Source of the DNA: Cytophagales bacterium
Lineage (GTDB): Bacteria > Bacteroidota > Bacteroidia > Cytophagales > Spirosomataceae
Length of the DNA stretch: 64,000 bases
Direction: 5' to 3'
Assembly (NCBI GenBank): GCA_024742395.1
Contig: JANSYO010000003.1
Location: forward strand, 62,001-126,000
Below are positions 1 to 64,000 of the stretch, in pieces; the stretch's first letter is position 1; each line of letters opens with the position of its first letter. The position numbers and the translations under genes are program-made. The notes under the pieces were generated by a model. The model saw only the letters and a program-made list of their open reading frames with translations, did not search any database and was not told where the DNA came from.

Positions 1-2092
1 TTGCAAAACCTCCGGCAGGCAGTAAGTACTCCCATACTTTTTTGCCGGTTTTAATATCATAAGCTTTCAATTTTTCATCGTAAGAGGCTCCTATAAAAAG
101 TAGTCCGCCTGCGGTGACCACGGGGCCACCATGATTCTCACTTCCTGTCACTAAGCCTTTGGCTTTCAGCTCTTCAAACTCACCTAAAGGCACCTGCCAT
201 ACGTACTCTCCGGTATTCATATCAATAGCATTGAGAGTACCCCATAGAGGCTGCAGTGCAGGATATCCCTCGTGGTCGAGAAACTGATTATTTCCGCTAT
301 TCATGTAAGGTGCAACGTAAGGAAACAAAGCCCCTTCTTCTGCAGTGACCTCAACCCTCTTGTGTACATCAAAAACCTCCTCTTTCTTTTCGCCTTCCTT
401 CTCAATAAGAAATTTCACAATGGCTTCCCGGTCTCTATCTTTGATATGCTGAAATGAGGGCATTCTTCCGCGACCAGATTCCAGTAGACTTAAGATTTCA
501 GATTCATTCATTCTTTCGCCTACTTTATTTAGATTCGGATAGGCCTGATTTGCGGTCATGTCTGCATCACGAGAATGGCACATTGCACAGTTCTGATTGA
601 ATAAACGCTCGCCTCTGGGCAATCTTTGTTCTGTACTTCCGGCTTCCAGCTTCTTCATTTCCAGCCACCAAAGCATATTATTCCCGTTGACATAAAAAAT
701 GCCGTTGGGATCTGCAGCGGCTCCTCCCCACTCGGCTCCTCCACCAAAACCGTAATACAAGGTTCCTTTTTCGCTTGGTGGAAGATATTTGTGACCATGA
801 TTGCTATTTCTGAATCGTTGCAGAGCAAATTCATGTGCCTCAGGCGTCCGCGTGGTTAGATCCTTCTCTTCCAAGGTTTGACGGGCAAAAGGCTTCGGTT
901 TGGTAGGAACAGGCTGAGTAGGCCAAGGCACTTCTCCGGGCAAAGCAGGCTCTGTGGGAACAGCCACTTCTTCTACCGGAAATAAAGGTACTCCGGTATC
1001 CCTATCAAAAAGAAAAACAAAGCCGTCTTTGGTAGCCTGTGCTACAGCATCAACTTTTTTACCCTCATGGTTTACGGTCATTAAAGTAGGCGGACAAGGA
1101 ATGTCTTTATCCCATAAATCATGATGGACCGTCTGAAAATGCCAGACTCTTTCCCCCGTTTCCGCATTCAATGATATAACGCAATTGGCAAATAAGTTTT
1201 GACCGGGACGTGCTCCTCCATAGAAATCTACAGAGGGTGAGCCGGTTCCTAAAAATACCCGGCCTCGTTCCTGATCGACTACCATACCCGCCCAGCAATT
1301 GGCCGCACCCAATTTTTTATACGAATCTTCGGCCCAAGTATCATAACCGAACTCACCGGGCAGCGGTATGGTATGGAAAACCCATGCCAGATCTCCCGTT
1401 TTTACGTTGTAAGCTCTTATGTATCCCGGCAGGGCATTGCCTCCCTCTGAGAGCGAAGAACCCATAATAATCAGGTCTTTATAAATCACTCCCGGTGATG
1501 TGGAACGAATACCGTACTGATAGACATCGTAGCCCAGAGTTTCTTCATCTCCCAGCCCAATATGCAGGTCTACTTTTCCATCCTCTCCAAAACTCTTTAT
1601 GAGTTTGCCTGTGCCTGCATCAATGGCCAAAAGGTAAGGTCCTATACTGTATAACAATCGCCGATCTTTTCCCTTTGACCAATAGACCACTCCCCGAATT
1701 GCATGATACTGTGGTCTTAAATCAGAATCTTCATAAGGATCAAACTGCCATTTATGTTCTCCGCTAAAAGCATCTATCGCAAAGAGTTTTTGCCTTGAAG
1801 TGGTACCATACAGAATGCCGTCAATCATTATGGGCTGACACTGATTGGTCATGGGTCTTTCAGCATCTACCTCTTCACCGGTATCATATTCCCAGGCTAC
1901 TTGCAGCTGACTAACATTCTCCAGATTTATGTCATTCAGTTCTGAATAACGTGTTCCGCCACTATCTCCACCGTAATAAGCCCAGTTTGTGATATCAGAA
2001 ATATCAGAGGTCTTACAACTGGATATTATCCCCAGAAATATCCCGACGAGGAGTATTGAAAACCAATAAGACTGTGATCTAGGCACACCCAT
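1..2092 (-). CDS. PQQ-dependent dehydrogenase with inserted cytochrome c domain (3' end cut by window)
   Basis: About 697 residues are visible; the C-terminus runs off the left edge. The reading frame starts at the ATG at 2092, one base after the stop of the preceding gene, and opens with a lipoprotein signal (lipobox ISSC near residue 29). Repeated propeller blades with WEYDTG, WQFDP and WVFHT-type tryptophan motifs mark a quinoprotein beta-propeller. A cytochrome c heme motif CAMCH lies near residues 502-506 with a later MPSF that could supply the Met ligand. This family oxidises sugars or alcohols in the periplasm and passes electrons through its own heme. The substrate cannot be read; the neighbouring dehydratases suggest an aldose. 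Last gene of the LacI-headed group. Confidence 0.9.
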   Translation of the reverse strand, partial: MGVPRSQSYWFSILLVGIFLGIISSCKTSDISDITNWAYYGGDSGGTRYSELNDINLENVSQLQVAWEYDTGEEVDAERPMTNQCQPIMIDGILYGTTSRQKLFAIDAFSGEHKWQFDPYEDSDLRPQYHAIRGVVYWSKGKDRRLLYSIGPYLLAIDAGTGKLIKSFGEDGKVDLHIGLGDEETLGYDVYQYGIRSTSPGVIYKDLIIMGSSLSEGGNALPGYIRAYNVKTGDLAWVFHTIPLPGEFGYDTWAEDSYKKLGAANCWAGMVVDQERGRVFLGTGSPSVDFYGGARPGQNLFANCVISLNAETGERVWHFQTVHHDLWDKDIPCPPTLMTVNHEGKKVDAVAQATKDGFVFLFDRDTGVPLFPVEEVAVPTEPALPGEVPWPTQPVPTKPKPFARQTLEEKDLTTRTPEAHEFALQRFRNSNHGHKYLPPSEKGTLYYGFGGGAEWGGAAADPNGIFYVNGNNMLWWLEMKKLEAGSTEQRLPRGERLFNQNCAMCHSRDADMTANQAYPNLNKVGERMNESEILSLLESGRGRMPSFQHIKDRDREAIVKFLIEKEGEKKEEVFDVHKRVEVTAEEGALFPYVAPYMNSGNNQFLDHEGYPALQPLWGTLNAIDMNTGEYVWQVPLGEFEELKAKGLVTGSENHGGPVVTAGGLLFIGASYDEKLKAYDIKTGKKVWEYLLPAGGFA

Positions 2093-2093
2093 T

Positions 2094-3059
2094 TTATTGC
2101 TTTTTACTTTTGAATTCATAATTGATAGACCACTGCAATGTTTGACCAGGGGCTACACTAATATTGATATATGGCTCAGGACATGAGGTAGTGGCACAAG
2201 CCCAATAAACCATTTTCTCCACCGGCATGGCCGAACTGATATGTACACCTGCTCCCGTTTTCGTATTCTCTATGTTCAGATCATACTTTGTAGCCGACTT
2301 TTCTTCAGCCATTAAATCTGCAGAGAATACGGTTTCCTTATTCTGCACCTCTCTGTTGTAGATGATAGACTGACCTTTTATCTCGGCAATAGAACCAAAG
2401 CCATGACCATCTGCTTTTGGGATAAAAGAAAAAGAAGTTTTGATATTTTGGTTTGTTGGCTCTGAATCAAACATGAAGAAATTATGATTGTAGGCACTTG
2501 TGGCTATCGGTTTCTTACCGGTATTTTTTAATGAGTACTTGAGCGTCAATACGGAGGTACCCTCTTCCAAAACCAATTCCTTTTTATATAGGTAGGCATA
2601 GCCACTCTCCGTACTCAGTTTTTGTGAGTAAACTGCCTTATTCTTTTTTACTTTTGATTTCCTTTTACCGTAATCAGCAATTTCATAGGTCTTAAATCTG
2701 GAAAAGGACTCTTCTTCTTGTTTGCGTAATGCTCCTACCCCCACTCGTATGAAATTCTCACCCACAGGTACTTCGTCATAGCCTATAACCATGTACTCAT
2801 CTACCGGCCCGGTGATGGCGTCATGTAAACCGTATTCAGAGCGGGGATTCCACACACCAAAATACTCGTGGTCATTAAATTCCAGAGAATTAATTACACC
2901 AGCCCAGTCAAAACGGGTGCCCTGATAATAACCAGACTGAGGCTCGGGGGAATAAATAGTGGCTTTTATTAAGCCATTGCTAATGGAGTCTTCGGGGTAG
3001 GTCTGCGAAAAACAAGACATACTGATAGCAAGGACAAAGAGTGTAGCCCAAATTTTCAT
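2094..3059 (-). CDS. Secreted galactose-mutarotase-fold protein (hypothetical aldose epimerase-like)
   Basis: A 321-residue protein with a Sec signal (cleavage near residue 19, CFS-QT). The rest is predominantly beta strand. The order of motifs (GTRFDWAG near the start, GLHDAI, then YNHNFFMFD around residue 195) resembles the galactose mutarotase-like fold used by aldose 1-epimerases, though the family cannot be confirmed by eye. If correct it would interconvert sugar anomers in the periplasm, useful beside an anomer-specific PQQ dehydrogenase encoded one base downstream. It sits 32 bases after the enolase-superfamily gene in the same direction, so co-transcription is likely. Confidence 0.6.
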   Translation of the reverse strand: MKIWATLFVLAISMSCFSQTYPEDSISNGLIKATIYSPEPQSGYYQGTRFDWAGVINSLEFNDHEYFGVWNPRSEYGLHDAITGPVDEYMVIGYDEVPVGENFIRVGVGALRKQEEESFSRFKTYEIADYGKRKSKVKKNKAVYSQKLSTESGYAYLYKKELVLEEGTSVLTLKYSLKNTGKKPIATSAYNHNFFMFDSEPTNQNIKTSFSFIPKADGHGFGSIAEIKGQSIIYNREVQNKETVFSADLMAEEKSATKYDLNIENTKTGAGVHISSAMPVEKMVYWACATTSCPEPYINISVAPGQTLQWSINYEFKSKKQ

Positions 3060-3091
3060 GATGAACGTGTTTAATTTCTAATTCCAAATGA

Positions 3092-4339
3092 TTACCAACC
3101 ATGAATAGCTCCATCGGGGCTTTTCAGGTAAGGGTGAGGATACTTGGTCGGCTCTGTTATCTCCATAATAAAGTCGGCCTTCTTAGGGTTAAATTTCACT
3201 CCCAGACCCGGCTCAGGATTTAAATACAGCTTACCATTTTTAAATAAAATATAGTCTTCATTGAAATAAGCAGGTCTTTCCGGTTCACCTCCTGCCAGCT
3301 CCATCATACAACGGGACGGACTACTGGAACCCAACACATGAACTAATGATGCCGTAGATAATGGCCCGGTAAAATGCGGAATTAAACCCGTATAATGCGT
3401 TTCTGACAGTGCCGCAATTTTCTTTAACTCTGTAAGACCTCCAGTATTTGGCAAAGTAACCCGGGCATAATCTAATAGCCTGCCTTCTATTAACTCATTG
3501 ATATCCCATTTATCGCCAAATTGCTCTCCTACAGCTAAGGGAACATTGGTCATGGCTCTTACCTGTTTATATACATCTGTATTCTCACTTCGAATCACAT
3601 CTTCTACAAAATAGGGTTGGAGTTCTTCCAGTGCATTGCAAATCTTCACCCCGTCTATTAAGTCGAAACGTGTATGTATATCTATGGCCCAATTCCCCTG
3701 ACCGCCTACGGCTGCATCTATTCTTCTGCAGTGTTCAATCGTTTTTTGAACATTTTGGTAGAAATCAAAGGGAACATTAGGATCACTGCCACCTGTAGGA
3801 CCAATCCTGTAACAACGCAAACCTGCTTTCAGGCAATCCTCTGCCCGGCCTTCTTCAGTGGTAGCTTTAGAATTTCTAAAACCCGTAGCATAACACTCTA
3901 CATAGTCTCTGGTGGCACCGCCCATTAATTCATACACAGGCACGCCCAAAGCTTTTCCCTTGATATCCCAAAGTGCCATTTCAAGAGCTCCCAGAGCGTG
4001 AAGCTTCTCTCTGCCGGGCGGATAAAACATGGTTCGGTACATGTATTGCCAAAGGTGCTCTATTCTGAACGGATCTTCCCCAATAATCATTTGAGCACAT
4101 TGCTCAATCATGTCTTTGCTTCCGCCTTCTCCTATTCCTATGATACCGCCGTCTGTTTCTATCTCAACAATTCCACGGGCCTGATTAAACAATGGTTTTG
4201 TATAACCAGGAGCAGCGTAATACCGAATCTTTTTTATCCTTAGCGAAGAGGTTGCGGTATTGGCCAAACCGGTTTTCAAACCAAGCATCAAAGCACCACT
4301 TCCGAGTGCCATGTTTCTTAAAAATTTTCTTCTTTCCAT
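3092..4339 (-). CDS. Enolase-superfamily acid-sugar dehydratase (MR/MLE type) with twin-arginine signal
   Basis: 415 residues. The N-terminus has a twin-arginine signal (ERRKFLRNM followed by a hydrophobic stretch, residues 2-27), so export of the folded enzyme is expected. The mature part is a mandelate racemase/muconate lactonizing enzyme: capping domain to about residue 140, then the barrel. Metal ligands read as D220 (in DIHTRF, D-x-H with H222), E246 (FVEDV) and E272 (GEQF), with H322 as a likely catalytic base. The D-x-H pattern is that of galactonate/mannonate-type dehydratases. Substrate unknown. Second gene after lacI, 40 bases downstream. A periplasmic location is unusual for this family. 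Confidence 0.85.
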   Translation of the reverse strand: MERRKFLRNMALGSGALMLGLKTGLANTATSSLRIKKIRYYAAPGYTKPLFNQARGIVEIETDGGIIGIGEGGSKDMIEQCAQMIIGEDPFRIEHLWQYMYRTMFYPPGREKLHALGALEMALWDIKGKALGVPVYELMGGATRDYVECYATGFRNSKATTEEGRAEDCLKAGLRCYRIGPTGGSDPNVPFDFYQNVQKTIEHCRRIDAAVGGQGNWAIDIHTRFDLIDGVKICNALEELQPYFVEDVIRSENTDVYKQVRAMTNVPLAVGEQFGDKWDINELIEGRLLDYARVTLPNTGGLTELKKIAALSETHYTGLIPHFTGPLSTASLVHVLGSSSPSRCMMELAGGEPERPAYFNEDYILFKNGKLYLNPEPGLGVKFNPKKADFIMEITEPTKYPHPYLKSPDGAIHGW

Positions 4340-4379
4340 TTCAATAGGGTTGAATCGAGCTTTTCTTCGCTCTTGTTAT

Positions 4380-5408
4380 TTATTTCTTCATTTCAGAAGA
4401 CTTTTGCTCAATAAGCCTTGCCTTCATTAAGACTTGAGTTAATGGCGTTTCTTTGTTCTTCACTTTTGCCAGCAGTACTTCTACTGCTTTGGTGCCCAAA
4501 TCTTCTAATGGCTGCAGCATATAGGTAATTGGGCAATAATAGAGTTCAAAGATTTCTGCTTGTCCAAAACTTACTACCGCAAAATCATCAGGCACTTTTA
4601 ATTGCAATTCATTTATGTACCTCAGACCGTTTATTGCCAAACCATACGTAGCAAAAATGAGGGCCTCAGGTTTGTCTTCCATTTTTAAGAAGTCATCTAT
4701 GGCATAAGCTACTTCTTGCTGTAAATTCTCAAACTCCACCTCCACAAGCCATTGAGGATTCAGTGCGATCTGATTCTCTTTCATCGCCTCCTGGTATCCT
4801 GTGATACGCTCTTTCATATGCTGCATATCTAAGCGATAAGCAATGAGACCAATCTTCCTGTAGCCATTGTCTATCAAATGCTTACAGGCATCAAATGAAG
4901 CCGTAAAGTTATCTGTAGCTACAAAATCAGTGTTTAACTCCGGAAAATGCCTGTCTAATAAAACAAACGGTATATTCCTTTCTCTTAAATGGGCAATCTG
5001 CTCTTCTGAATGCTCAGATGCCACTATAATAAAACCATCTACCTGCCTGTTTATTAATACATTTATCAGATCCCAGGCTTTCTCAGCTTTTTCATCGCAA
5101 CTCCCTATAATTACTGTATATCCTTTTCTTCTGGCTTCATCTTCTACCACTCTGGCTATATTGGCGAAAAAAGGGTTAGAGATATCGGCTATCACTAATC
5201 CTATGGTTTTGGTGCTGCCACTTCTCAAACTCTTCGCTACCTGATTGGGCTGATAGTTTAACTTTTTAGCTATCTCCCTGATCTTGGCCGCTATTTCCTT
5301 GCCCACTCTTTTTTCCTTTTCATTGCCATTTATGACATATGAAACCAAAGCCGTAGAAACACCTGCTTCTTTAGCTATATCTTTTATTGAAACCCTTTTT
5401 GAACTCAT
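4380..5408 (-). CDS. LacI-family transcriptional regulator
   Basis: 342 residues, the standard LacI length. Helix-turn-helix at residues 4-24 (IKDIAKEAGVSTALVSYVIN), hinge helix around 50-62, then a periplasmic-binding-protein-like sugar-sensing core from about residue 65 (IGLVIADISNPFFANIA). It heads the group lacI, dehydratase, mutarotase-like, PQQ dehydrogenase. A TTAAACGATTAA operator candidate lies 61 bases upstream and recurs twice before susC, so it probably represses both itself and the susCD operon, being released by a sugar or sugar-acid ligand. The inducer is not readable. Confidence 0.93.
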   Translation of the reverse strand: MSSKRVSIKDIAKEAGVSTALVSYVINGNEKEKRVGKEIAAKIREIAKKLNYQPNQVAKSLRSGSTKTIGLVIADISNPFFANIARVVEDEARRKGYTVIIGSCDEKAEKAWDLINVLINRQVDGFIIVASEHSEEQIAHLRERNIPFVLLDRHFPELNTDFVATDNFTASFDACKHLIDNGYRKIGLIAYRLDMQHMKERITGYQEAMKENQIALNPQWLVEVEFENLQQEVAYAIDDFLKMEDKPEALIFATYGLAINGLRYINELQLKVPDDFAVVSFGQAEIFELYYCPITYMLQPLEDLGTKAVEVLLAKVKNKETPLTQVLMKARLIEQKSSEMKK

Positions 5409-5468
5409 TGGGTAAACTTAAATATTGCACCCTAGCAAAAAAACAATTTTTTAATAAAAAACGCATAT

Positions 5469-5480
5469 TTAATCGTTTAA
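5469..5480. promoter_or_regulatory. Candidate LacI-type operator upstream of lacI
   Basis: The 12-mer reads TTAATCGTTTAA on the plus strand, TTAAACGATTAA on the strand of lacI. It has the central CG and near-dyad symmetry usual in LacI-family operators. The same 12-mer occurs at 11929-11940 and 12084-12095 in front of susC and nowhere else I could find. Regulation by the adjacent LacI protein is inferred. Confidence 0.7.
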
Positions 5481-5690
5481 ACATACACATTCGATATCAA
5501 AATATGCCATTATAGTACATCCTTACACACAGATTCAGGATTAAAAAAGTATCATAACATGAAGCTTTGAATACTTTCTTGAGAAGACAGAGTGGTAAAG
5601 TGGAGCCGTTCTCCACCTTTACCATCTGTACTTAACTTAACCTAAACCATTCACCTAATTCTTCAATTTTTATCTCGAGTTCTTTTCAAA

Positions 5691-7052
5691 CTATGGCCTT
5701 AAAATAGTTCCATCGGCCTTTCTAACCTGCCAGTTTGATTTGGTAGTAATCGGGTATTTGGCTGCCTCTTTTTCGTTGATGTCTACGCCAAGACCCGGAG
5801 CTTCATTAACAGACATATAGCCATTATTCATCGTAGGGCAACCTGTAAAAACTTCTTTCATCTGATCGCTGAAAGAAACCGCTTCCTGAATTCCGAAATT
5901 CCAGATAGCCATATCTATGTGGGCATGGGCGGCATGACCTACCGGAGACACATCACCCGGCCCATGCCAGGCAGTGCGTATATTGAACCACTCCCCTAAC
6001 CTTGCCACTTTCATAGCTGGTGTAATTCCACCTATTTGAGACACATGAATTCTGATAAAATCAAACCATTGGTTTACCATAGGTTCTACAAATTCATTGA
6101 TGTTATTAAAGAGCTCTCCCATTGCCAAAGGCACTGTAGTGCTGGCTCTTAGCTGTTTAAACCATTTCATGTTTTCGGGTGAAAACGGATCTTCGATAAA
6201 GAAAGGTCGGTATTCTTCCAGTTGCTTAATCATATTTATGGCATCTATGGGAGCTACCCGCTCATGTATATCATGCAGGAGTTCTACCTCCTCGCCACAA
6301 GCCTTTCGTACTGTCTCAAACATTTTCGGAACCGATTTGAGATAGTATTGCTGATTCATGAAATTATCCGTCTCTCCACCAAAACCCGCAGCTTTAAAAT
6401 CAGGAACCTGATCTGTAGAACCTACCGCTCCGTAACCGCCCTGTTGAATTCTAATATGCTTAAACCCTTGCTCCTGATACTTCTTTACACTTTCCACCAC
6501 CTCTTCCGGGCTTCTGCCACTGGCATGTGTATAGCACGGAATAGCAAATCTTGACTTGCCTCCTAAAAGCTGATACACAGGCATTCCGGCTCTTTTTCCT
6601 TTTATATCCCATAAGGCCTGGTCCAGGCCACTAAGAGCATTGTTTAAGACAGGACCGTTTCTCCAATAAGAACTTACATAGGCCGCCTGCCACATGTCTT
6701 CAATATTGTCGACATCCTTACCCATGCAGAAATCATTTAAATAGCTATTGATTGCAGCTACAACAGCCACAGCTCTCTGTGTAAAAGTAGCACAACCCAA
6801 GCCATAAAGACCCGGCTCAGAAGTCTCTACTTTTACTACAATAAGATTTGATCTTTGGGGTGCAGTGGCTATAGCCTTAACACCGGTAATAGTTACTTTT
6901 GAAAGCCCTTTCATGTAGGCAGGCGTTTCTTTATCTCGGGAGGCGGCTGAGGCGGTTCCGCCAAAAAAACTTAATAATCCTGCTGAGCCCAGACCTAGTT
7001 TTTTGAGGGTATCTCTTCTGCTTTGGTCTGAATTTTCTTTTCTTGTTTTCAT
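5691..7052 (-). CDS. Mannonate/altronate dehydratase-like enolase-superfamily protein (ManD/RspA type) with Tat signal
   Basis: 453 residues. A twin-arginine signal (SRRDTLKKLG, residues 11-20, then a hydrophobic run to AASA near 37) precedes a ManD/RspA-like enzyme. Metal and catalytic residues appear as D261, H263, E287, E313 and H363; the spacing matches the ManD set (D210, H212, E236, E262, H313) shifted by about 50 residues, the length of the N-terminal extension. The C-terminal HGPGDVSPVGHAAH block is typical of the subgroup. It probably dehydrates a hexonate-type sugar acid to a 2-keto-3-deoxy acid, in the periplasm if the signal works. It follows susD by 95 bases, with an inverted repeat between them. 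Confidence 0.87.
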   Translation of the reverse strand: MKTRKENSDQSRRDTLKKLGLGSAGLLSFFGGTASAASRDKETPAYMKGLSKVTITGVKAIATAPQRSNLIVVKVETSEPGLYGLGCATFTQRAVAVVAAINSYLNDFCMGKDVDNIEDMWQAAYVSSYWRNGPVLNNALSGLDQALWDIKGKRAGMPVYQLLGGKSRFAIPCYTHASGRSPEEVVESVKKYQEQGFKHIRIQQGGYGAVGSTDQVPDFKAAGFGGETDNFMNQQYYLKSVPKMFETVRKACGEEVELLHDIHERVAPIDAINMIKQLEEYRPFFIEDPFSPENMKWFKQLRASTTVPLAMGELFNNINEFVEPMVNQWFDFIRIHVSQIGGITPAMKVARLGEWFNIRTAWHGPGDVSPVGHAAHAHIDMAIWNFGIQEAVSFSDQMKEVFTGCPTMNNGYMSVNEAPGLGVDINEKEAAKYPITTKSNWQVRKADGTILRP

Positions 7053-7085
7053 TATGATTAGTTTAAATTGTTAGAATAGGGTGAG

Positions 7086-7134
7086 GTTAATGGCCTCTGT
7101 ATTCTCCTTTTAAAAAAAATTAAAGGCCATTAAC
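7086..7134. repeat. Inverted repeat between susD and the ManD-like gene
   Basis: Perfect 11-base arms GTTAATGGCCT (7086-7096) and AGGCCATTAAC (7124-7134) flank a 27-base loop. On the transcribed (minus) strand the loop holds a T-run and an AAGGAG that could be a ribosome binding site ahead of the start at 7052. It may be an attenuator, an mRNA-stabilising stem after susD, or a weak terminator. Confidence 0.55.
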
Positions 7135-7147
7135 TTAAGTTACTGAT

Positions 7148-8692
7148 TTACTTTTTATCCCACCAAACTCTGGTTTCTAAATCATTAGGTCCCTGTCTGG
7201 CAATGGCCTCATTCATGTTCGCAGAATTCACCACAATCTCACCATCAGGATAAGGTAACCTTCTGATGAAATCTTCTGTTTTCAGCTCAGAACCCGGGTA
7301 TGGATTTTTCTGAAGTGCAGGAAATCCACTTCTTCTGAAATTGGCAAACGTCTCATTGCCGTCAAGGAAACTAGACACCCAGTACTGCGTATTGATTTGC
7401 TCAAATCCCTTTGACGGGTCAAAGTTCTGTGAAGCGAGGTACGTCGAAATCTGATCTTCTGAGAGTGCGGCCTTTTCATCATAGTAGGCCATTTGTTCCA
7501 GATTAGCTCTTATTCCGTTTTTGTAATATTCGGCGGCATCGCCTGCAATCCAGCCCCTAAGAGCTGCCTCTGCCAGAAGCAATTGCGTTTGAGAATAGGT
7601 AACATGAAACTCCGGAGCATCCAGCTTAAGAACTGTGCTCAGATTGGCCTGGGTGTAATCCCATAAACTGGCCACACCTGTAGTAGCAAAAGTACTGGCA
7701 ATTGATACGTCATTGTAGCCCATTGGCATCCCTATTTGATCTTCCGGAGCAGAAGAGGCTCTGGAAGCTACTTGCTCAGGACCACCCTTTGCCCCAACAT
7801 ATCGAACGGCAAAAATCGGCAAACGCGGATCATTATTATTCTTCAGATAATTCACAAAAGGCTCTGTCAGATAAAAATTAGTTTTCTCTCTGGCAGTAAG
7901 ATGATTAGCTATATAATTATTATAGATAGACGTATGTCTTATGATAGAGTTATCAGCGTTAGATTCTATCAAGCCTCCAGCTACTGCTTTCTTTACGAAA
8001 GTTTGAGCCGTAGCAGGATCCACTTTAGACAGTCGCATAGCCGCCCGTAGCATTAAAGAGTATCCCAGCTTTTTCCAGTTACCTACATTACCACCATAAA
8101 GAATATCAGTAGTTACTGGAGCTTCGCCCGCATTCAGAGCAGCTGTGGCCTCTTCGAGCTCTTTCAGGATATCTTTATAAATCACCTCCTGGCTATCATA
8201 CTTAGGAGCTATCACCTCATCAATAAAACCTTTGCCTGCTTCGAAATATGGAATGTCACCATAGGTATCTGTTAAGATCATGAATGTATAGGCTTTCCAG
8301 ATTCGGGCCGACTGGTATGTGTTGTTCTGCATTGGATCATCTTTTGTCTGATCTACCACAGCCACTATTTGCTTTACCACATTTCGGTAGAAGTTATTCC
8401 AAAGGCTGGCTGCATTGTTATTATTGAGCTGATTGTAATTCCCTCCTGAAAGTGAGCTTCCGTAAGGGGTGATGATCTGCTGAACAATTCCAAAATGGTA
8501 ACAAAGCATACCTAGGGTGCTACCGCCATTTAAATAAGTTGTACTAATTATAGCCTTATTTAAAATTAGGGATGGAGCTAAGGATGTAGGATCTACCTTA
8601 TTGGTATTGAGTTCGTCAAATCCTTTATCGCAGGCAGGTAAAATGCCCATGAAGAGCAGTAATACTAGAGTTAATTTTATATGTAGTCTCAT
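7148..8692 (-). CDS. SusD/RagB-family nutrient-binding lipoprotein (SusD-like_2 type)
   Basis: 514 residues with a lipoprotein signal (lipobox LPAC, Cys21). Immediately after comes FDELNTNKVDPTSLAP, the signature start of the SusD-like_2 branch, followed by the helical TPR-like body. SusD proteins sit on the cell surface and lid the partner SusC transporter, binding glycan. It starts 11 bases after susC, so translation is coupled in one operon, which continues into the ManD-like gene. The bound ligand is not predictable; the downstream sugar-acid dehydratases suggest an oligosaccharide or uronate/aldonate-yielding glycan. Confidence 0.93.
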   Translation of the reverse strand: MRLHIKLTLVLLLFMGILPACDKGFDELNTNKVDPTSLAPSLILNKAIISTTYLNGGSTLGMLCYHFGIVQQIITPYGSSLSGGNYNQLNNNNAASLWNNFYRNVVKQIVAVVDQTKDDPMQNNTYQSARIWKAYTFMILTDTYGDIPYFEAGKGFIDEVIAPKYDSQEVIYKDILKELEEATAALNAGEAPVTTDILYGGNVGNWKKLGYSLMLRAAMRLSKVDPATAQTFVKKAVAGGLIESNADNSIIRHTSIYNNYIANHLTAREKTNFYLTEPFVNYLKNNNDPRLPIFAVRYVGAKGGPEQVASRASSAPEDQIGMPMGYNDVSIASTFATTGVASLWDYTQANLSTVLKLDAPEFHVTYSQTQLLLAEAALRGWIAGDAAEYYKNGIRANLEQMAYYDEKAALSEDQISTYLASQNFDPSKGFEQINTQYWVSSFLDGNETFANFRRSGFPALQKNPYPGSELKTEDFIRRLPYPDGEIVVNSANMNEAIARQGPNDLETRVWWDKK

Positions 8693-8703
8693 TTTCTTCA
8701 GAA

Positions 8704-11700
8704 TTAAAATTTGAAATTAAGATTGAAGCCAATGCTTCTTGTTGGTGGCAATCCCGGCCAGAAATCAAGGCCGGTATTGTTATCAGAAGACACCAATACT
8801 TCTTCCGGATCCATGTTCTCTGTCCATTTCTTAATTATCAGGACATTGTTTGCCACTGCACTAAGTTTTAGTCCTTTTACAAAACCATTTTGTGGAAATA
8901 CGTGTCTGAAATCATAGCTAAGCGTAACCTGACGAAGTTTCCAAAATCCGGCATTTTGAACAAAATCTTCATTAATGCCGAGTGGATTAATAGACTCATA
9001 GAAAGGCTGTACGGCTACTTGCTTGGTGTTGATTTCACCGTTTTCGTTCACACCGTCTCCTACTACATATCCTACATCTCTACCAGGTAATGTCCTTTTA
9101 GATAAGCCATGTCTTACATAGTTGATGTTTCGGCCGGCTATCAGTTTGTGACCCAGTTTGAAATCGACAAGTGTAAAGAGTTGAATGTTCTTGTACGTGA
9201 AGGTATTGGTAATACCTCCAAAGTATTTAGGCAAGGCATTGCCCACATTACGAAGGGTATTGTCTCTCAGCGGCATTCCGCTTTTAGAGTCAAAAACCTG
9301 ACGACCCTGGTCATCACGGAGATACATAAACGTATACAATTGACCAATTGGCTTACCTACCACCTGATTGAGGGTTCTTCCGCCGCCGCCACCTACGGTG
9401 ATGATGGTGTCATTCTCAGACAAACCTAATTTTAAGACTTCAGAGGTATTGTATGAAGCATTGGCACTAAAGTCCCAGCTAAAGGCTCCTTTCTTAATAG
9501 GCGAGAATGAAACCATTGCCTCAATACCCTCATTCTTACTTTGACCTACGTTAATTAACTTACTTGTGTAAGATGTAGCATCTGAAATCTGGGCTGCCAG
9601 AATCTGATCTTCTGTAATTTTATGGTAGTAAGTGAAGTCTAAGCCTACTTTGTTTTCAATGATCTTCATTTCAATACCAAACTCAGCTTCTTTTACTCTA
9701 AGTGGTCTCAGGTTTTTATTTGGAACCACGGAAGCATTTACCCCACCAATAGGCACCAATTGGCCGCTTGGATTAGGAAAGGAGTTATTATCAACTGCAT
9801 AATAAAGAGCATTAGAGTATGGGGCCACATTATCTGAACCCACCTGAGCATAGGCTGCACGCAACTTCCCGAAATTCAACCAGTTTGGCATATTATCGAA
9901 GGCCTGCGAGAAGACAAAACTACCTGTTGCCGAAGGGTATAGTATGCTTCTGTTGGCAGGTGCCAATGTCGAGAACCAATCGTTTCTGGCGGTTAAGCCC
10001 AGGTATAAGAACTCTTTATACGAAATGGTAGTAGCTCCAAAAAGCGAGTTGATTTTCTTCTCTGAGAGAGCATAAAGAGGATCTTTAATTCTTCCGTTCA
10101 TTACAGTGTAAAGCCCTGGCTGAACAAAGTCTTGTACTGTCACACTGTTGTAATCATTTCTGGCATAACGCTGATTCCCCCCAAGGGTTAGGTCAATGCC
10201 AATATTTCCAAATGTGCGGTTGGCCCCTAAAATTAAATCAAGGTTTCTCTCGGTATTGGTACGAACATCCTGAGTGAAAGATCCATTAACATAGCCTGTT
10301 GGGGCTTTAGGAATAGGAGCATAACCGTTTGGAATGTTGTAATCCTGGTTTCTTACGTAGAAATCTTCTGCCAGACGTCCTTGCAAATACAGCCAGTCAG
10401 TAAACTGATATTTCAAAGCCACATTACCGAATAGTCTGTTTCTGTTAATGTTTTCAAACTTATGGCTCATACTGTAATAAGGGTTATTACGAACCAGAAA
10501 ACGTGAGAATACAAACTCATCTCCATTGGGGTGAGTAGTGTTATTTTGCAAAGCTTCAAAAGGCATTGAGTTGGCCAATGTAAATATTACCGTAGAAACA
10601 GCCACATCCTGGGTATTCACCTGCGGAGGGTTTATATTATTCTCTAAAGAGTAATTGATATTCCCTGTGGCTGTAAGTTTATCAGTAATGTTTTGGGTAA
10701 AGCCAAGGTTAATCACCTTCTTATCATACTCGTTGTTCGGCATGATTCCCTTATTAGCGGCGTTTGAAAGAGATAAACTAAAGCCACCTTTTTCACCGCT
10801 GTTTGACACCGTAATGGTATTGGTAAGGTTAGTACCCACCCGGTAAAACTTCTTTACTCTGTCATATACCGGCTCATATGGATACTCCTCATTATCAAAA
10901 AGTATCTGGGTCATCCCTGGTTCAAATTTCTCTCCGAAACTCCACACACCAGAAGTAGGATTTGCGGTAGTAGGTCTTTTACCCCCTTCTCCCTGACCGT
11001 ATTCATATTGAAAATCGGTAAAATCAAGAGGGGTGTCTGTTGTAAAGTTCATATTGTAGGCCACTCCGAATCCTTTGCCACTCCCTTTGGTTTTTGTGGT
11101 AATCATCACCACACCGTCTTTTGCACGTGAACCGTAAAGAGCAGCTGCAGTGGCTCCTTTCAGTACAGTCATTGATTCCACATCATCGGGATTTATGCTG
11201 GAAAGCCCATCTCCACCGTCAGAGCTATTGCTTGATCTGCTGCCAAAATCGCCACCAAGAGAATAATTTGAATTATCAACAGGCACTCCATTGATGATAA
11301 TCAGCGGGTTATTCTGACCACTGAAAGATGATTGGCCTCTGATTCTTATTTTGGCTGTTCCTCCGGGACCTGTTCCCATGGTGGTAATATTCACGCCAGA
11401 CATTTTACCTTGCAAGCCACTCATTACATTGGGCGATCTATTGGTAGAAATCTGCTCTTCATTTACAGAAGCGGTGGCATATCCCAGTGTCTTGGCTTCA
11501 CGCTCAATACCCAGTGCCGTTACTACCACCTCAGAAAGACTGGTTTCTTCTTCCTGCATAGTCACATTGATAATTGATCTGCCATTCACTGCTACACTTT
11601 GCGGAATAAAACCGATGAAAGAGAATTTTAAGGTACTTTTTGACGGAACAGAAAGGCTATATTTTCCGTCTACGTCTGTCATAGTTCCTGTGGTAGAGCC

Positions 11701-11835
11701 TTCTACCAGTACGCTTACGCCGGGCATTCCTCCGTCGGCATTAGAAACCTGCCCCGTCACCTGAATGCTTTGAGCATTGGACGTTTGCCAAATACTCAGC
11801 AAAAGAGCCAAATAAAAGAGTACATTTTTTTTCAT
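8704..11835 (-). CDS. SusC/RagA-family TonB-dependent transporter
   Basis: 1043 residues, normal SusC size. Order: Sec signal (1-21), carboxypeptidase-regulatory-like domain (about 25-95), SLSEVVVTALG linker, plug domain with the SusC markers MSGLQGKMSGV, IRGQSSFSG and VLKGATAAALYGSRAKDGV, then a C-terminal 22-strand barrel ending in Phe. It imports glycan fragments across the outer membrane with its SusD partner, using TonB energy. First gene of its operon; a promoter-like pair of boxes with a LacI operator in the spacer lies about 240 bases upstream. Confidence 0.96.
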   Translation of the reverse strand: MKKNVLFYLALLLSIWQTSNAQSIQVTGQVSNADGGMPGVSVLVEGSTTGTMTDVDGKYSLSVPSKSTLKFSFIGFIPQSVAVNGRSIINVTMQEEETSLSEVVVTALGIEREAKTLGYATASVNEEQISTNRSPNVMSGLQGKMSGVNITTMGTGPGGTAKIRIRGQSSFSGQNNPLIIINGVPVDNSNYSLGGDFGSRSSNSSDGGDGLSSINPDDVESMTVLKGATAAALYGSRAKDGVVMITTKTKGSGKGFGVAYNMNFTTDTPLDFTDFQYEYGQGEGGKRPTTANPTSGVWSFGEKFEPGMTQILFDNEEYPYEPVYDRVKKFYRVGTNLTNTITVSNSGEKGGFSLSLSNAANKGIMPNNEYDKKVINLGFTQNITDKLTATGNINYSLENNINPPQVNTQDVAVSTVIFTLANSMPFEALQNNTTHPNGDEFVFSRFLVRNNPYYSMSHKFENINRNRLFGNVALKYQFTDWLYLQGRLAEDFYVRNQDYNIPNGYAPIPKAPTGYVNGSFTQDVRTNTERNLDLILGANRTFGNIGIDLTLGGNQRYARNDYNSVTVQDFVQPGLYTVMNGRIKDPLYALSEKKINSLFGATTISYKEFLYLGLTARNDWFSTLAPANRSILYPSATGSFVFSQAFDNMPNWLNFGKLRAAYAQVGSDNVAPYSNALYYAVDNNSFPNPSGQLVPIGGVNASVVPNKNLRPLRVKEAEFGIEMKIIENKVGLDFTYYHKITEDQILAAQISDATSYTSKLINVGQSKNEGIEAMVSFSPIKKGAFSWDFSANASYNTSEVLKLGLSENDTIITVGGGGGRTLNQVVGKPIGQLYTFMYLRDDQGRQVFDSKSGMPLRDNTLRNVGNALPKYFGGITNTFTYKNIQLFTLVDFKLGHKLIAGRNINYVRHGLSKRTLPGRDVGYVVGDGVNENGEINTKQVAVQPFYESINPLGINEDFVQNAGFWKLRQVTLSYDFRHVFPQNGFVKGLKLSAVANNVLIIKKWTENMDPEEVLVSSDNNTGLDFWPGLPPTRSIGFNLNFKF

Positions 11836-11918
11836 AGGATTGGTTGTTAAAATTTACGATTCATTTATTTGAAAAGGGTTGAATTGAGTGCGAACGAACG
11901 GTGGCTGAATTTAGAGCC

Positions 11919-11950
11919 GCCGTTTTGCTTAAACGATTAAGCAAAACGGC
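11919..11950. promoter_or_regulatory. Extended palindromic operator in the susC leader
   Basis: Perfect 13-base arms GCCGTTTTGCTTA (11919-11931) and TAAGCAAAACGGC (11938-11950) are separated by six bases. The centre contains the 12-mer TTAAACGATTAA (11929-11940) shared with the lacI promoter. It lies about 85 bases upstream of the susC start and downstream of the predicted promoter, so bound LacI could block elongation; in RNA it would also form a strong stem. Confidence 0.7.
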
Positions 11951-12072
11951 AAAACTTTATTTTTTCTTCTTTAACCTAAACCCAAAAAAATTCAATTAAT
12001 CTGTCAGACACTATGAACTCTGCCTAACACGAACGATAATCAGCTTATGGCTCTAAATAAATCAACGCATTT

Positions 12073-12100
12073 CAAAAGTATGCTTAAACGATTAAACAAA
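12073..12100 (-). promoter_or_regulatory. susC promoter with operator in the spacer
   Basis: On the minus strand TTTG (12100-12097) and TACTTTTG (12080-12073) match the Bacteroidota -33 TTTG and -7 TAnnTTTG boxes, with a 16-base spacer, slightly shorter than usual. The spacer contains the LacI-type 12-mer TTAAACGATTAA (12084-12095 on the plus strand). A repressor there would occlude RNA polymerase. Start-site position is predicted, not shown. Confidence 0.6.
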
Positions 12101-12353
12101 AAAGTCTATAAATGATATTTTTTAGTCAAATAGTCCAAAAACCTAAATCCGTCGATGAAATTATTTCGTGTCATTTTGACGTATAAAGCTCATTTATAGG
12201 AGCTTAGCGGCAAGCTAACTCCTTGTAAGTCTGAGCGTAAGAGTTCAATAAACTTGAGCATTCCTATCCAAATAGCCATTGTCTGTCACTGAAATTTTAT
12301 TTTATTTCATTTGACATGAAACCAGTGCTTCATGAAAAATCGTTTCTATCAAA

Positions 12354-13178
12354 ATGAAATATTCAGGAATATCAGGTGAGAGTTTTGAGGTAGTTAACAT
12401 TACTTCAGAAAATTGCTATGTTTTAAAGGAGTCAAAGAAAAGTGAACTCACTTTATTGTGGTTTACTGAAAATGCCAATGAACTGATTATAGATACTCAG
12501 CCCATGACTTTTGATAAAAACACGCTTATTACCCTTACTGAGTTTCATCAGGTAAGACCGGTAAAAATTACCGGATTGAAAATGCTCAGGTTTAACAGGC
12601 CCTTCTATTGTATCATAGATCACGACAGCGAAGTGGGCTGCCGAGGCGTCCTGTTTTTTGGTTCTTCTACTTTACCACGGCTACAGCCCTCCGAAAAAGA
12701 GATTGAGCTTCTTGAAGCTGTTTGGAAAATGCTTTTGCTTGAAATGGAATCGAAAGATGAGCTTCAACTGGAGATGCTGCAAATGATGCTCAAAAGAATC
12801 CTGATCCTTTGTATTAGAATCTATAAACAGCAGCATTACATTTCTGAGCTTGATCAGTCAAAAGCAGATATCATAAGAGCGTTTAATTACCTGGTAGAGA
12901 CTCATTTCAGAGAAAAACACACGGTAGCAGAATATGCTGAATTACTCTTTAAGTCACCCAAAACACTGGCCAATCTTTTCTCGAAAATGGGTAGTAAAAG
13001 CCCTCTGCAGTATATTCAGGAAAGAATACTATTGGAAGCCAGACGAGCCCTGACCTACACTGATAAGCCTATAGCTGAGATTGGGGAGGAACTGGGATTC
13101 AACGATATTCAGTCATTCAGCCGCTTTTTTAAGAAGCAGCAGGGGCTATCTCCTTCAGATTTCAGGGCCGCAAAGTAA
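12354..13178 (+). CDS. AraC-family transcriptional regulator
   Basis: 274 residues. The N-terminal 150 residues form a beta-rich sensing region without a recognised motif; the C-terminal 100 carry the double helix-turn-helix (TVAEYAELLFKSPKTLANLF and the second helix pair ending IQSFSRFFKKQQGLSPSDFR). It lies 109 bases upstream of, and in the same direction as, an AhpD-like and an OsmC gene, both peroxide/redox families, so those are its likely targets. The effector is unknown. It is divergent from susC, but there is no evidence that it controls that operon. Confidence 0.9.
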   Translation: MKYSGISGESFEVVNITSENCYVLKESKKSELTLLWFTENANELIIDTQPMTFDKNTLITLTEFHQVRPVKITGLKMLRFNRPFYCIIDHDSEVGCRGVLFFGSSTLPRLQPSEKEIELLEAVWKMLLLEMESKDELQLEMLQMMLKRILILCIRIYKQQHYISELDQSKADIIRAFNYLVETHFREKHTVAEYAELLFKSPKTLANLFSKMGSKSPLQYIQERILLEARRALTYTDKPIAEIGEELGFNDIQSFSRFFKKQQGLSPSDFRAAK

Positions 13179-13287
13179 GAAAAGGAAAAATTGCCAAGTC
13201 TTCGGGAAAAGAGGCCTAACTCCTCCCCTTCTTTAGAGCCCATCTTTGCATTGTCAAAACGATTTATAATCTTAAAACACAAAGACA

Positions 13288-13836
13288 ATGCAAAATTTCA
13301 CAGTACCTACAAAAAACGAAGTAACAGAAGCGAATCAAGCGATTTTCAATACTCTTGAACAAAAATTGGGTTTTGTACCGAATCTATACGCCTACTTTGC
13401 TAAAAACGATACGGCATTAGCCGATTACCTCACGCTTCAAAACAGAAAAAGTACATTAAAAGCCAAAGAAAGAGAAGTAATAAACTTAATCACCAGCCAA
13501 TTAAACGGTTGTAAATATTGCCAGTCTGCTCACACGGTACTTGGTAAAATGAACGGTTTCAGTGAAGAGCAAGTCCTGGAAATCAGACAAGGAAATGCCA
13601 CTTTTGACTCAAAATTAGATGCTCTGGCACGCTTTACTTCTTCAGTGGTGGAGAACCGGGGAAATGCCACTGATATAGCAAAACAAGACTTTTTCAATGC
13701 TGGCTATACCGAAGCAAACCTTATAGATGTAGTGATGGTAGTAGGTGATAAGATCATCAGCAATTACATACACAATCTCATAGATTTCCCTATTGATTTC
13801 CCTCTGGCACCAGAGCTTGAGTCAGCAGTAGCCTAA
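13288..13836 (+). CDS. Carboxymuconolactone decarboxylase / AhpD-family protein
   Basis: 182 residues. The family core motif is present as C75-x2-C78-x3-H82 (CKYCQSAH), the redox dithiol and proton relay of AhpD-type proteins. AhpD reduces peroxidase partners; related peroxidase-like proteins act directly on hydroperoxides. It is followed 32 bases later by an OsmC protein, a thiol-dependent organic hydroperoxide reductase family, so the pair probably protects against organic peroxides or handles reactive electrophiles. Confidence 0.88.
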   Translation: MQNFTVPTKNEVTEANQAIFNTLEQKLGFVPNLYAYFAKNDTALADYLTLQNRKSTLKAKEREVINLITSQLNGCKYCQSAHTVLGKMNGFSEEQVLEIRQGNATFDSKLDALARFTSSVVENRGNATDIAKQDFFNAGYTEANLIDVVMVVGDKIISNYIHNLIDFPIDFPLAPELESAVA

Positions 13837-13868
13837 GTCAATTGAAATCACCTAAAAATTTAAGAAAC

Positions 13869-14300
13869 ATGGCAACAAAAATAAACATTAAAAATCTACC
13901 CCTTGGGTATCAGTCAATCATCAGTAACGGACGCCACAGCGTACTGGGAGACGAACCAATAACAAGCAAAGGCACCGATCTGGGCTTTGCTCCTACAGAG
14001 TTTCATCTAGCAGGTTTGGCAATGTGTAAAGTAGCTACTGTCAGATTCATAGCCAGAAAAAAAGGCTGGACTATAGGTGAAGTAGACGCTGAACTGGAGC
14101 AAGAGGTGATACGTGGTGAAGGTGGTAAATTGAGTACTCATATCAAGGTTAAAATGAGCATAGAAGGTGATTTACTTACTGCAGAGCAGCGTGAAGAACT
14201 CCTGGCAGAATCAGACAAATGTTATGTTCATAGAATGATTGAAGGCGAATGGAACATAGAGAAGGCTGTGGAGGTGGAAACTCTACAGGCTGTTGCTTAA
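13869..14300 (+). CDS. OsmC/Ohr-family protein
   Basis: 143 residues from the ATG at 13869; a longer frame opens from a TTG at 13842, but the ATG gives the normal family length and N-terminus. The two family cysteines are in place: C53 (LAMCKVATVR) and C118 (SDKCYVHRMI). OsmC/Ohr proteins reduce organic hydroperoxides with these thiols. The nearest neighbour upstream is the AhpD-like gene, and a hairpin terminator follows the stop. Confidence 0.87.
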   Translation: MATKINIKNLPLGYQSIISNGRHSVLGDEPITSKGTDLGFAPTEFHLAGLAMCKVATVRFIARKKGWTIGEVDAELEQEVIRGEGGKLSTHIKVKMSIEGDLLTAEQREELLAESDKCYVHRMIEGEWNIEKAVEVETLQAVA

Positions 14301-14307
14301 AAAATTT

Positions 14308-14336
14308 AAGGGGTATCGGCTAAGCGATACCCCTTT
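14308..14336. terminator. Bidirectional hairpin terminator between osmC-like and sbtA-like genes
   Basis: Arms AAGGGGTATCG and CGATACCCCTT with a six-base loop, A-rich on the left and T/A-rich on the right. It lies between two genes that converge on it. Confidence 0.8.
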
Positions 14337-14358
14337 AAAAATTTCCAATAGATATTCC

Positions 14359-15321
14359 TCAAAAATTACTCACAATGTAATAGTAGACCGGCATGCCGAT
14401 AGTGATATTCACCGGAAAAGTAACCGCTAGGGCCATGGGAAGAAATAAACCCGGATTGGCTTTAGGAACCGTAATCTTCATGGCTGCCGGTACAGCGATG
14501 TAAGAGGCACTTGCGGCTAAAACTGCAAAGATAAACCGGCTTGAGATGTCCTCTGTGACCATACTGCTTAGAAAACCCACCAAAACACCATTTACCAGCG
14601 GTATGATAATGGCAAAAGCGAAAGGAAACCAGCCTTTTGAGAGCAATGAATTTAGCTTTCTGCCGCTGACTATACCCATATCGAGAAGGAAAATAGCCAG
14701 AAACCCCTTGAAGATATCATCTGTAAATGGTTTAATTCCTTCGGCTTGTTTGGCTGAGGCCATGAAACCGATAATTAAGCTCCCCATAATTAATAGTACA
14801 CTACCGTTTGTCAATGAATGTTTCAGAGCATTGCGTTTTTTAATCTTTTCTGAATGACTCTTGTTATTGATTGAAATCAAGATCAAACCAGCTATAATAG
14901 CGGGTGACTCCATTAGGGCCATGATTGCTACCATATGGCCATGCAATGTCATTTGCATTGACTCGAGATAAGAAACCGCCGTTACAAAAGTTACTGCACT
15001 CACAGATCCATAGGCCGCCGCTACAGCACCAGCGTCAAAAACTCCAAATCGTTTTTTGAGGATGAAGAAAGTATACAGGGGAATAAAAATGGCTGCTCCT
15101 ACTCCAAACAACATTGACCAGAGTACCTCAGTGGTGAAACCTTCATGAGAGAGTTCCTGGCCTCCTTTGAAGCCAATTGAAAAAAGTAAATACAGGGAAA
15201 TAAATTTAGAGGAATTGGCCGGGATCTCGAGGTCACTCTTTAAATAGACTGCAATAATCCCGAGAATGAAGAATAAAAGAGCCGGATTGGTAAGATTATC
15301 AAAAAGGAGATCTAGGTTCAT
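14359..15321 (-). CDS. Sodium-dependent bicarbonate transporter SbtA family
   Basis: 320 residues, about ten hydrophobic segments. The opening NLTNPALLFFILGIIA and the LYLLFSIGFKGGQELS block are characteristic of SbtA (DUF897). In cyanobacteria SbtA imports bicarbonate with sodium; in heterotrophs it may feed carboxylases. Downstream of a small unknown gene (24-base gap) and divergent from a LysR regulator, an arrangement that suggests LysR control. No SbtB-like PII protein is seen nearby. Confidence 0.88.
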   Translation of the reverse strand: MNLDLLFDNLTNPALLFFILGIIAVYLKSDLEIPANSSKFISLYLLFSIGFKGGQELSHEGFTTEVLWSMLFGVGAAIFIPLYTFFILKKRFGVFDAGAVAAAYGSVSAVTFVTAVSYLESMQMTLHGHMVAIMALMESPAIIAGLILISINNKSHSEKIKKRNALKHSLTNGSVLLIMGSLIIGFMASAKQAEGIKPFTDDIFKGFLAIFLLDMGIVSGRKLNSLLSKGWFPFAFAIIIPLVNGVLVGFLSSMVTEDISSRFIFAVLAASASYIAVPAAMKITVPKANPGLFLPMALAVTFPVNITIGMPVYYYIVSNF

Positions 15322-15345
15322 TCTATAGACTTTTAATTTAATCGG

Positions 15346-15606
15346 TTATGCTATGACAATTGAACTGTTTAACTGGACTGTTTTGCCTTCGTTTTCTGCC
15401 TGGCTGAGTAGGTCTAAAATCTTAAGCTTGCTCTCCTTTAGGGCTTTTACTCTCTCTACAGAATGATTGTCTTTAGTACCCAATCTTTCCTCGTGACTGA
15501 ATATTCTTTTGTAATGAAATGTAATCTTGTCGTCCAGAATACTGGAAAGAACTTCCTTTGCGTCTGAAGCTTTAAATTCTCCTTCTATCAATTTGAATTC
15601 GTTCAT
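15346..15606 (-). CDS. Small conserved-looking protein of unknown function
   Basis: 86 residues, not recognised. Mostly charged and predicted helical, with SAHEER-like and KALKESKLKILDLL amphipathic stretches; no signal peptide or membrane segment. It is the first gene of the sbtA-type unit and overlaps neither neighbour. It lacks the glycine-rich loops of SbtB/PII, so a different accessory role is likely. A start at the ATG near 15606 fits the divergent promoter region. Confidence 0.7.
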   Translation of the reverse strand: MNEFKLIEGEFKASDAKEVLSSILDDKITFHYKRIFSHEERLGTKDNHSVERVKALKESKLKILDLLSQAENEGKTVQLNSSIVIA

Positions 15607-15708
15607 AATGGTAAAATTTATTTTTTTTAAAGTATTGACTAATTGAAACTTAAGAGTGCCGTTGAATTGTCCCCCCTTAAATCGACTGCAAAACTATCAC
15701 GCCTAATT

Positions 15709-15726
15709 CATAAATTTTTATTTATG
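15709..15726. promoter_or_regulatory. Palindromic LysR-type operator candidate
   Basis: CATAAAT-TTTT-ATTTATG, perfect 7-base arms, in the divergent gap between the LysR gene and the sbtA unit. A looser copy (CATAAGG, TTT, ATTTATG) continues to 15757 and covers the LysR start codon. T/A-rich dyads in such a gap are typical LysR binding sites; binding is inferred. Confidence 0.45.
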
Positions 15727-15754
15727 TTTGTAATACATTACATAAGGTTTATTT

Positions 15755-16675
15755 ATGAATTATACATTGAATCAACTCCAGATCTTTCTTAAAATAGCCG
15801 AGCTACAAAGCATCACTAAAGCTTCTGAGGAACTTCATTTGACACAACCTGCGGTAAGCATTCAGTTAAAAAATTTTCAGCAGCAATTTGATATTCCTCT
15901 AACAGAGACCATCGGCCGAAAAATTTACATCACGGAGTTTGGGAAAGAAATCGCGGAGGCAGCCAGAAACATTCTGGAACAGGTGGCCAGAATAAATTAT
16001 AAAACGATGGCCTTTCAGGGTCAACTTATCGGCAAGCTTAAAATCTCGGTAGTTTCTACGGGTAAATACGTAATGCCTTATTTTTTAACAGATTTTATCA
16101 AGGAGAATCCCGGAGTAAGATTAATAATGGATGTTACGAACAAAGGAAAAGTAATCAGGAGTTTAGAGAACAATGAGGTAGACTTTTCTCTGGTTTCTGT
16201 ATTACCTACCGGACTCAACGTAGAAAGTATAGACCTTATGCAAAACAAGCTTTTCATGGTTGGTAAAAAGGTCTCAAAAAATAAAAAAGAAACCGACAAG
16301 GAGCTTTTTGAGAGGCTCCCTTTGATTTATAGAGAAGGTGGTTCCGGCACCAGACATACCATGGAAGCCTATATCAAACAAAACAGTATCACCGCATTAA
16401 AAAAACTGGAATTGACCTCAAATGAGGCCGTAAAGCAGGCCATTTTAGCCGGAATGGGTTATTCTATTATGCCATTAATTGGTCTTAAGAATGAATTGCT
16501 CAATCATGAACTTGATATCATCCCTATTAAGAATCTCCCCATTCAAACCACCTGGCAAATGATCTGGCTAAAAGGTAAAAAACATTCGCCGGTAGCTGAA
16601 GCTTACCTGAAATATTTAAACCTGCAAAAAAATAAGATTGTTGAGCAGAAATTTGACTGGTATGAAAGTTACTAA
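15755..16675 (+). CDS. LysR-family transcriptional regulator (CbbR/CmpR-like)
   Basis: 306 residues. Winged helix-turn-helix at residues 1-60 (LQIFLKIAELQSITKASEELHLTQPAVS), linker helix, then a two-lobed effector domain (about 90-295) with GKLKISVVSTGKYVMPYFL and EGGSGTRH, close to CbbR/CmpR regulators of inorganic-carbon genes. It is divergent from the bicarbonate transporter unit, which is its natural target. Effector unknown. Confidence 0.9.
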   Translation: MNYTLNQLQIFLKIAELQSITKASEELHLTQPAVSIQLKNFQQQFDIPLTETIGRKIYITEFGKEIAEAARNILEQVARINYKTMAFQGQLIGKLKISVVSTGKYVMPYFLTDFIKENPGVRLIMDVTNKGKVIRSLENNEVDFSLVSVLPTGLNVESIDLMQNKLFMVGKKVSKNKKETDKELFERLPLIYREGGSGTRHTMEAYIKQNSITALKKLELTSNEAVKQAILAGMGYSIMPLIGLKNELLNHELDIIPIKNLPIQTTWQMIWLKGKKHSPVAEAYLKYLNLQKNKIVEQKFDWYESY

Positions 16676-16737
16676 TTGGTATCTTCATAGGTATTCGATT
16701 ATGAATAAGGACTTTAACCCTCTGCACTTAAAATAAA

Positions 16738-16765
16738 AGAGGAGCCATTAATCAATGACCCCTCT
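16738..16765. terminator. Bidirectional terminator between lysR and the second susD
   Basis: Arms AGAGGAGCCATT and AATGACCCCTCT with a four-base loop, two imperfect pairs. It sits between two converging genes, 62 bases after lysR and 34 bases after the susD stop. Confidence 0.65.
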
Positions 16766-16799
16766 AACTTGACAACTTAAACTAATTCACCTATAAATT

Positions 16800-18371
16800 C
16801 TAATTGTAACCCGGATTATGTTTGAAATTAGGGTTAGCATCTATTTCATTTTGAGGAATATCAATATACTCTCTTCCCGGCTGATAAGCTCCCGTTCCGC
16901 TACTAGCTGATTTCAATTCAGGATGGTTAACTAACCTTTCAACAATTAATCCCCATCTTAATAAATCATAGTATCTGGTTCTTTCCAGCGAAAGCTCCTT
17001 TACTCTTTCGTGCTCAATATCCTGCATGGTCATACTCAGATCAAATGGAGGCATGTCTGCTCTGGCTCTTACTAAATTCACAGCATCTACTGCTGCTTGC
17101 GTAGCTCCGCCGCCGTTCCAGCCACCTATCTCAGCTTCTGCATACATAAGTAATACATCAGCGTATCTCATAAGTCTTAAGTTATTGCCAGACTGGTGCC
17201 ACCCGTTAGTCTGCGAGCCTGTATATCCTTTCTTAACATCAAGGTGCTTACTTGCATAGATGGTATTTCTACCATCGTTGTATACCTCTTTGTAGCTTTT
17301 GCCCAGGTAAGTAGTCGATTTCAATTCTCTTCCTTTGTAAGTAGTGGTTTCGTCAGTATCCCAGAAAAGAGTCTCAAAAGCACGTGGGTCTACTTCTCCA
17401 TTCACTGTTTTCTCATCCAGAAATAGGTCAAGAGCCCATTTATTAATTTGCATACCGTCTTGTCCGGTAAAGCCTGCCGGTGCTAAATCAGGATGAAACG
17501 CTGCTCCTTTCCCTGTACCCGGAGCATCTCCGCCCCAGCCTTGGTTTCCATCAGAAATAAACTGTATCTCGAAAATAGACTCAGAGTTATTCTCGGTATC
17601 CTCGCTAAAGTTATCGCCGTAATCTTCTGTTAAAGAGTAAAGGCCACTGTCAATGACTTTTTTAAATTCTGTTTTTGCCTTAGCATAGTCTTCCAAATAC
17701 AAATGAGCTTTACCCAAATAGGAAGTGGCTGCTCCCCAGGTAGCTCTACCCAGGTTTGCGGAATCCCATGTCTTAGGCAATAAACCTTGAGCTGCTGTAA
17801 AATCAGCTATAATTTGTTTCCAGGTTTCTTCCGGAGCCGCCTGAGTGATGGCATCAGGATCTTCAATTTCAGAAAAAGGCTCAATAATTAGCGGCACGTT
17901 TCTCCAGTTATTAACTAACTGAAAATAATGGTATCCTCTGATGAAATGAGCTTCACCAATGATGGCATCTCTTAAAGAAGGATCCATATCAATGTTTGGT
18001 ACATTAAAGATGACCTCGTTTGCTCTGGTAATGGCCTGATAGTGTGTACTCCACACCCAGAAAGTACCATTACTTGTAGAGATACCGTTAAAGGCCCCTA
18101 CCGCGGTTCTTTCAGATGTACCATAGGCATTCACTACATCGTCTCTGTAATCTGAGGTAAAAATCTCAAATCTGCTGTAGTTCCAAATATGCGTAAACGG
18201 ACTGTATGCACCTAAAATACCTTTTGTAGCATCTTCTGACGTTTTCCAGAAAGACTTAGGTGTGATGGCATTCGGGTTACTCTGCTCCAGTATATCTTCA
18301 TTACAAGAGTAGAAAATTCCCGTACTAAGCAGCATTACTAATGCTGAAGTTATTTTCCAATTGATTTTCAT
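16800..18371 (-). CDS. SusD/RagB-family nutrient-binding lipoprotein
   Basis: 523 residues, lipoprotein signal with lipobox FYSC (Cys23). An N-terminal SusD-like_3 region (TPKSFWKTSEDATKGILGAYSPF) precedes TPR-like helices and a C-terminal RagB/SusD part ending in YIDIPQNEIDANPNFKHNPGY, the standard finish of this branch. It is encoded 21 bases after its SusC partner. Glycan ligand unknown; the fucosidase and sulfatases further along suggest a sulfated fucan, though the distance is over 10 kb. Confidence 0.94.
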   Translation of the reverse strand: MKINWKITSALVMLLSTGIFYSCNEDILEQSNPNAITPKSFWKTSEDATKGILGAYSPFTHIWNYSRFEIFTSDYRDDVVNAYGTSERTAVGAFNGISTSNGTFWVWSTHYQAITRANEVIFNVPNIDMDPSLRDAIIGEAHFIRGYHYFQLVNNWRNVPLIIEPFSEIEDPDAITQAAPEETWKQIIADFTAAQGLLPKTWDSANLGRATWGAATSYLGKAHLYLEDYAKAKTEFKKVIDSGLYSLTEDYGDNFSEDTENNSESIFEIQFISDGNQGWGGDAPGTGKGAAFHPDLAPAGFTGQDGMQINKWALDLFLDEKTVNGEVDPRAFETLFWDTDETTTYKGRELKSTTYLGKSYKEVYNDGRNTIYASKHLDVKKGYTGSQTNGWHQSGNNLRLMRYADVLLMYAEAEIGGWNGGGATQAAVDAVNLVRARADMPPFDLSMTMQDIEHERVKELSLERTRYYDLLRWGLIVERLVNHPELKSASSGTGAYQPGREYIDIPQNEIDANPNFKHNPGYN

Positions 18372-18392
18372 ATTCTTATTATTTTATCTCTT

Positions 18393-21300
18393 TTAAAAAT
18401 TGACCTGAAGACCTACTTGATAATTCTTAGGCATTGGGTATGCACCTTCATCTACACCTTCATTAAATAACCTTGGGCTACCTCTGTAATTATTACCTAC
18501 TTCAGGGTAATAGCCTGTGTATTTGGTTAGTGTGAATAGATTCTGGCTGCTCAGATAGATTCTTGCACTGCTCATTCCAAGTCTTTCCAGGGCTCCGTTT
18601 GAAATAGAGTAACCCAGCTGAATATTCTTTAATCTAAAGAATGAACCATCTTCCAGATAAAAATCTGAGAATCTCCTGTTAAAGCCAGGGTCTGTTTGCG
18701 TGTTTCTTGGAATATCTGTATCCGTATTTGAAGGGGTCCAGGCATTTAATGCATTGGCTAGGTAGTTCCCTTCTGTATCAAAATATCCTCGGTACCTTGT
18801 TCCGTTCAAAATCTTGTTGCCGCCCACACCATCAAAGAAAAGGGTAACATCAAAGTTTTTGTACTCACCGTTAAAATTCAGACCATAGATAATGCCCGGA
18901 GCCGGGTTTCCGATGTAGGTTTGGTCACTGTTATCTACTCTGCCGTCACCGTTTAAGTCTTTAAACTTCAGATCTCCTGCACGAGGCTTATTGAAATCAT
19001 TGGCTGCCAAAGCCTCCTCATCTGTCTGATAAATCCCGTCAGTAACAAACCCGAAGAAAGCTCCGATCGGCTGTCCTACATCTGTTTTTGTTGACTTCAG
19101 TCCGTTTGAGGTAAACTGCCCTTGTATAATCGGTGTAGCTCTACCTAAGGCCGTCACTTCATTTTCCATTACCGTGAAATTGGCACTTATCGAGTACTTA
19201 AAGTCCTTACCAAAATTGTCATAGTAATTCGCTAAAAACTCAAAACCATTGTTTCTAACGCTGGCTGTATTAAAAGGTACTGCATTTCCGAAACCCGTAT
19301 AAAGCGGAAGCGAAAGTGCGACAAGAACATCCTCAGAGTTCTTAATGAAGTAATCCATTGTAAACTGAAGTTTGTTCTGAAGTGTGTTAAATTCCAAACC
19401 AATATCTGTGGTTTTTGTGGTTTCCCAGGTAATGTTTGGATTCACCCCTTTAGTAATTGAGTATCCTTGTAGTCTTGTTTGCCCGGCACCAATTATATAA
19501 TCTGAATTTAGATTCAGTTCAGGATCAATAGCGTAGGCGTTTACATTGTTAGATCCTATTTCACCATAACTTGCCCTCAGTTTCAAATCAGAAATACCCG
19601 AAACATTCTGCATGAATGGCTCATTGCTGATATTCCAACCAATTGCCGCAGATGGGAAAGTACCCCATCTCAGATCTTCTCTAAACAGAGATGAACCATC
19701 ACGACGTAGGGTAGCAGTTAATAAATATCGGCTGTCAAAGGTGATGTTGGCACGACCGAAATAAGACATCAAACCCGTTTCGTAAGCGTTTGAAGGAGCT
19801 TGAGCTCTGTCGCCAGCAGCAGAAGCTACTCTAATATCATTGCTAGGGAAATTTCTAGCCACTATACCTAGAGAGCGACCTTTAGCTACCTGTGAAGAGT
19901 AACCACCTAGGATGTCTATCTGGGCTTTCCCAAACTGTTTGAAGTAATTCAATGTATGTTCTGTCAGATACGACAAGAAATTAGAATTGCTTTCATTTAG
20001 CTCTGCAAAAGGCTTATTACCGGTTGGTGTATCATTGTGCTTATACTTGGGCGTAAAAGTGTAATTATTAGAGTTTGACATGTCAACACCCACATTAAAT
20101 TTATACTTCAGTCCGTCAACAATCTCAAGAGTAGCATCTATATTACCTAGTAGACCATTTGAAGTATTGGTTCTATCTTCAATAGTTGCTATACCCAAAG
20201 AGTTAGTCAAATTACCTACCCCGGCATAATTCCCTAAACTGATAGTTTGGCCGGAAGGTACGTTGGTTCCGGTAAATTCGCCATTTTCATCATAAATAGG
20301 CACAGTAGGAATCATATCCCGCTCTCTGCTGAAATAATTGTTCGGGTTATTGATTGCTCGGTTTACACCTAAGGTTTGTTGTAGTTTAAATCTGCCTTTG
20401 GTATAGCTGGAGTTTACTCTAAGATTTGTACGGGAGAAATCAGATTCTTTAACAATACCTACCTGATCTAAATGATTGATTGAGAAACTCATAGTAGTGT
20501 TTTTCGACCCACCGCTAATACTCAGTCCAACGTTAGAAATAGGTGCATTTCTTAGACTTTCTCTCTGAATATCAGAATCTATATTTGGATTAAACTCAGT
20601 ATCATTCGCCGGAAATCTTGGGTTGCCATCGTTGTCTCTAGCCCTGTTTACAATATCAGCATACTGACGAGCATTGGCCCAATCAATCAAATTAGCTGCC
20701 TTTTGAATACCTGTACTTGCATTAAAATTGATAGATAAATCACCGGTTCTACCTTTCTTGGTGGTAACAATTATCACCCCGTTTGCAGCTCTGGAACCAT
20801 AAATGGCAGTAGCCGATGCATCTTTAAGTACAGAAACACTTTCAATGTCCTGTGGGTTAATGGAGCCCATACCGCCGGTAAGCATTCCATCAATTACATA
20901 TAAAGGACCCGCATCAGATAAAGTACCCGAACCTCTGATGGTTACTTTCATTGGAGAATCAGGTGAGCCTCCTTGTGGCGAAACACGCACACCAGCCATT
21001 CTTCCTTTTAAAGTACTGGTAGCATTAGATGTAGCAAATTTACCTAGCTCTTCAGCATCCACAGAACTTACAGACCCCGTTAAATCACTCTTTTTCTGAC
21101 TACCGTATCCAATTACCACCACCTCACTTAGGGCGTTTGCATCTTCAGCCAGACTTACATTTATAATAGATTGATTACCTACCACAATTTCCTGATCAAC
21201 ATAGCCGATATAACTGAATACCAGCCTACTCTCAGGCCCACTTACGGTTATTTTATAGTTACCGTCCATGTCAGTAACCACCCCTGTATTGGTTCCTTTC

Positions 21301-21470
21301 TGAACCACACTGGCACTAGGCAAACCAGACTGGTCTGCAGCAGATACGATTTTCCCGGTGATTTGCCTGGACTGGCCATAGGACTGACCAATAAATAAGA
21401 GTAAGATGATGGCTGCCAGAGACCCCGCCTTCATCCTCATCTTTCGAAATTCTTGTAACGTTTTCTTCAT
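18393..21470 (-). CDS. SusC/RagA-family TonB-dependent transporter
   Basis: 1025 residues. Signal anchor (about 15-33, ending SYG-QS), carboxypeptidase-regulatory-like domain (35-115), linker ALSEVVVIGYGSQ, plug with TLKGRMAGVRV, IRGSGTLSDAGPLYVIDG and VLKDASATAIYGSRAANGV, then the barrel ending YQVGLQVNF. The Phe terminus is the outer-membrane insertion signal. First gene of a two-gene operon. An alternative start lies ten codons in (MRMKAG), which would give a more ordinary signal peptide length. Confidence 0.96.
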   Translation of the reverse strand: MKKTLQEFRKMRMKAGSLAAIILLLFIGQSYGQSRQITGKIVSAADQSGLPSASVVQKGTNTGVVTDMDGNYKITVSGPESRLVFSYIGYVDQEIVVGNQSIINVSLAEDANALSEVVVIGYGSQKKSDLTGSVSSVDAEELGKFATSNATSTLKGRMAGVRVSPQGGSPDSPMKVTIRGSGTLSDAGPLYVIDGMLTGGMGSINPQDIESVSVLKDASATAIYGSRAANGVIIVTTKKGRTGDLSINFNASTGIQKAANLIDWANARQYADIVNRARDNDGNPRFPANDTEFNPNIDSDIQRESLRNAPISNVGLSISGGSKNTTMSFSINHLDQVGIVKESDFSRTNLRVNSSYTKGRFKLQQTLGVNRAINNPNNYFSRERDMIPTVPIYDENGEFTGTNVPSGQTISLGNYAGVGNLTNSLGIATIEDRTNTSNGLLGNIDATLEIVDGLKYKFNVGVDMSNSNNYTFTPKYKHNDTPTGNKPFAELNESNSNFLSYLTEHTLNYFKQFGKAQIDILGGYSSQVAKGRSLGIVARNFPSNDIRVASAAGDRAQAPSNAYETGLMSYFGRANITFDSRYLLTATLRRDGSSLFREDLRWGTFPSAAIGWNISNEPFMQNVSGISDLKLRASYGEIGSNNVNAYAIDPELNLNSDYIIGAGQTRLQGYSITKGVNPNITWETTKTTDIGLEFNTLQNKLQFTMDYFIKNSEDVLVALSLPLYTGFGNAVPFNTASVRNNGFEFLANYYDNFGKDFKYSISANFTVMENEVTALGRATPIIQGQFTSNGLKSTKTDVGQPIGAFFGFVTDGIYQTDEEALAANDFNKPRAGDLKFKDLNGDGRVDNSDQTYIGNPAPGIIYGLNFNGEYKNFDVTLFFDGVGGNKILNGTRYRGYFDTEGNYLANALNAWTPSNTDTDIPRNTQTDPGFNRRFSDFYLEDGSFFRLKNIQLGYSISNGALERLGMSSARIYLSSQNLFTLTKYTGYYPEVGNNYRGSPRLFNEGVDEGAYPMPKNYQVGLQVNF

Positions 21471-22050
21471 AGTTAAGGATATTTTGAATGGTATAATCTT
21501 CCGTAGATCCGGAGATACAGACTTAAGTAATTGTATAAGCTGACTGTAGTGACCAGAATCAACTTTACAAAATTCTATTATTTATCAAAATCAGTCTATT
21601 AACCAAAAAGCATATGACAATACTATTTTAACATGACCTATGCGAAGAATGCCAAGCCAGAAAAATATCATTTGATAATAAAGCCAAAGTAGAGCCTTTT
21701 AAAACTGATAGCCTATGTCAAATATTAAATAGGTAGCCAATGATAGAATTGCACATTTTTGTATTATTTAGGGTCATAATACGCCAATAATGCCTACTAA
21801 ATATAATTATTCCACGACTTCTAGAACAATATGAGATCAGCAATTCAATCGCCTTCTGCACAGAGAGCAATATTATTTAAGCCTTACAAATAGAATTGTA
21901 TACAAAGTAGACAGGCGGTTTAATGCTAATATAATACCATATTTTGCCAAAAACGCCTTATATGTCAAAGGTGGTGCACACTATGCAGGCTTAGCCCTTC
22001 GCCAATTTATCATTAGCCCTGGCAAGAAACTTTCTATATGGATTATTCTC
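21471..22050. other. Intergenic region upstream of susC
   Basis: 580 A+T-rich bases without an open frame of note. It must hold the susC promoter, but no TAnnTTTG box in the right orientation was recognised. A weak inverted repeat GTATTA/TAATAC lies at 21761-21782. Confidence 0.5.
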
Positions 22051-22983
22051 TTAACTGATACCTGAGGCAATCTCGTCAAAGAGAGCTTTAGGAAGGAGGC
22101 CGGCGTTCCAATCGGCCATTGTAGATTTTATTTGTTCAATTTTCCTGGCTCCCATAACCACGCGGTTTGCTTCAGCCATTGAAAACAGAAAACGCTGAGC
22201 TAAACTGGAGATCTTCATCCCTTCTCTATCGGCTATCGCTTTGAGCTTCCTGGCATTTTTAACGTCTTTTGCGGTGATCCATTCATCATTAGGAGGATTT
22301 GTCACATATTGCTCGTATCGATTACCCAAAAGAGAAAAATGTAGAGCCGAAGCCGCATAGTAAGCTACGCCTGCTTCATGATTATGCGGCAAGTCTTTTT
22401 TAAAACCGTCCAGATTGCAAGCATCTACTTTAAGAAAACCAGAAACTACCTGAAAATTATCTTTATTGATATAAGGCCTGAAACCATCAGTAGGGTTTCC
22501 TCCAACTCCTAATGAACGGGCATATCCTTTCTGAACAAAACCCTTTAATGTATCCAGCACCTCATCCATTCTTTCTAAAGGAACCAAATACGGCTCATGA
22601 AGAAACAGCAGATCCACATAATCTACACCAAGAGTTTCCAGACTCTCTTCCACGCTTTGAGTCATCCTGGATGCACTGTAATCCACTACAGTATCATGGG
22701 CGTTTTCACTTTTTAACCTGCCTACCTTGGTAGATATAAATGGACGCTCACCTTTCCATTGTTTTAATGCCTTTCCTACTACCGTTTCAGACTGGTTATA
22801 TGAAGGTGAGGTATCCAGAGATCTGATTCCGTTCTCAAAAGCATACAGAAGACAATCAACAGACTCGTCATAATTAGTTTCACCCCATACTCCACCAAGT
22901 CCCGAACATCCATAGACCAATCTGGATCCATGACTGAAAGGATAATTAGCATTATTAATATCGTCTAAGTAGGTAGGAGTCAT
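22051..22983 (-). CDS. Aldo/keto reductase (L-fucose dehydrogenase-like)
   Basis: 310 residues. The aldo/keto reductase catalytic tetrad is present: D57, Y62, K86 and H129 (TSPSYNQSE, STKVGR, FLHEP). The sequence resembles the D-threo-aldose/L-fucose 1-dehydrogenase branch. In the non-phosphorylative pathway this enzyme oxidises L-fucose to fuconolactone in the cytoplasm. A fuconolactonase and a mutarotase lie in the same window, supporting that role. Single gene with a divergent gap to the next AraC gene. Confidence 0.8.
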   Translation of the reverse strand: MTPTYLDDINNANYPFSHGSRLVYGCSGLGGVWGETNYDESVDCLLYAFENGIRSLDTSPSYNQSETVVGKALKQWKGERPFISTKVGRLKSENAHDTVVDYSASRMTQSVEESLETLGVDYVDLLFLHEPYLVPLERMDEVLDTLKGFVQKGYARSLGVGGNPTDGFRPYINKDNFQVVSGFLKVDACNLDGFKKDLPHNHEAGVAYYAASALHFSLLGNRYEQYVTNPPNDEWITAKDVKNARKLKAIADREGMKISSLAQRFLFSMAEANRVVMGARKIEQIKSTMADWNAGLLPKALFDEIASGIS

Positions 22984-23173
22984 AATAAATAGATTTTAGG
23001 TGCTTGATTTCATCCTGTCGATTTTCCCATAGTGCCTTGACCAAAACCTGAACAATGGGTATTGGTTTTCGCATTTATTATCAAAAGGTAGCTGCAAAAC
23101 TAGATATCCTGAGTGGCCCTATTCTCCCATAATTTGGCATTTGCCTGTATTATTTTGGGAATCCATTCAAAAA

Positions 23174-24016
23174 CTATACCTTATCAGATTCTCTCCGGTA
23201 TTCACCAGCAGATTTACCCGAGTACCGCTTGAATTGCTTTGCAAAATATGTCCTGTTTTCGAAGCCCACTTTGTAAGCTATTTCATTAATGGATAAATCA
23301 GAAAACAAAAGTAAATGCTGAGCTCTCTCTATTCTTAGTTGATTGATATAAGGTAATGGCCTAAGGCCCACATAGCGAAGAAACACACGGCTGAAATAAT
23401 CTTCATTCTGATTAGCTATTGACGCCAAACCCTTAACTGTAAGTCCACTATCATAGTTCTCATGGATATGTAAAAGAACAGCCGAAAGCTTGCTCAAACC
23501 TTTTAAATCAGGCTCGGCTTTTGGATTATCGGAATCAATAAATCGTGAAATAAGCTGTAGAATGATTCCACTTGTCTCTAAATATCTGCCCGTTTCAGTA
23601 CGCCTCAAATTCACGTCCAATTGACTCAATAAAGTATATTCAGGTTCGTGATTAACCAATGCCCTGTTAGGATTCAGGTCTACCAAACGTTGAAACAAAA
23701 CTTGATCCACTTCTGAGGCTTTTACCTCAAAGAGCAAACTACTTCGCTGCTTTAATGAAGCTTCAGAACGCAATACTTCCTCAATATGAACATAGTACTG
23801 AATCATATAAGAGTCGCAGAAATAATTTGATAATGTAAAGCTTGGGATAAGATACATGTGCCCTGCTTTCAACGCTTGAACCTCTCCATTTAAAGTCACC
23901 TCGGCTCTTCCATCATCTATGAAATAAAGTCGGTAAAATGGACTTATTATATTTTTATAGTTCCATCTTGAATCTAAGGAAACTTTGGCCGTATTGAGCA
24001 ATACAAATTCATTCAT
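23174..24016 (-). CDS. AraC-family transcriptional regulator
   Basis: 280 residues. N-terminal cupin-like sensing domain (RWNYKNIISPFYRLYFIDDGRAEV) and C-terminal double helix-turn-helix (TVKGLASIANQNEDYFSRVFLRYVG; second motif ending FAKQFKRYSGKSAGEYRR). It is transcribed away from the five-gene cytochrome/DUF1501 operon at 24189 and is therefore its probable activator. The intergenic region contains a 10-base perfect palindrome. Confidence 0.9.
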   Translation of the reverse strand: MNEFVLLNTAKVSLDSRWNYKNIISPFYRLYFIDDGRAEVTLNGEVQALKAGHMYLIPSFTLSNYFCDSYMIQYYVHIEEVLRSEASLKQRSSLLFEVKASEVDQVLFQRLVDLNPNRALVNHEPEYTLLSQLDVNLRRTETGRYLETSGIILQLISRFIDSDNPKAEPDLKGLSKLSAVLLHIHENYDSGLTVKGLASIANQNEDYFSRVFLRYVGLRPLPYINQLRIERAQHLLLFSDLSINEIAYKVGFENRTYFAKQFKRYSGKSAGEYRRESDKV

Positions 24017-24086
24017 TCACTTTTAGGTCCATATTTAAGCATTTAAAACCCTCATAAGAAATACAAAAATATAATAAATGTCGGTT

Positions 24087-24096
24087 TTGTTAACAA
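24087..24096. promoter_or_regulatory. Palindrome TTGTTAACAA in the araC/cytochrome operon divergent gap
   Basis: A perfect 10-base dyad in the 172-base gap between the AraC gene and the operon. Such symmetric elements could be bound by the AraC protein or by another regulator. Location is the only support. Confidence 0.3.
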
Positions 24097-24188
24097 CAAA
24101 GTCTCTTTTGACAAACTGTATTTATACAAAGACAGGTACCTTTATGTTTAGAATTGCGAGAAGCTTCAACCCTGAAAAAAAAAGTTAG

Positions 24189-27100
24189 ATGATTAGGAAG
24201 TTAAGCCCATATTTAAAAGCCGGTATAATTGCCACTTTTGCTTTTACTATGGTATCCTGTGGACCGGAGTTACCTGAAGAGCTAGAGGTGGTCATAGATA
24301 CTCTACCCGAGGAATTAGACTATAATTTACACGTTAAACCCATTCTATCTGATAAATGCTTTGCCTGCCATGGACCTGATGAAGCGAAACAAAAAGCCGG
24401 TCTCCGACTTGACATTGCCGAAGCCTCCTATGCCGAATTACCCGAAAGCCCGGGGAAAAACGCTATTGATCCGGGAAGCTTAAAAGGTAGTGAAGTTTTT
24501 CACCGCATTACCTCCACAGATCCTGATGTAGTCATGCCTACTCCTGACTCACATCTTAGCCTCTCAGATTATGAAAAGGCCGTATTGATTAAATGGATTA
24601 AAGATGGAGCAGAGTATAAAGAACATTGGGCTTTTGTTAAACCCGAAAAAACAAAAATTCCGAAAGTAAAAAACAAGGAGTGGGCAAAAACACCAATCGA
24701 TCATTTCATACTGGCAAAAATTGAAGAAAAAGGCCTGAACCCCTCTTTACCAGCCGATAAGGAAACCTTAATCAGAAGAGTTACTTTTGATTTAACTGGT
24801 CTGCCGCCTACTCCTAAAGAAATAGCAGATTTTAAAAATGATAAAAGTCCTAAGGCTTACGAAAATTTAGTAGATCGACTCCTGGCATCACCCCACTATG
24901 GAGAAAGAATGGCTACGGACTGGCTTGATTTGGCCCGTTTTGCAGATACACACGGCTACACAGTAGACAGGGTCAGAGACATGTCACCTTACCGCGACTG
25001 GGTAATTAAATCATTTAATAAAAATCAGCCTTACGATGAATTCATCCATTGGCAGCTAGCCGGAGACCTGATGCCAAACCCAACAAAGGAAATGCTCATC
25101 GCTACAGCGTTTAACCGTAATCACCAGCAAAACATGGAGGGCGGCATCATAGAAGAGGAGTTCAAGGCAGAATATGTAGTGGACCGAACGAATACGCTTG
25201 GTGATGCATTTCTGGGACTTTCTGTAGGCTGTGCTAAGTGCCATGATCATAAATATGATCCATTATCACAAAAAAACTACTACGAGCTTTTCAGCTTTTT
25301 TAATAATGTAAAAGAAGCTGGACAGATCTCCTGGGACGATGCCCTGCCTACACCTACCTTACTGCTTCCTACTGCAGAGCAGGAAAAGGTAATCAACTTT
25401 ATAGAAACCAAACTAACGTCTGAAGAAGCAAAGCTTGAAAAAATTATTGCTCAGGGACAGACGGACTTTGAGCAGTGGATAAAAAATGAAACATACAAAC
25501 ACCTGATCTCACAAAAAACACCTTCAGTAGGTTTAACCGGCAACTATGATTTTGAGAAGCTTAGCATCAATAACAGCATTAACAGGAATCAAAAAGGATT
25601 TATGGCTATTGAATCAGGAGCCAGAGAAAAGCCACAGTTTACAGATACGCCATCAGGCAAGGGATTGAAGCTCAATGGTGACGCCTGGCTGGATACCGGA
25701 GGAGCCGGAATTTTCGGAAAGTCTGATCCTTTCACTGTATCTATCCAAACCTATATACCAAAAGAGTTTACAGAAGGCGTGATTTTTCACAAGGGCATTT
25801 CTGAGAGACTTTATAATTTCAGAGGCTATCATATTTATCTTAGAAATAACGGAACCTTAGAAGCCAATATAGCTCATACAGCTCCTTCAAATGCCATTTT
25901 AAAAGCCAGCAAAACAAAGATTCCGAGAGAACAATGGATCACCTTAAGCATGACCTATGATGGTTCTTCTAAAGCTAAGGGGCTTAAGGTTTATTTGAAT
26001 GGCAAAGAGCTGGAACTCGTCACAGAAACTGACGAATTAACTAAAGACATACTTTTTGATAGAAAGAAATTCAAACAGCAACCTAATCTGCAAATAGGTG
26101 GCTGGAGCCGTGGTTACGGATTAAAAAATGGACTTGTTGATAATATTCTTGTGTACAACAGAGCCCTTACTTCTTACGAAGTGGCTATTCTGGCCAATAA
26201 AAAAAGCTGGAAAGAAATCTGTTCTAAAAGCCCGAGTTCATTAACACAGGAAGATAAAAAAGCTTTGAAAGAGTATTATTTCGGAGTTCTTTACAAACCG
26301 GCTTTTGACCAGCTTCAGAAAATTCAGATTAACCGTAAACAGCTGGCAGACTCCACTGAAGATGTCAAGGAAATCATGGTCATGAAAGAAATGGCCAAGC
26401 CCAGACAAAGCTATATTTTGGAACGTGGTAATTATGACGCTCTGGGCGAAAAAGTATTCCCAAACACACCTGAGAGCATCTTGCCCATGCCAAAAGAACT
26501 GCCTAAAAACAGATATGGACTGGCTCAGTGGCTCACCCACCCTGATCACCCCCTTACTGCAAGAGTAGCAGTAAACAGAATGTGGCAGAACCTTTTCGGG
26601 GTAGGCATCGTCAAAACGTCGGAGGATTTAGGAAACCAGGGAGAGTTACCAACTCATCCTAAACTCTTAGATTATTTGGCAATAGAATTCATGGAATCTG
26701 GCTGGGACGTAAAAAAGTTAATGAAAGAAATGGTCATGACTGCCACCTACCAGCAAAACTCTATTGCCACTAAAGAGCACAAAGAAAAAGACCTTGAAAA
26801 TCGTTTCCTGGCCAGGGGACCTTCAAACAGGCTGACAGCTGAGATGATCAGAGACAACGCCCTGGCAGCCTCTGGGTTACTAGTTAAGAAAATTGGCGGT
26901 AAAAGTGTGAAGCCCTACCAGCCGAATGGTCTATGGGAAATCAATAACACCAAATATGAAGCGGATACCGGAGATGCCGTTTACAGACGAAGTTTATATG
27001 TTTTAATTAAGCGATCTGTACCGCATCCTACCCTTGCCACCTTTGATGGAAATTCCAGAAGTTACTGCATAATCAGACGTCAGAAAACTAACACACCTTT

Positions 27101-27434
27101 GCAAGCTTTGGTCACCTTAAATGACCCAACATTTGTGGAAGCTTCAAAAGTATTGGGAGAGGAAATGGCAAAAATAAAGGACACTAAGCAGGCCATCAGT
27201 TCTACTTATTTGAAACTAACAGGCAAATCTCCATCCATAAAAGAACTGGAGCTTTTGGCTGAATTACAATCAAAAGAATTCAGTGATTTTAAAAGGAATC
27301 CATCAAAAACGGAAGGCTGGCTGGCAGCAGGCTATTATGAAGTAGATGAGAAATTAGATGCCGCCACTGTAGCATCTAATGCTGTTGTGGCTAACCTCAT
27401 TATGAATTCAGATGCCACCTTAATGAAAAGATAA
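24189..27434 (+). CDS. Planctomycete-type cytochrome/DUF1549/DUF1553 lipoprotein with LamG-like domain
   Basis: 1081 residues. Lipobox MVSC (Cys24). Domain order: PSCyt1 cytochrome with C57-x2-C60-H61, DUF1549/PSCyt2 (about 165-375) containing a second CxxCH-type motif (CAKCHDHKYDP near residue 347), a concanavalin A/LamG-like beta domain (about 510-670), then DUF1553/PSD1 (about 770-1050). Proteins of this plan are abundant in Planctomycetes and in some marine Bacteroidota beside sulfatases and glycan genes; their reaction is not established. First gene of the operon, three bases before the next. Predicted periplasmic or surface-facing. Confidence 0.9.
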   Translation: MIRKLSPYLKAGIIATFAFTMVSCGPELPEELEVVIDTLPEELDYNLHVKPILSDKCFACHGPDEAKQKAGLRLDIAEASYAELPESPGKNAIDPGSLKGSEVFHRITSTDPDVVMPTPDSHLSLSDYEKAVLIKWIKDGAEYKEHWAFVKPEKTKIPKVKNKEWAKTPIDHFILAKIEEKGLNPSLPADKETLIRRVTFDLTGLPPTPKEIADFKNDKSPKAYENLVDRLLASPHYGERMATDWLDLARFADTHGYTVDRVRDMSPYRDWVIKSFNKNQPYDEFIHWQLAGDLMPNPTKEMLIATAFNRNHQQNMEGGIIEEEFKAEYVVDRTNTLGDAFLGLSVGCAKCHDHKYDPLSQKNYYELFSFFNNVKEAGQISWDDALPTPTLLLPTAEQEKVINFIETKLTSEEAKLEKIIAQGQTDFEQWIKNETYKHLISQKTPSVGLTGNYDFEKLSINNSINRNQKGFMAIESGAREKPQFTDTPSGKGLKLNGDAWLDTGGAGIFGKSDPFTVSIQTYIPKEFTEGVIFHKGISERLYNFRGYHIYLRNNGTLEANIAHTAPSNAILKASKTKIPREQWITLSMTYDGSSKAKGLKVYLNGKELELVTETDELTKDILFDRKKFKQQPNLQIGGWSRGYGLKNGLVDNILVYNRALTSYEVAILANKKSWKEICSKSPSSLTQEDKKALKEYYFGVLYKPAFDQLQKIQINRKQLADSTEDVKEIMVMKEMAKPRQSYILERGNYDALGEKVFPNTPESILPMPKELPKNRYGLAQWLTHPDHPLTARVAVNRMWQNLFGVGIVKTSEDLGNQGELPTHPKLLDYLAIEFMESGWDVKKLMKEMVMTATYQQNSIATKEHKEKDLENRFLARGPSNRLTAEMIRDNALAASGLLVKKIGGKSVKPYQPNGLWEINNTKYEADTGDAVYRRSLYVLIKRSVPHPTLATFDGNSRSYCIIRRQKTNTPLQALVTLNDPTFVEASKVLGEEMAKIKDTKQAISSTYLKLTGKSPSIKELELLAELQSKEFSDFKRNPSKTEGWLAAGYYEVDEKLDAATVASNAVVANLIMNSDATLMKR

Positions 27435-27437
27435 ACT

Positions 27438-28952
27438 ATGAGTCATCATCACAAAGATTTCAGAATTGATTCTCCGGAGTTCGGAGAGTTAAATAAAAAG
27501 CTGGACAGAAGAAATTTCTTAAACAAAACCTCTTTAGGACTGGGTACATTGGCCCTGGGCTCTCTATTTGGCTTTGACAAATTAAGCTCGGCTCCACAAA
27601 AGGTTTCAGGAGTAGTTTCAGATGAAGAAATGCAGCAGCAAATTCTGGCAAGTATTCCGCATTTTGCTCCTAAGGCCAAACGCATCGTTTACCTGTTTAT
27701 GAGTGGCGGGCCTTCTCAGTTTGAAACTTTTGATTATAAACCAAAACTGGTGGATATGATGGGGCAAGATCTGCCCGAATCTGTCAGAGGTGGGCAACGC
27801 CTCACCGGAATGAGTGCTGCTCAAAGCAGCCTGCCCATTGCTCCGTCTTTTACGGGTTTTAAACAGTACGGCGAGACTCAAACCTGGGTCAGCGATTTAC
27901 TGCCACATACAGCACAAGTGGTAGATGATCTTTGCATAGTTAAATCTGTATATACCGAACATATAAATCATGACCCGGCCATTACTTTTTTCCAGACCGG
28001 GCATCAGTTACCCGGGCGACCTTCCATTGGCTCCTGGCTTAGTTATGGACTGGGCTCCGACAATGAAAATCTCCCTTCATTTATAGTACTGGTATCAAAA
28101 GATGGAGGAAAAGATCAGCCATTGTATTCGAGATTATGGGGCAATGGCTTCTTGCCAACTGAGCATCAGGGTGTACAATTCAGGTCTGGCAAAGACCCCG
28201 TTTTATTCCTCAATAATCCTGAAGGCTATGACGGAAAAGACAGACAGGAAATGTTGGAATACCTGAAAAAGCTTAACCAATTTCAGAACGAAGAAATCAA
28301 TGATCCTGAAATAGACGCCCGAATAGCTCAATATGAAATGGCTTTCAGAATGCAAACTTCGGTTCCTGAAGTGATGGACACCTCCGATGAAAGTGATGAG
28401 ACATTTGAAATGTATGGTCCGGAGAGTCGTGATTCTGGCACCTATGCAGCCAACTGCCTGCTGGCGAGAAAGCTTCTGGAAAAAGATGTAAAGTTCATAC
28501 AGCTTTATCACCAGGGCTGGGATCAGCACGGAAATCTGCCAGGTGGTATCAGCAATCAATGCAAAAGGACAGATCAGGCTACAGGAGCCTTCATCAAAGA
28601 CCTCAAACAAAGAGGCCTGCTGGAAGACACCTTGGTCATCTGGGGTGGAGAGTTTGGTAGAACCGTTTACTCGCAGGGTAAACTAAGTAAGGACAATTAC
28701 GGGAGAGATCATCACCCTAGATGTTTTACCATGTGGATGGCCGGTGCAGGGGTTAAAAAAGGCTTCACTTACGGAGAAACAGACGATTTTAGCTATAATA
28801 TCACAAAAGACCCGGTTCATGTTCATGATTTTCATGCTACCCTTATGAAACTTATGGGCGTAGACCACGAAAGACTCACTTTCAAATCGCAAGGTCGCCG
28901 TTTCAGACTGACCGATGTTCACGGAAAAATCATTAAAGACATACTGAGCTAA
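27438..28952 (+). CDS. DUF1501 domain protein with twin-arginine signal
   Basis: 504 residues. A Tat signal is embedded at about 24-45 ([19 protein letters not shown]). The body is a sulfatase/alkaline phosphatase-fold DUF1501 protein ([18 protein letters not shown], later [13 protein letters not shown], and [17 protein letters not shown]). DUF1501 is nearly always paired with a DUF1549/1553 partner, as here. The reaction is unknown; the fold suggests hydrolysis of an ester. Separated from its neighbours by 3 bases and 1 base. Confidence 0.9.
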
Positions 28953-28953
28953 T

Positions 28954-30063
28954 ATGCAAAAGAGAAGATCATTCATTAAAACTACCAGCCTTTTGGGTGC
29001 GGCCACATTGTTTAGTTCGCCGTTGAAGAGCTTTGGCATTCTACACAAAAACATAAGCGAGGAAACCATCATAGGGCATGGCGATTACCAATATAAAGTA
29101 GACAAAGGATGGGCTCAAATAGGCGTATCTGATTACCCACTTTTAAACTGCCATGAAATGGTGCAAGACAGCAAAGGCAGGCTGCTGATGATTGGTGATC
29201 ATACCAATAATAACATTCTTATTTTCGATAAGTCTGGCAAACTGCTAGACTCATGGGGGCATGCATTTCCGGGTGGGCATGGTCTGTCAATAGCGAAAGA
29301 AGGCGGAGATGATTTTTTACTGATTACCGACTGTGGATGGTATCAAAACAAAGCCGGAAAATACGAAAAGCAAGCCGGCAAAGTGGTTAAGACAGATCTT
29401 GAAGGCAGACTCATCTTTGCATTGGGCCACCCAAAAACCATTGGCATTTACAAAGATGACGAGCCATTCATGCCTACAGAAACGGCAATTGCTCCTAATG
29501 GTGATATATATGTGGCTGATGGATATGGAAGCGACTACATCATCCAATACGATCATAATGGCCGCTACATTCGTCATTTTGGCGGACATCATAACCAAAA
29601 CAAAGAACATAACTTATCCAATGCCCATGGCGTGGCTATAGATAAGAGAGATCCCGCAAATCCTAAGCTTATTTGTACGTCCAGAAATGAAAACTGCTTC
29701 AAGGTGTTCAGCCTTGACGGGAAGTTTATAGAGCGAATAGATTTACCGGGAATGCATGTTTGCAGGCCCGTATTGCACAATAAAAATATTTATGCAGGGG
29801 TTTGCTGGAGCAAAGATGAAGATGGAAAAACCAACTGGGGCGATTCCGGCTTTGTGACCATTCTCGACCAAAACAATATAGTCATCAGCAACCCCGGAGG
29901 AACAGCACCTGAATATAAAGCCGGCAAGCTTCAGGCATCCAGAAACATATCAAACCCAATTTTCAATCACGGCCATGATGTGTGTATAGATGAAGATGAC
30001 AGCGTATACGTTTGTCAGTGGAATGCTCATCATACCGCACCCATCAAACTAACAAGAGTGTAA
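28954..30063 (+). CDS. NHL-type six-bladed beta-propeller protein, Tat-exported
   Basis: 369 residues. A twin-arginine signal (KRRSFIKTTSLLG) leads into repeated blades (NNILIFDKSGKLLDSWGHAFPGGHGLSI; GDIYVADGYGSDYIIQYDHNGRYI; FKVFSLDGKFIERIDLPGMH), an NHL-repeat propeller. Such domains can bind glycans or proteins or act as lyase-like scaffolds. No catalytic site is evident. One base separates it from both operon neighbours, so it likely works with the cytochrome and DUF1501 proteins. Confidence 0.85.
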   Translation: MQKRRSFIKTTSLLGAATLFSSPLKSFGILHKNISEETIIGHGDYQYKVDKGWAQIGVSDYPLLNCHEMVQDSKGRLLMIGDHTNNNILIFDKSGKLLDSWGHAFPGGHGLSIAKEGGDDFLLITDCGWYQNKAGKYEKQAGKVVKTDLEGRLIFALGHPKTIGIYKDDEPFMPTETAIAPNGDIYVADGYGSDYIIQYDHNGRYIRHFGGHHNQNKEHNLSNAHGVAIDKRDPANPKLICTSRNENCFKVFSLDGKFIERIDLPGMHVCRPVLHNKNIYAGVCWSKDEDGKTNWGDSGFVTILDQNNIVISNPGGTAPEYKAGKLQASRNISNPIFNHGHDVCIDEDDSVYVCQWNAHHTAPIKLTRV

Positions 30064-30064
30064 A

Positions 30065-31441
30065 ATGATATTGTTAGATATAAGTACTTTTTTGGGCAGA
30101 CTGCACCCTTTGATGGTGCATATCCCTATTGGCTTTATTTTATTGGCAGGTATATTCAATTGGGCCTCTTATTTCCCTAAGTACAAACAACTAAGCACTG
30201 CTTCAGAATTTGCTCTTTTATTGGGAGCTATGGCAGGTGTGGCTGCTTGCCTGATGGGCTGGCTACTGTCGAAAACCGGAGACTACGATTATAACTTGCT
30301 GGAAGCCCATAAAATAAGCGGCATCGTGCTTACCGCCCTAAGCTTTATTCTCTACTTTTTTCTTTCTGAAAAAGGTCAATCACTTCTCAGTATTCCTCAT
30401 CGAGTGCAATCAATCATTTATCTGGGTTTGGTAATTTTAATGAGTTATGCCGGGCATCAAGGTGGAAACCTGACACACGGAACGGAATACCTGAGTCTTG
30501 CCACATTAACAGAAAAGCAAAGAGAAAAACCGGAAAACATGGAGGCCGTTTTGGTCTATGAAGATCTTATACAGCCCATCTTAAAAAGTAAATGTACACA
30601 ATGTCATCAGGCAGGAAAGAAAAAAGGAGAACTTATACTAACCTCCTTTGCTGAACTGAACAAGGGGGGTAAAAATGGTCCTGTAATTCTACCGGGAAAA
30701 GTAGATAATAGTGAACTCATCAGGAGAGTTACATTGGAGCAAGACCATGAAGAATTCATGCCCACCGATGGTAAAACGCCCTTAAATCAGAACGAATTGG
30801 CCATCCTGAAATGGTGGATAAGCAATGACGCCAGTGGTCCTGAGACAAACTTTCTGGCTCAGAAAAATAATGAAGAAATTGCTGAAACGGTTGAAGTTTA
30901 TTTGGGTTTCAAAGAAGGGAATGAGACTATGTTAGCTTCGGCCGATAACGATGTAATTTACAATTCCAACATTCCGGCTGTAGCTGATGAAAACGTATTG
31001 AAAGATCTCAAAAAAGGAGGCTTCAGCTACCGTAAAATGAACCACAGCCCATTGATGCTGGATATTAGCGTTGACAGAAATTTAAAAGACAACAAACTCG
31101 ATTTTAAGGTATTGGAGCCTATTGCCAAACATATCATTTGGCTTAACCTTACAAAAGTAAAGATGGAAACTAAAGAACTAGAGTCCCTTTCGAAAATGGA
31201 GAATTTAGAGAAACTCAAACTAGATGAAAGCTCCATTAGTAATGAATCTCTAGAGAAAATTGCTTCCCTGAAATATCTTAACTCGATAAATCTGAATAAA
31301 ACACAAGTCACAGGGCAAAGCCTCCAATATTTTAAGAATCATGAAAAACTCAAGAACATCTATGTTTGGCAGAGTAAAGTTTCTGAAAAAGAGGCATTGA
31401 ATTTTGAGAAAGAGAATCCTCAAATAGAAGTGATTTTGTAA
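30065..31441 (+). CDS. DUF2231 membrane protein fused to cytochrome c and leucine-rich-like repeats
   Basis: 458 residues. Four N-terminal membrane segments (HPLMVHIPIGFILLAG; EFALLLGAMAGVAACLMG; ISGIVLTALSFILYFF; IIYLGLVILMSYAG) form a DUF2231-like unit, with conserved histidines that could hold heme b. Then a PSCyt1-like cytochrome with CTQCH near residue 178, then degenerate leucine-rich repeats (ISNESLEKIASLKYLNSINL). The combination suggests a membrane-anchored electron acceptor for the operon's lipoprotein cytochrome. Function not established. Confidence 0.85.
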   Translation: MILLDISTFLGRLHPLMVHIPIGFILLAGIFNWASYFPKYKQLSTASEFALLLGAMAGVAACLMGWLLSKTGDYDYNLLEAHKISGIVLTALSFILYFFLSEKGQSLLSIPHRVQSIIYLGLVILMSYAGHQGGNLTHGTEYLSLATLTEKQREKPENMEAVLVYEDLIQPILKSKCTQCHQAGKKKGELILTSFAELNKGGKNGPVILPGKVDNSELIRRVTLEQDHEEFMPTDGKTPLNQNELAILKWWISNDASGPETNFLAQKNNEEIAETVEVYLGFKEGNETMLASADNDVIYNSNIPAVADENVLKDLKKGGFSYRKMNHSPLMLDISVDRNLKDNKLDFKVLEPIAKHIIWLNLTKVKMETKELESLSKMENLEKLKLDESSISNESLEKIASLKYLNSINLNKTQVTGQSLQYFKNHEKLKNIYVWQSKVSEKEALNFEKENPQIEVIL

Positions 31442-31450
31442 TTTGGAGGA

Positions 31451-32164
31451 ATGAAAAGACGCCACTTCCTCTCCATTGGCCTTGCCGGGTTTACCAGTAC
31501 TCTGGCCTTGGCTACTAAACAATCTGACCGAAAAATAAGAGTAGCTTTTATAGGAGATAGTATAACAAACAATGGCGGTTATATTGAATTCATCAAGGAA
31601 AATCTGACTGAGCCAGAAAGGTTTGAAATTTTCAATTTTGGCAAAAGCAGCGAGACAGTTTCAGGGCTTTCCGAAGCAATTCATGATCCCCGGAGGCCCT
31701 ATCTTTTTGACCGGCTGGGCGAAATCTTAAAAGATGGCGATTTTGACTACTGCTTTTTGTTTTATGGTATCAATGATGCCATTTACAGTCCTTTTGACCC
31801 CAAACGTTTCAGAGCCTATCAGAAAGGAATTGCGAAAGCATCAAAGAAAATCTCGAAAACAGGATGTAAGGTTGTTTTGCTAACTCCTACGCCATTTGAC
31901 GAACACGCTATGGAACCAAATGGTGGATTGCCTTTAAATGCCTACAGCTACAAAGAGCCCTACTATCTTTATAACTCAGAGGTGATAAGTAAATATGCAG
32001 AATACATTTCCAGCTTGAAAAACCGAAAGGTTTATAAAACTATTGACACGTACCATGAGGTTGCCAAGCAGATGAATGAGTCTTTTGGGACAGACCGAAT
32101 ACACCCTCTACCCTTCGGGCATGAAGTGATCGGCCGAAAGATACTCAAGGAGATGAATTGGTAA
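31451..32164 (+). CDS. SGNH/GDSL-family hydrolase (carbohydrate esterase-like)
   Basis: 237 residues with an N-terminal export signal that begins MKRRHFLSIGLAGF, Tat-like. SGNH blocks are visible: I, GDSITNNGGY with the Ser nucleophile; III, YGINDA; V, DRIHPLPFGH with the Asp/His pair. These enzymes usually remove acetyl or other esters from polysaccharides, which would fit degradation of decorated algal glycans. Last gene of the operon, 9 bases after the previous one, followed by a strong hairpin. Confidence 0.88.
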   Translation: MKRRHFLSIGLAGFTSTLALATKQSDRKIRVAFIGDSITNNGGYIEFIKENLTEPERFEIFNFGKSSETVSGLSEAIHDPRRPYLFDRLGEILKDGDFDYCFLFYGINDAIYSPFDPKRFRAYQKGIAKASKKISKTGCKVVLLTPTPFDEHAMEPNGGLPLNAYSYKEPYYLYNSEVISKYAEYISSLKNRKVYKTIDTYHEVAKQMNESFGTDRIHPLPFGHEVIGRKILKEMNW

Positions 32165-32188
32165 AGAGTTTGAATCTGAATCATAAAA

Positions 32189-32229
32189 AAGCCCGCTAAG
32201 CTGAGAAAGAATTCTTTCGCTTAGCAGGC
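32189..32229. terminator. Bidirectional hairpin terminator between SGNH hydrolase and fucosidase genes
   Basis: Arms AGCCCGCTAAGC and GCTTAGCAGGCT, with one mismatch, enclose the symmetric GAAAGAATTCTTTC. A-run on the left and T-run on the right, consistent with termination in both directions between two converging genes. Confidence 0.85.
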
Positions 32230-32248
32230 TGAATATTTTTTTGTGATC

Positions 32249-33745
32249 CTAGTTAATTTTTAAACAGTAGGCAAAATCACATGGTCTGTAAGAAGGCATG
32301 GTAATAATTAAAGCATCTTTCGTCTGCTTGAATTTAATCTCTTCATCAGAGCCAAGCATTTTAATGCTGCTAATTTTTTGAGGATAAACCTTATTGCCTT
32401 TGGCAAGTGTCTTTATTTCTGCAGTATTATCAGATGGCCATTGCATTAGGAATGCGTATAGCTGATCGCCTTGGGTAGTGTAACGAACATCTTCTTCGCC
32501 CAGATCTTTGTTATTGCCCTCAGAAAGATGCCCCTCTACAATCTTAGTAGGTCCTTCGCCATAAATAGTGAAAGGTCTGCTGCCATAAATAGCCTCACCG
32601 TTAACTTTCAGCCACTCTCCCATTTCAAACAACACTTTCTGCTGGTCGTAAGGGATAGTTCCGTCGGCTTTAGGACCTACGTTTAACAGCATACTTCCGT
32701 TTTTACTTACAATATCCACCAGGTCATCAATAAGAGTATTTGTCTCTTTAGACTCCCAATTGCTTACATATCCCCATGAGTTTTTACCAATAGAGGTATC
32801 AGTTTGCCAGAAGAAATCCCTGATTTTTGAAGACTTGCTTCTTTCCATGTCATGTACATAAGCACCTTCTGCCAGTGATTCGTATTTATGATTTTTACCC
32901 TGAAGCACCACTTCTTTGTTCCAGTCTAACGCTTTATTGTAATAATAAGTGGTCAGTTTAATGTGCTCAGAAGCATACTCTGGTCTATCCCAGCCGAAGT
33001 CAAACCACAAGATATCCGGCTGATAGTTGTCAATCAATTCAGTGGTTCTTTTCATCCACATGTCTTTAAACTCGGCAGTAGGAGCTTCATTGCTACTTTT
33101 CATAACCGGGCCATATAGCATTTGATACTTAGGGGCGGTATTGCCAAGCTCAGGTTTTTTTGTGAAAAAGTCTTGATTAAAAGCCAGGTGAGATGACACC
33201 CCGAACTTCATTCCGTGTTTTGCTGTCTCAGCTCTCAATTCACCAATAATGTCTCTTTTCGGGCCCATATCTACTGAGTTCCAGATAGTGTGAGAGGAGT
33301 TGTACATAGCAAAAGCATCATGATGCTCCGCAACAGGGACTATGTATTTTGCACCTGATTTCTCAAAAATATCCAACCACTCAGCAGCGTTAAAGTTTTC
33401 TGCCTTGAACATTGGTATGAAATCTTTGTAGCCAAATTTACTAGGATGACCGTAGGTTTTCACATGGTACAGATAGTCATCTGTAGGCCCCTTCTTCCCT
33501 TTATTCCCATGATAAGATGTGGTGGAGTTCTCATCTATGTACATGTTTCGGGCATACCACTCAGAACCATACCCGGGCACTGAATATACCCCCCAGTGAA
33601 TAAAAATACCAAACTTGGCATCCTTGAACCACTCAGGTGTTTCATATTTTTTTGCGATGTCATCCCAGTCTTCACGATACCTTTCCTGAGAAAAAGCTGA
33701 ACTGAATGCAGTCAGCATAGCGAGTGTTACTAAAATTTTTTTCAT
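32249..33745 (-). CDS. Alpha-L-fucosidase, glycoside hydrolase family 29
   Basis: 498 residues, Sec signal (1-19, AFS-QE). GH29 landmarks: WGVYSVPGYGSEWYARNM (substrate pocket), the AEHHDAFAMYNS block and WFDFGWD, in which D249 is the expected nucleophile. The C-terminal beta-sandwich follows. It releases alpha-L-fucose from fucosylated glycans in the periplasm or at the surface. Neighbours include sulfatases, a fucose-type mutarotase and fuconolactonase, so it probably feeds the fucose route. It stands apart from the upstream FG-GAP gene by 256 bases. Confidence 0.94.
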   Translation of the reverse strand: MKKILVTLAMLTAFSSAFSQERYREDWDDIAKKYETPEWFKDAKFGIFIHWGVYSVPGYGSEWYARNMYIDENSTTSYHGNKGKKGPTDDYLYHVKTYGHPSKFGYKDFIPMFKAENFNAAEWLDIFEKSGAKYIVPVAEHHDAFAMYNSSHTIWNSVDMGPKRDIIGELRAETAKHGMKFGVSSHLAFNQDFFTKKPELGNTAPKYQMLYGPVMKSSNEAPTAEFKDMWMKRTTELIDNYQPDILWFDFGWDRPEYASEHIKLTTYYYNKALDWNKEVVLQGKNHKYESLAEGAYVHDMERSKSSKIRDFFWQTDTSIGKNSWGYVSNWESKETNTLIDDLVDIVSKNGSMLLNVGPKADGTIPYDQQKVLFEMGEWLKVNGEAIYGSRPFTIYGEGPTKIVEGHLSEGNNKDLGEEDVRYTTQGDQLYAFLMQWPSDNTAEIKTLAKGNKVYPQKISSIKMLGSDEEIKFKQTKDALIITMPSYRPCDFAYCLKIN

Positions 33746-33777
33746 AGTTTTTTTCTGATTCCTTTAAAGAAACAAAA

Positions 33778-33792
33778 GGGAGAAAATCTCCC
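33778..33792. repeat. Small stem in the fucosidase leader
   Basis: GGGAG and CTCCC arms with a five-base loop (with flanking AA/TT), about 30 bases upstream of the fucosidase start. It would form in the 5' end of its mRNA. No proof of a regulatory role. Confidence 0.35.
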
Positions 33793-33956
33793 TTAATGTC
33801 TTTCTTTAACCTTTAACCCATTGTATTCTTGTCGAATTTCTTTTTTACAAATCTCTAAACAATATAGTATTAGTCACTTGAGTTAATACAACCACTTTCT
33901 ACCTCAAGTATTAATTATTAACAAAATTATGCAATATGACTTGATCTAGCCTTCTA

Positions 33957-34005
33957 AATTTTAGCATAACATAGTACAATTTAAGCATACGATAGGCTTG
34001 ACTAT
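33957..34005. repeat. Imperfect repeat of the AraC promoter segment (copy 1)
   Basis: About 49 bases similar to 38593-38646: shared blocks TTTTAGCA, ACATA, AAGCA and GGCTYGACTAT in the same order. It straddles the stop of the FG-GAP gene (34002) and lies about 210 bases upstream of the fucosidase. Could be a regulator site or a decayed duplication. Confidence 0.5.
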
Positions 34006-37000
34006 CTTTTAATTTTGAAATACATAGGATGACTATTATTCACCCCTACCACTAGATCCATCCCATTATTCATTAACAGCATGGATCTTACGTCACCTTT
34101 TAGAAATAATCCTGACAAATATGGCGGAACAGATTGCCAGCCACTTCCTTTTCTATTGAGCAAAATTGTACCATAAGAAGCGTCATACCTTCCTGTACTC
34201 ACCTCGGCATGATACTCGTTTCCGGCAAGTAACAAATCCATGTAACCATCTTCATTTAAATCAAGGACCTGTATTGCATTTACCGGTGCAAACTGTGCCT
34301 GCTGGGGTAAATCATGGCGTACATACTTACCCTTACCCACATTTTCTAACCAGGCACTACTCAAATACTCGCATCTTAGCTCAGTAAAATCATCCTGGCC
34401 AAAATACTTTAACATTTCCTTCATTTCGGCTTTTGAGTATTCTTCGTATCGTGGAAACCTTTGTTTTATGAGTGGGGTTTGCTCTGCAAACTGGTCTCGG
34501 CTTAAATCTGTAAAGAGTTTATATTCTTCAGAATCATCTTTTATGTAATAGGCCGGAAGAAGCTCCATAGAACCATTCTTATCCAAATCCTTAGCGTATA
34601 AATAGGCCGGTTTTTCAGAACTAAGATGGTATTTTGTGTTCTCTCCAAAGTTACCGGCTATTAGATCTACATCTCCATCATTATCTAAATCAGCCGATTT
34701 GAGACTTCGCCACCAACCATGGTTTGATGTTAAACCCGTAGCGTTTGTTACCTTCTTAAAAACGGAGCCGGTATTTTTAAAAAACTCTACCGACATATAA
34801 TCCCCACAAAGAACCAAATCCTGCCTACCATCATCATCAAAATCAAGGAAAAGGCCAGAGGTCACCATGCCGATAGTGCTAAGTTCTGCTGCCTTTTGAT
34901 GGGTAACATCAACAAACTTACCTGAACGATTCTCTAATACATAGCTCTGAGGACTCTCCGGAAAAATATCATTATCAAGCCTACCTCCGATAAAAAGATC
35001 TTTGTCTCCGTCTTCATCAAAGTCCTCTGCCAAAATGGTACTGGAGAACACCTTAAAACCTGGATCAAACAAAGACATGGAAAGACTGAATTTTCCTTTA
35101 GAATCATTCAAATATACTCTTGGAGCCTGAGCACCCGAACCCGGAAGCTCTGTGCTACCACCTACTACAATAAGATCCTGATCTCCATCTGAGTCAACAT
35201 CTATAAAGACACCGTTCAGATCTTCGGGCTCTAATGACTCCGGCAATGAACTCTTTTGATAGGTTTTAGTCTTAGTTTGAATGTAAATACCTGACGCCTG
35301 GCCTTTTGGCCCTGCCATGAAGAAATCGTCTAAACCGTCACCATTAACATCTGCAAGGGCCATTCCCGGCCCCAACTGCGAGTACTTCTGCGGCTGCATG
35401 CGTCTCATAGAGAAGTCTGCGAAAAACTTTTCAGAATGAGCCTCGAATTCAGGATGATTAACCTCCTCCATAAATAAAGATTCTAAGGAATTTGTCAAAT
35501 TAAAAAGGTAATTCAGATCATCCTCTTCATGCTCCGATACCAGTATCTCCTGGTTAGCCGCTATATTTTCTAGCAGTCTGCTTTTTCCAGTAGGCCAGAT
35601 AATACGAACAGAGTCTGCTGACATATGATCTCCTAAACCAAAATGAAGCCTTTTATCTACACTACTGGCGTAACCTCGTGTAGAAAACTGCTCCTGAATT
35701 TGACTTGTACCTTGTGTATAGACCAATACCTTGGCACCTACTGCATGCAGGTTAGACGGCAGGCCTGAAAGCTTAATGCGTAAAAAATTGGCCACAGAAT
35801 CCTGACTAGTAATCCGAAGATCATTCCTTAGAATCAAAGCTTCCTGATTCATATTGTTTACTACTAAATCCAGATCACCGTCATTGTCAAAATCTGCATA
35901 AGCTGCCCCTTGCGATACCGTCTTTTCATTGGCACCCAACAGGCCGGATTGATCTATAAAGATCAAACTTTTATTATTTAAGAATAAGAAGTTTTGCTTC
36001 TCTACCGATCCAAACTCATCAAGCCTTTTGGCCCATTTCATAACATCTTCCTGAGAAACAGTTTGGGCAGAGTTAGCACCAAAAAAAGATTTTTCAGAGA
36101 GCTCTGATTGAGTAAAAGAGATGAAGTCGTTATTGGTTAAGTCTTTCGCTAAACCATTAGAAATATGGATATCTTTCCAGCTATCATTATTGAAATCTGC
36201 AAATAAAATGCTCCAGCTCCAGTCTGTTTCTGAAATGCCTGCCAACTGCCCAATCTCCGAAAATGCAGGAACTCCAGCGGGCATCATCCCTTGGTTTAGC
36301 TGAAGAACATTCCGACTATACTGATGATGATAGCCTGCCCACCTTTGCATTTCATATTTATCCGGACTGAAGCCCAAAGACATCATTTTCTTACGCTCAT
36401 TGGTATTAGGCATCATGTCTAACACACCGATATCGAGCAGTAAATCATTATTAATATCAGCAATATCTATACCCATGCTGCTAAAACTTTGATGTCGGGT
36501 TGCTTCAGAAATTCTGTTTACAAAACCACCCTTCTTATCGTTAATCCAGAGGTAATCATTGCTTAAGTAGTCATTGGCCACATATATATCCGGGTAGTTG
36601 TCTTCGTTTATATCCGCTACCATAATGCCCAGTCCATAACCGTCTTCCTTGATGCCTGAGGCAATGGAAACATCTACAAAAACCGGATGACCGAGCGAAT
36701 CCTGAACACCCTCATTTCTAAAAAGCTTGTCAGCTGACTTTGACAAACCACTGGTATCTATCCTGACTATCCTGTTAGGCTCGGGGTCAAAAAGCTTATG
36801 ATTCAGCAGATACATATCTAAGTCGCCGTCCTTATCATAGTCAAAAAACGCTGCATTTGTAGAATAACCTGTATCAGCCAAACCATACGATTCGGCAGAT
36901 TCCTGAAACTTAACTTCTGCTGATTTTTGATTGATAAAAAGGAGATTCTTTCTCCTTTTGGGATTACTAAAATGTGAAACGCAAAGATAGAGGTCATCCC

Positions 37001-37403
37001 AGCCATCCTGATTTACATCTTCTACCGTAACACCGGTTACCCATTCTGTTTTTCCGGCTATTCCTGAACGTTCCGTGATATCCTCAAACTTGAAATCACC
37101 TTTATTCAGATAGAGTTTACTATCTACCTGGCTTCCGCCAAAAAAAACATCCTGAAGACCATCATTATTGAAGTCTCCCACACCTACACCAGAGCCAATA
37201 TAGATGTACTCATTATGATAGAAATTCAAAGAATCATCTTCAATGATCTCGTTATTGAAATAAATACCCGTCTGACCAGAGTCAAGACGGGTAAACTTTA
37301 ATTCTCCTGGCTTAGACTCAGTCTTGCATGCGGCATTCATTATCAGGCCTATAAAGCCCAAAAATATACTAATACGATATGATACCTGACTAGGTCTAAA
37401 CAT
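34002..37403 (-). CDS. FG-GAP/VCBS repeat lipoprotein with ASPIC/UnbV domain
   Basis: 1133 residues, lipobox NAAC (Cys26). It holds at least ten FG-GAP blades with Ca-binding loops of the DxDxDG type (DFNNDGLQDVFFGG, DYDKDGDLDMYL, DFDNDGDLDLVV, DVNGDGLDDFFMAG, DLDNDGDVDLIAG). An ASPIC/UnbV segment (about 555-620, LSGLPSNLHAVGAKVLV and VRIIWPTGKSRLL) follows the first set. Such large calcium-dependent beta-propeller proteins are exposed at the surface in Bacteroidota glycan loci and probably bind glycan or partner proteins. It begins 5 bases after the zinc alcohol dehydrogenase gene. Confidence 0.9.
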   Translation of the reverse strand: MFRPSQVSYRISIFLGFIGLIMNAACKTESKPGELKFTRLDSGQTGIYFNNEIIEDDSLNFYHNEYIYIGSGVGVGDFNNDGLQDVFFGGSQVDSKLYLNKGDFKFEDITERSGIAGKTEWVTGVTVEDVNQDGWDDLYLCVSHFSNPKRRKNLLFINQKSAEVKFQESAESYGLADTGYSTNAAFFDYDKDGDLDMYLLNHKLFDPEPNRIVRIDTSGLSKSADKLFRNEGVQDSLGHPVFVDVSIASGIKEDGYGLGIMVADINEDNYPDIYVANDYLSNDYLWINDKKGGFVNRISEATRHQSFSSMGIDIADINNDLLLDIGVLDMMPNTNERKKMMSLGFSPDKYEMQRWAGYHHQYSRNVLQLNQGMMPAGVPAFSEIGQLAGISETDWSWSILFADFNNDSWKDIHISNGLAKDLTNNDFISFTQSELSEKSFFGANSAQTVSQEDVMKWAKRLDEFGSVEKQNFLFLNNKSLIFIDQSGLLGANEKTVSQGAAYADFDNDGDLDLVVNNMNQEALILRNDLRITSQDSVANFLRIKLSGLPSNLHAVGAKVLVYTQGTSQIQEQFSTRGYASSVDKRLHFGLGDHMSADSVRIIWPTGKSRLLENIAANQEILVSEHEEDDLNYLFNLTNSLESLFMEEVNHPEFEAHSEKFFADFSMRRMQPQKYSQLGPGMALADVNGDGLDDFFMAGPKGQASGIYIQTKTKTYQKSSLPESLEPEDLNGVFIDVDSDGDQDLIVVGGSTELPGSGAQAPRVYLNDSKGKFSLSMSLFDPGFKVFSSTILAEDFDEDGDKDLFIGGRLDNDIFPESPQSYVLENRSGKFVDVTHQKAAELSTIGMVTSGLFLDFDDDGRQDLVLCGDYMSVEFFKNTGSVFKKVTNATGLTSNHGWWRSLKSADLDNDGDVDLIAGNFGENTKYHLSSEKPAYLYAKDLDKNGSMELLPAYYIKDDSEEYKLFTDLSRDQFAEQTPLIKQRFPRYEEYSKAEMKEMLKYFGQDDFTELRCEYLSSAWLENVGKGKYVRHDLPQQAQFAPVNAIQVLDLNEDGYMDLLLAGNEYHAEVSTGRYDASYGTILLNRKGSGWQSVPPYLSGLFLKGDVRSMLLMNNGMDLVVGVNNSHPMYFKIKR

Positions 37404-37408
37404 ACATT

Positions 37409-38431
37409 CTACACTTCAATTATAGCCTTTATAACTTCTTGTTTTGGATCTAAAAATCCCTCAAAATTACTTGGCATGTCACTAAAAGCTGTACGATGCG
37501 ACAGCCATGGGTTAGTATCTATCACACCTTCTTCAATTAAAGAAATAATTTCTTTAAAATCTGCCGGAAGGCAATTTCGGCTAGCCAATAAGGTCAGTTC
37601 ACGCTTATGAAAATTCGGATCAAAAAAGGTTACATCACCTTGAAAGAGGCCCACAAAAACCACTCTGCCGCCATGTGCCACGATATTAAAAGTGTTAAGC
37701 ATTGAGTTTTTATTGCCCGTGGCATCAATGACTACCGAGGGCAACTCACCTTCACACGCTTCTCTTAAATCCTTATCTGAAAGACTGCCCGAAACCGTTA
37801 AACTCACATCCGAAAGACCTATTTTTTCAATAAATTTTAAACGGCTCGATGAGATATCTGCCATAACAACCTGTGCCTTCTGTAATTTACAAAATTGGGC
37901 TACCCCTAGTCCGATAGGCCCTGCCCCTATAATTAGCACTTTTTCACCTTCAGAAAGCCTGGCTCGATTCACTGCATGCAAACCAATACCCAATGTTTCT
38001 ACCAGAGCTAGCTGATCAAAAGAAAGGCTATCTGATTTATGTATTTTGTTTAAAGGAATAGAGATATACTCGGCCATACCTCCGTCAGAATGTACACCTA
38101 TTACCTCAATATTCTCACAGCAATTAATATGACCTGAACCACAGGCCTGGCATTTCCCACAGTTTAAATAGGGCTCTATAGCCACCTTGTCTCCTACTTT
38201 AAGATCATGTGCGGTATCACCTTCTTCTATGGAGACTACTTCGCCGCCCAATTCATGCCCAAGTACTCTTGGGTAAGTGAAGAAAGGCTGATCTCCTTTA
38301 AAGGCGTGATAGTCTGTACCACAGATACCTATCCTTTTAATTTTGACAATGGCTCTGTTTTTTTCGGCCTTAATTTCTTCACGTTCTATAAAGCTAAATT
38401 CGCCGGGTTTATTAAGAATGATTGCTTTCAA
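37409..38431 (-). CDS. Zinc-dependent alcohol/polyol dehydrogenase
   Basis: 340 residues. Catalytic zinc ligands appear as C37 (GICGTDYHAF) and H in LGHELGG; the structural zinc site is the CGKCQACGSGHINCC cluster. A Rossmann fold begins at VLIIGAGPIGLGVAQF. This is the sorbitol/threonine dehydrogenase branch. In the non-phosphorylative fucose route the 2-keto-3-deoxy-L-fuconate dehydrogenase step is one candidate; other polyols are possible. Cytoplasmic; first gene before the FG-GAP gene and divergent from an AraC gene. Confidence 0.88.
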   Translation of the reverse strand: MKAIILNKPGEFSFIEREEIKAEKNRAIVKIKRIGICGTDYHAFKGDQPFFTYPRVLGHELGGEVVSIEEGDTAHDLKVGDKVAIEPYLNCGKCQACGSGHINCCENIEVIGVHSDGGMAEYISIPLNKIHKSDSLSFDQLALVETLGIGLHAVNRARLSEGEKVLIIGAGPIGLGVAQFCKLQKAQVVMADISSSRLKFIEKIGLSDVSLTVSGSLSDKDLREACEGELPSVVIDATGNKNSMLNTFNIVAHGGRVVFVGLFQGDVTFFDPNFHKRELTLLASRNCLPADFKEIISLIEEGVIDTNPWLSHRTAFSDMPSNFEGFLDPKQEVIKAIIEV

Positions 38432-38592
38432 TTTGGTAATTTTTAAAGTCCTTTTACTTGCTGATTCTTCAACTAAGTCTATTTCATCTTAGAATTTTTC
38501 AGCTACATGCAGATTTACAATTAAATATCACTTAATTTGTTCCACTATTAGATTTAAACAAAATAACCACAGAAAAAGACAAGTATCGGTTA

Positions 38593-38646
38593 ATATTTTA
38601 GCAATACATAATACTATATAAGCAAGTAAACCAAAGGCTCGACTAT
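38593..38646. repeat. Imperfect repeat upstream of AraC (copy 2)
   Basis: This segment ends at the AraC start codon (38645) and resembles 33957-34005. It probably contains this gene's promoter or an autoregulatory site. Confidence 0.5.
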
Positions 38647-39496
38647 GAAAGCTCAATTACTAAAGATTTCGAATAAAATAGAGCAATCCTTCAGCATCAG
38701 ACATGATGTAGTGCCTGTATTTCATAACCGCTGGCACTATCATCCTGAAATTGAAATTATTCAAATACGAAAAGGTACCGGTACCTTTATTATTGGCGAT
38801 GCTGTGGCAAAATTTGAAGAAAATGACATCTTCATGCTCGGCTCAAATCTCCCCCACTTGTTTCGTTATGACATTACCGAGGATCAGAATTATTCTGATG
38901 CTTATGTAATCCACTTTTTGCCGGAGTTTTTTGGAGCTAATTTTTTGAACTATCCCGAGATGAAAGCCGTGAAAGAAATCATGGCGAAGTCAGCACGGGG
39001 CATACATATTAAAACCAACGAACCTCTTCAAAATAACTTTCATTTCGAAACCCTGCATGAGTCCAAAGGCTTTGATAGAATCATAAGACTATTCAATGTC
39101 ATGGGCTTCATCTGCAAAAACACGGACAACTCTCTACTCTCCTCACTTGGCTTTTCACAAACTTATGACTCCATAGACAGTGAAAGACTAGATAATATTT
39201 ACCAATATGTATTGAGCAATTTTGACCGTGAAATAAGCCTGGAAGAAATCTCGGGAGTTGCCAATTTGAGTGTACACTCTTTCTGTCGTTACTTTAAGAC
39301 TAAGACCAACAAGACTTTTACTAATTTCTTGCTCGAAATCAGAATTGGCCACGCCTGCAAACTCTTATTGGAAACTGATCTGAATATATCTCAAATTTGT
39401 TTTGAATGTGGCTTCAATAACCTCTCTAATTTCAATCGCTATTTCAAGAAATTTGTGCAGAAAACACCCACTGAATATCTGAAGGATATTAAGTAA
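38645..39496 (+). CDS. AraC-family regulator with N-terminal cupin
   Basis: 283 residues. N-terminal cupin (RWHYHPEIEIIQIRKGTGTFIIGD) for sugar sensing, C-terminal double helix-turn-helix (EISLEEISGVANLSVHSFCR and LNISQICFECGFNNLSNFNR). It is divergent from the zinc dehydrogenase gene and convergent with the fuconolactonase gene, overlapping its end by eight bases. It is a good candidate activator of the fucose genes. Confidence 0.92.
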   Translation: MKAQLLKISNKIEQSFSIRHDVVPVFHNRWHYHPEIEIIQIRKGTGTFIIGDAVAKFEENDIFMLGSNLPHLFRYDITEDQNYSDAYVIHFLPEFFGANFLNYPEMKAVKEIMAKSARGIHIKTNEPLQNNFHFETLHESKGFDRIIRLFNVMGFICKNTDNSLLSSLGFSQTYDSIDSERLDNIYQYVLSNFDREISLEEISGVANLSVHSFCRYFKTKTNKTFTNFLLEIRIGHACKLLLETDLNISQICFECGFNNLSNFNRYFKKFVQKTPTEYLKDIK

Positions 39497-40335
39497 CAGA
39501 ATATTCCGAAAGTTTGTAAAAACGTGTGGCATTTCCACCCATAATCTTGTCCTTTTCATCTTTTGAGAAGGACTCTAAATACCTATTCAAAACAGCAGTC
39601 ACTTCAGGATAATTGCCAGCCAAAAGACTAACTGGCCAATCAGAACCAAACATGAGGCGATTTGTACCAAAAACTTCAAAAGCAACATCAAGATAAGGAC
39701 GTAAGTCTTCTTGTCTCCAGTGATGCCAGTCTGCCTCAGTAATGATTCCAGACACTTTACAAGAGACATGATCTAAGCCCCTTAAAGGCTTGTATATCCC
39801 GTTTCCAATCATCAATTAGGCCATCCTTGATGTATGGTTTTGCCATGTGGTCAATTACCAATCTTTGATTTTTTAAAGATTGGGCAAAAATCAAGGCATT
39901 CTTCAGATGACGCGGAAAAATAAGAATATCATATGTATAGTCATAATTAGCCAGCATCTTGACGCCCTTCATAAAAGCTGGCCGAAGCATGTAGTCATCT
40001 TCGGGCTCATCTTGCAAAACATGCCTGAATCCTTTTAATAATTTTTTATCGCTGTAAGTTGAGAGCTTTTCTTCCAGCCCGGAAGATTGCAGATCAATCC
40101 AACCTACTACACCTTTGATGAAATCGTTTTGATCTGCTAAACTTAAAAGGAATTCGGTTTGTGCATCATCCTGGGCAGCTTGAACAGCCACACAGCCATC
40201 AAAGTCCTGCTCCAATAGTAAAAGCTCTAAATCCTCTGGCATAAAGTCTCGCTTTATCACCTTCATTTCCTCATTTATCCAGGAATCTCTCTCTTCATTA
40301 AAAAGCCAGAAATGCTGATGCGAGTCAATTTTCAT
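39489..40335 (-). pseudogene. L-fuconolactonase-like amidohydrolase, frameshifted
   Basis: Two overlapping frames together encode one amidohydrolase_2 protein. The first part (40335 down to about 39778) starts MKIDSHQHFWLF with the metal-binding HxH. The second part carries SDWPVSL near its end and stops at 39489. Reading shifts at the four-C run 39778-39781 (GGGG in the mRNA). Removing one G joins KGL directly to DHVSCKVSG and yields a continuous 281-residue protein of normal length. The gene is therefore either recently broken, subject to frameshifting, or a sequencing error. A fuconolactonase would hydrolyse fuconolactone to fuconate. It begins two bases after the sulfatase. Confidence 0.82.
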
Positions 40336-40337
40336 TA

Positions 40338-42140
40338 CTACTTAACAGGTTTAATATAAGCGTAAAACGCTTGTTTCTTTTCTCCGTTGTCCAGATCAAA
40401 AGATGCTTCAATTATCTGCTCTCCTTTTTTCAGATTAACCTGAAACAAAATTTCCTGGTCAGTCTTACTCAATTCCTTCTTATGAAGTGCATCCCCTATC
40501 TGAAGCTCTGCAGCTCTAATATCCCAGGCCACACCTTCTTTGTATCTGTTCTTACCCGGAATCTCGTCTCCTGCAGGAGCTGCATCATGAAGCCCTAGTT
40601 GAGATTCCTTTGGCCAGCGTCTTAATTCAATTTCATACAATCCTTCTTCCAGCACATTGACGGGCCAATAACCTCTATCCCCAATTCCACTTCTTACCTG
40701 ATCCTGGTTCCAGGTGGTAATTCCATTTTCCATGTGAACGTCATGGCTGTTTAGTTGAACTACCTCCGGCACCTCTTTCCCTACCGGAATATAAGTCATC
40801 TTGTCAGCCAGCACTGAAGTCTGCTCCCACCATGACTCATAAAACGACTTAAATTTCTCCATTAAATCAGGATGACTATCGGCTACATTCGTCATTTGAC
40901 CGGGATCATCTTTCACATTATAAAGCTCGTTTTCTCCAATCATTCTCCACTTTCCCATCATGACTGCCGGCTGCTTGTACTTCCTCAAATACTCCTCTCT
41001 TTGAGTATCTACCACCAATATTCTGTCAGTCTCCTCCCCTGCATAAATCGCCTTTTTCAAGGATATTCCATCTACCTCTAGGCTAGTGCTCAGTCCGCAC
41101 AAATCAACAAGTGTAGGAAGGAAATCTATGTATGATGTCAGCGAATGAATATCCTTTCTTTCATTTAGTTTTCCGGTAGGCCAATGCATCAAAAACGGCA
41201 CACGATGCCCGCCTTCATAATGCGAACCCTTAGTTCCCTTCATTCCTGCATTAAAGCCTTTTATAACCTTACCATCTTTATCAAATTTCACACCGGCTGC
41301 GGTACCATTATCCGACATAAAAACCAGAAGGGTATTTTCGGCCATGCCTTTCTCCATCAAATATCTCCTTAAATGGCCTACATTCTCATCAATATTGGTA
41401 ATCATTCCGTAAAACTCAGGATTGGGAATATTTTCATTCCCTCGGTATGGCTCGGCATATTTATCTGGTACATTGTAAGGGCCATGAGGTGCATTTAAAG
41501 CCAAATAGCAAAAAAATGGCTGATCAGCATTTTGATCAATAAACTTTCTCGCTTCTGAAAACCAAACATCTGTACAGTATCCATCCACTTTCTCTTCTTT
41601 ACCATTTCTGAAGTAGGTGTCTGAAAAATAGTCGTTGTTCCAGTAATCGGGCTGCTGGCCAACCCCTCCTCCTTTATGTATAAAGGAAAGGTCAAAGCCT
41701 CGATCCTGTGGCCTAAAAGGATAATTATCTCCAAGGTGCCACTTTCCAAATATCGAAGTCTTATAGCCGTTTTGCTGAAAAACTTCAGCTAAGGTGGTTT
41801 CATTTTCATGAAGAATTTCTCTACCACTTATGGTATGCCAAACACCCACTTCATTGCTGTATTTACCTGTCATTAGCCCTGCTCTACTCGGTGCACATGT
41901 AGTACCCACATGGAAATCAGTAAACGAAAGGCTTTGACCGTAAAGCGAATCTAAGTGCGGCGTTTGAATCCATGGATTCCCATTGAAAGCCAGATCGCCG
42001 TAGCCCTGGTCATCTGTAAGTATAAAAATTACATTAGGCTTTTCTGATGGCTTATCCACAGAACAAGAAAACAATCCGAAACTGAAGCTTAGTATGCTGA
42101 TTAAAGAAACAGCGACCTGTCTTTTAGACATTTTTGACAT
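40338..42140 (-). CDS. Sulfatase (type I, formylglycine-dependent)
   Basis: 600 residues with a lipoprotein signal (lipobox LFSC, Cys26). The formylglycine motif is C82-A-P-S-R; metal ligands DD at 43-44 (TDDQGYGDLAF) and later DNGTAAGV. A C-terminal extension after residue 450 is predicted all-beta. It removes sulfate esters from polysaccharides. It is third in the string sulfatase, mutarotase, sulfatase, fuconolactonase. Substrate position is unknown; fucan or carrageenan-type sulfates fit the context. Confidence 0.93.
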   Translation of the reverse strand: MSKMSKRQVAVSLISILSFSFGLFSCSVDKPSEKPNVIFILTDDQGYGDLAFNGNPWIQTPHLDSLYGQSLSFTDFHVGTTCAPSRAGLMTGKYSNEVGVWHTISGREILHENETTLAEVFQQNGYKTSIFGKWHLGDNYPFRPQDRGFDLSFIHKGGGVGQQPDYWNNDYFSDTYFRNGKEEKVDGYCTDVWFSEARKFIDQNADQPFFCYLALNAPHGPYNVPDKYAEPYRGNENIPNPEFYGMITNIDENVGHLRRYLMEKGMAENTLLVFMSDNGTAAGVKFDKDGKVIKGFNAGMKGTKGSHYEGGHRVPFLMHWPTGKLNERKDIHSLTSYIDFLPTLVDLCGLSTSLEVDGISLKKAIYAGEETDRILVVDTQREEYLRKYKQPAVMMGKWRMIGENELYNVKDDPGQMTNVADSHPDLMEKFKSFYESWWEQTSVLADKMTYIPVGKEVPEVVQLNSHDVHMENGITTWNQDQVRSGIGDRGYWPVNVLEEGLYEIELRRWPKESQLGLHDAAPAGDEIPGKNRYKEGVAWDIRAAELQIGDALHKKELSKTDQEILFQVNLKKGEQIIEASFDLDNGEKKQAFYAYIKPVK

Positions 42141-42215
42141 GTTTAAACGGTATTCAATAGGCTACAAAAAATATTTCTCGAGCTAAAACTACTTAAGCTC
42201 ATAGGCGAGGCAGAA

Positions 42216-42557
42216 TTACTCGGGGAGTTTAAAAACCCGCTCCATGAGTACCCACTTTTCTCCGGGTTTACTACCGGGTACAGGCTCCTGGAAATTCCAC
42301 ATCAACTCTTCCCACTCCACAGATTTGGGATGTTGATTAATTTCATCCATACGCTCAAAACTAAATGTATCATCTACCTCCATAATCATGAACATACGAG
42401 TTCCAAAGAGATAGATCTCCATATCCAAGACTCCGGCCTTTTTTATATTTTCATTGATTTGAGGCCAAAGATTTTCCGGAGAATGGTGCCACTTATATTT
42501 CTCTATTAGCTTAGCATCATTTTTTAAATCTAAAGCCAGACAATACCTTTTACTCAT
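42216..42557 (-). CDS. L-rhamnose/fucose mutarotase (RhaM family)
   Basis: 113 residues, RhaM/DUF718 size. Family features: RYCLALDLKNDAKLIEKYKWHH at the start, FGTRMFMIMEVDD and a C-terminal WVLMERVF. These proteins interconvert anomers of a deoxysugar. Rhamnose is the classical substrate; in a fucosidase/fuconolactonase setting L-fucose is the likely one. Four bases after the sulfatase upstream; 75 bases before the next. Confidence 0.88.
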   Translation of the reverse strand: MSKRYCLALDLKNDAKLIEKYKWHHSPENLWPQINENIKKAGVLDMEIYLFGTRMFMIMEVDDTFSFERMDEINQHPKSVEWEELMWNFQEPVPGSKPGEKWVLMERVFKLPE

Positions 42558-42561
42558 AAGT

Positions 42562-44160
42562 TTAGTCGTTCCAATGTGCGTTGATCACTTTTTCAATGTT
42601 CGGATATTTTTGATCCTCTTCTTTGTATTTTTTTCTCTGTGCTAAAATTTCAGCCTTTAACTTTTTAATCTCTTCCTGATATCGTGGATCGTCATATCGA
42701 TTGACTAATTCTTTCGGATCCAGACTCAAATCATAAAACTCCCAGGCTGCAGGTGTTGGCTCAAAATGATAAGATTCATTCGGGTCAGACACCCAGGTAA
42801 AGGAGTTTTGACCATAAAGTTCTGGCAAATAATGCTGACCATAATAAAAAATAAGCTTTGATTTCTCGGTACGAACGCCAAAATGAGCCGGCACATCATG
42901 ATGTGTCAGGTGCATCCAATAGCGGTAATAAGTAGACTCTCTGAAACTTTTTGATGGATTTGTTAAAACGGCCTTAAAGCTTTCGCCCTGCATAGAACCC
43001 GGCACTTTACCACCTGCCAGCTCTATCATGGTAGGTGCATAATCTGTATTATTCACTATTGCCTTTGTTTTAGTTCCAGGCTTAATCATTTTAGGGTATT
43101 TTATAATGAAAGGCATACGCATAGACTCCTCGTACATCCATCTTTTATCCATGTAATCGTGTTCGCCAAGCATCATGCCCTGATCACTGGTATAAATAAT
43201 TATCGTATTGTCCCATAGGCCGTTTTCTTTTAGATAACTGAATAGTCTACCCAAGTTATCATCTACCCCTTTTACACATCGAAGGTAACGCTTGGTGTAT
43301 TCCTGATAAGCCTGATGCGTACGCTCACTTACATCAGCTATACTATCTAAGCCATATTGATGTGAATAATTCCTATATGGGTGTCTTGGCGACACCGAAG
43401 TTCCAATGCGGTCTCTTAAGGTTCCATTACGGCCCAAAGTAGCTTCAGAACCAAAGAACGGCTGGGCATACATGCTGGCCGGCTCCGGAATATCAACATC
43501 CGCTAAGTATGGCTGGTATCTATCCGGATATTCAAAATCATCATGTGGTGCCTTGTGATGATGCATCAAAAAGAAAGGCTTGTTTTTATCTCTGCTCTTT
43601 AGATAATCCAAAGTTATATCCGTAATAATATCTGACACATAGCCTTTGTGAGACTCCAGGTTTTCAGGCCATGCTCCATTGCCCTTTTTCCTGAACACCG
43701 GGTCAAAATATTTACCCTGACCAGGCAGCACATTGTAGAAATCAAAAGCAGCAGGCTCATCTTTCAGGTGCCATTTCCCTATCATAGCGGTTTGATAGCC
43801 CAATTTTTTCATTTCCATTGGCAGATATTGCCTTTCTGCCGGCAGATTACCGTCAAGATCTAGCACACCGTTGGTTTGGCTGTATTGACCCGTCATGATA
43901 TTTGCACGGCTGGGAGTACAAATAGAGTTTGTACAAAAAGCATTTTCAAAAACCATCCCTTCCTTCGCAAATGCATCAATGACCGGAGTAGGATTTAACC
44001 CTGACAATGCACCACCATAAACGCCAATGGCCTGGCTAGTGTGGTCATCGCTCATTATAAAAATGATGTTTGGTTTCTCCTGGGCAGTGCCCTTAAGAAA
44101 GGACAAAGCAAAAAGAATCGACAAACTAAGCGAACGCAATAATTTTTTTGGACTTGACAT
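42562..44160 (-). CDS. Sulfatase (type I, formylglycine-dependent)
   Basis: 532 residues from the start at 44160 (MSSPKKLLRS), chosen because it gives a clean Sec signal ending GTA-QE; a frame running 57 codons further upstream has no signal-like character. Formylglycine motif C81-T-P-S-R; metal ligands DD near 38-39 (MSDDH). Later YTSDQGMMLGEHDYMDKRW is the family's second metal/catalytic block. It resembles N-sulfoglucosamine/iduronate-type sulfatases, but the substrate is not predictable. It heads the minus-strand string and is divergent from another sulfatase. Confidence 0.92.
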   Translation of the reverse strand: MSSPKKLLRSLSLSILFALSFLKGTAQEKPNIIFIMSDDHTSQAIGVYGGALSGLNPTPVIDAFAKEGMVFENAFCTNSICTPSRANIMTGQYSQTNGVLDLDGNLPAERQYLPMEMKKLGYQTAMIGKWHLKDEPAAFDFYNVLPGQGKYFDPVFRKKGNGAWPENLESHKGYVSDIITDITLDYLKSRDKNKPFFLMHHHKAPHDDFEYPDRYQPYLADVDIPEPASMYAQPFFGSEATLGRNGTLRDRIGTSVSPRHPYRNYSHQYGLDSIADVSERTHQAYQEYTKRYLRCVKGVDDNLGRLFSYLKENGLWDNTIIIYTSDQGMMLGEHDYMDKRWMYEESMRMPFIIKYPKMIKPGTKTKAIVNNTDYAPTMIELAGGKVPGSMQGESFKAVLTNPSKSFRESTYYRYWMHLTHHDVPAHFGVRTEKSKLIFYYGQHYLPELYGQNSFTWVSDPNESYHFEPTPAAWEFYDLSLDPKELVNRYDDPRYQEEIKKLKAEILAQRKKYKEEDQKYPNIEKVINAHWND

Positions 44161-44467
44161 ATTTTCAATAGACCTTTTAAAACTAATTAAATACTTTGAC
44201 AAAGCCTTAAAGATTTCTTCAACAAAGCATAGCAAAATCATACCACCAGAAAATTTCAACACATACACAAATGAAATAATATGGACTTGAAGTATAATTT
44301 TTCCGCAAATTATAGACAAAAAAGCTGGCACATTCTTTCACATTTGGCAATTACTGATACTAATTTATCAATGGGTATAAAAGAATCAGAAAATCTAATG
44401 TGATCGTTCTATATTTAGGTACCAATTCTTCTTAGAATGAATAATTCAACCTTAACTGTCTATTAAA

Positions 44468-45940
44468 ATGAAAATCAAATTTATTCTGTCTGCTTTTATC
44501 ATAAGCCTTATTGGAATTGCTTGTCAACCCAAAGAACAGCTAAAGAAAAAGCCGAATATTGTATTCATCTTCACCGATGATCAGTCGTACAATACGCTGA
44601 GTAATTTCGATAATGACCAGGTAATCACACCTCATTTTGACGAACTTTTTGCTTCAGGCACCACCTTTTCTCATGCCTATAATATGGGTTCCTGGAGTGG
44701 AGCAGTGTGCACGGCATCCAGGTCTATGCTTATCTCAGGTATGTCGGTTTGGCGAGGCAATAAAAATAGAGAAAGATGGAACAGTAAAGACTCTCTTGCG
44801 GCTTCAGAAACATGGCCTAAACTAATGGAAAGGGCAGGTTACGATACATACATGACAGGTAAATGGCATGTGGACATTCCGGCAAACGAGATTTTCCAAA
44901 AGACTACCCATATCAGACCAGGAATGCCCGGTGATGCATTAAACCAAAGTAAGAAAACCCTGTCTGATGGCATGCTTAATGGGTATAACAGACCGCTGAG
45001 TGAAAATGACGATTCGTGGTCACCGACAGACACCTCAAAAGGAGGTTTCTGGGAAGGAGGCAAACACTGGAGTGAAGTCTTAAGGGATGATGCCTTTTCG
45101 TTTATTGACCAGGCCTCAAAAAAAGAAACCCCATTTTTCATGTATTTGGCTTTCAATGCGGCACATGATCCCAGACAAGCTCCTCAGAAATATCAGGACA
45201 TGTATCCTATTGAAAACATAGAAATACCGGAAAACTTTCAAGCAGACTACCCACTGCACGACGAAATAGGCGTAGGTCCAAATCTGAGAGATGAAGCACT
45301 TGCTCCTTTTCCCAGAACTGAATTCGCGGTTAAAACTCATCTTAAGGAATATTATGCTTTAATCACACATTTAGATGATCAAATAGGTGCAATTGTCAAT
45401 GAACTTAAGGAGAAGGGTTTAATGGAGAATACTTATATTTTCCTTACGGCTGATCATGGATTGGCCATCGGAAGGCACGGGTTGTTAGGAAAACAAAATA
45501 TGTACGATCATAGCATTAGGGTACCCCTTCTAATAGCTGGTCCAGATGTACCCGCCGGCAAAACGTTGGATCAAGACGTATATTTACAGGACATCATGGC
45601 TACCAGCCTGCAACTAGCCGGTGTTGAAAAGCCTGCGTATGTAGAATTTACTGACCTGAATGAGTACATCAAAGACAATCAGAAAGCATCAACCTTAAAC
45701 GGAGTCTATGGAGCATACCTTAATCTGCAACGAATGATCAGAAAGGATGGCTATAAACTGATTGTATATCCAAAGGTAAATCAGTTCTTACTTTTCGATA
45801 TGGAAAAAGATCCTTTGGAAATGGAGAATCTGGCCGACAAACCGGAATTTAAAGAAATCAAGGCTAAGCTATTTGAAAGCCTTAAAGAGAAACAAAAGGA
45901 ACTGGAGGATCCTTTGGATTTGTCAACATTAGAGATTTAA
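44468..45940 (+). CDS. Sulfatase (iduronate/choline-sulfatase-like)
   Basis: 490 residues, lipobox GIAC (Cys19). The formylglycine motif reads C81-T-A-S-R, a C-x-A-x-R variant of the usual C-x-P-x-R that is accepted by maturases. Metal ligands DD at 37-38 (TDDQS) and TADHGLAIGRHGLLGKQ. Smaller than its two neighbours. It is divergent from the sulfatase at 44160; a hairpin follows the gene. Likely extracytoplasmic desulfation of polysaccharide. Confidence 0.92.
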   Translation: MKIKFILSAFIISLIGIACQPKEQLKKKPNIVFIFTDDQSYNTLSNFDNDQVITPHFDELFASGTTFSHAYNMGSWSGAVCTASRSMLISGMSVWRGNKNRERWNSKDSLAASETWPKLMERAGYDTYMTGKWHVDIPANEIFQKTTHIRPGMPGDALNQSKKTLSDGMLNGYNRPLSENDDSWSPTDTSKGGFWEGGKHWSEVLRDDAFSFIDQASKKETPFFMYLAFNAAHDPRQAPQKYQDMYPIENIEIPENFQADYPLHDEIGVGPNLRDEALAPFPRTEFAVKTHLKEYYALITHLDDQIGAIVNELKEKGLMENTYIFLTADHGLAIGRHGLLGKQNMYDHSIRVPLLIAGPDVPAGKTLDQDVYLQDIMATSLQLAGVEKPAYVEFTDLNEYIKDNQKASTLNGVYGAYLNLQRMIRKDGYKLIVYPKVNQFLLFDMEKDPLEMENLADKPEFKEIKAKLFESLKEKQKELEDPLDLSTLEI

Positions 45941-46244
45941 TGAATCTGTTTACTGAGTAGTGTACTCTTTACCTGAGTTTGTAAATTGTTTATTTCAGTA
46001 GAATATCCTTAAAGGTAACCTTATCAAACCAAGTTAAAATCTGTTTTGTCAATCCCCTTTTCATTGACCAAACAGATTTTTGCTTAAACGTCAACTTATA
46101 CTAATATGAGCACTTTCAATAAGTCGGTTTCTAAACATCCTTCTATTTTAATGACTTTGTCGCCTAATTGACGGGGCAGGTACATTCTTTCTAATTCACA
46201 AGCTCATCATTGTCATATTTGTATCAAAGAACAATAACTATTAA
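45941..46244. other. Intergenic region between sulfatase and TonB receptor
   Basis: 304 bases. It contains the terminator at 46036-46080. A TTTTGCTTAAACG stretch at about 46079-46090 resembles half of the LacI operator. No further structure seen. Confidence 0.6.
46036..46080 (+). terminator. Hairpin terminator after the sulfatase
   Basis: 18-base arms (AAAATCTGTTTTGTCAAT and ATTGACCAAACAGATTTT, one mismatch) with a nine-base loop, T-rich at the 3' side. It lies 95 bases past the sulfatase stop. Confidence 0.75.
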
Positions 46245-48701
46245 ATGAACTGGCAGAGGTATATATTCTTCTTATTCTTTAGTTTTCTGTATGCAGCTTC
46301 TGCTCTCAGCCAAAATTCCTTAACCTTAAGTGGTACGGTGGTTGATTCTATCACCAATTCGCCTCTTTCGTTTGCCACAGTTAAACTCGAAAACGAAGGA
46401 AAGGTTTTAAAAGGTGTTCTAAGCTCAGATGAAGGCACCTTTAAAGTGGAAGCTCAGCCGAATCAGGTTTATGTTATTAAGATAGAATACGTGGGTTATG
46501 TGCCGAAATCCATTGAAGTGAAAGCCACAGACAATTCTAATTTGGATTTGGGAGCACTTTCGCTTTCTCCGCTTAGTCAGTTATTGGAAACCTTAATAGT
46601 TACAGGGATCAAACCCAATATGGTCACCACACTTGAGAAACAGGTCTTTGACTCTGAACAGTTTGAGGTAGCCAAAGGTGGTACGGCTTCTGATTTAATA
46701 AGAAACATCCCCTCTGTAATGATCAATGCAGAAGGTGAAATTAGCGTTCGAGGCTCCAAAGGTTTTATTATTATGGTAAATGGAAAGCCCAGTGCCATTG
46801 AACAATCGACACTATTGAGTCAGATCCCGGCCAATTTGATAAAGAAGGTAGAGGTAATCTCTGTGCCCTCGGCTCGATACGATGCAGATGGCAAGGCCGG
46901 AATAATCAATATCATTACTAAAAAGGGAGCAACAGACGGACTGAGTGTCTTCACAAACATTCAATACGGTTTACCTCGTATCAAAGCATATTTTAACGAG
47001 GAGGAGCCATTAAGATATGGAGCAGATGCCACTATAAGTTACAGGAAAGACAAACTGGAAATTAATGCCGGTCTGAATTATCTGCGTAACGATATTGCCG
47101 GTCGACGAATAGGTGATGCCTTTACCATCATTGATGGAACAAAAACCCTCTTCCCCAGCGAAGGTGAGCGGAGTTTTGTCAGATCTAACTACGGTTTCAG
47201 GACCAATGCCACTTACAGTATTAATGAGAGAAACGAAGTCTCTGGTGGAATCTACCTCGGCAGAAAAGAACAATTTAGAAAGGCCAACATTCATTACCAG
47301 AATAAAAAGGAAGACAATACCAGAGGTGAACTTCTAAGCACATTTCATTATTACAACCCAAATTTGGTATTAAAAGCTGGAGATTTTCAAGTGTACAATC
47401 TGGACTATTTACACAAGTTTTCAGACAAATCATCTGTAAGTCTCTCGGGCCTGATTGAAAATGCCCAGTTAAATGGCTTCACAAAGAACAGAAATTTAAA
47501 CAGCCTGAATTACGCTGACACCTTGCAATACACATTAAATAATGCGGCAAACCCACTGAGTGCATCCAGATTTAAAATTGACTATGAAAAACCGCTGGGA
47601 ACCGGTACGCTCTCTTTTGGGTATCAATACAGATTCCAGAAACAATCAGGCTCTTTTGAGTATTTAGAGAAGACGGGCAGCAATCAGCCATTCATTCTCA
47701 ATGAGGAGTTTAGTGCAGACATTCTGGTTGAAAATAAAATTCATGGTTTGTATGGAATGTACGGTGGCAAATACAGAAAACTGGAGTTCAGCGGTGGCTT
47801 AAGATATGAGAATGCCTTGCGAACATTCACAGATTTCCAGACCGACAATTTTGACCTTCAACTTTCCAATTTATTCCCTTCGGTCAATCTTCTCTACGAT
47901 CTCGGTAAGGACTGGCGGGTAAAAGCCGGTTACAGCAGAAGAGTACAGCGATCTACCAATAATGAACTTAACCCTTATCCGGAAAGAGAGCATTCTGAAA
48001 CTCTGGAGCAGGGCGATCCATACATCAAACCGGAATTTATTGGTATTTCTGAAATTGGAATTAGTAAAGATGCCAAAAAGACCTCCTTTTACTGGAATCT
48101 CTACCACCAGCATATCACAGATCTTGTCAACAGGGTAAACAGCGTTTACAATGACAGTATCCTGAATAGGATTTACACCAATGCCGGAGTAGCTAATCTC
48201 ATTGGTACGGAATACGGTATCACATGGGCAATGGTTAAAAACATGAAGCTATTTACAGGTGGGAATGTCTATCAACTCAACATATCAGGAGCCCTCTTTG
48301 AAAACGCTGTAAATGTATCAAGTCAGGGCTGGGTTTATTCGATGAACTCCAACCTTTCATACAAACTGACCTCCAGCCTAAATGCTCAGTTTAATCTTTC
48401 CTACGTTTCTGCTCGAAACACTGCTCAAGGAGAAGATTCCAGGTTTTATCAACCCAACCTTTCATTGAAAAAATCTTTTATGGAAGGCAAAATGGCCGTA
48501 ACAGCCCAGTGGCAAAATATGTCGTTGGGCAACATGGGTGTCAATGAGCAGCGAATAACTACATACGGGGCAAACTTTTATACGACCACAAACTACGTTC
48601 AGGAAACGAACATAATCATGCTTAACCTAAGCTTTAATTTCAATCAGAAAGAAAGCAAAATCAAACTTCCTGCCAGCGAATTTGGTGAAAAGGAGTTCTA
48701 G
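46245..48701 (+). CDS. TonB-dependent receptor, outer-membrane barrel (OMP_b-brl_3 type)
   Basis: 818 residues. Sec signal (to about 22, ALS-QN), carboxypeptidase-regulatory-like domain (25-105, LSGTVVDSITNSPLSFATVKLE), plug (about 120-230: IRNIPSVMINAEGEISVRGSKGF and VEVISVPSARYDADGKAGIINIITK) then a long barrel. Not a SusC; no SusD partner. This branch usually takes up iron complexes or peptides, though the ligand here is unreadable. Monocistronic. Confidence 0.92.
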   Translation: MNWQRYIFFLFFSFLYAASALSQNSLTLSGTVVDSITNSPLSFATVKLENEGKVLKGVLSSDEGTFKVEAQPNQVYVIKIEYVGYVPKSIEVKATDNSNLDLGALSLSPLSQLLETLIVTGIKPNMVTTLEKQVFDSEQFEVAKGGTASDLIRNIPSVMINAEGEISVRGSKGFIIMVNGKPSAIEQSTLLSQIPANLIKKVEVISVPSARYDADGKAGIINIITKKGATDGLSVFTNIQYGLPRIKAYFNEEEPLRYGADATISYRKDKLEINAGLNYLRNDIAGRRIGDAFTIIDGTKTLFPSEGERSFVRSNYGFRTNATYSINERNEVSGGIYLGRKEQFRKANIHYQNKKEDNTRGELLSTFHYYNPNLVLKAGDFQVYNLDYLHKFSDKSSVSLSGLIENAQLNGFTKNRNLNSLNYADTLQYTLNNAANPLSASRFKIDYEKPLGTGTLSFGYQYRFQKQSGSFEYLEKTGSNQPFILNEEFSADILVENKIHGLYGMYGGKYRKLEFSGGLRYENALRTFTDFQTDNFDLQLSNLFPSVNLLYDLGKDWRVKAGYSRRVQRSTNNELNPYPEREHSETLEQGDPYIKPEFIGISEIGISKDAKKTSFYWNLYHQHITDLVNRVNSVYNDSILNRIYTNAGVANLIGTEYGITWAMVKNMKLFTGGNVYQLNISGALFENAVNVSSQGWVYSMNSNLSYKLTSSLNAQFNLSYVSARNTAQGEDSRFYQPNLSLKKSFMEGKMAVTAQWQNMSLGNMGVNEQRITTYGANFYTTTNYVQETNIIMLNLSFNFNQKESKIKLPASEFGEKEF

Positions 48702-48852
48702 TTAATATCCAATCAGACGCCTCTACAATAGCATAGCCGACCATTAACCAAGGCTTTTTTTATTTTGGATCAAACTCTCAATTATAAGGAGAGATAAACC
48801 GTGATGGCTTCCCAGCACTTACCGATACTTCAGTATATTCTTTTTACAATTT

Positions 48853-48906
48853 GTTACTAATTTGAATATTATTACTAATATTGTAACACAAATACAAATT
48901 AGTAAC
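48853..48906. promoter_or_regulatory. TetR operator candidate
   Basis: Inverted repeat GTTACTAATTT (48853-48863) and AAATTAGTAAC (48896-48906), with a further TTACTAAT and a GTAAC half site between them, ending eight bases before the TetR start. Palindromes of this size next to a tetR gene are typical autoregulatory operators. Binding is inferred. Confidence 0.6.
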
Positions 48907-48913
48907 ATTTCAA

Positions 48914-49498
48914 ATGCTCAAAAAGTCAAAATCTTACCTGGCCATTGTTGAGTCTGCAAAAAAATTATTCTGGAAACATGGAATAAAAAAAGTCACTGTA
49001 GAGGAGATTTCGGCAGAAGCTGGTATCAGTAAAATGACTTTTTACCGACACTTTACAAACAAAGAGGAAGTAGCAGAATTAATACTTAAAGAACTAATGG
49101 AGAATGGCTTCGCAGACTATGAAAAAATCATGGCAAAGCCCATTCCATTCAATGCTAAACTCATAGAAATTATTGATTTAAAAAAGGCAAGCAGTAAACT
49201 TATAAGTCAGGAGTTTATGAAAGATGTTTTTATTCAGCCAGACTCCAAGCTTGTAGCTCTTATCGAAACTCAAAGAGTTAAATCAAATAAGGCCTTTGAG
49301 TCAGACTTAAAAAAGGCTCAGCAAGCAGGTGAATTGAGAAAAGATCTGAAGGTAGAGTTCATCATGTATATGCTGAACAGCATGTCTCACCTCATGGAAG
49401 ATGAGAAGCTTATTGACCTTTTCGATGACAGCGAGGACTTGACGAATGAGGTGACCAATTTCTTTTTCTACGGCATGCTTCAGAATGGCAACTCATGA
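48914..49498 (+). CDS. TetR/AcrR-family transcriptional regulator
   Basis: 194 residues. The N-terminal helix-turn-helix is clear (KKVTVEEISAEAGISKMTFYRHF, residues 25-47); the helical C-terminal ligand domain follows. The stop overlaps the next start by four bases (ATGA), so it is the first gene of the export operon and probably its own repressor, relieved by the exported compound or a membrane stress signal. Confidence 0.93.
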   Translation: MLKKSKSYLAIVESAKKLFWKHGIKKVTVEEISAEAGISKMTFYRHFTNKEEVAELILKELMENGFADYEKIMAKPIPFNAKLIEIIDLKKASSKLISQEFMKDVFIQPDSKLVALIETQRVKSNKAFESDLKKAQQAGELRKDLKVEFIMYMLNSMSHLMEDEKLIDLFDDSEDLTNEVTNFFFYGMLQNGNS

Positions 49499-50628
49499 AA
49501 AGGAATTTATTCTATATATGGCCCCTGCTGTTCTGCACTTTTTTGAGCAAGGCTCAAACAAAACTGGAATTTGACGGACAGGCTTCCTTTGTAGGTAGTT
49601 ATAGTCCAGAAAACGACAAAGATGTCTTTCTAGGTGCAAGATATATCCCGGAATTAAACTTAGAAATCGGTTTGGATACTAATCAAAAGATTGACTTTGA
49701 ACTAGCTGCAAACATTGCGGGCACATCCTTGTTTCATCCTTTTGAGAAGGCAGACCTTGCTGGCACGGTATCACCCTACCGAGCCTGGGTGAGATACTCA
49801 AATAAACAATTTGAATTTAGACTTGGACTGCAAAAAATTGATTTTGGAGCGGCTACCGCTCTAAGACCGCTTCAGTGGTTTAATCAGATTGACCCAAGAG
49901 ATCCTTTGAGATTAACCAATGGCGTTTACGGAGCCCTGGCCAGATATTACTTCCTTAACAATGCAAACATTTGGGTATGGGGACTTTATGGTAATGAAAA
50001 GACCCGAGGTTTTGATGCTATAAAAACTACTAAAAACCATCCGGAATATGGAGGCAGATTTCAGTTCCCTACTTCAAGGGGTGAAATGGGGATTTCTTAC
50101 CATCACAGAAATGTCAATGCCTCTGATTTTTTTGATTCTCCTGATCTGACAAAAGTCCCCGAAGATCGCTTTGCCATTGACGGAAAATGGGACGTAACCA
50201 TTGGGCTTTGGTTTGAGCTAAGCCACACGCATAAATATAAAAATTTAGGAATACTTACAGATCAGACATATATCAACCTGGGGGCAGACTATACATTTGG
50301 CTTAGGCAATGGCCTAAACATTTTAACAGAACATTTAATTACCTCCTTTGACCAAAAACCTTTTGCCTTTGGTACCACCTCACATATTACTGCCGGCACT
50401 TTATCTTATCCGCTAGGGCTTTTTGATAATCTGAGCTCGGTTGTTTATTATTTGCATAGCTCTTCAGACTTCACATTTTTCTTAAACTACCAGCATCAGT
50501 TTAAAGCTTTAACTGCTTATCTGATGACATACTATAATCCTGATACACAGCAAGGCATACAGCAGAACGAACTTATAAATAATTTTAAAGGACCTGGCGT
50601 CAGACTCATGTTGGTCTACAACCATTAA
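49495..50628 (+). CDS. Outer-membrane beta-barrel porin-like protein (DUF1302-like)
   Basis: 377 residues, Sec signal (to about 20, SKA-QT). The remainder is amphipathic beta strand with a FGAATALRPLQWFNQIDPRDPLRLTNGVYG block reminiscent of the DUF1302 outer-membrane family. It lacks a plug or TonB box. It probably forms the outer-membrane part of the export system encoded downstream. Family assignment is by resemblance only. Confidence 0.75.
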   Translation: MKRNLFYIWPLLFCTFLSKAQTKLEFDGQASFVGSYSPENDKDVFLGARYIPELNLEIGLDTNQKIDFELAANIAGTSLFHPFEKADLAGTVSPYRAWVRYSNKQFEFRLGLQKIDFGAATALRPLQWFNQIDPRDPLRLTNGVYGALARYYFLNNANIWVWGLYGNEKTRGFDAIKTTKNHPEYGGRFQFPTSRGEMGISYHHRNVNASDFFDSPDLTKVPEDRFAIDGKWDVTIGLWFELSHTHKYKNLGILTDQTYINLGADYTFGLGNGLNILTEHLITSFDQKPFAFGTTSHITAGTLSYPLGLFDNLSSVVYYLHSSSDFTFFLNYQHQFKALTAYLMTYYNPDTQQGIQQNELINNFKGPGVRLMLVYNH

Positions 50629-50639
50629 CTCATAACGAA

Positions 50640-51353
50640 ATGGATACAGAAAAAGTCATTAAACTGGAGCATGTCACAAAGCGATTCCCCGTAGGTGAAG
50701 GTGAATTTACCGCTTTGAATGACATCAATCTGGAATTTGCTAAAGGGGAGTTTGCAGGTCTGGTAGGCCCCAGCGGATCAGGCAAAACCACATTGCTGAA
50801 TATTATAGGTTCGCTGGATAGCCCCACAGAAGGCAAAGCCAATATTATGGGTAGAAATATTTCTGAGCTAACGCACAAAGAATCTGCACACCTTCGTAAT
50901 ATTCACATTGGCTTCATATTTCAGGTATTCAATCTGCTCCCGGTTTATACAGTTTACGAAAACGTAGAGTTTGCTCTACTTCTTCAAAAGAAAACAGCCT
51001 CAGAGCGTAAGAAAGCTGTAATGGAGGCACTGGAGTGGGTAGGGTTAACTTCTATGGCAAACAAAAAACCGGCGAAACTCTCCGGTGGTGAAGGGCAAAG
51101 AGTAGCTATAGCACGTGCAATGGTGAAAAGGCCTGATATTCTACTGGCCGATGAACCAACAGCAAATCTGGATGCTAAAAATGCTCACGCGGTATTGAAA
51201 ACAATGAAGGATTTAAATAAAGAATTAAAAACTACTTTTTTGTTCTCAACACATGACGAAAAGGTTATGGCCTACCTCGATAGAATCGTGCATCTGGAAG
51301 ATGGAAGTGTAAAAGAAGACGAGATAATCACTCATCAAAACACAGAACTATGA
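50640..51353 (+). CDS. ABC transporter ATP-binding protein (MacB/LolD type)
   Basis: 237 residues. Walker A GPSGSGKTT, signature LSGGEGQRVAIARA, Walker B DILLADEPTANLD, H-loop STHDEKV. The short form and signature place it with MacB/LolD/FtsE-type mechanotransmission ABC transporters. Partner permeases follow with four-base overlaps. Such complexes move lipoproteins, lipids or hydrophobic compounds out of the membrane. Confidence 0.95.
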   Translation: MDTEKVIKLEHVTKRFPVGEGEFTALNDINLEFAKGEFAGLVGPSGSGKTTLLNIIGSLDSPTEGKANIMGRNISELTHKESAHLRNIHIGFIFQVFNLLPVYTVYENVEFALLLQKKTASERKKAVMEALEWVGLTSMANKKPAKLSGGEGQRVAIARAMVKRPDILLADEPTANLDAKNAHAVLKTMKDLNKELKTTFLFSTHDEKVMAYLDRIVHLEDGSVKEDEIITHQNTEL

Positions 51354-52507
51354 AACTAGCCTTTCAAATAGCCTATAAGAATCTGATGGGGGCAGGTTTG
51401 AGAACCTGGCTAAACGTGGCCGTCCTGTCTTTCGCCTTTGTGATGATTATTTTTTTCAATGGCCTGATGGACGGCTGGAATCAGGAAGCCTCCAGAGATA
51501 GCATAGCCTGGGAGTATGGTCAGGGCCAATTACTTCATGAAAATTATGATCCTTACGACCCGTTCTCACTGGAAGAAGGTCATGGTGTTTTGCCCTCGGC
51601 AATTGCGAATGAATTTGAATCTATTCTTATTCAACAAGGCTCAATTTATCCGGATGGCCGAATGCTTTCGGTGCAATTAAAAGGGATCAATCTGGATCAA
51701 AATACCTTGAAAATACCTACTCCAATCTTGAAAAACAGTGAGGCGGATATCCCTGTGCTGATTGGCAAAAGAATGGCCGAAACCACTAAACTGAAAGAAG
51801 GCGACGAAGTACTTCTAAGATGGAGAGATATTAACGGCACTTTTGATGCAGCAAATCTCACGATCGCTGGCGTTTTTGATTCAAACGTAGGCACCATTGA
51901 CAATGGCCAGCTCTGGATGCCTTTGAAAAAATTGCAATCCATGACAGGTTTAGATAATCAAGTTACTTTGGGCATCGCTAAGAAGGAATCCAATTATGCA
52001 GCCATTGGCGGTTGGAAATTCCAATCAAAAGAAACCTTGTTGAAAAACCTTTCTGACATCATTGCCACAAAGAAAATCAGTTCTTCTATTTTCTATCTTA
52101 TGCTTTTGGCCATTTCGCTGCTCGCCCTATTTGATACGCAGGTCTTATCTATTTTCAGAAGACAGAAGGAAATTGGCACCTTCATCGCTCTGGGTATGAC
52201 CCGCCAGCAGGTAGTAGGTCTGTTCACTGTAGAAGGAAGCATGTACAGTTTGTTCGCTATAGTTTTAGGTGCGGCTTATGGCACTCCTATGCTTTGGCTA
52301 CTGGCCAAAACGGGGATTCCTATTCCGGCTGCCTCACAAGATGCCGGAGTGGCCATCAGTGATACCATGTATCCTGTTTATGGTTTCGGACTAATAGCTA
52401 TTACCATTTTACTAATCATCATTGCTGCCACTATAGTGAGTTTTTTGCCAGCCACAAAAATTGCAAAGCTTAATCCGGTGAACGCTTTAAAAGGAAAAAT
52501 TCAATGA
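51350..52507 (+). CDS. ABC transporter permease (MacB/FtsX/LolC type)
   Basis: 385 residues. One N-terminal membrane helix (LNVAVLSFAFVMIIFFNG), a large periplasmic domain (about 45-245), then three more helices (SSIFYLMLLAISLLALFD; MYSLFAIVLGAAYGTPML; FGLIAITILLIIIAATIVSFLP), the MacB_PCD plus FtsX layout. It begins four bases inside the ATPase gene and ends four bases inside the second permease gene. Confidence 0.93.
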   Translation: MKLAFQIAYKNLMGAGLRTWLNVAVLSFAFVMIIFFNGLMDGWNQEASRDSIAWEYGQGQLLHENYDPYDPFSLEEGHGVLPSAIANEFESILIQQGSIYPDGRMLSVQLKGINLDQNTLKIPTPILKNSEADIPVLIGKRMAETTKLKEGDEVLLRWRDINGTFDAANLTIAGVFDSNVGTIDNGQLWMPLKKLQSMTGLDNQVTLGIAKKESNYAAIGGWKFQSKETLLKNLSDIIATKKISSSIFYLMLLAISLLALFDTQVLSIFRRQKEIGTFIALGMTRQQVVGLFTVEGSMYSLFAIVLGAAYGTPMLWLLAKTGIPIPAASQDAGVAISDTMYPVYGFGLIAITILLIIIAATIVSFLPATKIAKLNPVNALKGKIQ

Positions 52508-53778
52508 TAAAGTTTTTGTTTAAAGGCATACTAAGGGACAGAAGCAGAAGCACTCTTCCCATTATTATCATCTCTCTGGGGGTATTTCTTACTATTCTTC
52601 TGAGTGGTTACATCAGAGGCATGCTGGGAGACATGGTGGTACAAAATGCCAACATGGACACCGGTCATGTCAAAATTATGACAAGGGCTTACGCCGAAAA
52701 TAAAGAACAACTCCCCAATGACTTAGGCCTTCTAGAAGTAGAAGAATTAAAGCAAAACTTAGCCTTAGAATACCCAAATTTAGACTTTACGCCGAGAATT
52801 AAATTTGGTGGACTTATGGACGCTCCTGATGAAAACGGCGAAACCAAAGGCCAGGGACCTGTTGCCGGTATTGCTCTAGATCTGTTTCATCAGGAAAGTG
52901 GCGAAGCGGAAAGAATGAATCTCAAAAATTCTTTAATAAGCGGCAGCATTCCTGACCAAGCCAGGGAGGTTCTCCTTGGTCATGAGTTCACCGAAAAGCT
53001 CGGTTTAAGCCTTGGGGATGAAATTACTTTTGTGGGCTCTACGATTAACGGTAGTATGACCTTTCAAAATTTCGTAATATCAGGTACTATCAAGTTTGGC
53101 TCACCGGTTATGGATAGAGGGGCTATGCTGATTGATATTTCTGACGCACAGCAAATGCTCGACATGCCCAATGGAGCCGGAGAACTCCTTGGTTTTCTGA
53201 AATCCAATAGCTATTTCGATGAGGAAGCAACGGAAATTGCCAATGATTTCAATACAAAGTACAGCTCTTCTGAGGACGAATTCTCTTCTGTTATGTACAC
53301 TTTAAAACAACAGAATAACCTGGCAAGCCTGCTCGATATAATGGATTCATTCTCCGCAATATTTATTTTTATTTTCATATTGGCTATGTCCATTGTTTTA
53401 TGGAACACAGGACTTTTAGGAGGTTTACGCCGATACAATGAATTTGGAATCAGATTGGCCCTTGGGGAGTCAAAAGGAGCTATTTACAGAACACTCATAT
53501 ATGAAGCCATTTTAATTGGGGCCATTGGCTCCACGGTGGGCACGGCTCTGGGCATAGCCGCTACGTATTATTGGCAGATAACCGGATTAGATATCAGTAG
53601 TATGACAAAAAATGCAGGTATACTCATGCCAAGCATTATCAGAGCTAAAGTGACTCCAGACCTCTTTTACATTGGTTTTATTCCCGGACTCTTAGCCATG
53701 CTATTTGGCAATATGCTCTCGGGTATTGGCATTTACAAAAGAGAAACGGCCACATTATTTAAAGAATTAGAAGTTTAA
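52504..53778 (+). CDS. ABC transporter permease (MacB/FtsX/LolE type)
   Basis: 424 residues. Same layout as its neighbour: first helix in the N-terminus (TLPIIIISLGVFLTILLSG), a periplasmic domain, then helices around 285, 335 and 395. The two permeases probably form a heterodimer around the single ATPase, as in LolCDE. A 34-base gap with a TTTAACC-rich spacer leads to the LolA-like gene. Confidence 0.93.
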   Translation: MIKFLFKGILRDRSRSTLPIIIISLGVFLTILLSGYIRGMLGDMVVQNANMDTGHVKIMTRAYAENKEQLPNDLGLLEVEELKQNLALEYPNLDFTPRIKFGGLMDAPDENGETKGQGPVAGIALDLFHQESGEAERMNLKNSLISGSIPDQAREVLLGHEFTEKLGLSLGDEITFVGSTINGSMTFQNFVISGTIKFGSPVMDRGAMLIDISDAQQMLDMPNGAGELLGFLKSNSYFDEEATEIANDFNTKYSSSEDEFSSVMYTLKQQNNLASLLDIMDSFSAIFIFIFILAMSIVLWNTGLLGGLRRYNEFGIRLALGESKGAIYRTLIYEAILIGAIGSTVGTALGIAATYYWQITGLDISSMTKNAGILMPSIIRAKVTPDLFYIGFIPGLLAMLFGNMLSGIGIYKRETATLFKELEV

Positions 53779-53812
53779 AATCATCGCCCTTGGCGATTTA
53801 ACCAATATCATT

Positions 53813-54544
53813 ATGAAAACGTTTTTTGCATTAATTATTAGTTTGTTTTGGGTGGCTCCTGCTCCACCAGATGCAGCGGCAATTTTAAAAAAGGTAGACC
53901 AGAACATGTCTGCTGATTCTCAAATAGTGGAGTCAACCATGGTAATTCATGGAAGAAGAGGCAGCAGAGAAGTTACCTCAAGAGGCTATTCTGAAGGGAA
54001 ATTCAAGTCATTTACGGAGTATCTGGCCCCAGAAAGAGAGAAAGGGACAAAAATGCTAAAACTGGAAGACAAGCTTTGGATTTACTCCCCCTCGTCTGAT
54101 CGAACTATTCAACTTTCGGGTCATATGCTTCGGCAGTCTGTCATGGGCTCAGACCTCTCTTATGAAGACATGATGGAAGACAGAAAACTGCTCGACATGT
54201 ATACCGCAATGGTTATTGGTGAAGAAACCTTATCAGGTAGAAAAACATGGGTTCTAGAACTTAACGCCAAAGTAGAAGACGTAGCTTATGTAAAAAGAAA
54301 AACTTGGATAGATCAGGAAAGGTATGTACCATTAAAAGAAGAGTTATTCGCCAAAAGCGGCCAATTATTAAAAAAGACTGTAATGAGTAATGTCTCAAAA
54401 ATTGGAGGCAGATGGTACCCAAAAAGTATCAATTACAAAGACATGTTAAAAAATGGCAAGGGCACCGACTTTAATATAAATAACATTCAGTTTAACCCTT
54501 CCATTCCTGCACATATATTCAGTAAGGCTTCCTTAAAGAAGTAA
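53813..54544 (+). CDS. Outer-membrane lipoprotein-sorting (LolA-like) periplasmic protein
   Basis: 243 residues, Sec signal (1-18). It has the PF17131-like plan of incomplete barrel: LDKLWIYSPSSDRTIQLSGHMLRQSVMGSDLSYEDMME, RKTWVLELNAK and RKTWIDQERYVPLKEE. These proteins carry lipids or lipoproteins across the periplasm. With an outer-membrane barrel and LolCDE-like ABC genes beside it, a complete inner-to-outer membrane route is implied. Last gene of the operon. Confidence 0.85.
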   Translation: MKTFFALIISLFWVAPAPPDAAAILKKVDQNMSADSQIVESTMVIHGRRGSREVTSRGYSEGKFKSFTEYLAPEREKGTKMLKLEDKLWIYSPSSDRTIQLSGHMLRQSVMGSDLSYEDMMEDRKLLDMYTAMVIGEETLSGRKTWVLELNAKVEDVAYVKRKTWIDQERYVPLKEELFAKSGQLLKKTVMSNVSKIGGRWYPKSINYKDMLKNGKGTDFNINNIQFNPSIPAHIFSKASLKK

Positions 54545-54575
54545 TAAATGAAAACATACTGGAAGCTTTAAGTTG

Positions 54576-54590
54576 AGCCCGGTTAGGGCT
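54576..54590. terminator. Weak hairpin between the LolA-like and desaturase genes
   Basis: AGCCC and GGGCT with a five-base loop, between two genes that converge on it. Short and without a strong T-run, so only a possible terminator. Confidence 0.4.
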
Positions 54591-54622
54591 ATTTCCATTC
54601 TATGACTAAGAGTAAGTTAATC

Positions 54623-55687
54623 CTACTCAATTTTTGACTTATCGTATTCCATTTCCATGGCTTCTCGTTTTAATCTGCCATAGGTAAATGGAGCCAGCAT
54701 GAGGCCAACAAATGACTTAGGATAGTTTGGCATTTCTTCAATACCTATATCATCACTGGGCTGTTCACCCTTAGGAAGATAGAAGGTTCCGAAAAGAATA
54801 TCCCAGAAGATGACATCGCCACCATAATTTGAATGTCCAATCTTATGACTCTTTGAATGATGATACCGATGATTTTTTGGGCTTGAAAAGATATAATCAA
54901 AGGGCCCGAGAATCAAGTCCATATTTGTATGCTGAAACCTGCCGATTGTTCGCCCCAGCAAACCTGTCACAAAAATTACCTCTACCGGAGCCTGAATATA
55001 GGCGAATGGGATAGCCCACAGAAAACTGGAAACCAAACCCTCTAAAGGGTGAGAGCGTGTGCCATTAAACCAATACAATCTCTCGGACGAATGATGCACA
55101 GCATGCCATCTCCACATGAATTCATTTTCGTGCATCCAGCGGTGATACCAGTACCTGAAAAAATCATTGATTGATAAAAGCAACAAAACCTGAATCACAG
55201 GATGCAAATGGCTTGGCCATATCCCTTGACCAATCTCCGGAGAAATCTCTTGAACCACTAAGGCTATGGTAGCCAGCCTAAGAGGTTTATTCAAGTAGTC
55301 TCCCCAAAGCTTACCACCAAAAAACAAAAACCAATCGGTGGGTAATTCTTTATCGTCCCGCCATTTTTTAGAGAACGGAATAAGTCGCTCTAATGGAGCA
55401 AAAATGAGCCCGAAAACCAAAAACATACCTACAGTACCTGCAAACGTTCTGAACGTATAACCGTTTTCTACCAATTTAAAACCTATCACAAATGTGAGTA
55501 CCAAAAAAAGTGGGTAAATGCTTACTTGCAGAATCTTTTTAAACCTTGTGCCTTCAATTTTGCGAGCCAAAGGATCAATCCTGGACAGTATGACCCGAAA
55601 CGGTAGTAAAAGATAAAAATGACAGAAACGTTCAATGGGTTCAAACAGCCGAATCAAAAAGACTTCGATTCTTTTCAGAGTTTTCAT
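54623..55687 (-). CDS. Sterol desaturase/fatty acid hydroxylase family membrane enzyme
   Basis: 354 residues, several membrane helices. The eight-histidine di-iron pattern is present as HRWMHE, HAVHHSSE and HRYHHSKSH. These enzymes hydroxylate or desaturate lipids with O2. The substrate in Bacteroidota is likely a lipid or carotenoid. It is followed by the divergent zinc genes after a 203-base gap, with no clear partner. Confidence 0.88.
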   Translation of the reverse strand: MKTLKRIEVFLIRLFEPIERFCHFYLLLPFRVILSRIDPLARKIEGTRFKKILQVSIYPLFLVLTFVIGFKLVENGYTFRTFAGTVGMFLVFGLIFAPLERLIPFSKKWRDDKELPTDWFLFFGGKLWGDYLNKPLRLATIALVVQEISPEIGQGIWPSHLHPVIQVLLLLSINDFFRYWYHRWMHENEFMWRWHAVHHSSERLYWFNGTRSHPLEGLVSSFLWAIPFAYIQAPVEVIFVTGLLGRTIGRFQHTNMDLILGPFDYIFSSPKNHRYHHSKSHKIGHSNYGGDVIFWDILFGTFYLPKGEQPSDDIGIEEMPNYPKSFVGLMLAPFTYGRLKREAMEMEYDKSKIE

Positions 55688-55890
55688 AACTGGTAAGATT
55701 ATATTTCAATAGTTAAATCAAAACTAAGAAAAAGACTATTTCTTACCTTAAACTCATTTGGCATCTAATGGTATTATAATGATTTAGTTGTCGGTTACCC
55801 ACAACAGACAATCAACATATTGCTCTGGTGTTTGCTTTTGCAATATGACAGACATTAAATTACCTATCCACTAAAATTTACCAAAGGCTT

Positions 55891-56247
55891 TTATTCATTC
55901 TTACACTTTTTACAATAAGTCAGGTTATAAACATGCCCTGCAATTATTCCCAAACTTGCTAAATAGCTAACATAATGCAGTAAAGGGTATGCCTCTTCAA
56001 AAAGTACACAAATACTTAGAAGGGTAAAACTTATCCAAATTATGGAAAGTACTTTAGAATTAATAGCATGCATGCTGGCCTCGAATGCCGCAAAAAGACT
56101 TATAATTAAAAACACATAGGACAGCTCATGCCACCAATTAAAATTGCTCGCAATAATCAAAAGAAAAGGGGTAAATAAACAGTGCACCACACAAAGTGAT
56201 GCACTGATTATCCCAAGCCAATCAGAAGACTTATTAATTTTTTTCAT
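55891..56247 (-). CDS. MerC-family membrane protein
   Basis: 118 residues, four predicted membrane helices. Start MKKINKSSDWLGIISASLCVVHCLFTPFLL has the MerC-type CVVHC pair (residues 18-22), and the C-terminus has a CKKC pair. MerC was first known for mercury uptake; in Bacteroidota it is often found in zinc operons. Here it follows the AztD-like gene by three bases, so it may be part of zinc uptake. Confidence 0.85.
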   Translation of the reverse strand: MKKINKSSDWLGIISASLCVVHCLFTPFLLIIASNFNWWHELSYVFLIISLFAAFEASMHAINSKVLSIIWISFTLLSICVLFEEAYPLLHYVSYLASLGIIAGHVYNLTYCKKCKNE

Positions 56248-56250
56248 TGT

Positions 56251-57468
56251 TTAATGGCTGGCACTGCTCTCATGACCAATTAAAGCCAATCTGTAGGGTG
56301 TACTGCTTACTTTTATAGTCTCCTTTTTTGTTAAATCAGACAGCAAAACCTGAATGAGTTCGCCGCTCTGTGGTTGCGTAAAATAGGCAAACCTTTCGCT
56401 TAATTCCATCTGCGGTTTTTGAGTAGAAGTAGTCTCAGTAGCTTGAATAATATTGCCTTCACGAAGTAAGGATAAGGTATTTAAATCAAACAATTTAAAA
56501 TCTCCTGTATGTAACAAAACACCAATTTTAGAGCCGTTTCGACTTACCTTACATTGCATGATTCCTGTATTCTCAAAAATCGGACTGACCGTTCCATTGG
56601 TCACGTCAATGGAATAGACTCCTTTGGCAGCGGTGTAACCGATAAACTTTCCTTTATAAGCCGTTTCAAGAATGGAGCCGAACCAGGCACTACCAAAACC
56701 AGACGGATGATCAATGAGCTTCTGTTCACCATTATTTTCTACTACAAGAATACCGCTGGCAGAACCAAAAACCGCATAAGTACCGTCAGTAGCATTCCCA
56801 TGAATTCCCTGTGTGGCAATAGAAGAAGTATGTAATGTCTTACCGGTTCTATCAATAATTTTGACTCTCTCAGGAAGTACACCAGCAATGCTGTTGTCTT
56901 TCTCAGTTACCGCATAGGTACCGTTAGAAAATGTAGCCATGGCTCCATGATGTTTTAAAAGTCCGGCATCAATCGTGGCCATTTTGGCACCAACTGTATG
57001 AATGTCAGACTCGTACCCTACTGAAAGAGTACCATCACCGTCATTAAAGGTCAATACTTCACCTACTTTACTTTTAAAATGGGTAGGAAGCAAAGACTCA
57101 CCCAGCAATGATCCAAACTTGGGTGTTCCTTTCACATCTATATGATCTCCATGAGACTCAAAACCTGTATCAAAGAATTCTGTCAGATTGTTTTCTCTGT
57201 GAATAATACCCGCATACCTGCCAGACTCAGTTGTATAAAGAGCCGATTTAGGAAACCTTGCTTCAAAAGAGGTAACTTCTCCGCTAAAAGGAGCCACCAG
57301 AGAAAGAGAAGAACTTGTTTCATCTGAAATTAATACTCTCAGGTATCTGTATTCCACTGATGCGTCATCAGGCTCCGGGTCGTGATCGTGGTCATGGTCA
57401 TCACAAGAAAAAATGCTTAAAGTAAGTAATAGAAAAAGTACGTATTTAAAAGAGTATAATTTGTTCAT
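56251..57468 (-). CDS. AztD-like zinc metallochaperone lipoprotein (beta-propeller)
   Basis: 405 residues. Lipobox IFSC (Cys22), then the metal-binding run DDHDHDHDPEPDD. The rest is repeated beta blades (GTYAVTEKDNSIAGVLPERVKI; DGTYAVFGSASGILVVENNG) with histidines near KHHGAMATF and GIHGNATDG, the plan of AztD zinc chaperones. AztD passes periplasmic zinc to an ABC importer. The family is inferred from plan and His-rich head. Located between the Cys/His small protein and MerC. Confidence 0.7.
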   Translation of the reverse strand: MNKLYSFKYVLFLLLTLSIFSCDDHDHDHDPEPDDASVEYRYLRVLISDETSSSLSLVAPFSGEVTSFEARFPKSALYTTESGRYAGIIHRENNLTEFFDTGFESHGDHIDVKGTPKFGSLLGESLLPTHFKSKVGEVLTFNDGDGTLSVGYESDIHTVGAKMATIDAGLLKHHGAMATFSNGTYAVTEKDNSIAGVLPERVKIIDRTGKTLHTSSIATQGIHGNATDGTYAVFGSASGILVVENNGEQKLIDHPSGFGSAWFGSILETAYKGKFIGYTAAKGVYSIDVTNGTVSPIFENTGIMQCKVSRNGSKIGVLLHTGDFKLFDLNTLSLLREGNIIQATETTSTQKPQMELSERFAYFTQPQSGELIQVLLSDLTKKETIKVSSTPYRLALIGHESSASH

Positions 57469-57554
57469 TATTTGTCAGATTTGGTCAATATGATAGACTC
57501 CCAGCTGATTTCCAGTGGGCAATTATTAAGTTTAAAGATCTCTTATTCAATAAA

Positions 57555-57908
57555 TTAAATAACAGGTGGACCTCTGACAAAAAACCCGGAGACCGTATTT
57601 AAAACTAAAGAGTAATACGCCTCTGGAAGTGGGTAAATATGAACAAGCTTTACAAAATTGAAGACTTGCTGAAAGCTAATGCTTTCAAACTTCTGTTGAA
57701 GATGGCAAAGGTCACATGACTCATAGTTTTCCTGAAAATGAGAAAGATGTCCACAGTCTACAGCATTAGCACAAATTAGCTCTGACTTGGTAGCTGCCCC
57801 TGATTCATTATTGCCGGACTCATGCTTATGAAGCCATACAGCAGCAATTCCCATTGCATAAAGCAACAGAAGCAATAAGGGCCGAAACTGAACTTTTCCA
57901 AGAGGCAT
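57555..57908 (-). CDS. Small membrane-anchored Cys/His-rich protein
   Basis: 117 residues. One N-terminal hydrophobic helix (LLLLLLYAMGIAAVWLH), then a Cys/His cluster (ICANAVDCGHLSHFQENYESCDLCHLQ) and a C-terminal FVRGPP. Small proteins with this ending are common beside metal-transport genes in Bacteroidota; no domain is named by eye. The CDLCH could bind a metal or heme. It is the first gene of the zinc-type operon, 17 bases after the predicted transcription start. Confidence 0.65.
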   Translation of the reverse strand: MPLGKVQFRPLLLLLLYAMGIAAVWLHKHESGNNESGAATKSELICANAVDCGHLSHFQENYESCDLCHLQQKFESISFQQVFNFVKLVHIYPLPEAYYSLVLNTVSGFFVRGPPVI

Positions 57909-57917
57909 ACAAACAAA

Positions 57918-57938
57918 TGCAACAGTGTTGCAAATATA
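57918..57938. promoter_or_regulatory. Zur-type palindrome overlapping the -7 box (box 1)
   Basis: TGCAACAGTGTTGCA (57918-57932) is a perfect 7-1-7 palindrome. It overlaps the TATATTTG box (minus strand, 57938-57931), a match to TAnnTTTG, so a bound repressor would block the promoter of the Cys/His gene. The 15-base 7-1-7 size is usual for Fur/Zur operators. Confidence 0.75.
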
Positions 57939-57957
57939 AGTTTACCATTTCAGTAAA

Positions 57958-57972
57958 TGCAACAGTGTTGCA
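57958..57972. promoter_or_regulatory. Zur-type palindrome (box 2)
   Basis: Second perfect copy of TGCAACAGTGTTGCA, 40 bases centre to centre from box 1, with flanks AAA on both sides also shared. Lies on the far side of the promoter from the gene. Confidence 0.7.
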
Positions 57973-58304
57973 AAAAGAATTTGAAATACTTTTCAAATTC
58001 TTCAAGGGTATTATTTCATCGCCACATAGTAGAATAAGAAATGATTAACCATACATCTATTCCGACAGACTTTGTCCAAATTTTACTAAGAGCTAAAACT
58101 GTTTTCCACTTTCTTCTATTATTAATCGCGAATGGAAAAGCTCTATCATCGTGTCTTTAGAAAACGTCTTCCGACGACACATTAGATTTAGAATCAGTAT
58201 CTTGGAATTGAATCTCAACCTGGGTAAAGAATTTACACCTAAGCTTAGGTGAATTAAGTTTGACAGTTTCAACTTTCTCTAATGCATTGAAGTGATCAAT
58301 ACCT
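57973..58304. other. Gene-free stretch between the zinc promoter and the tRNA-like repeats
   Basis: 332 bases. It holds a small perfect inverted repeat GAATTTGAA/TTCAAATTC (57977-58000). Nothing else recognised. Confidence 0.5.
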
Positions 58305-58305
58305 T

Positions 58306-58345
58306 AGCCGTCCGCCTGGAACTAAAACCTGCAAACTCCTGAGCC
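58306..58345 (-). other. tRNA 3'-half-like remnant (a)
   Basis: Minus-strand segment with AGTTTGCAGGTTTTAGTTCC and GGCGGACGGC, close to remnant (b) but degenerate. Contains a T-loop-like segment but no complete cloverleaf. Confidence 0.4.
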
Positions 58346-58362
58346 GAATGCTTTCCCCAAAA

Positions 58363-58395
58363 TAAAAAAGGCCCATCTTTCGATGAGTCCTTTTG
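58363..58395 (-). terminator. Degenerate copy of the hairpin terminator
   Basis: AAAAGGCCCATC-TTTC-GATGAGTCCTTTT, an imperfect copy of the perfect hairpin at 58464-58485. It lies downstream of remnant (b) on the minus strand. Confidence 0.45.
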
Positions 58396-58404
58396 ACCTC
58401 GACT

Positions 58405-58444
58405 GGCCGTCCGCCTTGGATTCAAACCTGCAAACTTATAAGCC
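58405..58444 (-). other. tRNA 3'-half-like remnant (b)
   Basis: Minus strand: GGCTTATAAGTTTGCAGG then TTTGAATCC. The GCAGG stem arm here pairs exactly with the CCTGC that follows TTTGAAT in remnant (c), as if two recombined halves of one tRNA T-arm. Interpreted as an old attachment site. Confidence 0.5.
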
Positions 58445-58463
58445 TATTGCCTGACCAAAAAAA

Positions 58464-58485
58464 AGGCCCATCTTTCGATGGGCCT
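58464..58485 (-). terminator. Intrinsic terminator on the minus strand
   Basis: AGGCCCATC-TTTC-GATGGGCCT, a perfect nine-base stem; on the minus strand the right arm is followed by eight Ts. It follows the tRNA 3'-end-like remnant (c), the normal place for a tRNA gene terminator. Confidence 0.85.
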
Positions 58486-58488
58486 TAG

Positions 58489-58510
58489 TGACCTCCGCAG
58501 GATTCAAACC
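58489..58510 (-). other. tRNA 3'-end remnant, probable att site (c)
   Basis: Minus strand reads GGTTTGAATCC then TGCGGAGGTCA: T-loop, 3' side of the T-stem, acceptor 3' strand and discriminator A, with no 5' part of a tRNA beside it. The integrase lies just beyond, so this is likely the left junction of an element inserted in a tRNA gene whose identity is not determined. The core shared with remnant (b) is GGTTTGAATCC. Confidence 0.6.
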
Positions 58511-58607
58511 TATTTTACCAGAAACTACCAAAATACCGCTTATTTGACATTTAAAGGATATTTTATTACTCATAAATACGTTAAAATATACTATTTTCCC
58601 TAGTTTT

Positions 58608-58631
58608 ACTGTTACACTTACTGTTACACTT
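58608..58631. repeat. Two tandem 12-base repeats before the integrase
   Basis: ACTGTTACACTT occurs twice, head to tail (58608-58619 and 58620-58631), ending 11 bases before the integrase start. Arm-type recombinase or regulator sites are a reasonable reading. Confidence 0.6.
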
Positions 58632-58642
58632 AAATTTTTGAT

Positions 58643-59839
58643 ATGGCAACTACTAAGCTCCGAATTAGACCGGATAAGAAAAAAAGAGAAGGTGAGCTAT
58701 CTATCTATGTTCAAGTATGTATTGATGGCAAAACAAAGTTATACCCAACAGGTGTCAAGACATTTATGCACAGCTGGGACGATAAAGGTCAAAAAATTAA
58801 AAAAAGTAGCGGATCAAATGATCATGTAAAAAATAACTTAATTCTGGAGAAGAGGCATAATGAAATAAAAGATATCATCTTCCATCTAATAGTAGAAAAA
58901 GATGAAGTAAGCTTTAGTGCAATCTCTGAAAAATTAAATCCAAACAAGAAAAATAGTCTATATTTCAGTGACAGATTTAGTCAATTTTATGAAACTCAAA
59001 AATCACAACTCAAAAGTGGGACATTAAGACATTACAGGGTTTTTAGAAACCAGTTTAACGAATTCAACAATCATAAAGATATTAAAGTCTCTAATATAGA
59101 CTTCTCAATTTACAGCAACTTTTCCAATTGGCTAATAAATGAGAAGGGCCAAAAGAACACCACCGTCAATAAAAGGTTAAAAATCCTTAAGACTTTCCTT
59201 AAATTCTGTTCCAAAAGCGGAATTTACGAGTCAGCAAATCTTGCAAATTTCACCCTATTAAAAGAGCATAATCCAACAAAAATTGCCCTTTCAGAAAAGG
59301 AACTAAAACTAATTTGGGAGCATGATTTTTCCGAAAACCCAAGACTAGATAAAGCAAAAGATTTATTCATATTTGGATGTGCAACTGGTCTTAGAGAATC
59401 AGATATCCAAAACCTAAAACCTTCGAACTTCAAAGACGATTTTATATATCAAAATATACTTAAAACAAGTAGACAAAGCGGCATACCCCTTAATGCATAC
59501 TCCAAAACGATTGCCGAAAAGTACAACTATAAACTACCAAAGCTATCTCAGCAAAGACTAAATGATTATTTAAAAGAGATAGGACAAGTTGTTGGTATTA
59601 TGGAGGAAGAAATAGTAGTTGAATTTCAGGGCGGTAAAAGAACAGAAAAACTTATTCCTAGGTATGAACTTCTTAGCTCGCATGTAGCTAGAAGAACATT
59701 CATTACTCTATCCATTCTAAAAGGCATCCCAATTCCAGTCATACAATCCATTACCGGCCATAGAGATCTTACTTCATTTCAAAAATATATCCAAATTAAT
59801 AATCACGCCAAAGAGGAGGCCATGCAGTTCTGGAATTAA
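58643..59839 (+). CDS. Tyrosine recombinase/integrase (Bacteroidota Arm-DNA-binding type)
   Basis: 398 residues. N-terminal Arm-DNA-binding part (TKLRIRPDKKKREGELSIYVQV), SAM-like core-binding domain (about 110-205), then the catalytic domain with R251, K274, H347, R350, H373 and Y382 (GLRES, HVARR, TGHRD, KYIQ), a complete set. It should integrate and excise a mobile element at the tRNA remnant 130 bases upstream. Confidence 0.95.
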   Translation: MATTKLRIRPDKKKREGELSIYVQVCIDGKTKLYPTGVKTFMHSWDDKGQKIKKSSGSNDHVKNNLILEKRHNEIKDIIFHLIVEKDEVSFSAISEKLNPNKKNSLYFSDRFSQFYETQKSQLKSGTLRHYRVFRNQFNEFNNHKDIKVSNIDFSIYSNFSNWLINEKGQKNTTVNKRLKILKTFLKFCSKSGIYESANLANFTLLKEHNPTKIALSEKELKLIWEHDFSENPRLDKAKDLFIFGCATGLRESDIQNLKPSNFKDDFIYQNILKTSRQSGIPLNAYSKTIAEKYNYKLPKLSQQRLNDYLKEIGQVVGIMEEEIVVEFQGGKRTEKLIPRYELLSSHVARRTFITLSILKGIPIPVIQSITGHRDLTSFQKYIQINNHAKEEAMQFWN

Positions 59840-59955
59840 AAGCTCCAAGCTATTCTTGGTTAAGAAATTGTCATTTTTAGTCGATTTTGTCAAAATCTGC
59901 AAGTATTGGACACCGCAGCTACACCACTCGATTACATTGTCAAAAATTTACAACC

Positions 59956-60246
59956 ATGAACAAGTGCATTTTACAAATAACACAAATGGACAGGGAAGAG
60001 CTGATAGAACTAATAACTAAAGTTAACTCAGAAATTATTGAAGGGATAGTTATGAAATTAAAAAACGAAAGCTGCACTTCTATTACAAAAGGATATTTAA
60101 ACCAAAATGAGGCAATCAAATACCTTGGAATATCAAAACCTACATTTCTTAAAATCAAGCATAACTTTCCAGAATACACCCTTTCAGAAGGAAGATTAGG
60201 CTATAAAGCAGTAGAATTAGACAAATATGCTGAATCAAAGAAGTAA
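59956..60246 (+). CDS. Helix-turn-helix excisionase-like DNA-binding protein
   Basis: 96 residues from the ATG at 59956; an earlier TTG at 59887 opens a longer frame that has no family resemblance. The C-terminal half is a MerR/AlpA-like HTH_17 motif (LNQNEAIKYLGISKPTFLKIK then LGYKAVELDKYAESK), the type used as excisionases or insertion factors. Immediately after the integrase, it is its likely partner. Confidence 0.8.
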   Translation: MNKCILQITQMDREELIELITKVNSEIIEGIVMKLKNESCTSITKGYLNQNEAIKYLGISKPTFLKIKHNFPEYTLSEGRLGYKAVELDKYAESKK

Positions 60247-60252
60247 ACTAAA

Positions 60253-60504
60253 TTAATGGTTCTCTTCAAATTGAAAGACAATAATGAAGAATATAATATC
60301 AATTAGATATTCATAATGATCGGGACTTTTTCTAGAAGGAAAGTTGACTTCGAAAATCGACTCCAAATATTCTAGAAAGTCACATACCTCGCTGCTCGTA
60401 AGTCCAAAATCAGATTTTAAATTCGATGAATAGTTAATATCATTAAAAGGAATCATGAATTTTTTATTCAGGTAGTTAGAAATAAAAAACGGATCAAAAT
60501 TCAT
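60253..60504 (-). CDS. Small acyl-carrier-like protein (DUF1493-like), uncertain
   Basis: 83 residues. DFGLTSSEVCDFLEYLESIFEVNFP resembles the helix-2 region of acyl carrier proteins and DUF1493, but the DSL serine site is not clearly present. The rest is hydrophobic helix. Opposed to the excisionase-like gene. Assignment is weak; it could be an unrelated small protein. Confidence 0.5.
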   Translation of the reverse strand: MNFDPFFISNYLNKKFMIPFNDINYSSNLKSDFGLTSSEVCDFLEYLESIFEVNFPSRKSPDHYEYLIDIIFFIIVFQFEENH

Positions 60505-60524
60505 GATTCCTTTACCTTTACAAA

Positions 60525-61250
60525 TTAGTTCTTTTTCGCCTTTCTAACAGGAAATTCAAAAATGCCTATTTTCAGTCCGGCACTAAATGAAAAACCATTT
60601 AACTGACTTGCAGTTGAAACAGGGATTGGATTTGCTGAATCTGCAACACCTGATTTTCCCATTGCCAGTCTGTATTTAGCTCCAATAAAGACTTTGCCAT
60701 ATTTAAATAAATTGCTTTCAAGATTAATACCAGGTTGAATAATAGCAAAAGTTTCACTTCCTTCTTTGTTGTCAGTATGTTGATCAAAATCTGCCTCATA
60801 ATTAATCTCATCTCGCATAGGATTTTCTTCTGACTCCGCAGCAATACTAACTTCGCTCATTCCCGCACCAACTAATAAAGGGAAACTCATATGTACCACA
60901 TTTTCTGGTTTTGGAGTATATTCTATATTTAACCCTCCGAACTTAGCGTTAAAATTATAAGCATTACTTGAACTTAGTTGTTTTGGGGCAAAATCCGTAA
61001 TTGTACTGAATGCGGAAGCTCCAACTCCCCACCTTTTATTTACTTGAACCATTCCATTTAGACCTGCCAAGGGGGTAAAGCTTCCGGCCATCATTCCATA
61101 TTGAATCTCTGGAGCTATGTAAAGACCTAAAGTATTTACCTTTTTAAAAGGTTTAAACTGATTGATTACCATTTTGGTTTCTTGACCAAAAGCCATAGTA
61201 CAGGCAGAAATTAATAATACACTAAAAAAGAGTCTTTTTTTCTTTATCAT
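60525..61250 (-). CDS. Outer-membrane beta-barrel protein
   Basis: 241 residues. Sec signal (to about 22, AFG-QE) followed by alternating strands (GLYIAPEIQYGMMAGSF; FNAKFGGLNIEYTPK; VFIGAKYRLAMGKSG) ending KIGIFEFPVRKAKKN. Typical small Bacteroidota OmpA-like barrel without a periplasmic domain. Function unknown; it lies in the accessory region. It might have arrived with the element. Confidence 0.75.
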   Translation of the reverse strand: MIKKKRLFFSVLLISACTMAFGQETKMVINQFKPFKKVNTLGLYIAPEIQYGMMAGSFTPLAGLNGMVQVNKRWGVGASAFSTITDFAPKQLSSSNAYNFNAKFGGLNIEYTPKPENVVHMSFPLLVGAGMSEVSIAAESEENPMRDEINYEADFDQHTDNKEGSETFAIIQPGINLESNLFKYGKVFIGAKYRLAMGKSGVADSANPIPVSTASQLNGFSFSAGLKIGIFEFPVRKAKKN

Positions 61251-61361
61251 TTGTAATTTGTTTTTCGCTAACCTATACCCATAACCAATTGAAAGTGTTG
61301 CTTCATTAATGAATTATTTTTTCATTTAATCAAACTCAAGCTTAAACTGAAAATTAATCAC

Positions 61362-61391
61362 AAAAAAAGTAGTTGCTTCAGGGCAACTACT
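61362..61391 (-). terminator. Terminator of the glycosyltransferase/flippase operon
   Basis: AGTAGTTGC-TTCAGG-GCAACTACT; on the minus strand it is followed by TTTTTTT. It lies about 135 bases after the stop of the membrane protein. Confidence 0.8.
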
Positions 61392-61525
61392 CTTTAAAAT
61401 TCAGCTATTAATCTACTTCTCTGTTCATAAACAAATTCACTTTGAATCTTAAACTATTTAGTAAATGATTCTCATAAGACAGTACACAAACGACTGAAGA
61501 ACCGTTGCTAGGACTAAAAAATAAA

Positions 61526-62512
61526 TTAAATAGCCTCGGTAAAATGTGGTTTTAAAAGGTTAATGGTAATCAATGCACCTAAACCAAAAACCAAATCATA
61601 GATGGAATATGTAGTGTGCAATAAAGTAGAGGCAGATATAGAGAAAAGTTTACTAAAACCGAATAATATCATCAATCTAGAAACAAGAAAATGAAATAAT
61701 CCGATTCCTCCTTGAGTTGGGCCAGCCCATCCAAGCGAGGCCATTATTAATATTCCTAAAACAGGCATTTTATTAATTTCTCCTTCATTAGAAATCGAAG
61801 CAAGAATGCAAAAAGTAGTTACAAAATAAAGAATCCAAATTATCATACTATAAAATAAAAACTCTTTTCTGGCTTTTAACAAACCAATTGAATTAAATCC
61901 ATGAAGAATGCCAGATATGAACTTCTTAAAAAACTCAATTATTAGAAAGGAACGTGTGTATTTGAAGAAAAAAACTCCCAACAATAATAAAACAAGGCTA
62001 ATTAAAGCAATCAGATATAGTGGTAAATGAATGTTCATAAAATTGATATCCTGTAAAAAATGTAAAATAATGGATAAGCTTACCTCTTGATTAAAGATGA
62101 TAAACCATCCAACGAGAACCAGAAGAATAATACCATCCAATAACCGTTCTATTAATACAGTTCCGAAAACAAATGAGATATCTGTTTTATATTGTTTTTC
62201 AAGAAATTTACAGCGAGCTAAATCACCAGCATGAGGTAAAATAAAATTAACCAATGTGCCGGATAAAAAACTCAAAAAGCATGAAAATGCAGTTACATGG
62301 ATATGTTTTTGCTTAATTAGTAAATTCCATCGTAAGGCTCTTATATAATGAGAAAGTAAAAGAAGTATTCCAGCCAGAAAAAGAAATAACTTCTTGGCTT
62401 GGTCAAACATACGCTGAACCTCCAGAAAATCTAACTTCTTAGAGATTAGTACAATCAAAAAAAATGAGATCAGACTAGAACCTATAATTGTCCATTTATT
62501 TTTCAAGGTCAA
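61526..62512 (-). CDS. Lysylphosphatidylglycerol synthase-like membrane protein (UPF0104)
   Basis: 328 residues, about eight membrane helices, with the SHYIRALRWNLLI and LPHAGDLARCKFLEK motifs of the LPG_synthase_TM family. Relatives are flippases or lipid-transport partners of glycosyltransferases. It follows the GT4 gene by nine bases, so it may export or flip a glycolipid made by that enzyme. Confidence 0.85.
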   Translation of the reverse strand: MTLKNKWTIIGSSLISFFLIVLISKKLDFLEVQRMFDQAKKLFLFLAGILLLLSHYIRALRWNLLIKQKHIHVTAFSCFLSFLSGTLVNFILPHAGDLARCKFLEKQYKTDISFVFGTVLIERLLDGIILLVLVGWFIIFNQEVSLSIILHFLQDINFMNIHLPLYLIALISLVLLLLGVFFFKYTRSFLIIEFFKKFISGILHGFNSIGLLKARKEFLFYSMIIWILYFVTTFCILASISNEGEINKMPVLGILIMASLGWAGPTQGGIGLFHFLVSRLMILFGFSKLFSISASTLLHTTYSIYDLVFGLGALITINLLKPHFTEAI

Positions 62513-62521
62513 TTGCCCGTT

Positions 62522-63532
62522 TTATGTTCTTTTAAGGACTAATTCCGAGTAGATCTCTGCTAGTTGATCATGAATAGTATTCCTATCAAACTCATTTACC
62601 AAGTTTTTTGAATACGTTTTCGCGAGATGCATAAATTCAACATTTGAAACCAGCATTTTAATATGGTTTATAAAGTCTGTTATTGTGTCAGCAAAAAGGA
62701 ATTGGCCTTTATATAATTTAGAATATTCTTCCAGACCTCTAAATACAACAGGAAGATTACTGGCGGCAGCTTCAATTGGAGCTAGAGGGCTGTTTTCCTG
62801 AAAAGAAGGAAAAATAAATATATCTGCCGCTGCGTACATTTGAGGCATTTTATCTAATTCTATTATTCCTGTAAACTGAATATTAGAAGGTGCTTTTCTT
62901 ATCAAATTATTAATCCGTTTAATACCTTCTGTTAATTTACCAAACGGTCTTCCACCTACCCAAACGAATTCGTATTCTGGCATTCTATGAGCCAGTTCAA
63001 TAAAGTCTTCAACCCCTTTTCTTCCTTGAATTTGACCTACGCCAAGTATTACTTTTTTATCATCTCCAATTTTTAAAAAGTGACGTCCATTTTTTCTGTT
63101 TTCCGAGGAAAAAGTCCATTTTGAAGGATTTATGGGGTTATTAATTCTCACAATTTTTGATTTAACATTCATTTGTTTTAACCTTTCTTCTACGGTTGGA
63201 GAAATGGCTATACATACATCGGCAAAATTAAAAACCATTTTAAAATAAGCGTTTGCTAGCGGCCTTACCAGCCTGTAGAAAGGAATAGAACCTTTGAGTG
63301 TATCTGGTAGCGTATGTACCGTGTGAACCCTGCGATGTCGGTATCTAAAACCTTTAATAAAGTAATAAAGGCCATAAGTATGAGCATGAAACACATCACC
63401 TCTCCCCTCTCCGTTTACCCTGTATTTGACTTCGTGTCTGTATTCGAAAAGATTTATCAAATCTAAATGTGCGGTGTGAATCCCCATCCCCTTCACTCCG
63501 AATTCAGTTTCCGATACTAAATGAACTGTCAT
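62522..63532 (-). CDS. Glycosyltransferase family 4
   Basis: 336 residues. N-terminal GT-B half with GMGIHTAHLDL and a donor half with GVGQIQGRKGVEDFIELA and the E-x7-E motif in QENSPLAPIEAAA. These retaining enzymes transfer a sugar to a lipid or glycan. The stop-start overlap of four bases with the upstream desaturase-family gene shows one operon. Substrate unknown. Confidence 0.9.
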   Translation of the reverse strand: MTVHLVSETEFGVKGMGIHTAHLDLINLFEYRHEVKYRVNGEGRGDVFHAHTYGLYYFIKGFRYRHRRVHTVHTLPDTLKGSIPFYRLVRPLANAYFKMVFNFADVCIAISPTVEERLKQMNVKSKIVRINNPINPSKWTFSSENRKNGRHFLKIGDDKKVILGVGQIQGRKGVEDFIELAHRMPEYEFVWVGGRPFGKLTEGIKRINNLIRKAPSNIQFTGIIELDKMPQMYAAADIFIFPSFQENSPLAPIEAAASNLPVVFRGLEEYSKLYKGQFLFADTITDFINHIKMLVSNVEFMHLAKTYSKNLVNEFDRNTIHDQLAEIYSELVLKRT

Positions 63533-64000
63533 AATTTATTTTGTGTCAAAAATGGTCGTTTTAACAAAACATACCACTTTTCTGGGCTTTCTAACCCTTC
63601 CGGATATTGATCCAGGCCAAAAACGAGCTCCTCCTTTTTTAGCGTACGGTAAGTTCTAAAAAAACGATCCCAAACACTAAAAAGGTCGCCATAGTTACTA
63701 TCAGTGTAGGGCCGAATATAATGATGATGTACCTGATGCATATTAGGAGTTAAAAAAAGAAAGGAAAAAAGTCGATCAGCTTTTTCTGGTAATCTAAAAT
63801 TGCCATGAATAATTATTTTACTTACTACCTGAACAAATTGATGTAAACTAATAATCCAAAGAGGAGGGCCGATAATTCCAACGGCAAGAATATAATGACC
63901 TAAACGTATGGCCGTCTCAAATGGATGTTCCCTTAATGCTGTGCTTACATTCAAGGTGCTGTCACTATGATGAACAGCATGAAACCTCCACATTACAGGT
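63529..64000 (-). CDS. Sterol desaturase/fatty acid hydroxylase family protein (5' end cut by window)
   Basis: Only the C-terminal part is visible, 157 residues; the frame is open to the edge, so its start lies beyond 64000. The visible HAVHHSDSTLN and HQVHHHYIRPY are two of the histidine clusters of the di-iron site. Overlaps the GT4 gene by four bases. A second member of this family stands at 54623; the two are not adjacent. Confidence 0.8.
   Translation of the reverse strand, partial: PVMWRFHAVHHSDSTLNVSTALREHPFETAIRLGHYILAVGIIGPPLWIISLHQFVQVVSKIIIHGNFRLPEKADRLFSFLFLTPNMHQVHHHYIRPYTDSNYGDLFSVWDRFFRTYRTLKKEELVFGLDQYPEGLESPEKWYVLLKRPFLTQNKL

Follow-up and report, generated by a model that had tools for sequence, protein, structure and literature searches.

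A Spirosomataceae gene cluster suggests a De Ley–Doudoroff-type pathway with its first two steps outside the inner membrane

Enolase-superfamily acid-sugar dehydratases are generally regarded as cytoplasmic, which raises the question of why two such enzymes bear twin-arginine (RR) signals beside a PQQ-dependent dehydrogenase in the first 11835 nucleotides of a 64,000-nucleotide stretch of a Cytophagales (Spirosomataceae) contig (hereafter, the window). A sequence-only reading had grouped here a PQQ/cytochrome c enzyme, a secreted protein, two RR-signalled dehydratases, SusCD, and a LacI regulator, and all seven genes were confirmed on the minus strand:

2..2119, minus strand: PQQ-dependent dehydrogenase whose propeller contains a c-type cytochrome segment; N-terminus of lipoprotein type (family profiles)
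2094..3059, minus strand: secreted 321-aa protein with a galactose-mutarotase fold (predicted structure, fold comparison)
3092..4339, minus strand: EnoA, enolase-superfamily acid-sugar dehydratase with RR signal (family profiles, orthologs)
4380..5408, minus strand: LacI-family regulator (family profiles; orthologs in 25 of 80 related loci)
5691..7052, minus strand: ManD-subgroup enolase-superfamily dehydratase with RR signal (profiles; putatively of gluconate/mannonate type)
7148..8692, minus strand: SusD-like_2 lipoprotein (family profile)
8704..11835, minus strand: SusC TonB-dependent transporter (TIGR04056, 610 bits, cut-off 368)

The set had been described as spanning positions 1 to 11835, and seven of its genes do lie there, but it does not end at the window edge. 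The PQQ dehydrogenase gene crosses this edge and runs to contig position C325:61888 (743 aa in all), and beyond it the same strand carries a kinase, an aldolase, an MFS permease, a third RR-signalled dehydratase, and an FAH-like lipoprotein, the last of which recurs in only 1 of the 80 related loci and was left out of the pathway. Intergenic gaps, flank included, range from -26 to 95 bp, the sole exception being the 282 bp between manD and lacI. This left flank appears to complete the De Ley–Doudoroff (dgo) route, and the interpretation as a sugar-acid pathway is strengthened by a predicted cytoplasmic half (kinase, aldolase) that directly adjoins the set. No profile match to a lactonase was found among the eight genes from C325:56652 to window position 4339.

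We consider it likely that this operon encodes an oxidative De Ley–Doudoroff/Entner–Doudoroff-type pathway whose first two steps take place outside the inner membrane. In the scheme that we infer from the sequence, including real export, the substrates, the cargo of the permease, and the direction of regulation, an aldose, with D-galactose as the likeliest candidate and glucose or mannose as further possibilities, would enter via SusCD; the mutarotase-fold protein would maintain the correct anomer, and the PQQ/cytochrome c lipoprotein would oxidize the sugar to a lactone/aldonate. Three Tat-exported dehydratases (a DgoD-type enzyme for galactonate, a ManD-type enzyme for gluconate/mannonate, and EnoA for a further aldonate) would then dehydrate the aldonates in the periplasm, the resulting 2-keto-3-deoxy acids would cross the inner membrane through the MFS permease, and the cytoplasmic kinase and aldolase would yield pyruvate and glyceraldehyde-3-phosphate, LacI controlling the set from operators upstream of susC. 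The keto-deoxy acid would thus probably be the sole product needing import. With a confidence slightly above even, we further propose that this amounts to a periplasmic funnel, in which the three dehydratases, of differing specificity, act on aldonates made on the spot by the PQQ/cytochrome c enzyme with scavenged PQQ and many sugars may share a single permease, kinase, and aldolase, and that such an extracytoplasmic De Ley–Doudoroff pathway, present in Spirosomataceae and relatives, arose by dehydratases gaining an export signal.

The comparison drew on 80 related loci, each truncated at 10 kb or by the end of its contig and picked by likeness to the ManD-like protein of the window, so that the sample is not neutral. 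Orthologs were counted with identity floors of 60% for the dehydratases and 30–50% for the other proteins, ORFs starting at a locus edge being excluded; two of the 80 loci contain a pair of ManD-like ORFs, which brings the total of these to 82. From such comparison come the gene set, its conservation, the signal pattern, intact active-site residues, and an operator. At the level of families, the third dehydratase, just outside the window, is assigned as a D-galactonate dehydratase (DgoD) equivalog, with 442 bits on NF010624 for a cut-off of 311. Neither in-window dehydratase reaches an NCBIfam equivalog cut-off, and the ManD-like protein (409.8 vs. 550 on NF043051; 400.6 vs. 430 on NF011654) is a subgroup relative rather than a ManD equivalog. 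The Asp/Glu/Glu metal ligands and the catalytic His residues, located by alignment to 3t6c, 3thu, and 3rr1, are invariant in 82/82 ManD-like, 33/33 EnoA, and 24/24 DgoD orthologs.

The same 139 proteins (82/82, 33/33, and 24/24, respectively) all have an N-terminus with an RR pair and a hydrophobic stretch, when no such N-terminus is found in orthologs of the kinase (0/15), the aldolase (0/12), or LacI (0/25). Signals were called with a home-made rule (RR followed by a mild hydrophobic stretch) rather than a trained predictor, and this rule also retains 31 of 511 other gene-like ORFs in the related loci, a background against which the signals of the ManD-like and EnoA proteins are more frequent than expected by chance. 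An AxA site is present in 72/82 ManD-like and 23/33 EnoA proteins but in only 5/24 DgoD, and the genome encodes one copy of TatC (PF00902, 224.9 bits). The earlier proposal that the dehydratases reside outside the inner membrane is therefore favored by the distribution of predicted signals, which were present in every dehydratase ortholog counted and absent from the counted kinases and aldolases.

A second line of support for extracytoplasmic oxidation and dehydration comes from DgoD across the phylum. Among 296 Bacteroidota genomes, 12 encode a total of 16 proteins over the NF010624 cut-off: 13 are unsignalled and have no PQQ dehydrogenase gene in the examined stretch, whereas the other three have both an RR signal and such a gene, an association (13/13 and 3/3) in line with the two steps taking place outside the membrane. 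The RR rule missed the signal at locus L136, where it is visible by eye. In a tree that combines the ManD and EnoA of the window with random draws of 12 ManD and 10 EnoA orthologs, the DgoD proteins fall into two separate sister clades, one signalled and the other unsignalled, with the warning that the branches between the larger groups are long. The loci of unsignalled DgoD hold a GntP permease in five cases (L142–L146) and an SMP-30-type gene in four (L140, L142, L143, and L145), according to a Pfam check of visually selected genes from 6 of the 9 loci; L139 and L147 hold MFS-like genes 27–28% identical to the MFS of the window cluster, and no recognized permease is found among the locus genes of L140 and L141. 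Judging from these patterns, a known route of galactose-type breakdown seems in some Bacteroidota to have its first two reactions outside the inner membrane, relying on dehydratases whose export tags are absent from their close relatives.

As to whether the set recurs in relatives, genes for the ManD-like protein, EnoA, and the PQQ enzyme co-occur with a kinase, aldolase, or MFS gene in 16 of the 80 loci. Another 30 loci combine PQQ and ManD-like genes but have none for EnoA, DgoD, kinase, aldolase, or MFS in the examined stretch, and the PQQ gene is absent from the examined stretch in 27 loci, bearing in mind the truncation of the loci. De novo clustering of the other ORFs yielded 12 clusters present in at least five loci, none of which covers the full-set loci among the 80.

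The PQQ protein carries a lipobox-like LGIISSC and one CAMCH heme motif, and its orthologs retain Asp 334 and Lys 364 in 53/53 cases and the heme motif in 51/53. Its 706 aa inside the window score best, among NCBIfam models, on the glucose/quinate/shikimate model TIGR03074, at 415.6 bits, below the cut-off of 832.65, and reach 212.4 bits on the methanol/ethanol model. The cofactor is probably scavenged: no PqqE match in its own genome exceeds the cut-off of 381 (best matches, 58.7 bits). None of the 61 family genomes, this one among them, gave a PqqC match, but since the control also matched nowhere, this search proves nothing. This picture fits a survey (PMC12124388) in which PQQ biosynthesis genes were found in none of 206 Bacteroidota with the importer PqqU.

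The description of the secreted 321-aa protein as mutarotase-like holds for its fold but not for a sequence family. Its predicted structure (pLDDT 91.5) gives Z-scores of 18.6 to 3k25 and 17.8 to the mutarotase GalM (4bze; 250 residues, rmsd 4.2), when no Pfam family matches its sequence at E<=1. Foldseek TM-scores to mutarotases are about 0.55 and the fold also occurs in the periplasmic domain of YidC (ranks 8–12) and in parts of several phosphorylases, so that the fold alone is no proof of epimerase activity. Orthologs are present in 34 of the 80 loci.

Concerning the cytoplasmic half, the 2-keto-3-deoxygalactonate kinase scores 188 bits on PF05035 (cut-off 25), with no NCBIfam model matched at E<=0.001, and the aldolase passes TIGR01182 (163.7 for 156.05) but not the KDPGal-specific NF006600 (141.3 for 207). 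Galactonate- and gluconate-derived products differ in stereochemistry, so a single kinase may not serve all of them. The best model for the MFS permease is the D-galactonate transporter (237.1, below the cut-off of 395) and its nearest solved relative is the D-galactonate transporter 6e9n, which implies that the undehydrated acid itself may be imported. This would suit a conventional layout, in which the PQQ enzyme makes the aldonate outside, a DgoT-like MFS imports it, and the dehydratases are cytoplasmic, their RR motifs being non-exporting or skipped by internal starts. In-frame starts downstream of the signal, which could give a second, cytoplasmic form, are indeed common: ATG in 52/82 ManD and 9/33 EnoA orthologs, and ATG, GTG, or TTG in 73/82 ManD, 19/33 EnoA, and 19/24 DgoD. 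Likewise, PMC6927180 reports that Pseudomonas putida given dgoKAD grows on galactose, and dehydration would presumably be cytoplasmic in that strain. Yet none of the 24 DgoD has an in-frame ATG after the signal (though 19 have GTG/TTG), the same phylum holds 13 unsignalled DgoD, five of them beside GntP permeases, and RR signals occur on every counted ortholog of the three enzymes and on no kinase or aldolase counted, which leads us to regard the conventional layout as unlikely.

The dehydratases might also be exported but handle other acids, such as uronates, aldonic acids of oligosaccharides, or acids of plant origin imported through SusCD, with a PQQ enzyme for an alcohol or polyol and the dgo genes as a common end. 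That the two in-window dehydratases reach no substrate-level cut-off leaves room for this, the SusD type gives no indication of which glycan is used, and in 5 of the 21 loci having a kinase, aldolase, or MFS gene, the PQQ gene is absent from the examined stretch. We nonetheless find such a function quite improbable, for a DgoD equivalog lies in the same gene run, a mutarotase fold stands beside the PQQ enzyme, and the latter prefers the glucose/quinate/shikimate model over the methanol/ethanol one.

The pathway that we favor, with oxidation and dehydration ahead of import, resembles several known systems in part. As in the dgo pathway (DgoD, DgoK, DgoA, and DgoT), a DgoD equivalog, a KDGal-type kinase, a KDPG-type aldolase, and a DgoT-like MFS occur in one run; here, however, DgoD bears a Tat-type signal, and two more signalled dehydratases, the PQQ/cytochrome c enzyme, SusCD, and the mutarotase-fold protein are added. 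Periplasmic glucose oxidation by Gcd, which has membrane helices at its N-terminus, likewise places a PQQ enzyme outside the cytoplasm and belongs to the family of the best NCBIfam model, but the present protein falls below the model cut-off and differs in its lipoprotein-type N-terminus and in a propeller that contains a cytochrome c segment; the acid would apparently also be dehydrated before import. In the periplasmic quinate/shikimate route, PQQ quinate dehydrogenase acts ahead of dehydratases that are also periplasmic, which gives the same order of PQQ oxidation and then dehydration outside the inner membrane, but with other dehydratase families and substrates. PMC9007349 describes a periplasmic 3-ketolactose route in Caulobacter, with relatives in Pedobacter, in which sugar oxidation also precedes uptake but through a LacABC dehydrogenase and a DUF1080 hydrolase, with no dehydratase; PMC12076931 states that some sugars are oxidized periplasmically and then transported as acids. 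A D-gluconate/D-galactonate dehydratase (PTO0485) appears in an experimental secretome table of Picrophilus torridus (PMC8345856), a sugar-acid dehydratase reported as extracellular but in an archaeon and with no pathway proposed in the part available; it shares the table with malate dehydrogenase and a proteasome subunit and may therefore have leaked from cells. In the openly accessible literature, we found no proposal of exported sugar-acid dehydratases as a pathway, which is weak evidence of novelty. Automated pathway reconstruction may disregard the compartment, as PMC9007349 states for GapMind. If the dehydratases are exported, a central sugar route would be split across the membrane at a new place, electrons would flow directly into respiration, the paths of several sugars would merge ahead of import, and neighbors would have to supply the PQQ; a keto-deoxy acid permease would also be predicted within the family now annotated as galactonate transporters.

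Control of the set by one LacI regulator, as initially suggested, is made plausible by a predicted palindromic operator shared by 24 of the 25 loci having a LacI ortholog (L038, the exception, has no site) and present twice upstream of susC here:

11928..11941, no strand assigned: predicted LacI operator upstream of susC, 1 mismatch to CTTAATCGATTAAG (motif match)
12083..12096, no strand assigned: second predicted LacI operator upstream of susC, 2 mismatches to CTTAATCGATTAAG (motif match)

Upstream of lacI and enoA, where relatives carry operators, the own genome (L093) shows none. The 55 loci without a LacI ortholog also yield 9 matches, some upstream of manD, mfs, enoA, or susC. In the own genome, exact matches are limited to the susC site of the window and C198:23090, within a stretch that looks phage-like by eye, and the 9 matches with at most one mismatch do not exceed the 10 of the control, and we therefore add no other gene to the regulon. 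We also attribute to chance a site with one mismatch that lies about 60 bp ahead of a sulfatase gene (L107). Across the genomes of eight relatives, exact matches occur in two, inside known clusters.

All seven genes recognized in the sequence-only reading (PQQ/cytochrome c dehydrogenase, mutarotase-fold protein, EnoA, LacI, ManD-like protein, SusD, and SusC) lie where it had placed them, on the minus strand and with the family memberships that it had proposed. The window covers C325:62001-126000. The PQQ gene crosses the window edge (complete product, 743 aa), and the run continues on the same strand of the contig, C325:

C325:60855-61856, same strand as and after the PQQ gene, PF05035 kinase
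C325:60190-60858, same strand, KDPG/KHG-type aldolase
C325:58908-60200, same strand, MFS permease
C325:57599-58858, same strand, third enolase-superfamily gene (DgoD-like)
C325:56652-57542 (= L009:13652-14542), same strand, FAH-like lipoprotein, end of the run

Intergenic distances range from -26 to 95 bp throughout, with manD–lacI (282 bp) as the sole exception. The third dehydratase reaches 442 bits on the curated D-galactonate dehydratase model, above its cut-off of 311, which marks the cluster, as judged from its genes, as an expanded gene run of the dgo type. The FAH/2-keto acid hydratase-like lipoprotein, for which extracellular keto-deoxy acids are a possible substrate, is also found in L010 and in none of the others among 80 related loci picked by likeness to the ManD-like protein.

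Under the route that we consider most likely, SusCD would import an aldose or aldose glycoside, the PQQ/cytochrome c lipoprotein together with the mutarotase-fold protein would convert the aldose to its aldonate, the exported dehydratases would convert the latter to a 2-keto-3-deoxy acid, and the MFS permease, kinase, and aldolase would finish the route. The parts and the pathway are already known, and what is new is the proposed placement of the dehydration step. Searches of the open-access literature turned up no paper describing exported sugar-acid dehydration as a pathway; a gluconate/galactonate dehydratase appears in an archaeal secretome table of PMC8345856. The metal ligands (Asp/Glu/Glu) and the catalytic His residues do not vary across 82 ManD-like, 33 EnoA, and 24 DgoD rows. 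The ManD-like enzyme falls under the ManD equivalog cut-off (409.8 vs 550), has 3t6c, 4ihc, and 3tw9 as nearest solved structures, and may act on gluconate/mannonate; EnoA is more divergent, with 3thu as its best match of solved structure. The PQQ protein is likewise under the cut-offs of two models, that for glucose/quinate/shikimate PQQ enzymes (415.6 bits) and that for methanol/ethanol enzymes (212.4), and its orthologs keep the HHDLWD Asp and the QATK Lys, which we take to be catalytic, in 53/53 cases and the heme motif in 51/53. Its c-type cytochrome segment (about residues 500-574; gene window:2-2119) sits between parts of the PQQ propeller, whereas the heme domain of solved quinohemoprotein alcohol dehydrogenases is C-terminal in alignments. 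As for the secreted 321-aa protein, its mutarotase likeness holds for the confidently predicted fold (pLDDT 91.5; Z 18.6) and not for a sequence family, with no Pfam match at E<=1; sugar phosphorylases and the periplasmic domain of YidC have this fold too.

The twin-arginine signals claimed for the dehydratases extend to their relatives. Under a simple rule, by which RR within residues 1-75 must precede a hydrophobic 13-mer free of charges, all 82 ManD-like, all 33 EnoA, and all 24 DgoD-like orthologs of the 80 loci are positive, as are 0/15 kinases, 0/12 aldolases, 0/25 LacI proteins, and, as background, 31/511 remaining gene-like ORFs. Alignments to the best solved relative begin at residue 45 (ManD-like) and 52 (DgoD-like), and the genome encodes TatC. 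Heme c proteins are exported via Sec, and the N-termini of the PQQ proteins are as expected for such proteins (hydrophobic in 50/53, RR plus hydrophobic in 2/53). Counting against the signals are the AxA cleavage site, seen in 72/82 ManD-like, 23/33 EnoA, and 5/24 DgoD proteins, and the internal in-frame start codons of the dehydratase genes. For the enolase C-terminal family the genome gives 12 hits, and among eight of these the signal is absent in L001, L002, L005, and L006 and present in the cluster's own L004 and L008 and, outside this operon, in L003 (contig C13) and L007 (C343). RR-signalled members recur in other Bacteroidota (L122-L125, L129, L138, and, by eye, L136), and exported members of the superfamily may not be confined to a single pathway.

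Across 296 Bacteroidota genomes, 16 proteins in 12 genomes pass the galactonate dehydratase model. The best protein starts at the mature position and is unsignalled in nine genomes, and is signalled in three, one of which is the genome of the window itself and all of which belong to its family; four extra proteins over the cut-off, from two of the nine genomes, are also unsignalled. A blastp comparison of the cluster proteins with the 19-kb neighborhoods of the nine unsignalled proteins recovered no PQQ, mutarotase-fold, ManD-like, or EnoA best match and recognized kinase and/or aldolase relatives near seven; L139, one such locus, has a second enolase-superfamily gene (25% identical, unsignalled). 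Neither were PQQ or mutarotase-fold genes found in the 12-19 kb around each of the four extra proteins. Genes picked by eye include a GntP permease at 5/9 and an SMP-30-type gene at 4/9 unsignalled loci. L148 and L149, the other two signalled loci, each encode three RR-signalled dehydratases along with the PQQ enzyme, the mutarotase-fold protein, LacI, SusCD, and the kinase. A tree of 64 rows places the 27 signalled DgoD rows in one clade (100/100), to which the nine unsignalled ones (97/94) are sister (joint branch, 95/92). The export signal thus goes with the PQQ enzyme and, at the loci checked for it, with a different permease, the genomes being non-independent observations.

Among the 80 loci, searched over at most 10 kb, a close ortholog is present in 53 for PQQ, 34 for the mutarotase-fold protein, 33 for EnoA, 25 for LacI, 24 for DgoD, 16 for the kinase, 15 for MFS, and 13 for the aldolase; ManD-like, EnoA, and PQQ co-occur with kinase, aldolase, or MFS in 16. 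Within the stretch examined, 30 loci (e.g., L017 and L069) pair PQQ with ManD-like but carry none of EnoA, DgoD, kinase, aldolase, and MFS, an arrangement that perhaps serves another sugar. Kinase, aldolase, or MFS occurs in 21 loci, and the PQQ gene is absent from 5 of these (L047, L051, L053, L060, and L084), which possibly use ready-made aldonates. The permease is the weak point of the proposed route: because the D-galactonate transporter 6e9n is the closest relative of solved structure, it could import the intact aldonate rather than the keto-deoxy acid.

Regarding regulation, a palindrome found upstream of the relatives' cluster genes was refined to CTTAATCGATTAAG, which, with up to two mismatches, has 49 sites in the 25 loci with a LacI ortholog (527 kb) and 9 in the 55 without (1020 kb), counts that are not independent of the motif since it was derived from the same loci. 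The 49 sites are spread over 24 of the 25 LacI loci, all at most 617 bp upstream of susC, lacI, enoA, enoC, or manD. A comparison over the first six of these 25 loci gave 14 matches for the real palindrome vs 0-3 for 26 shuffled ones. The window carries two predicted operator sites, 92 and 247 bp upstream of the susC start (4/100 shuffles reach two matches). Because palindrome and LacI ortholog co-occur, we infer that LacI binds this predicted operator.

Four PQQ dehydrogenases are encoded in the genome, with no PqqE over the cut-off, and PMC12124388 reports that PQQ biosynthesis genes are missing from PqqU-bearing Bacteroidota; the route therefore likely relies on scavenged PQQ. Elsewhere in the window, a membrane protein with DUF2231 and planctomycete-type cytochrome c domains (window:30065-31441) adjoins a GDSL lipase gene. 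An alpha-L-fucosidase with three sulfatases (window:32249-45940) and, in the left flank, another SusCD-like pair together with a sulfatase-like gene (L009:7194-13550, by eye) hint that sulfated glycans containing fucose are used.
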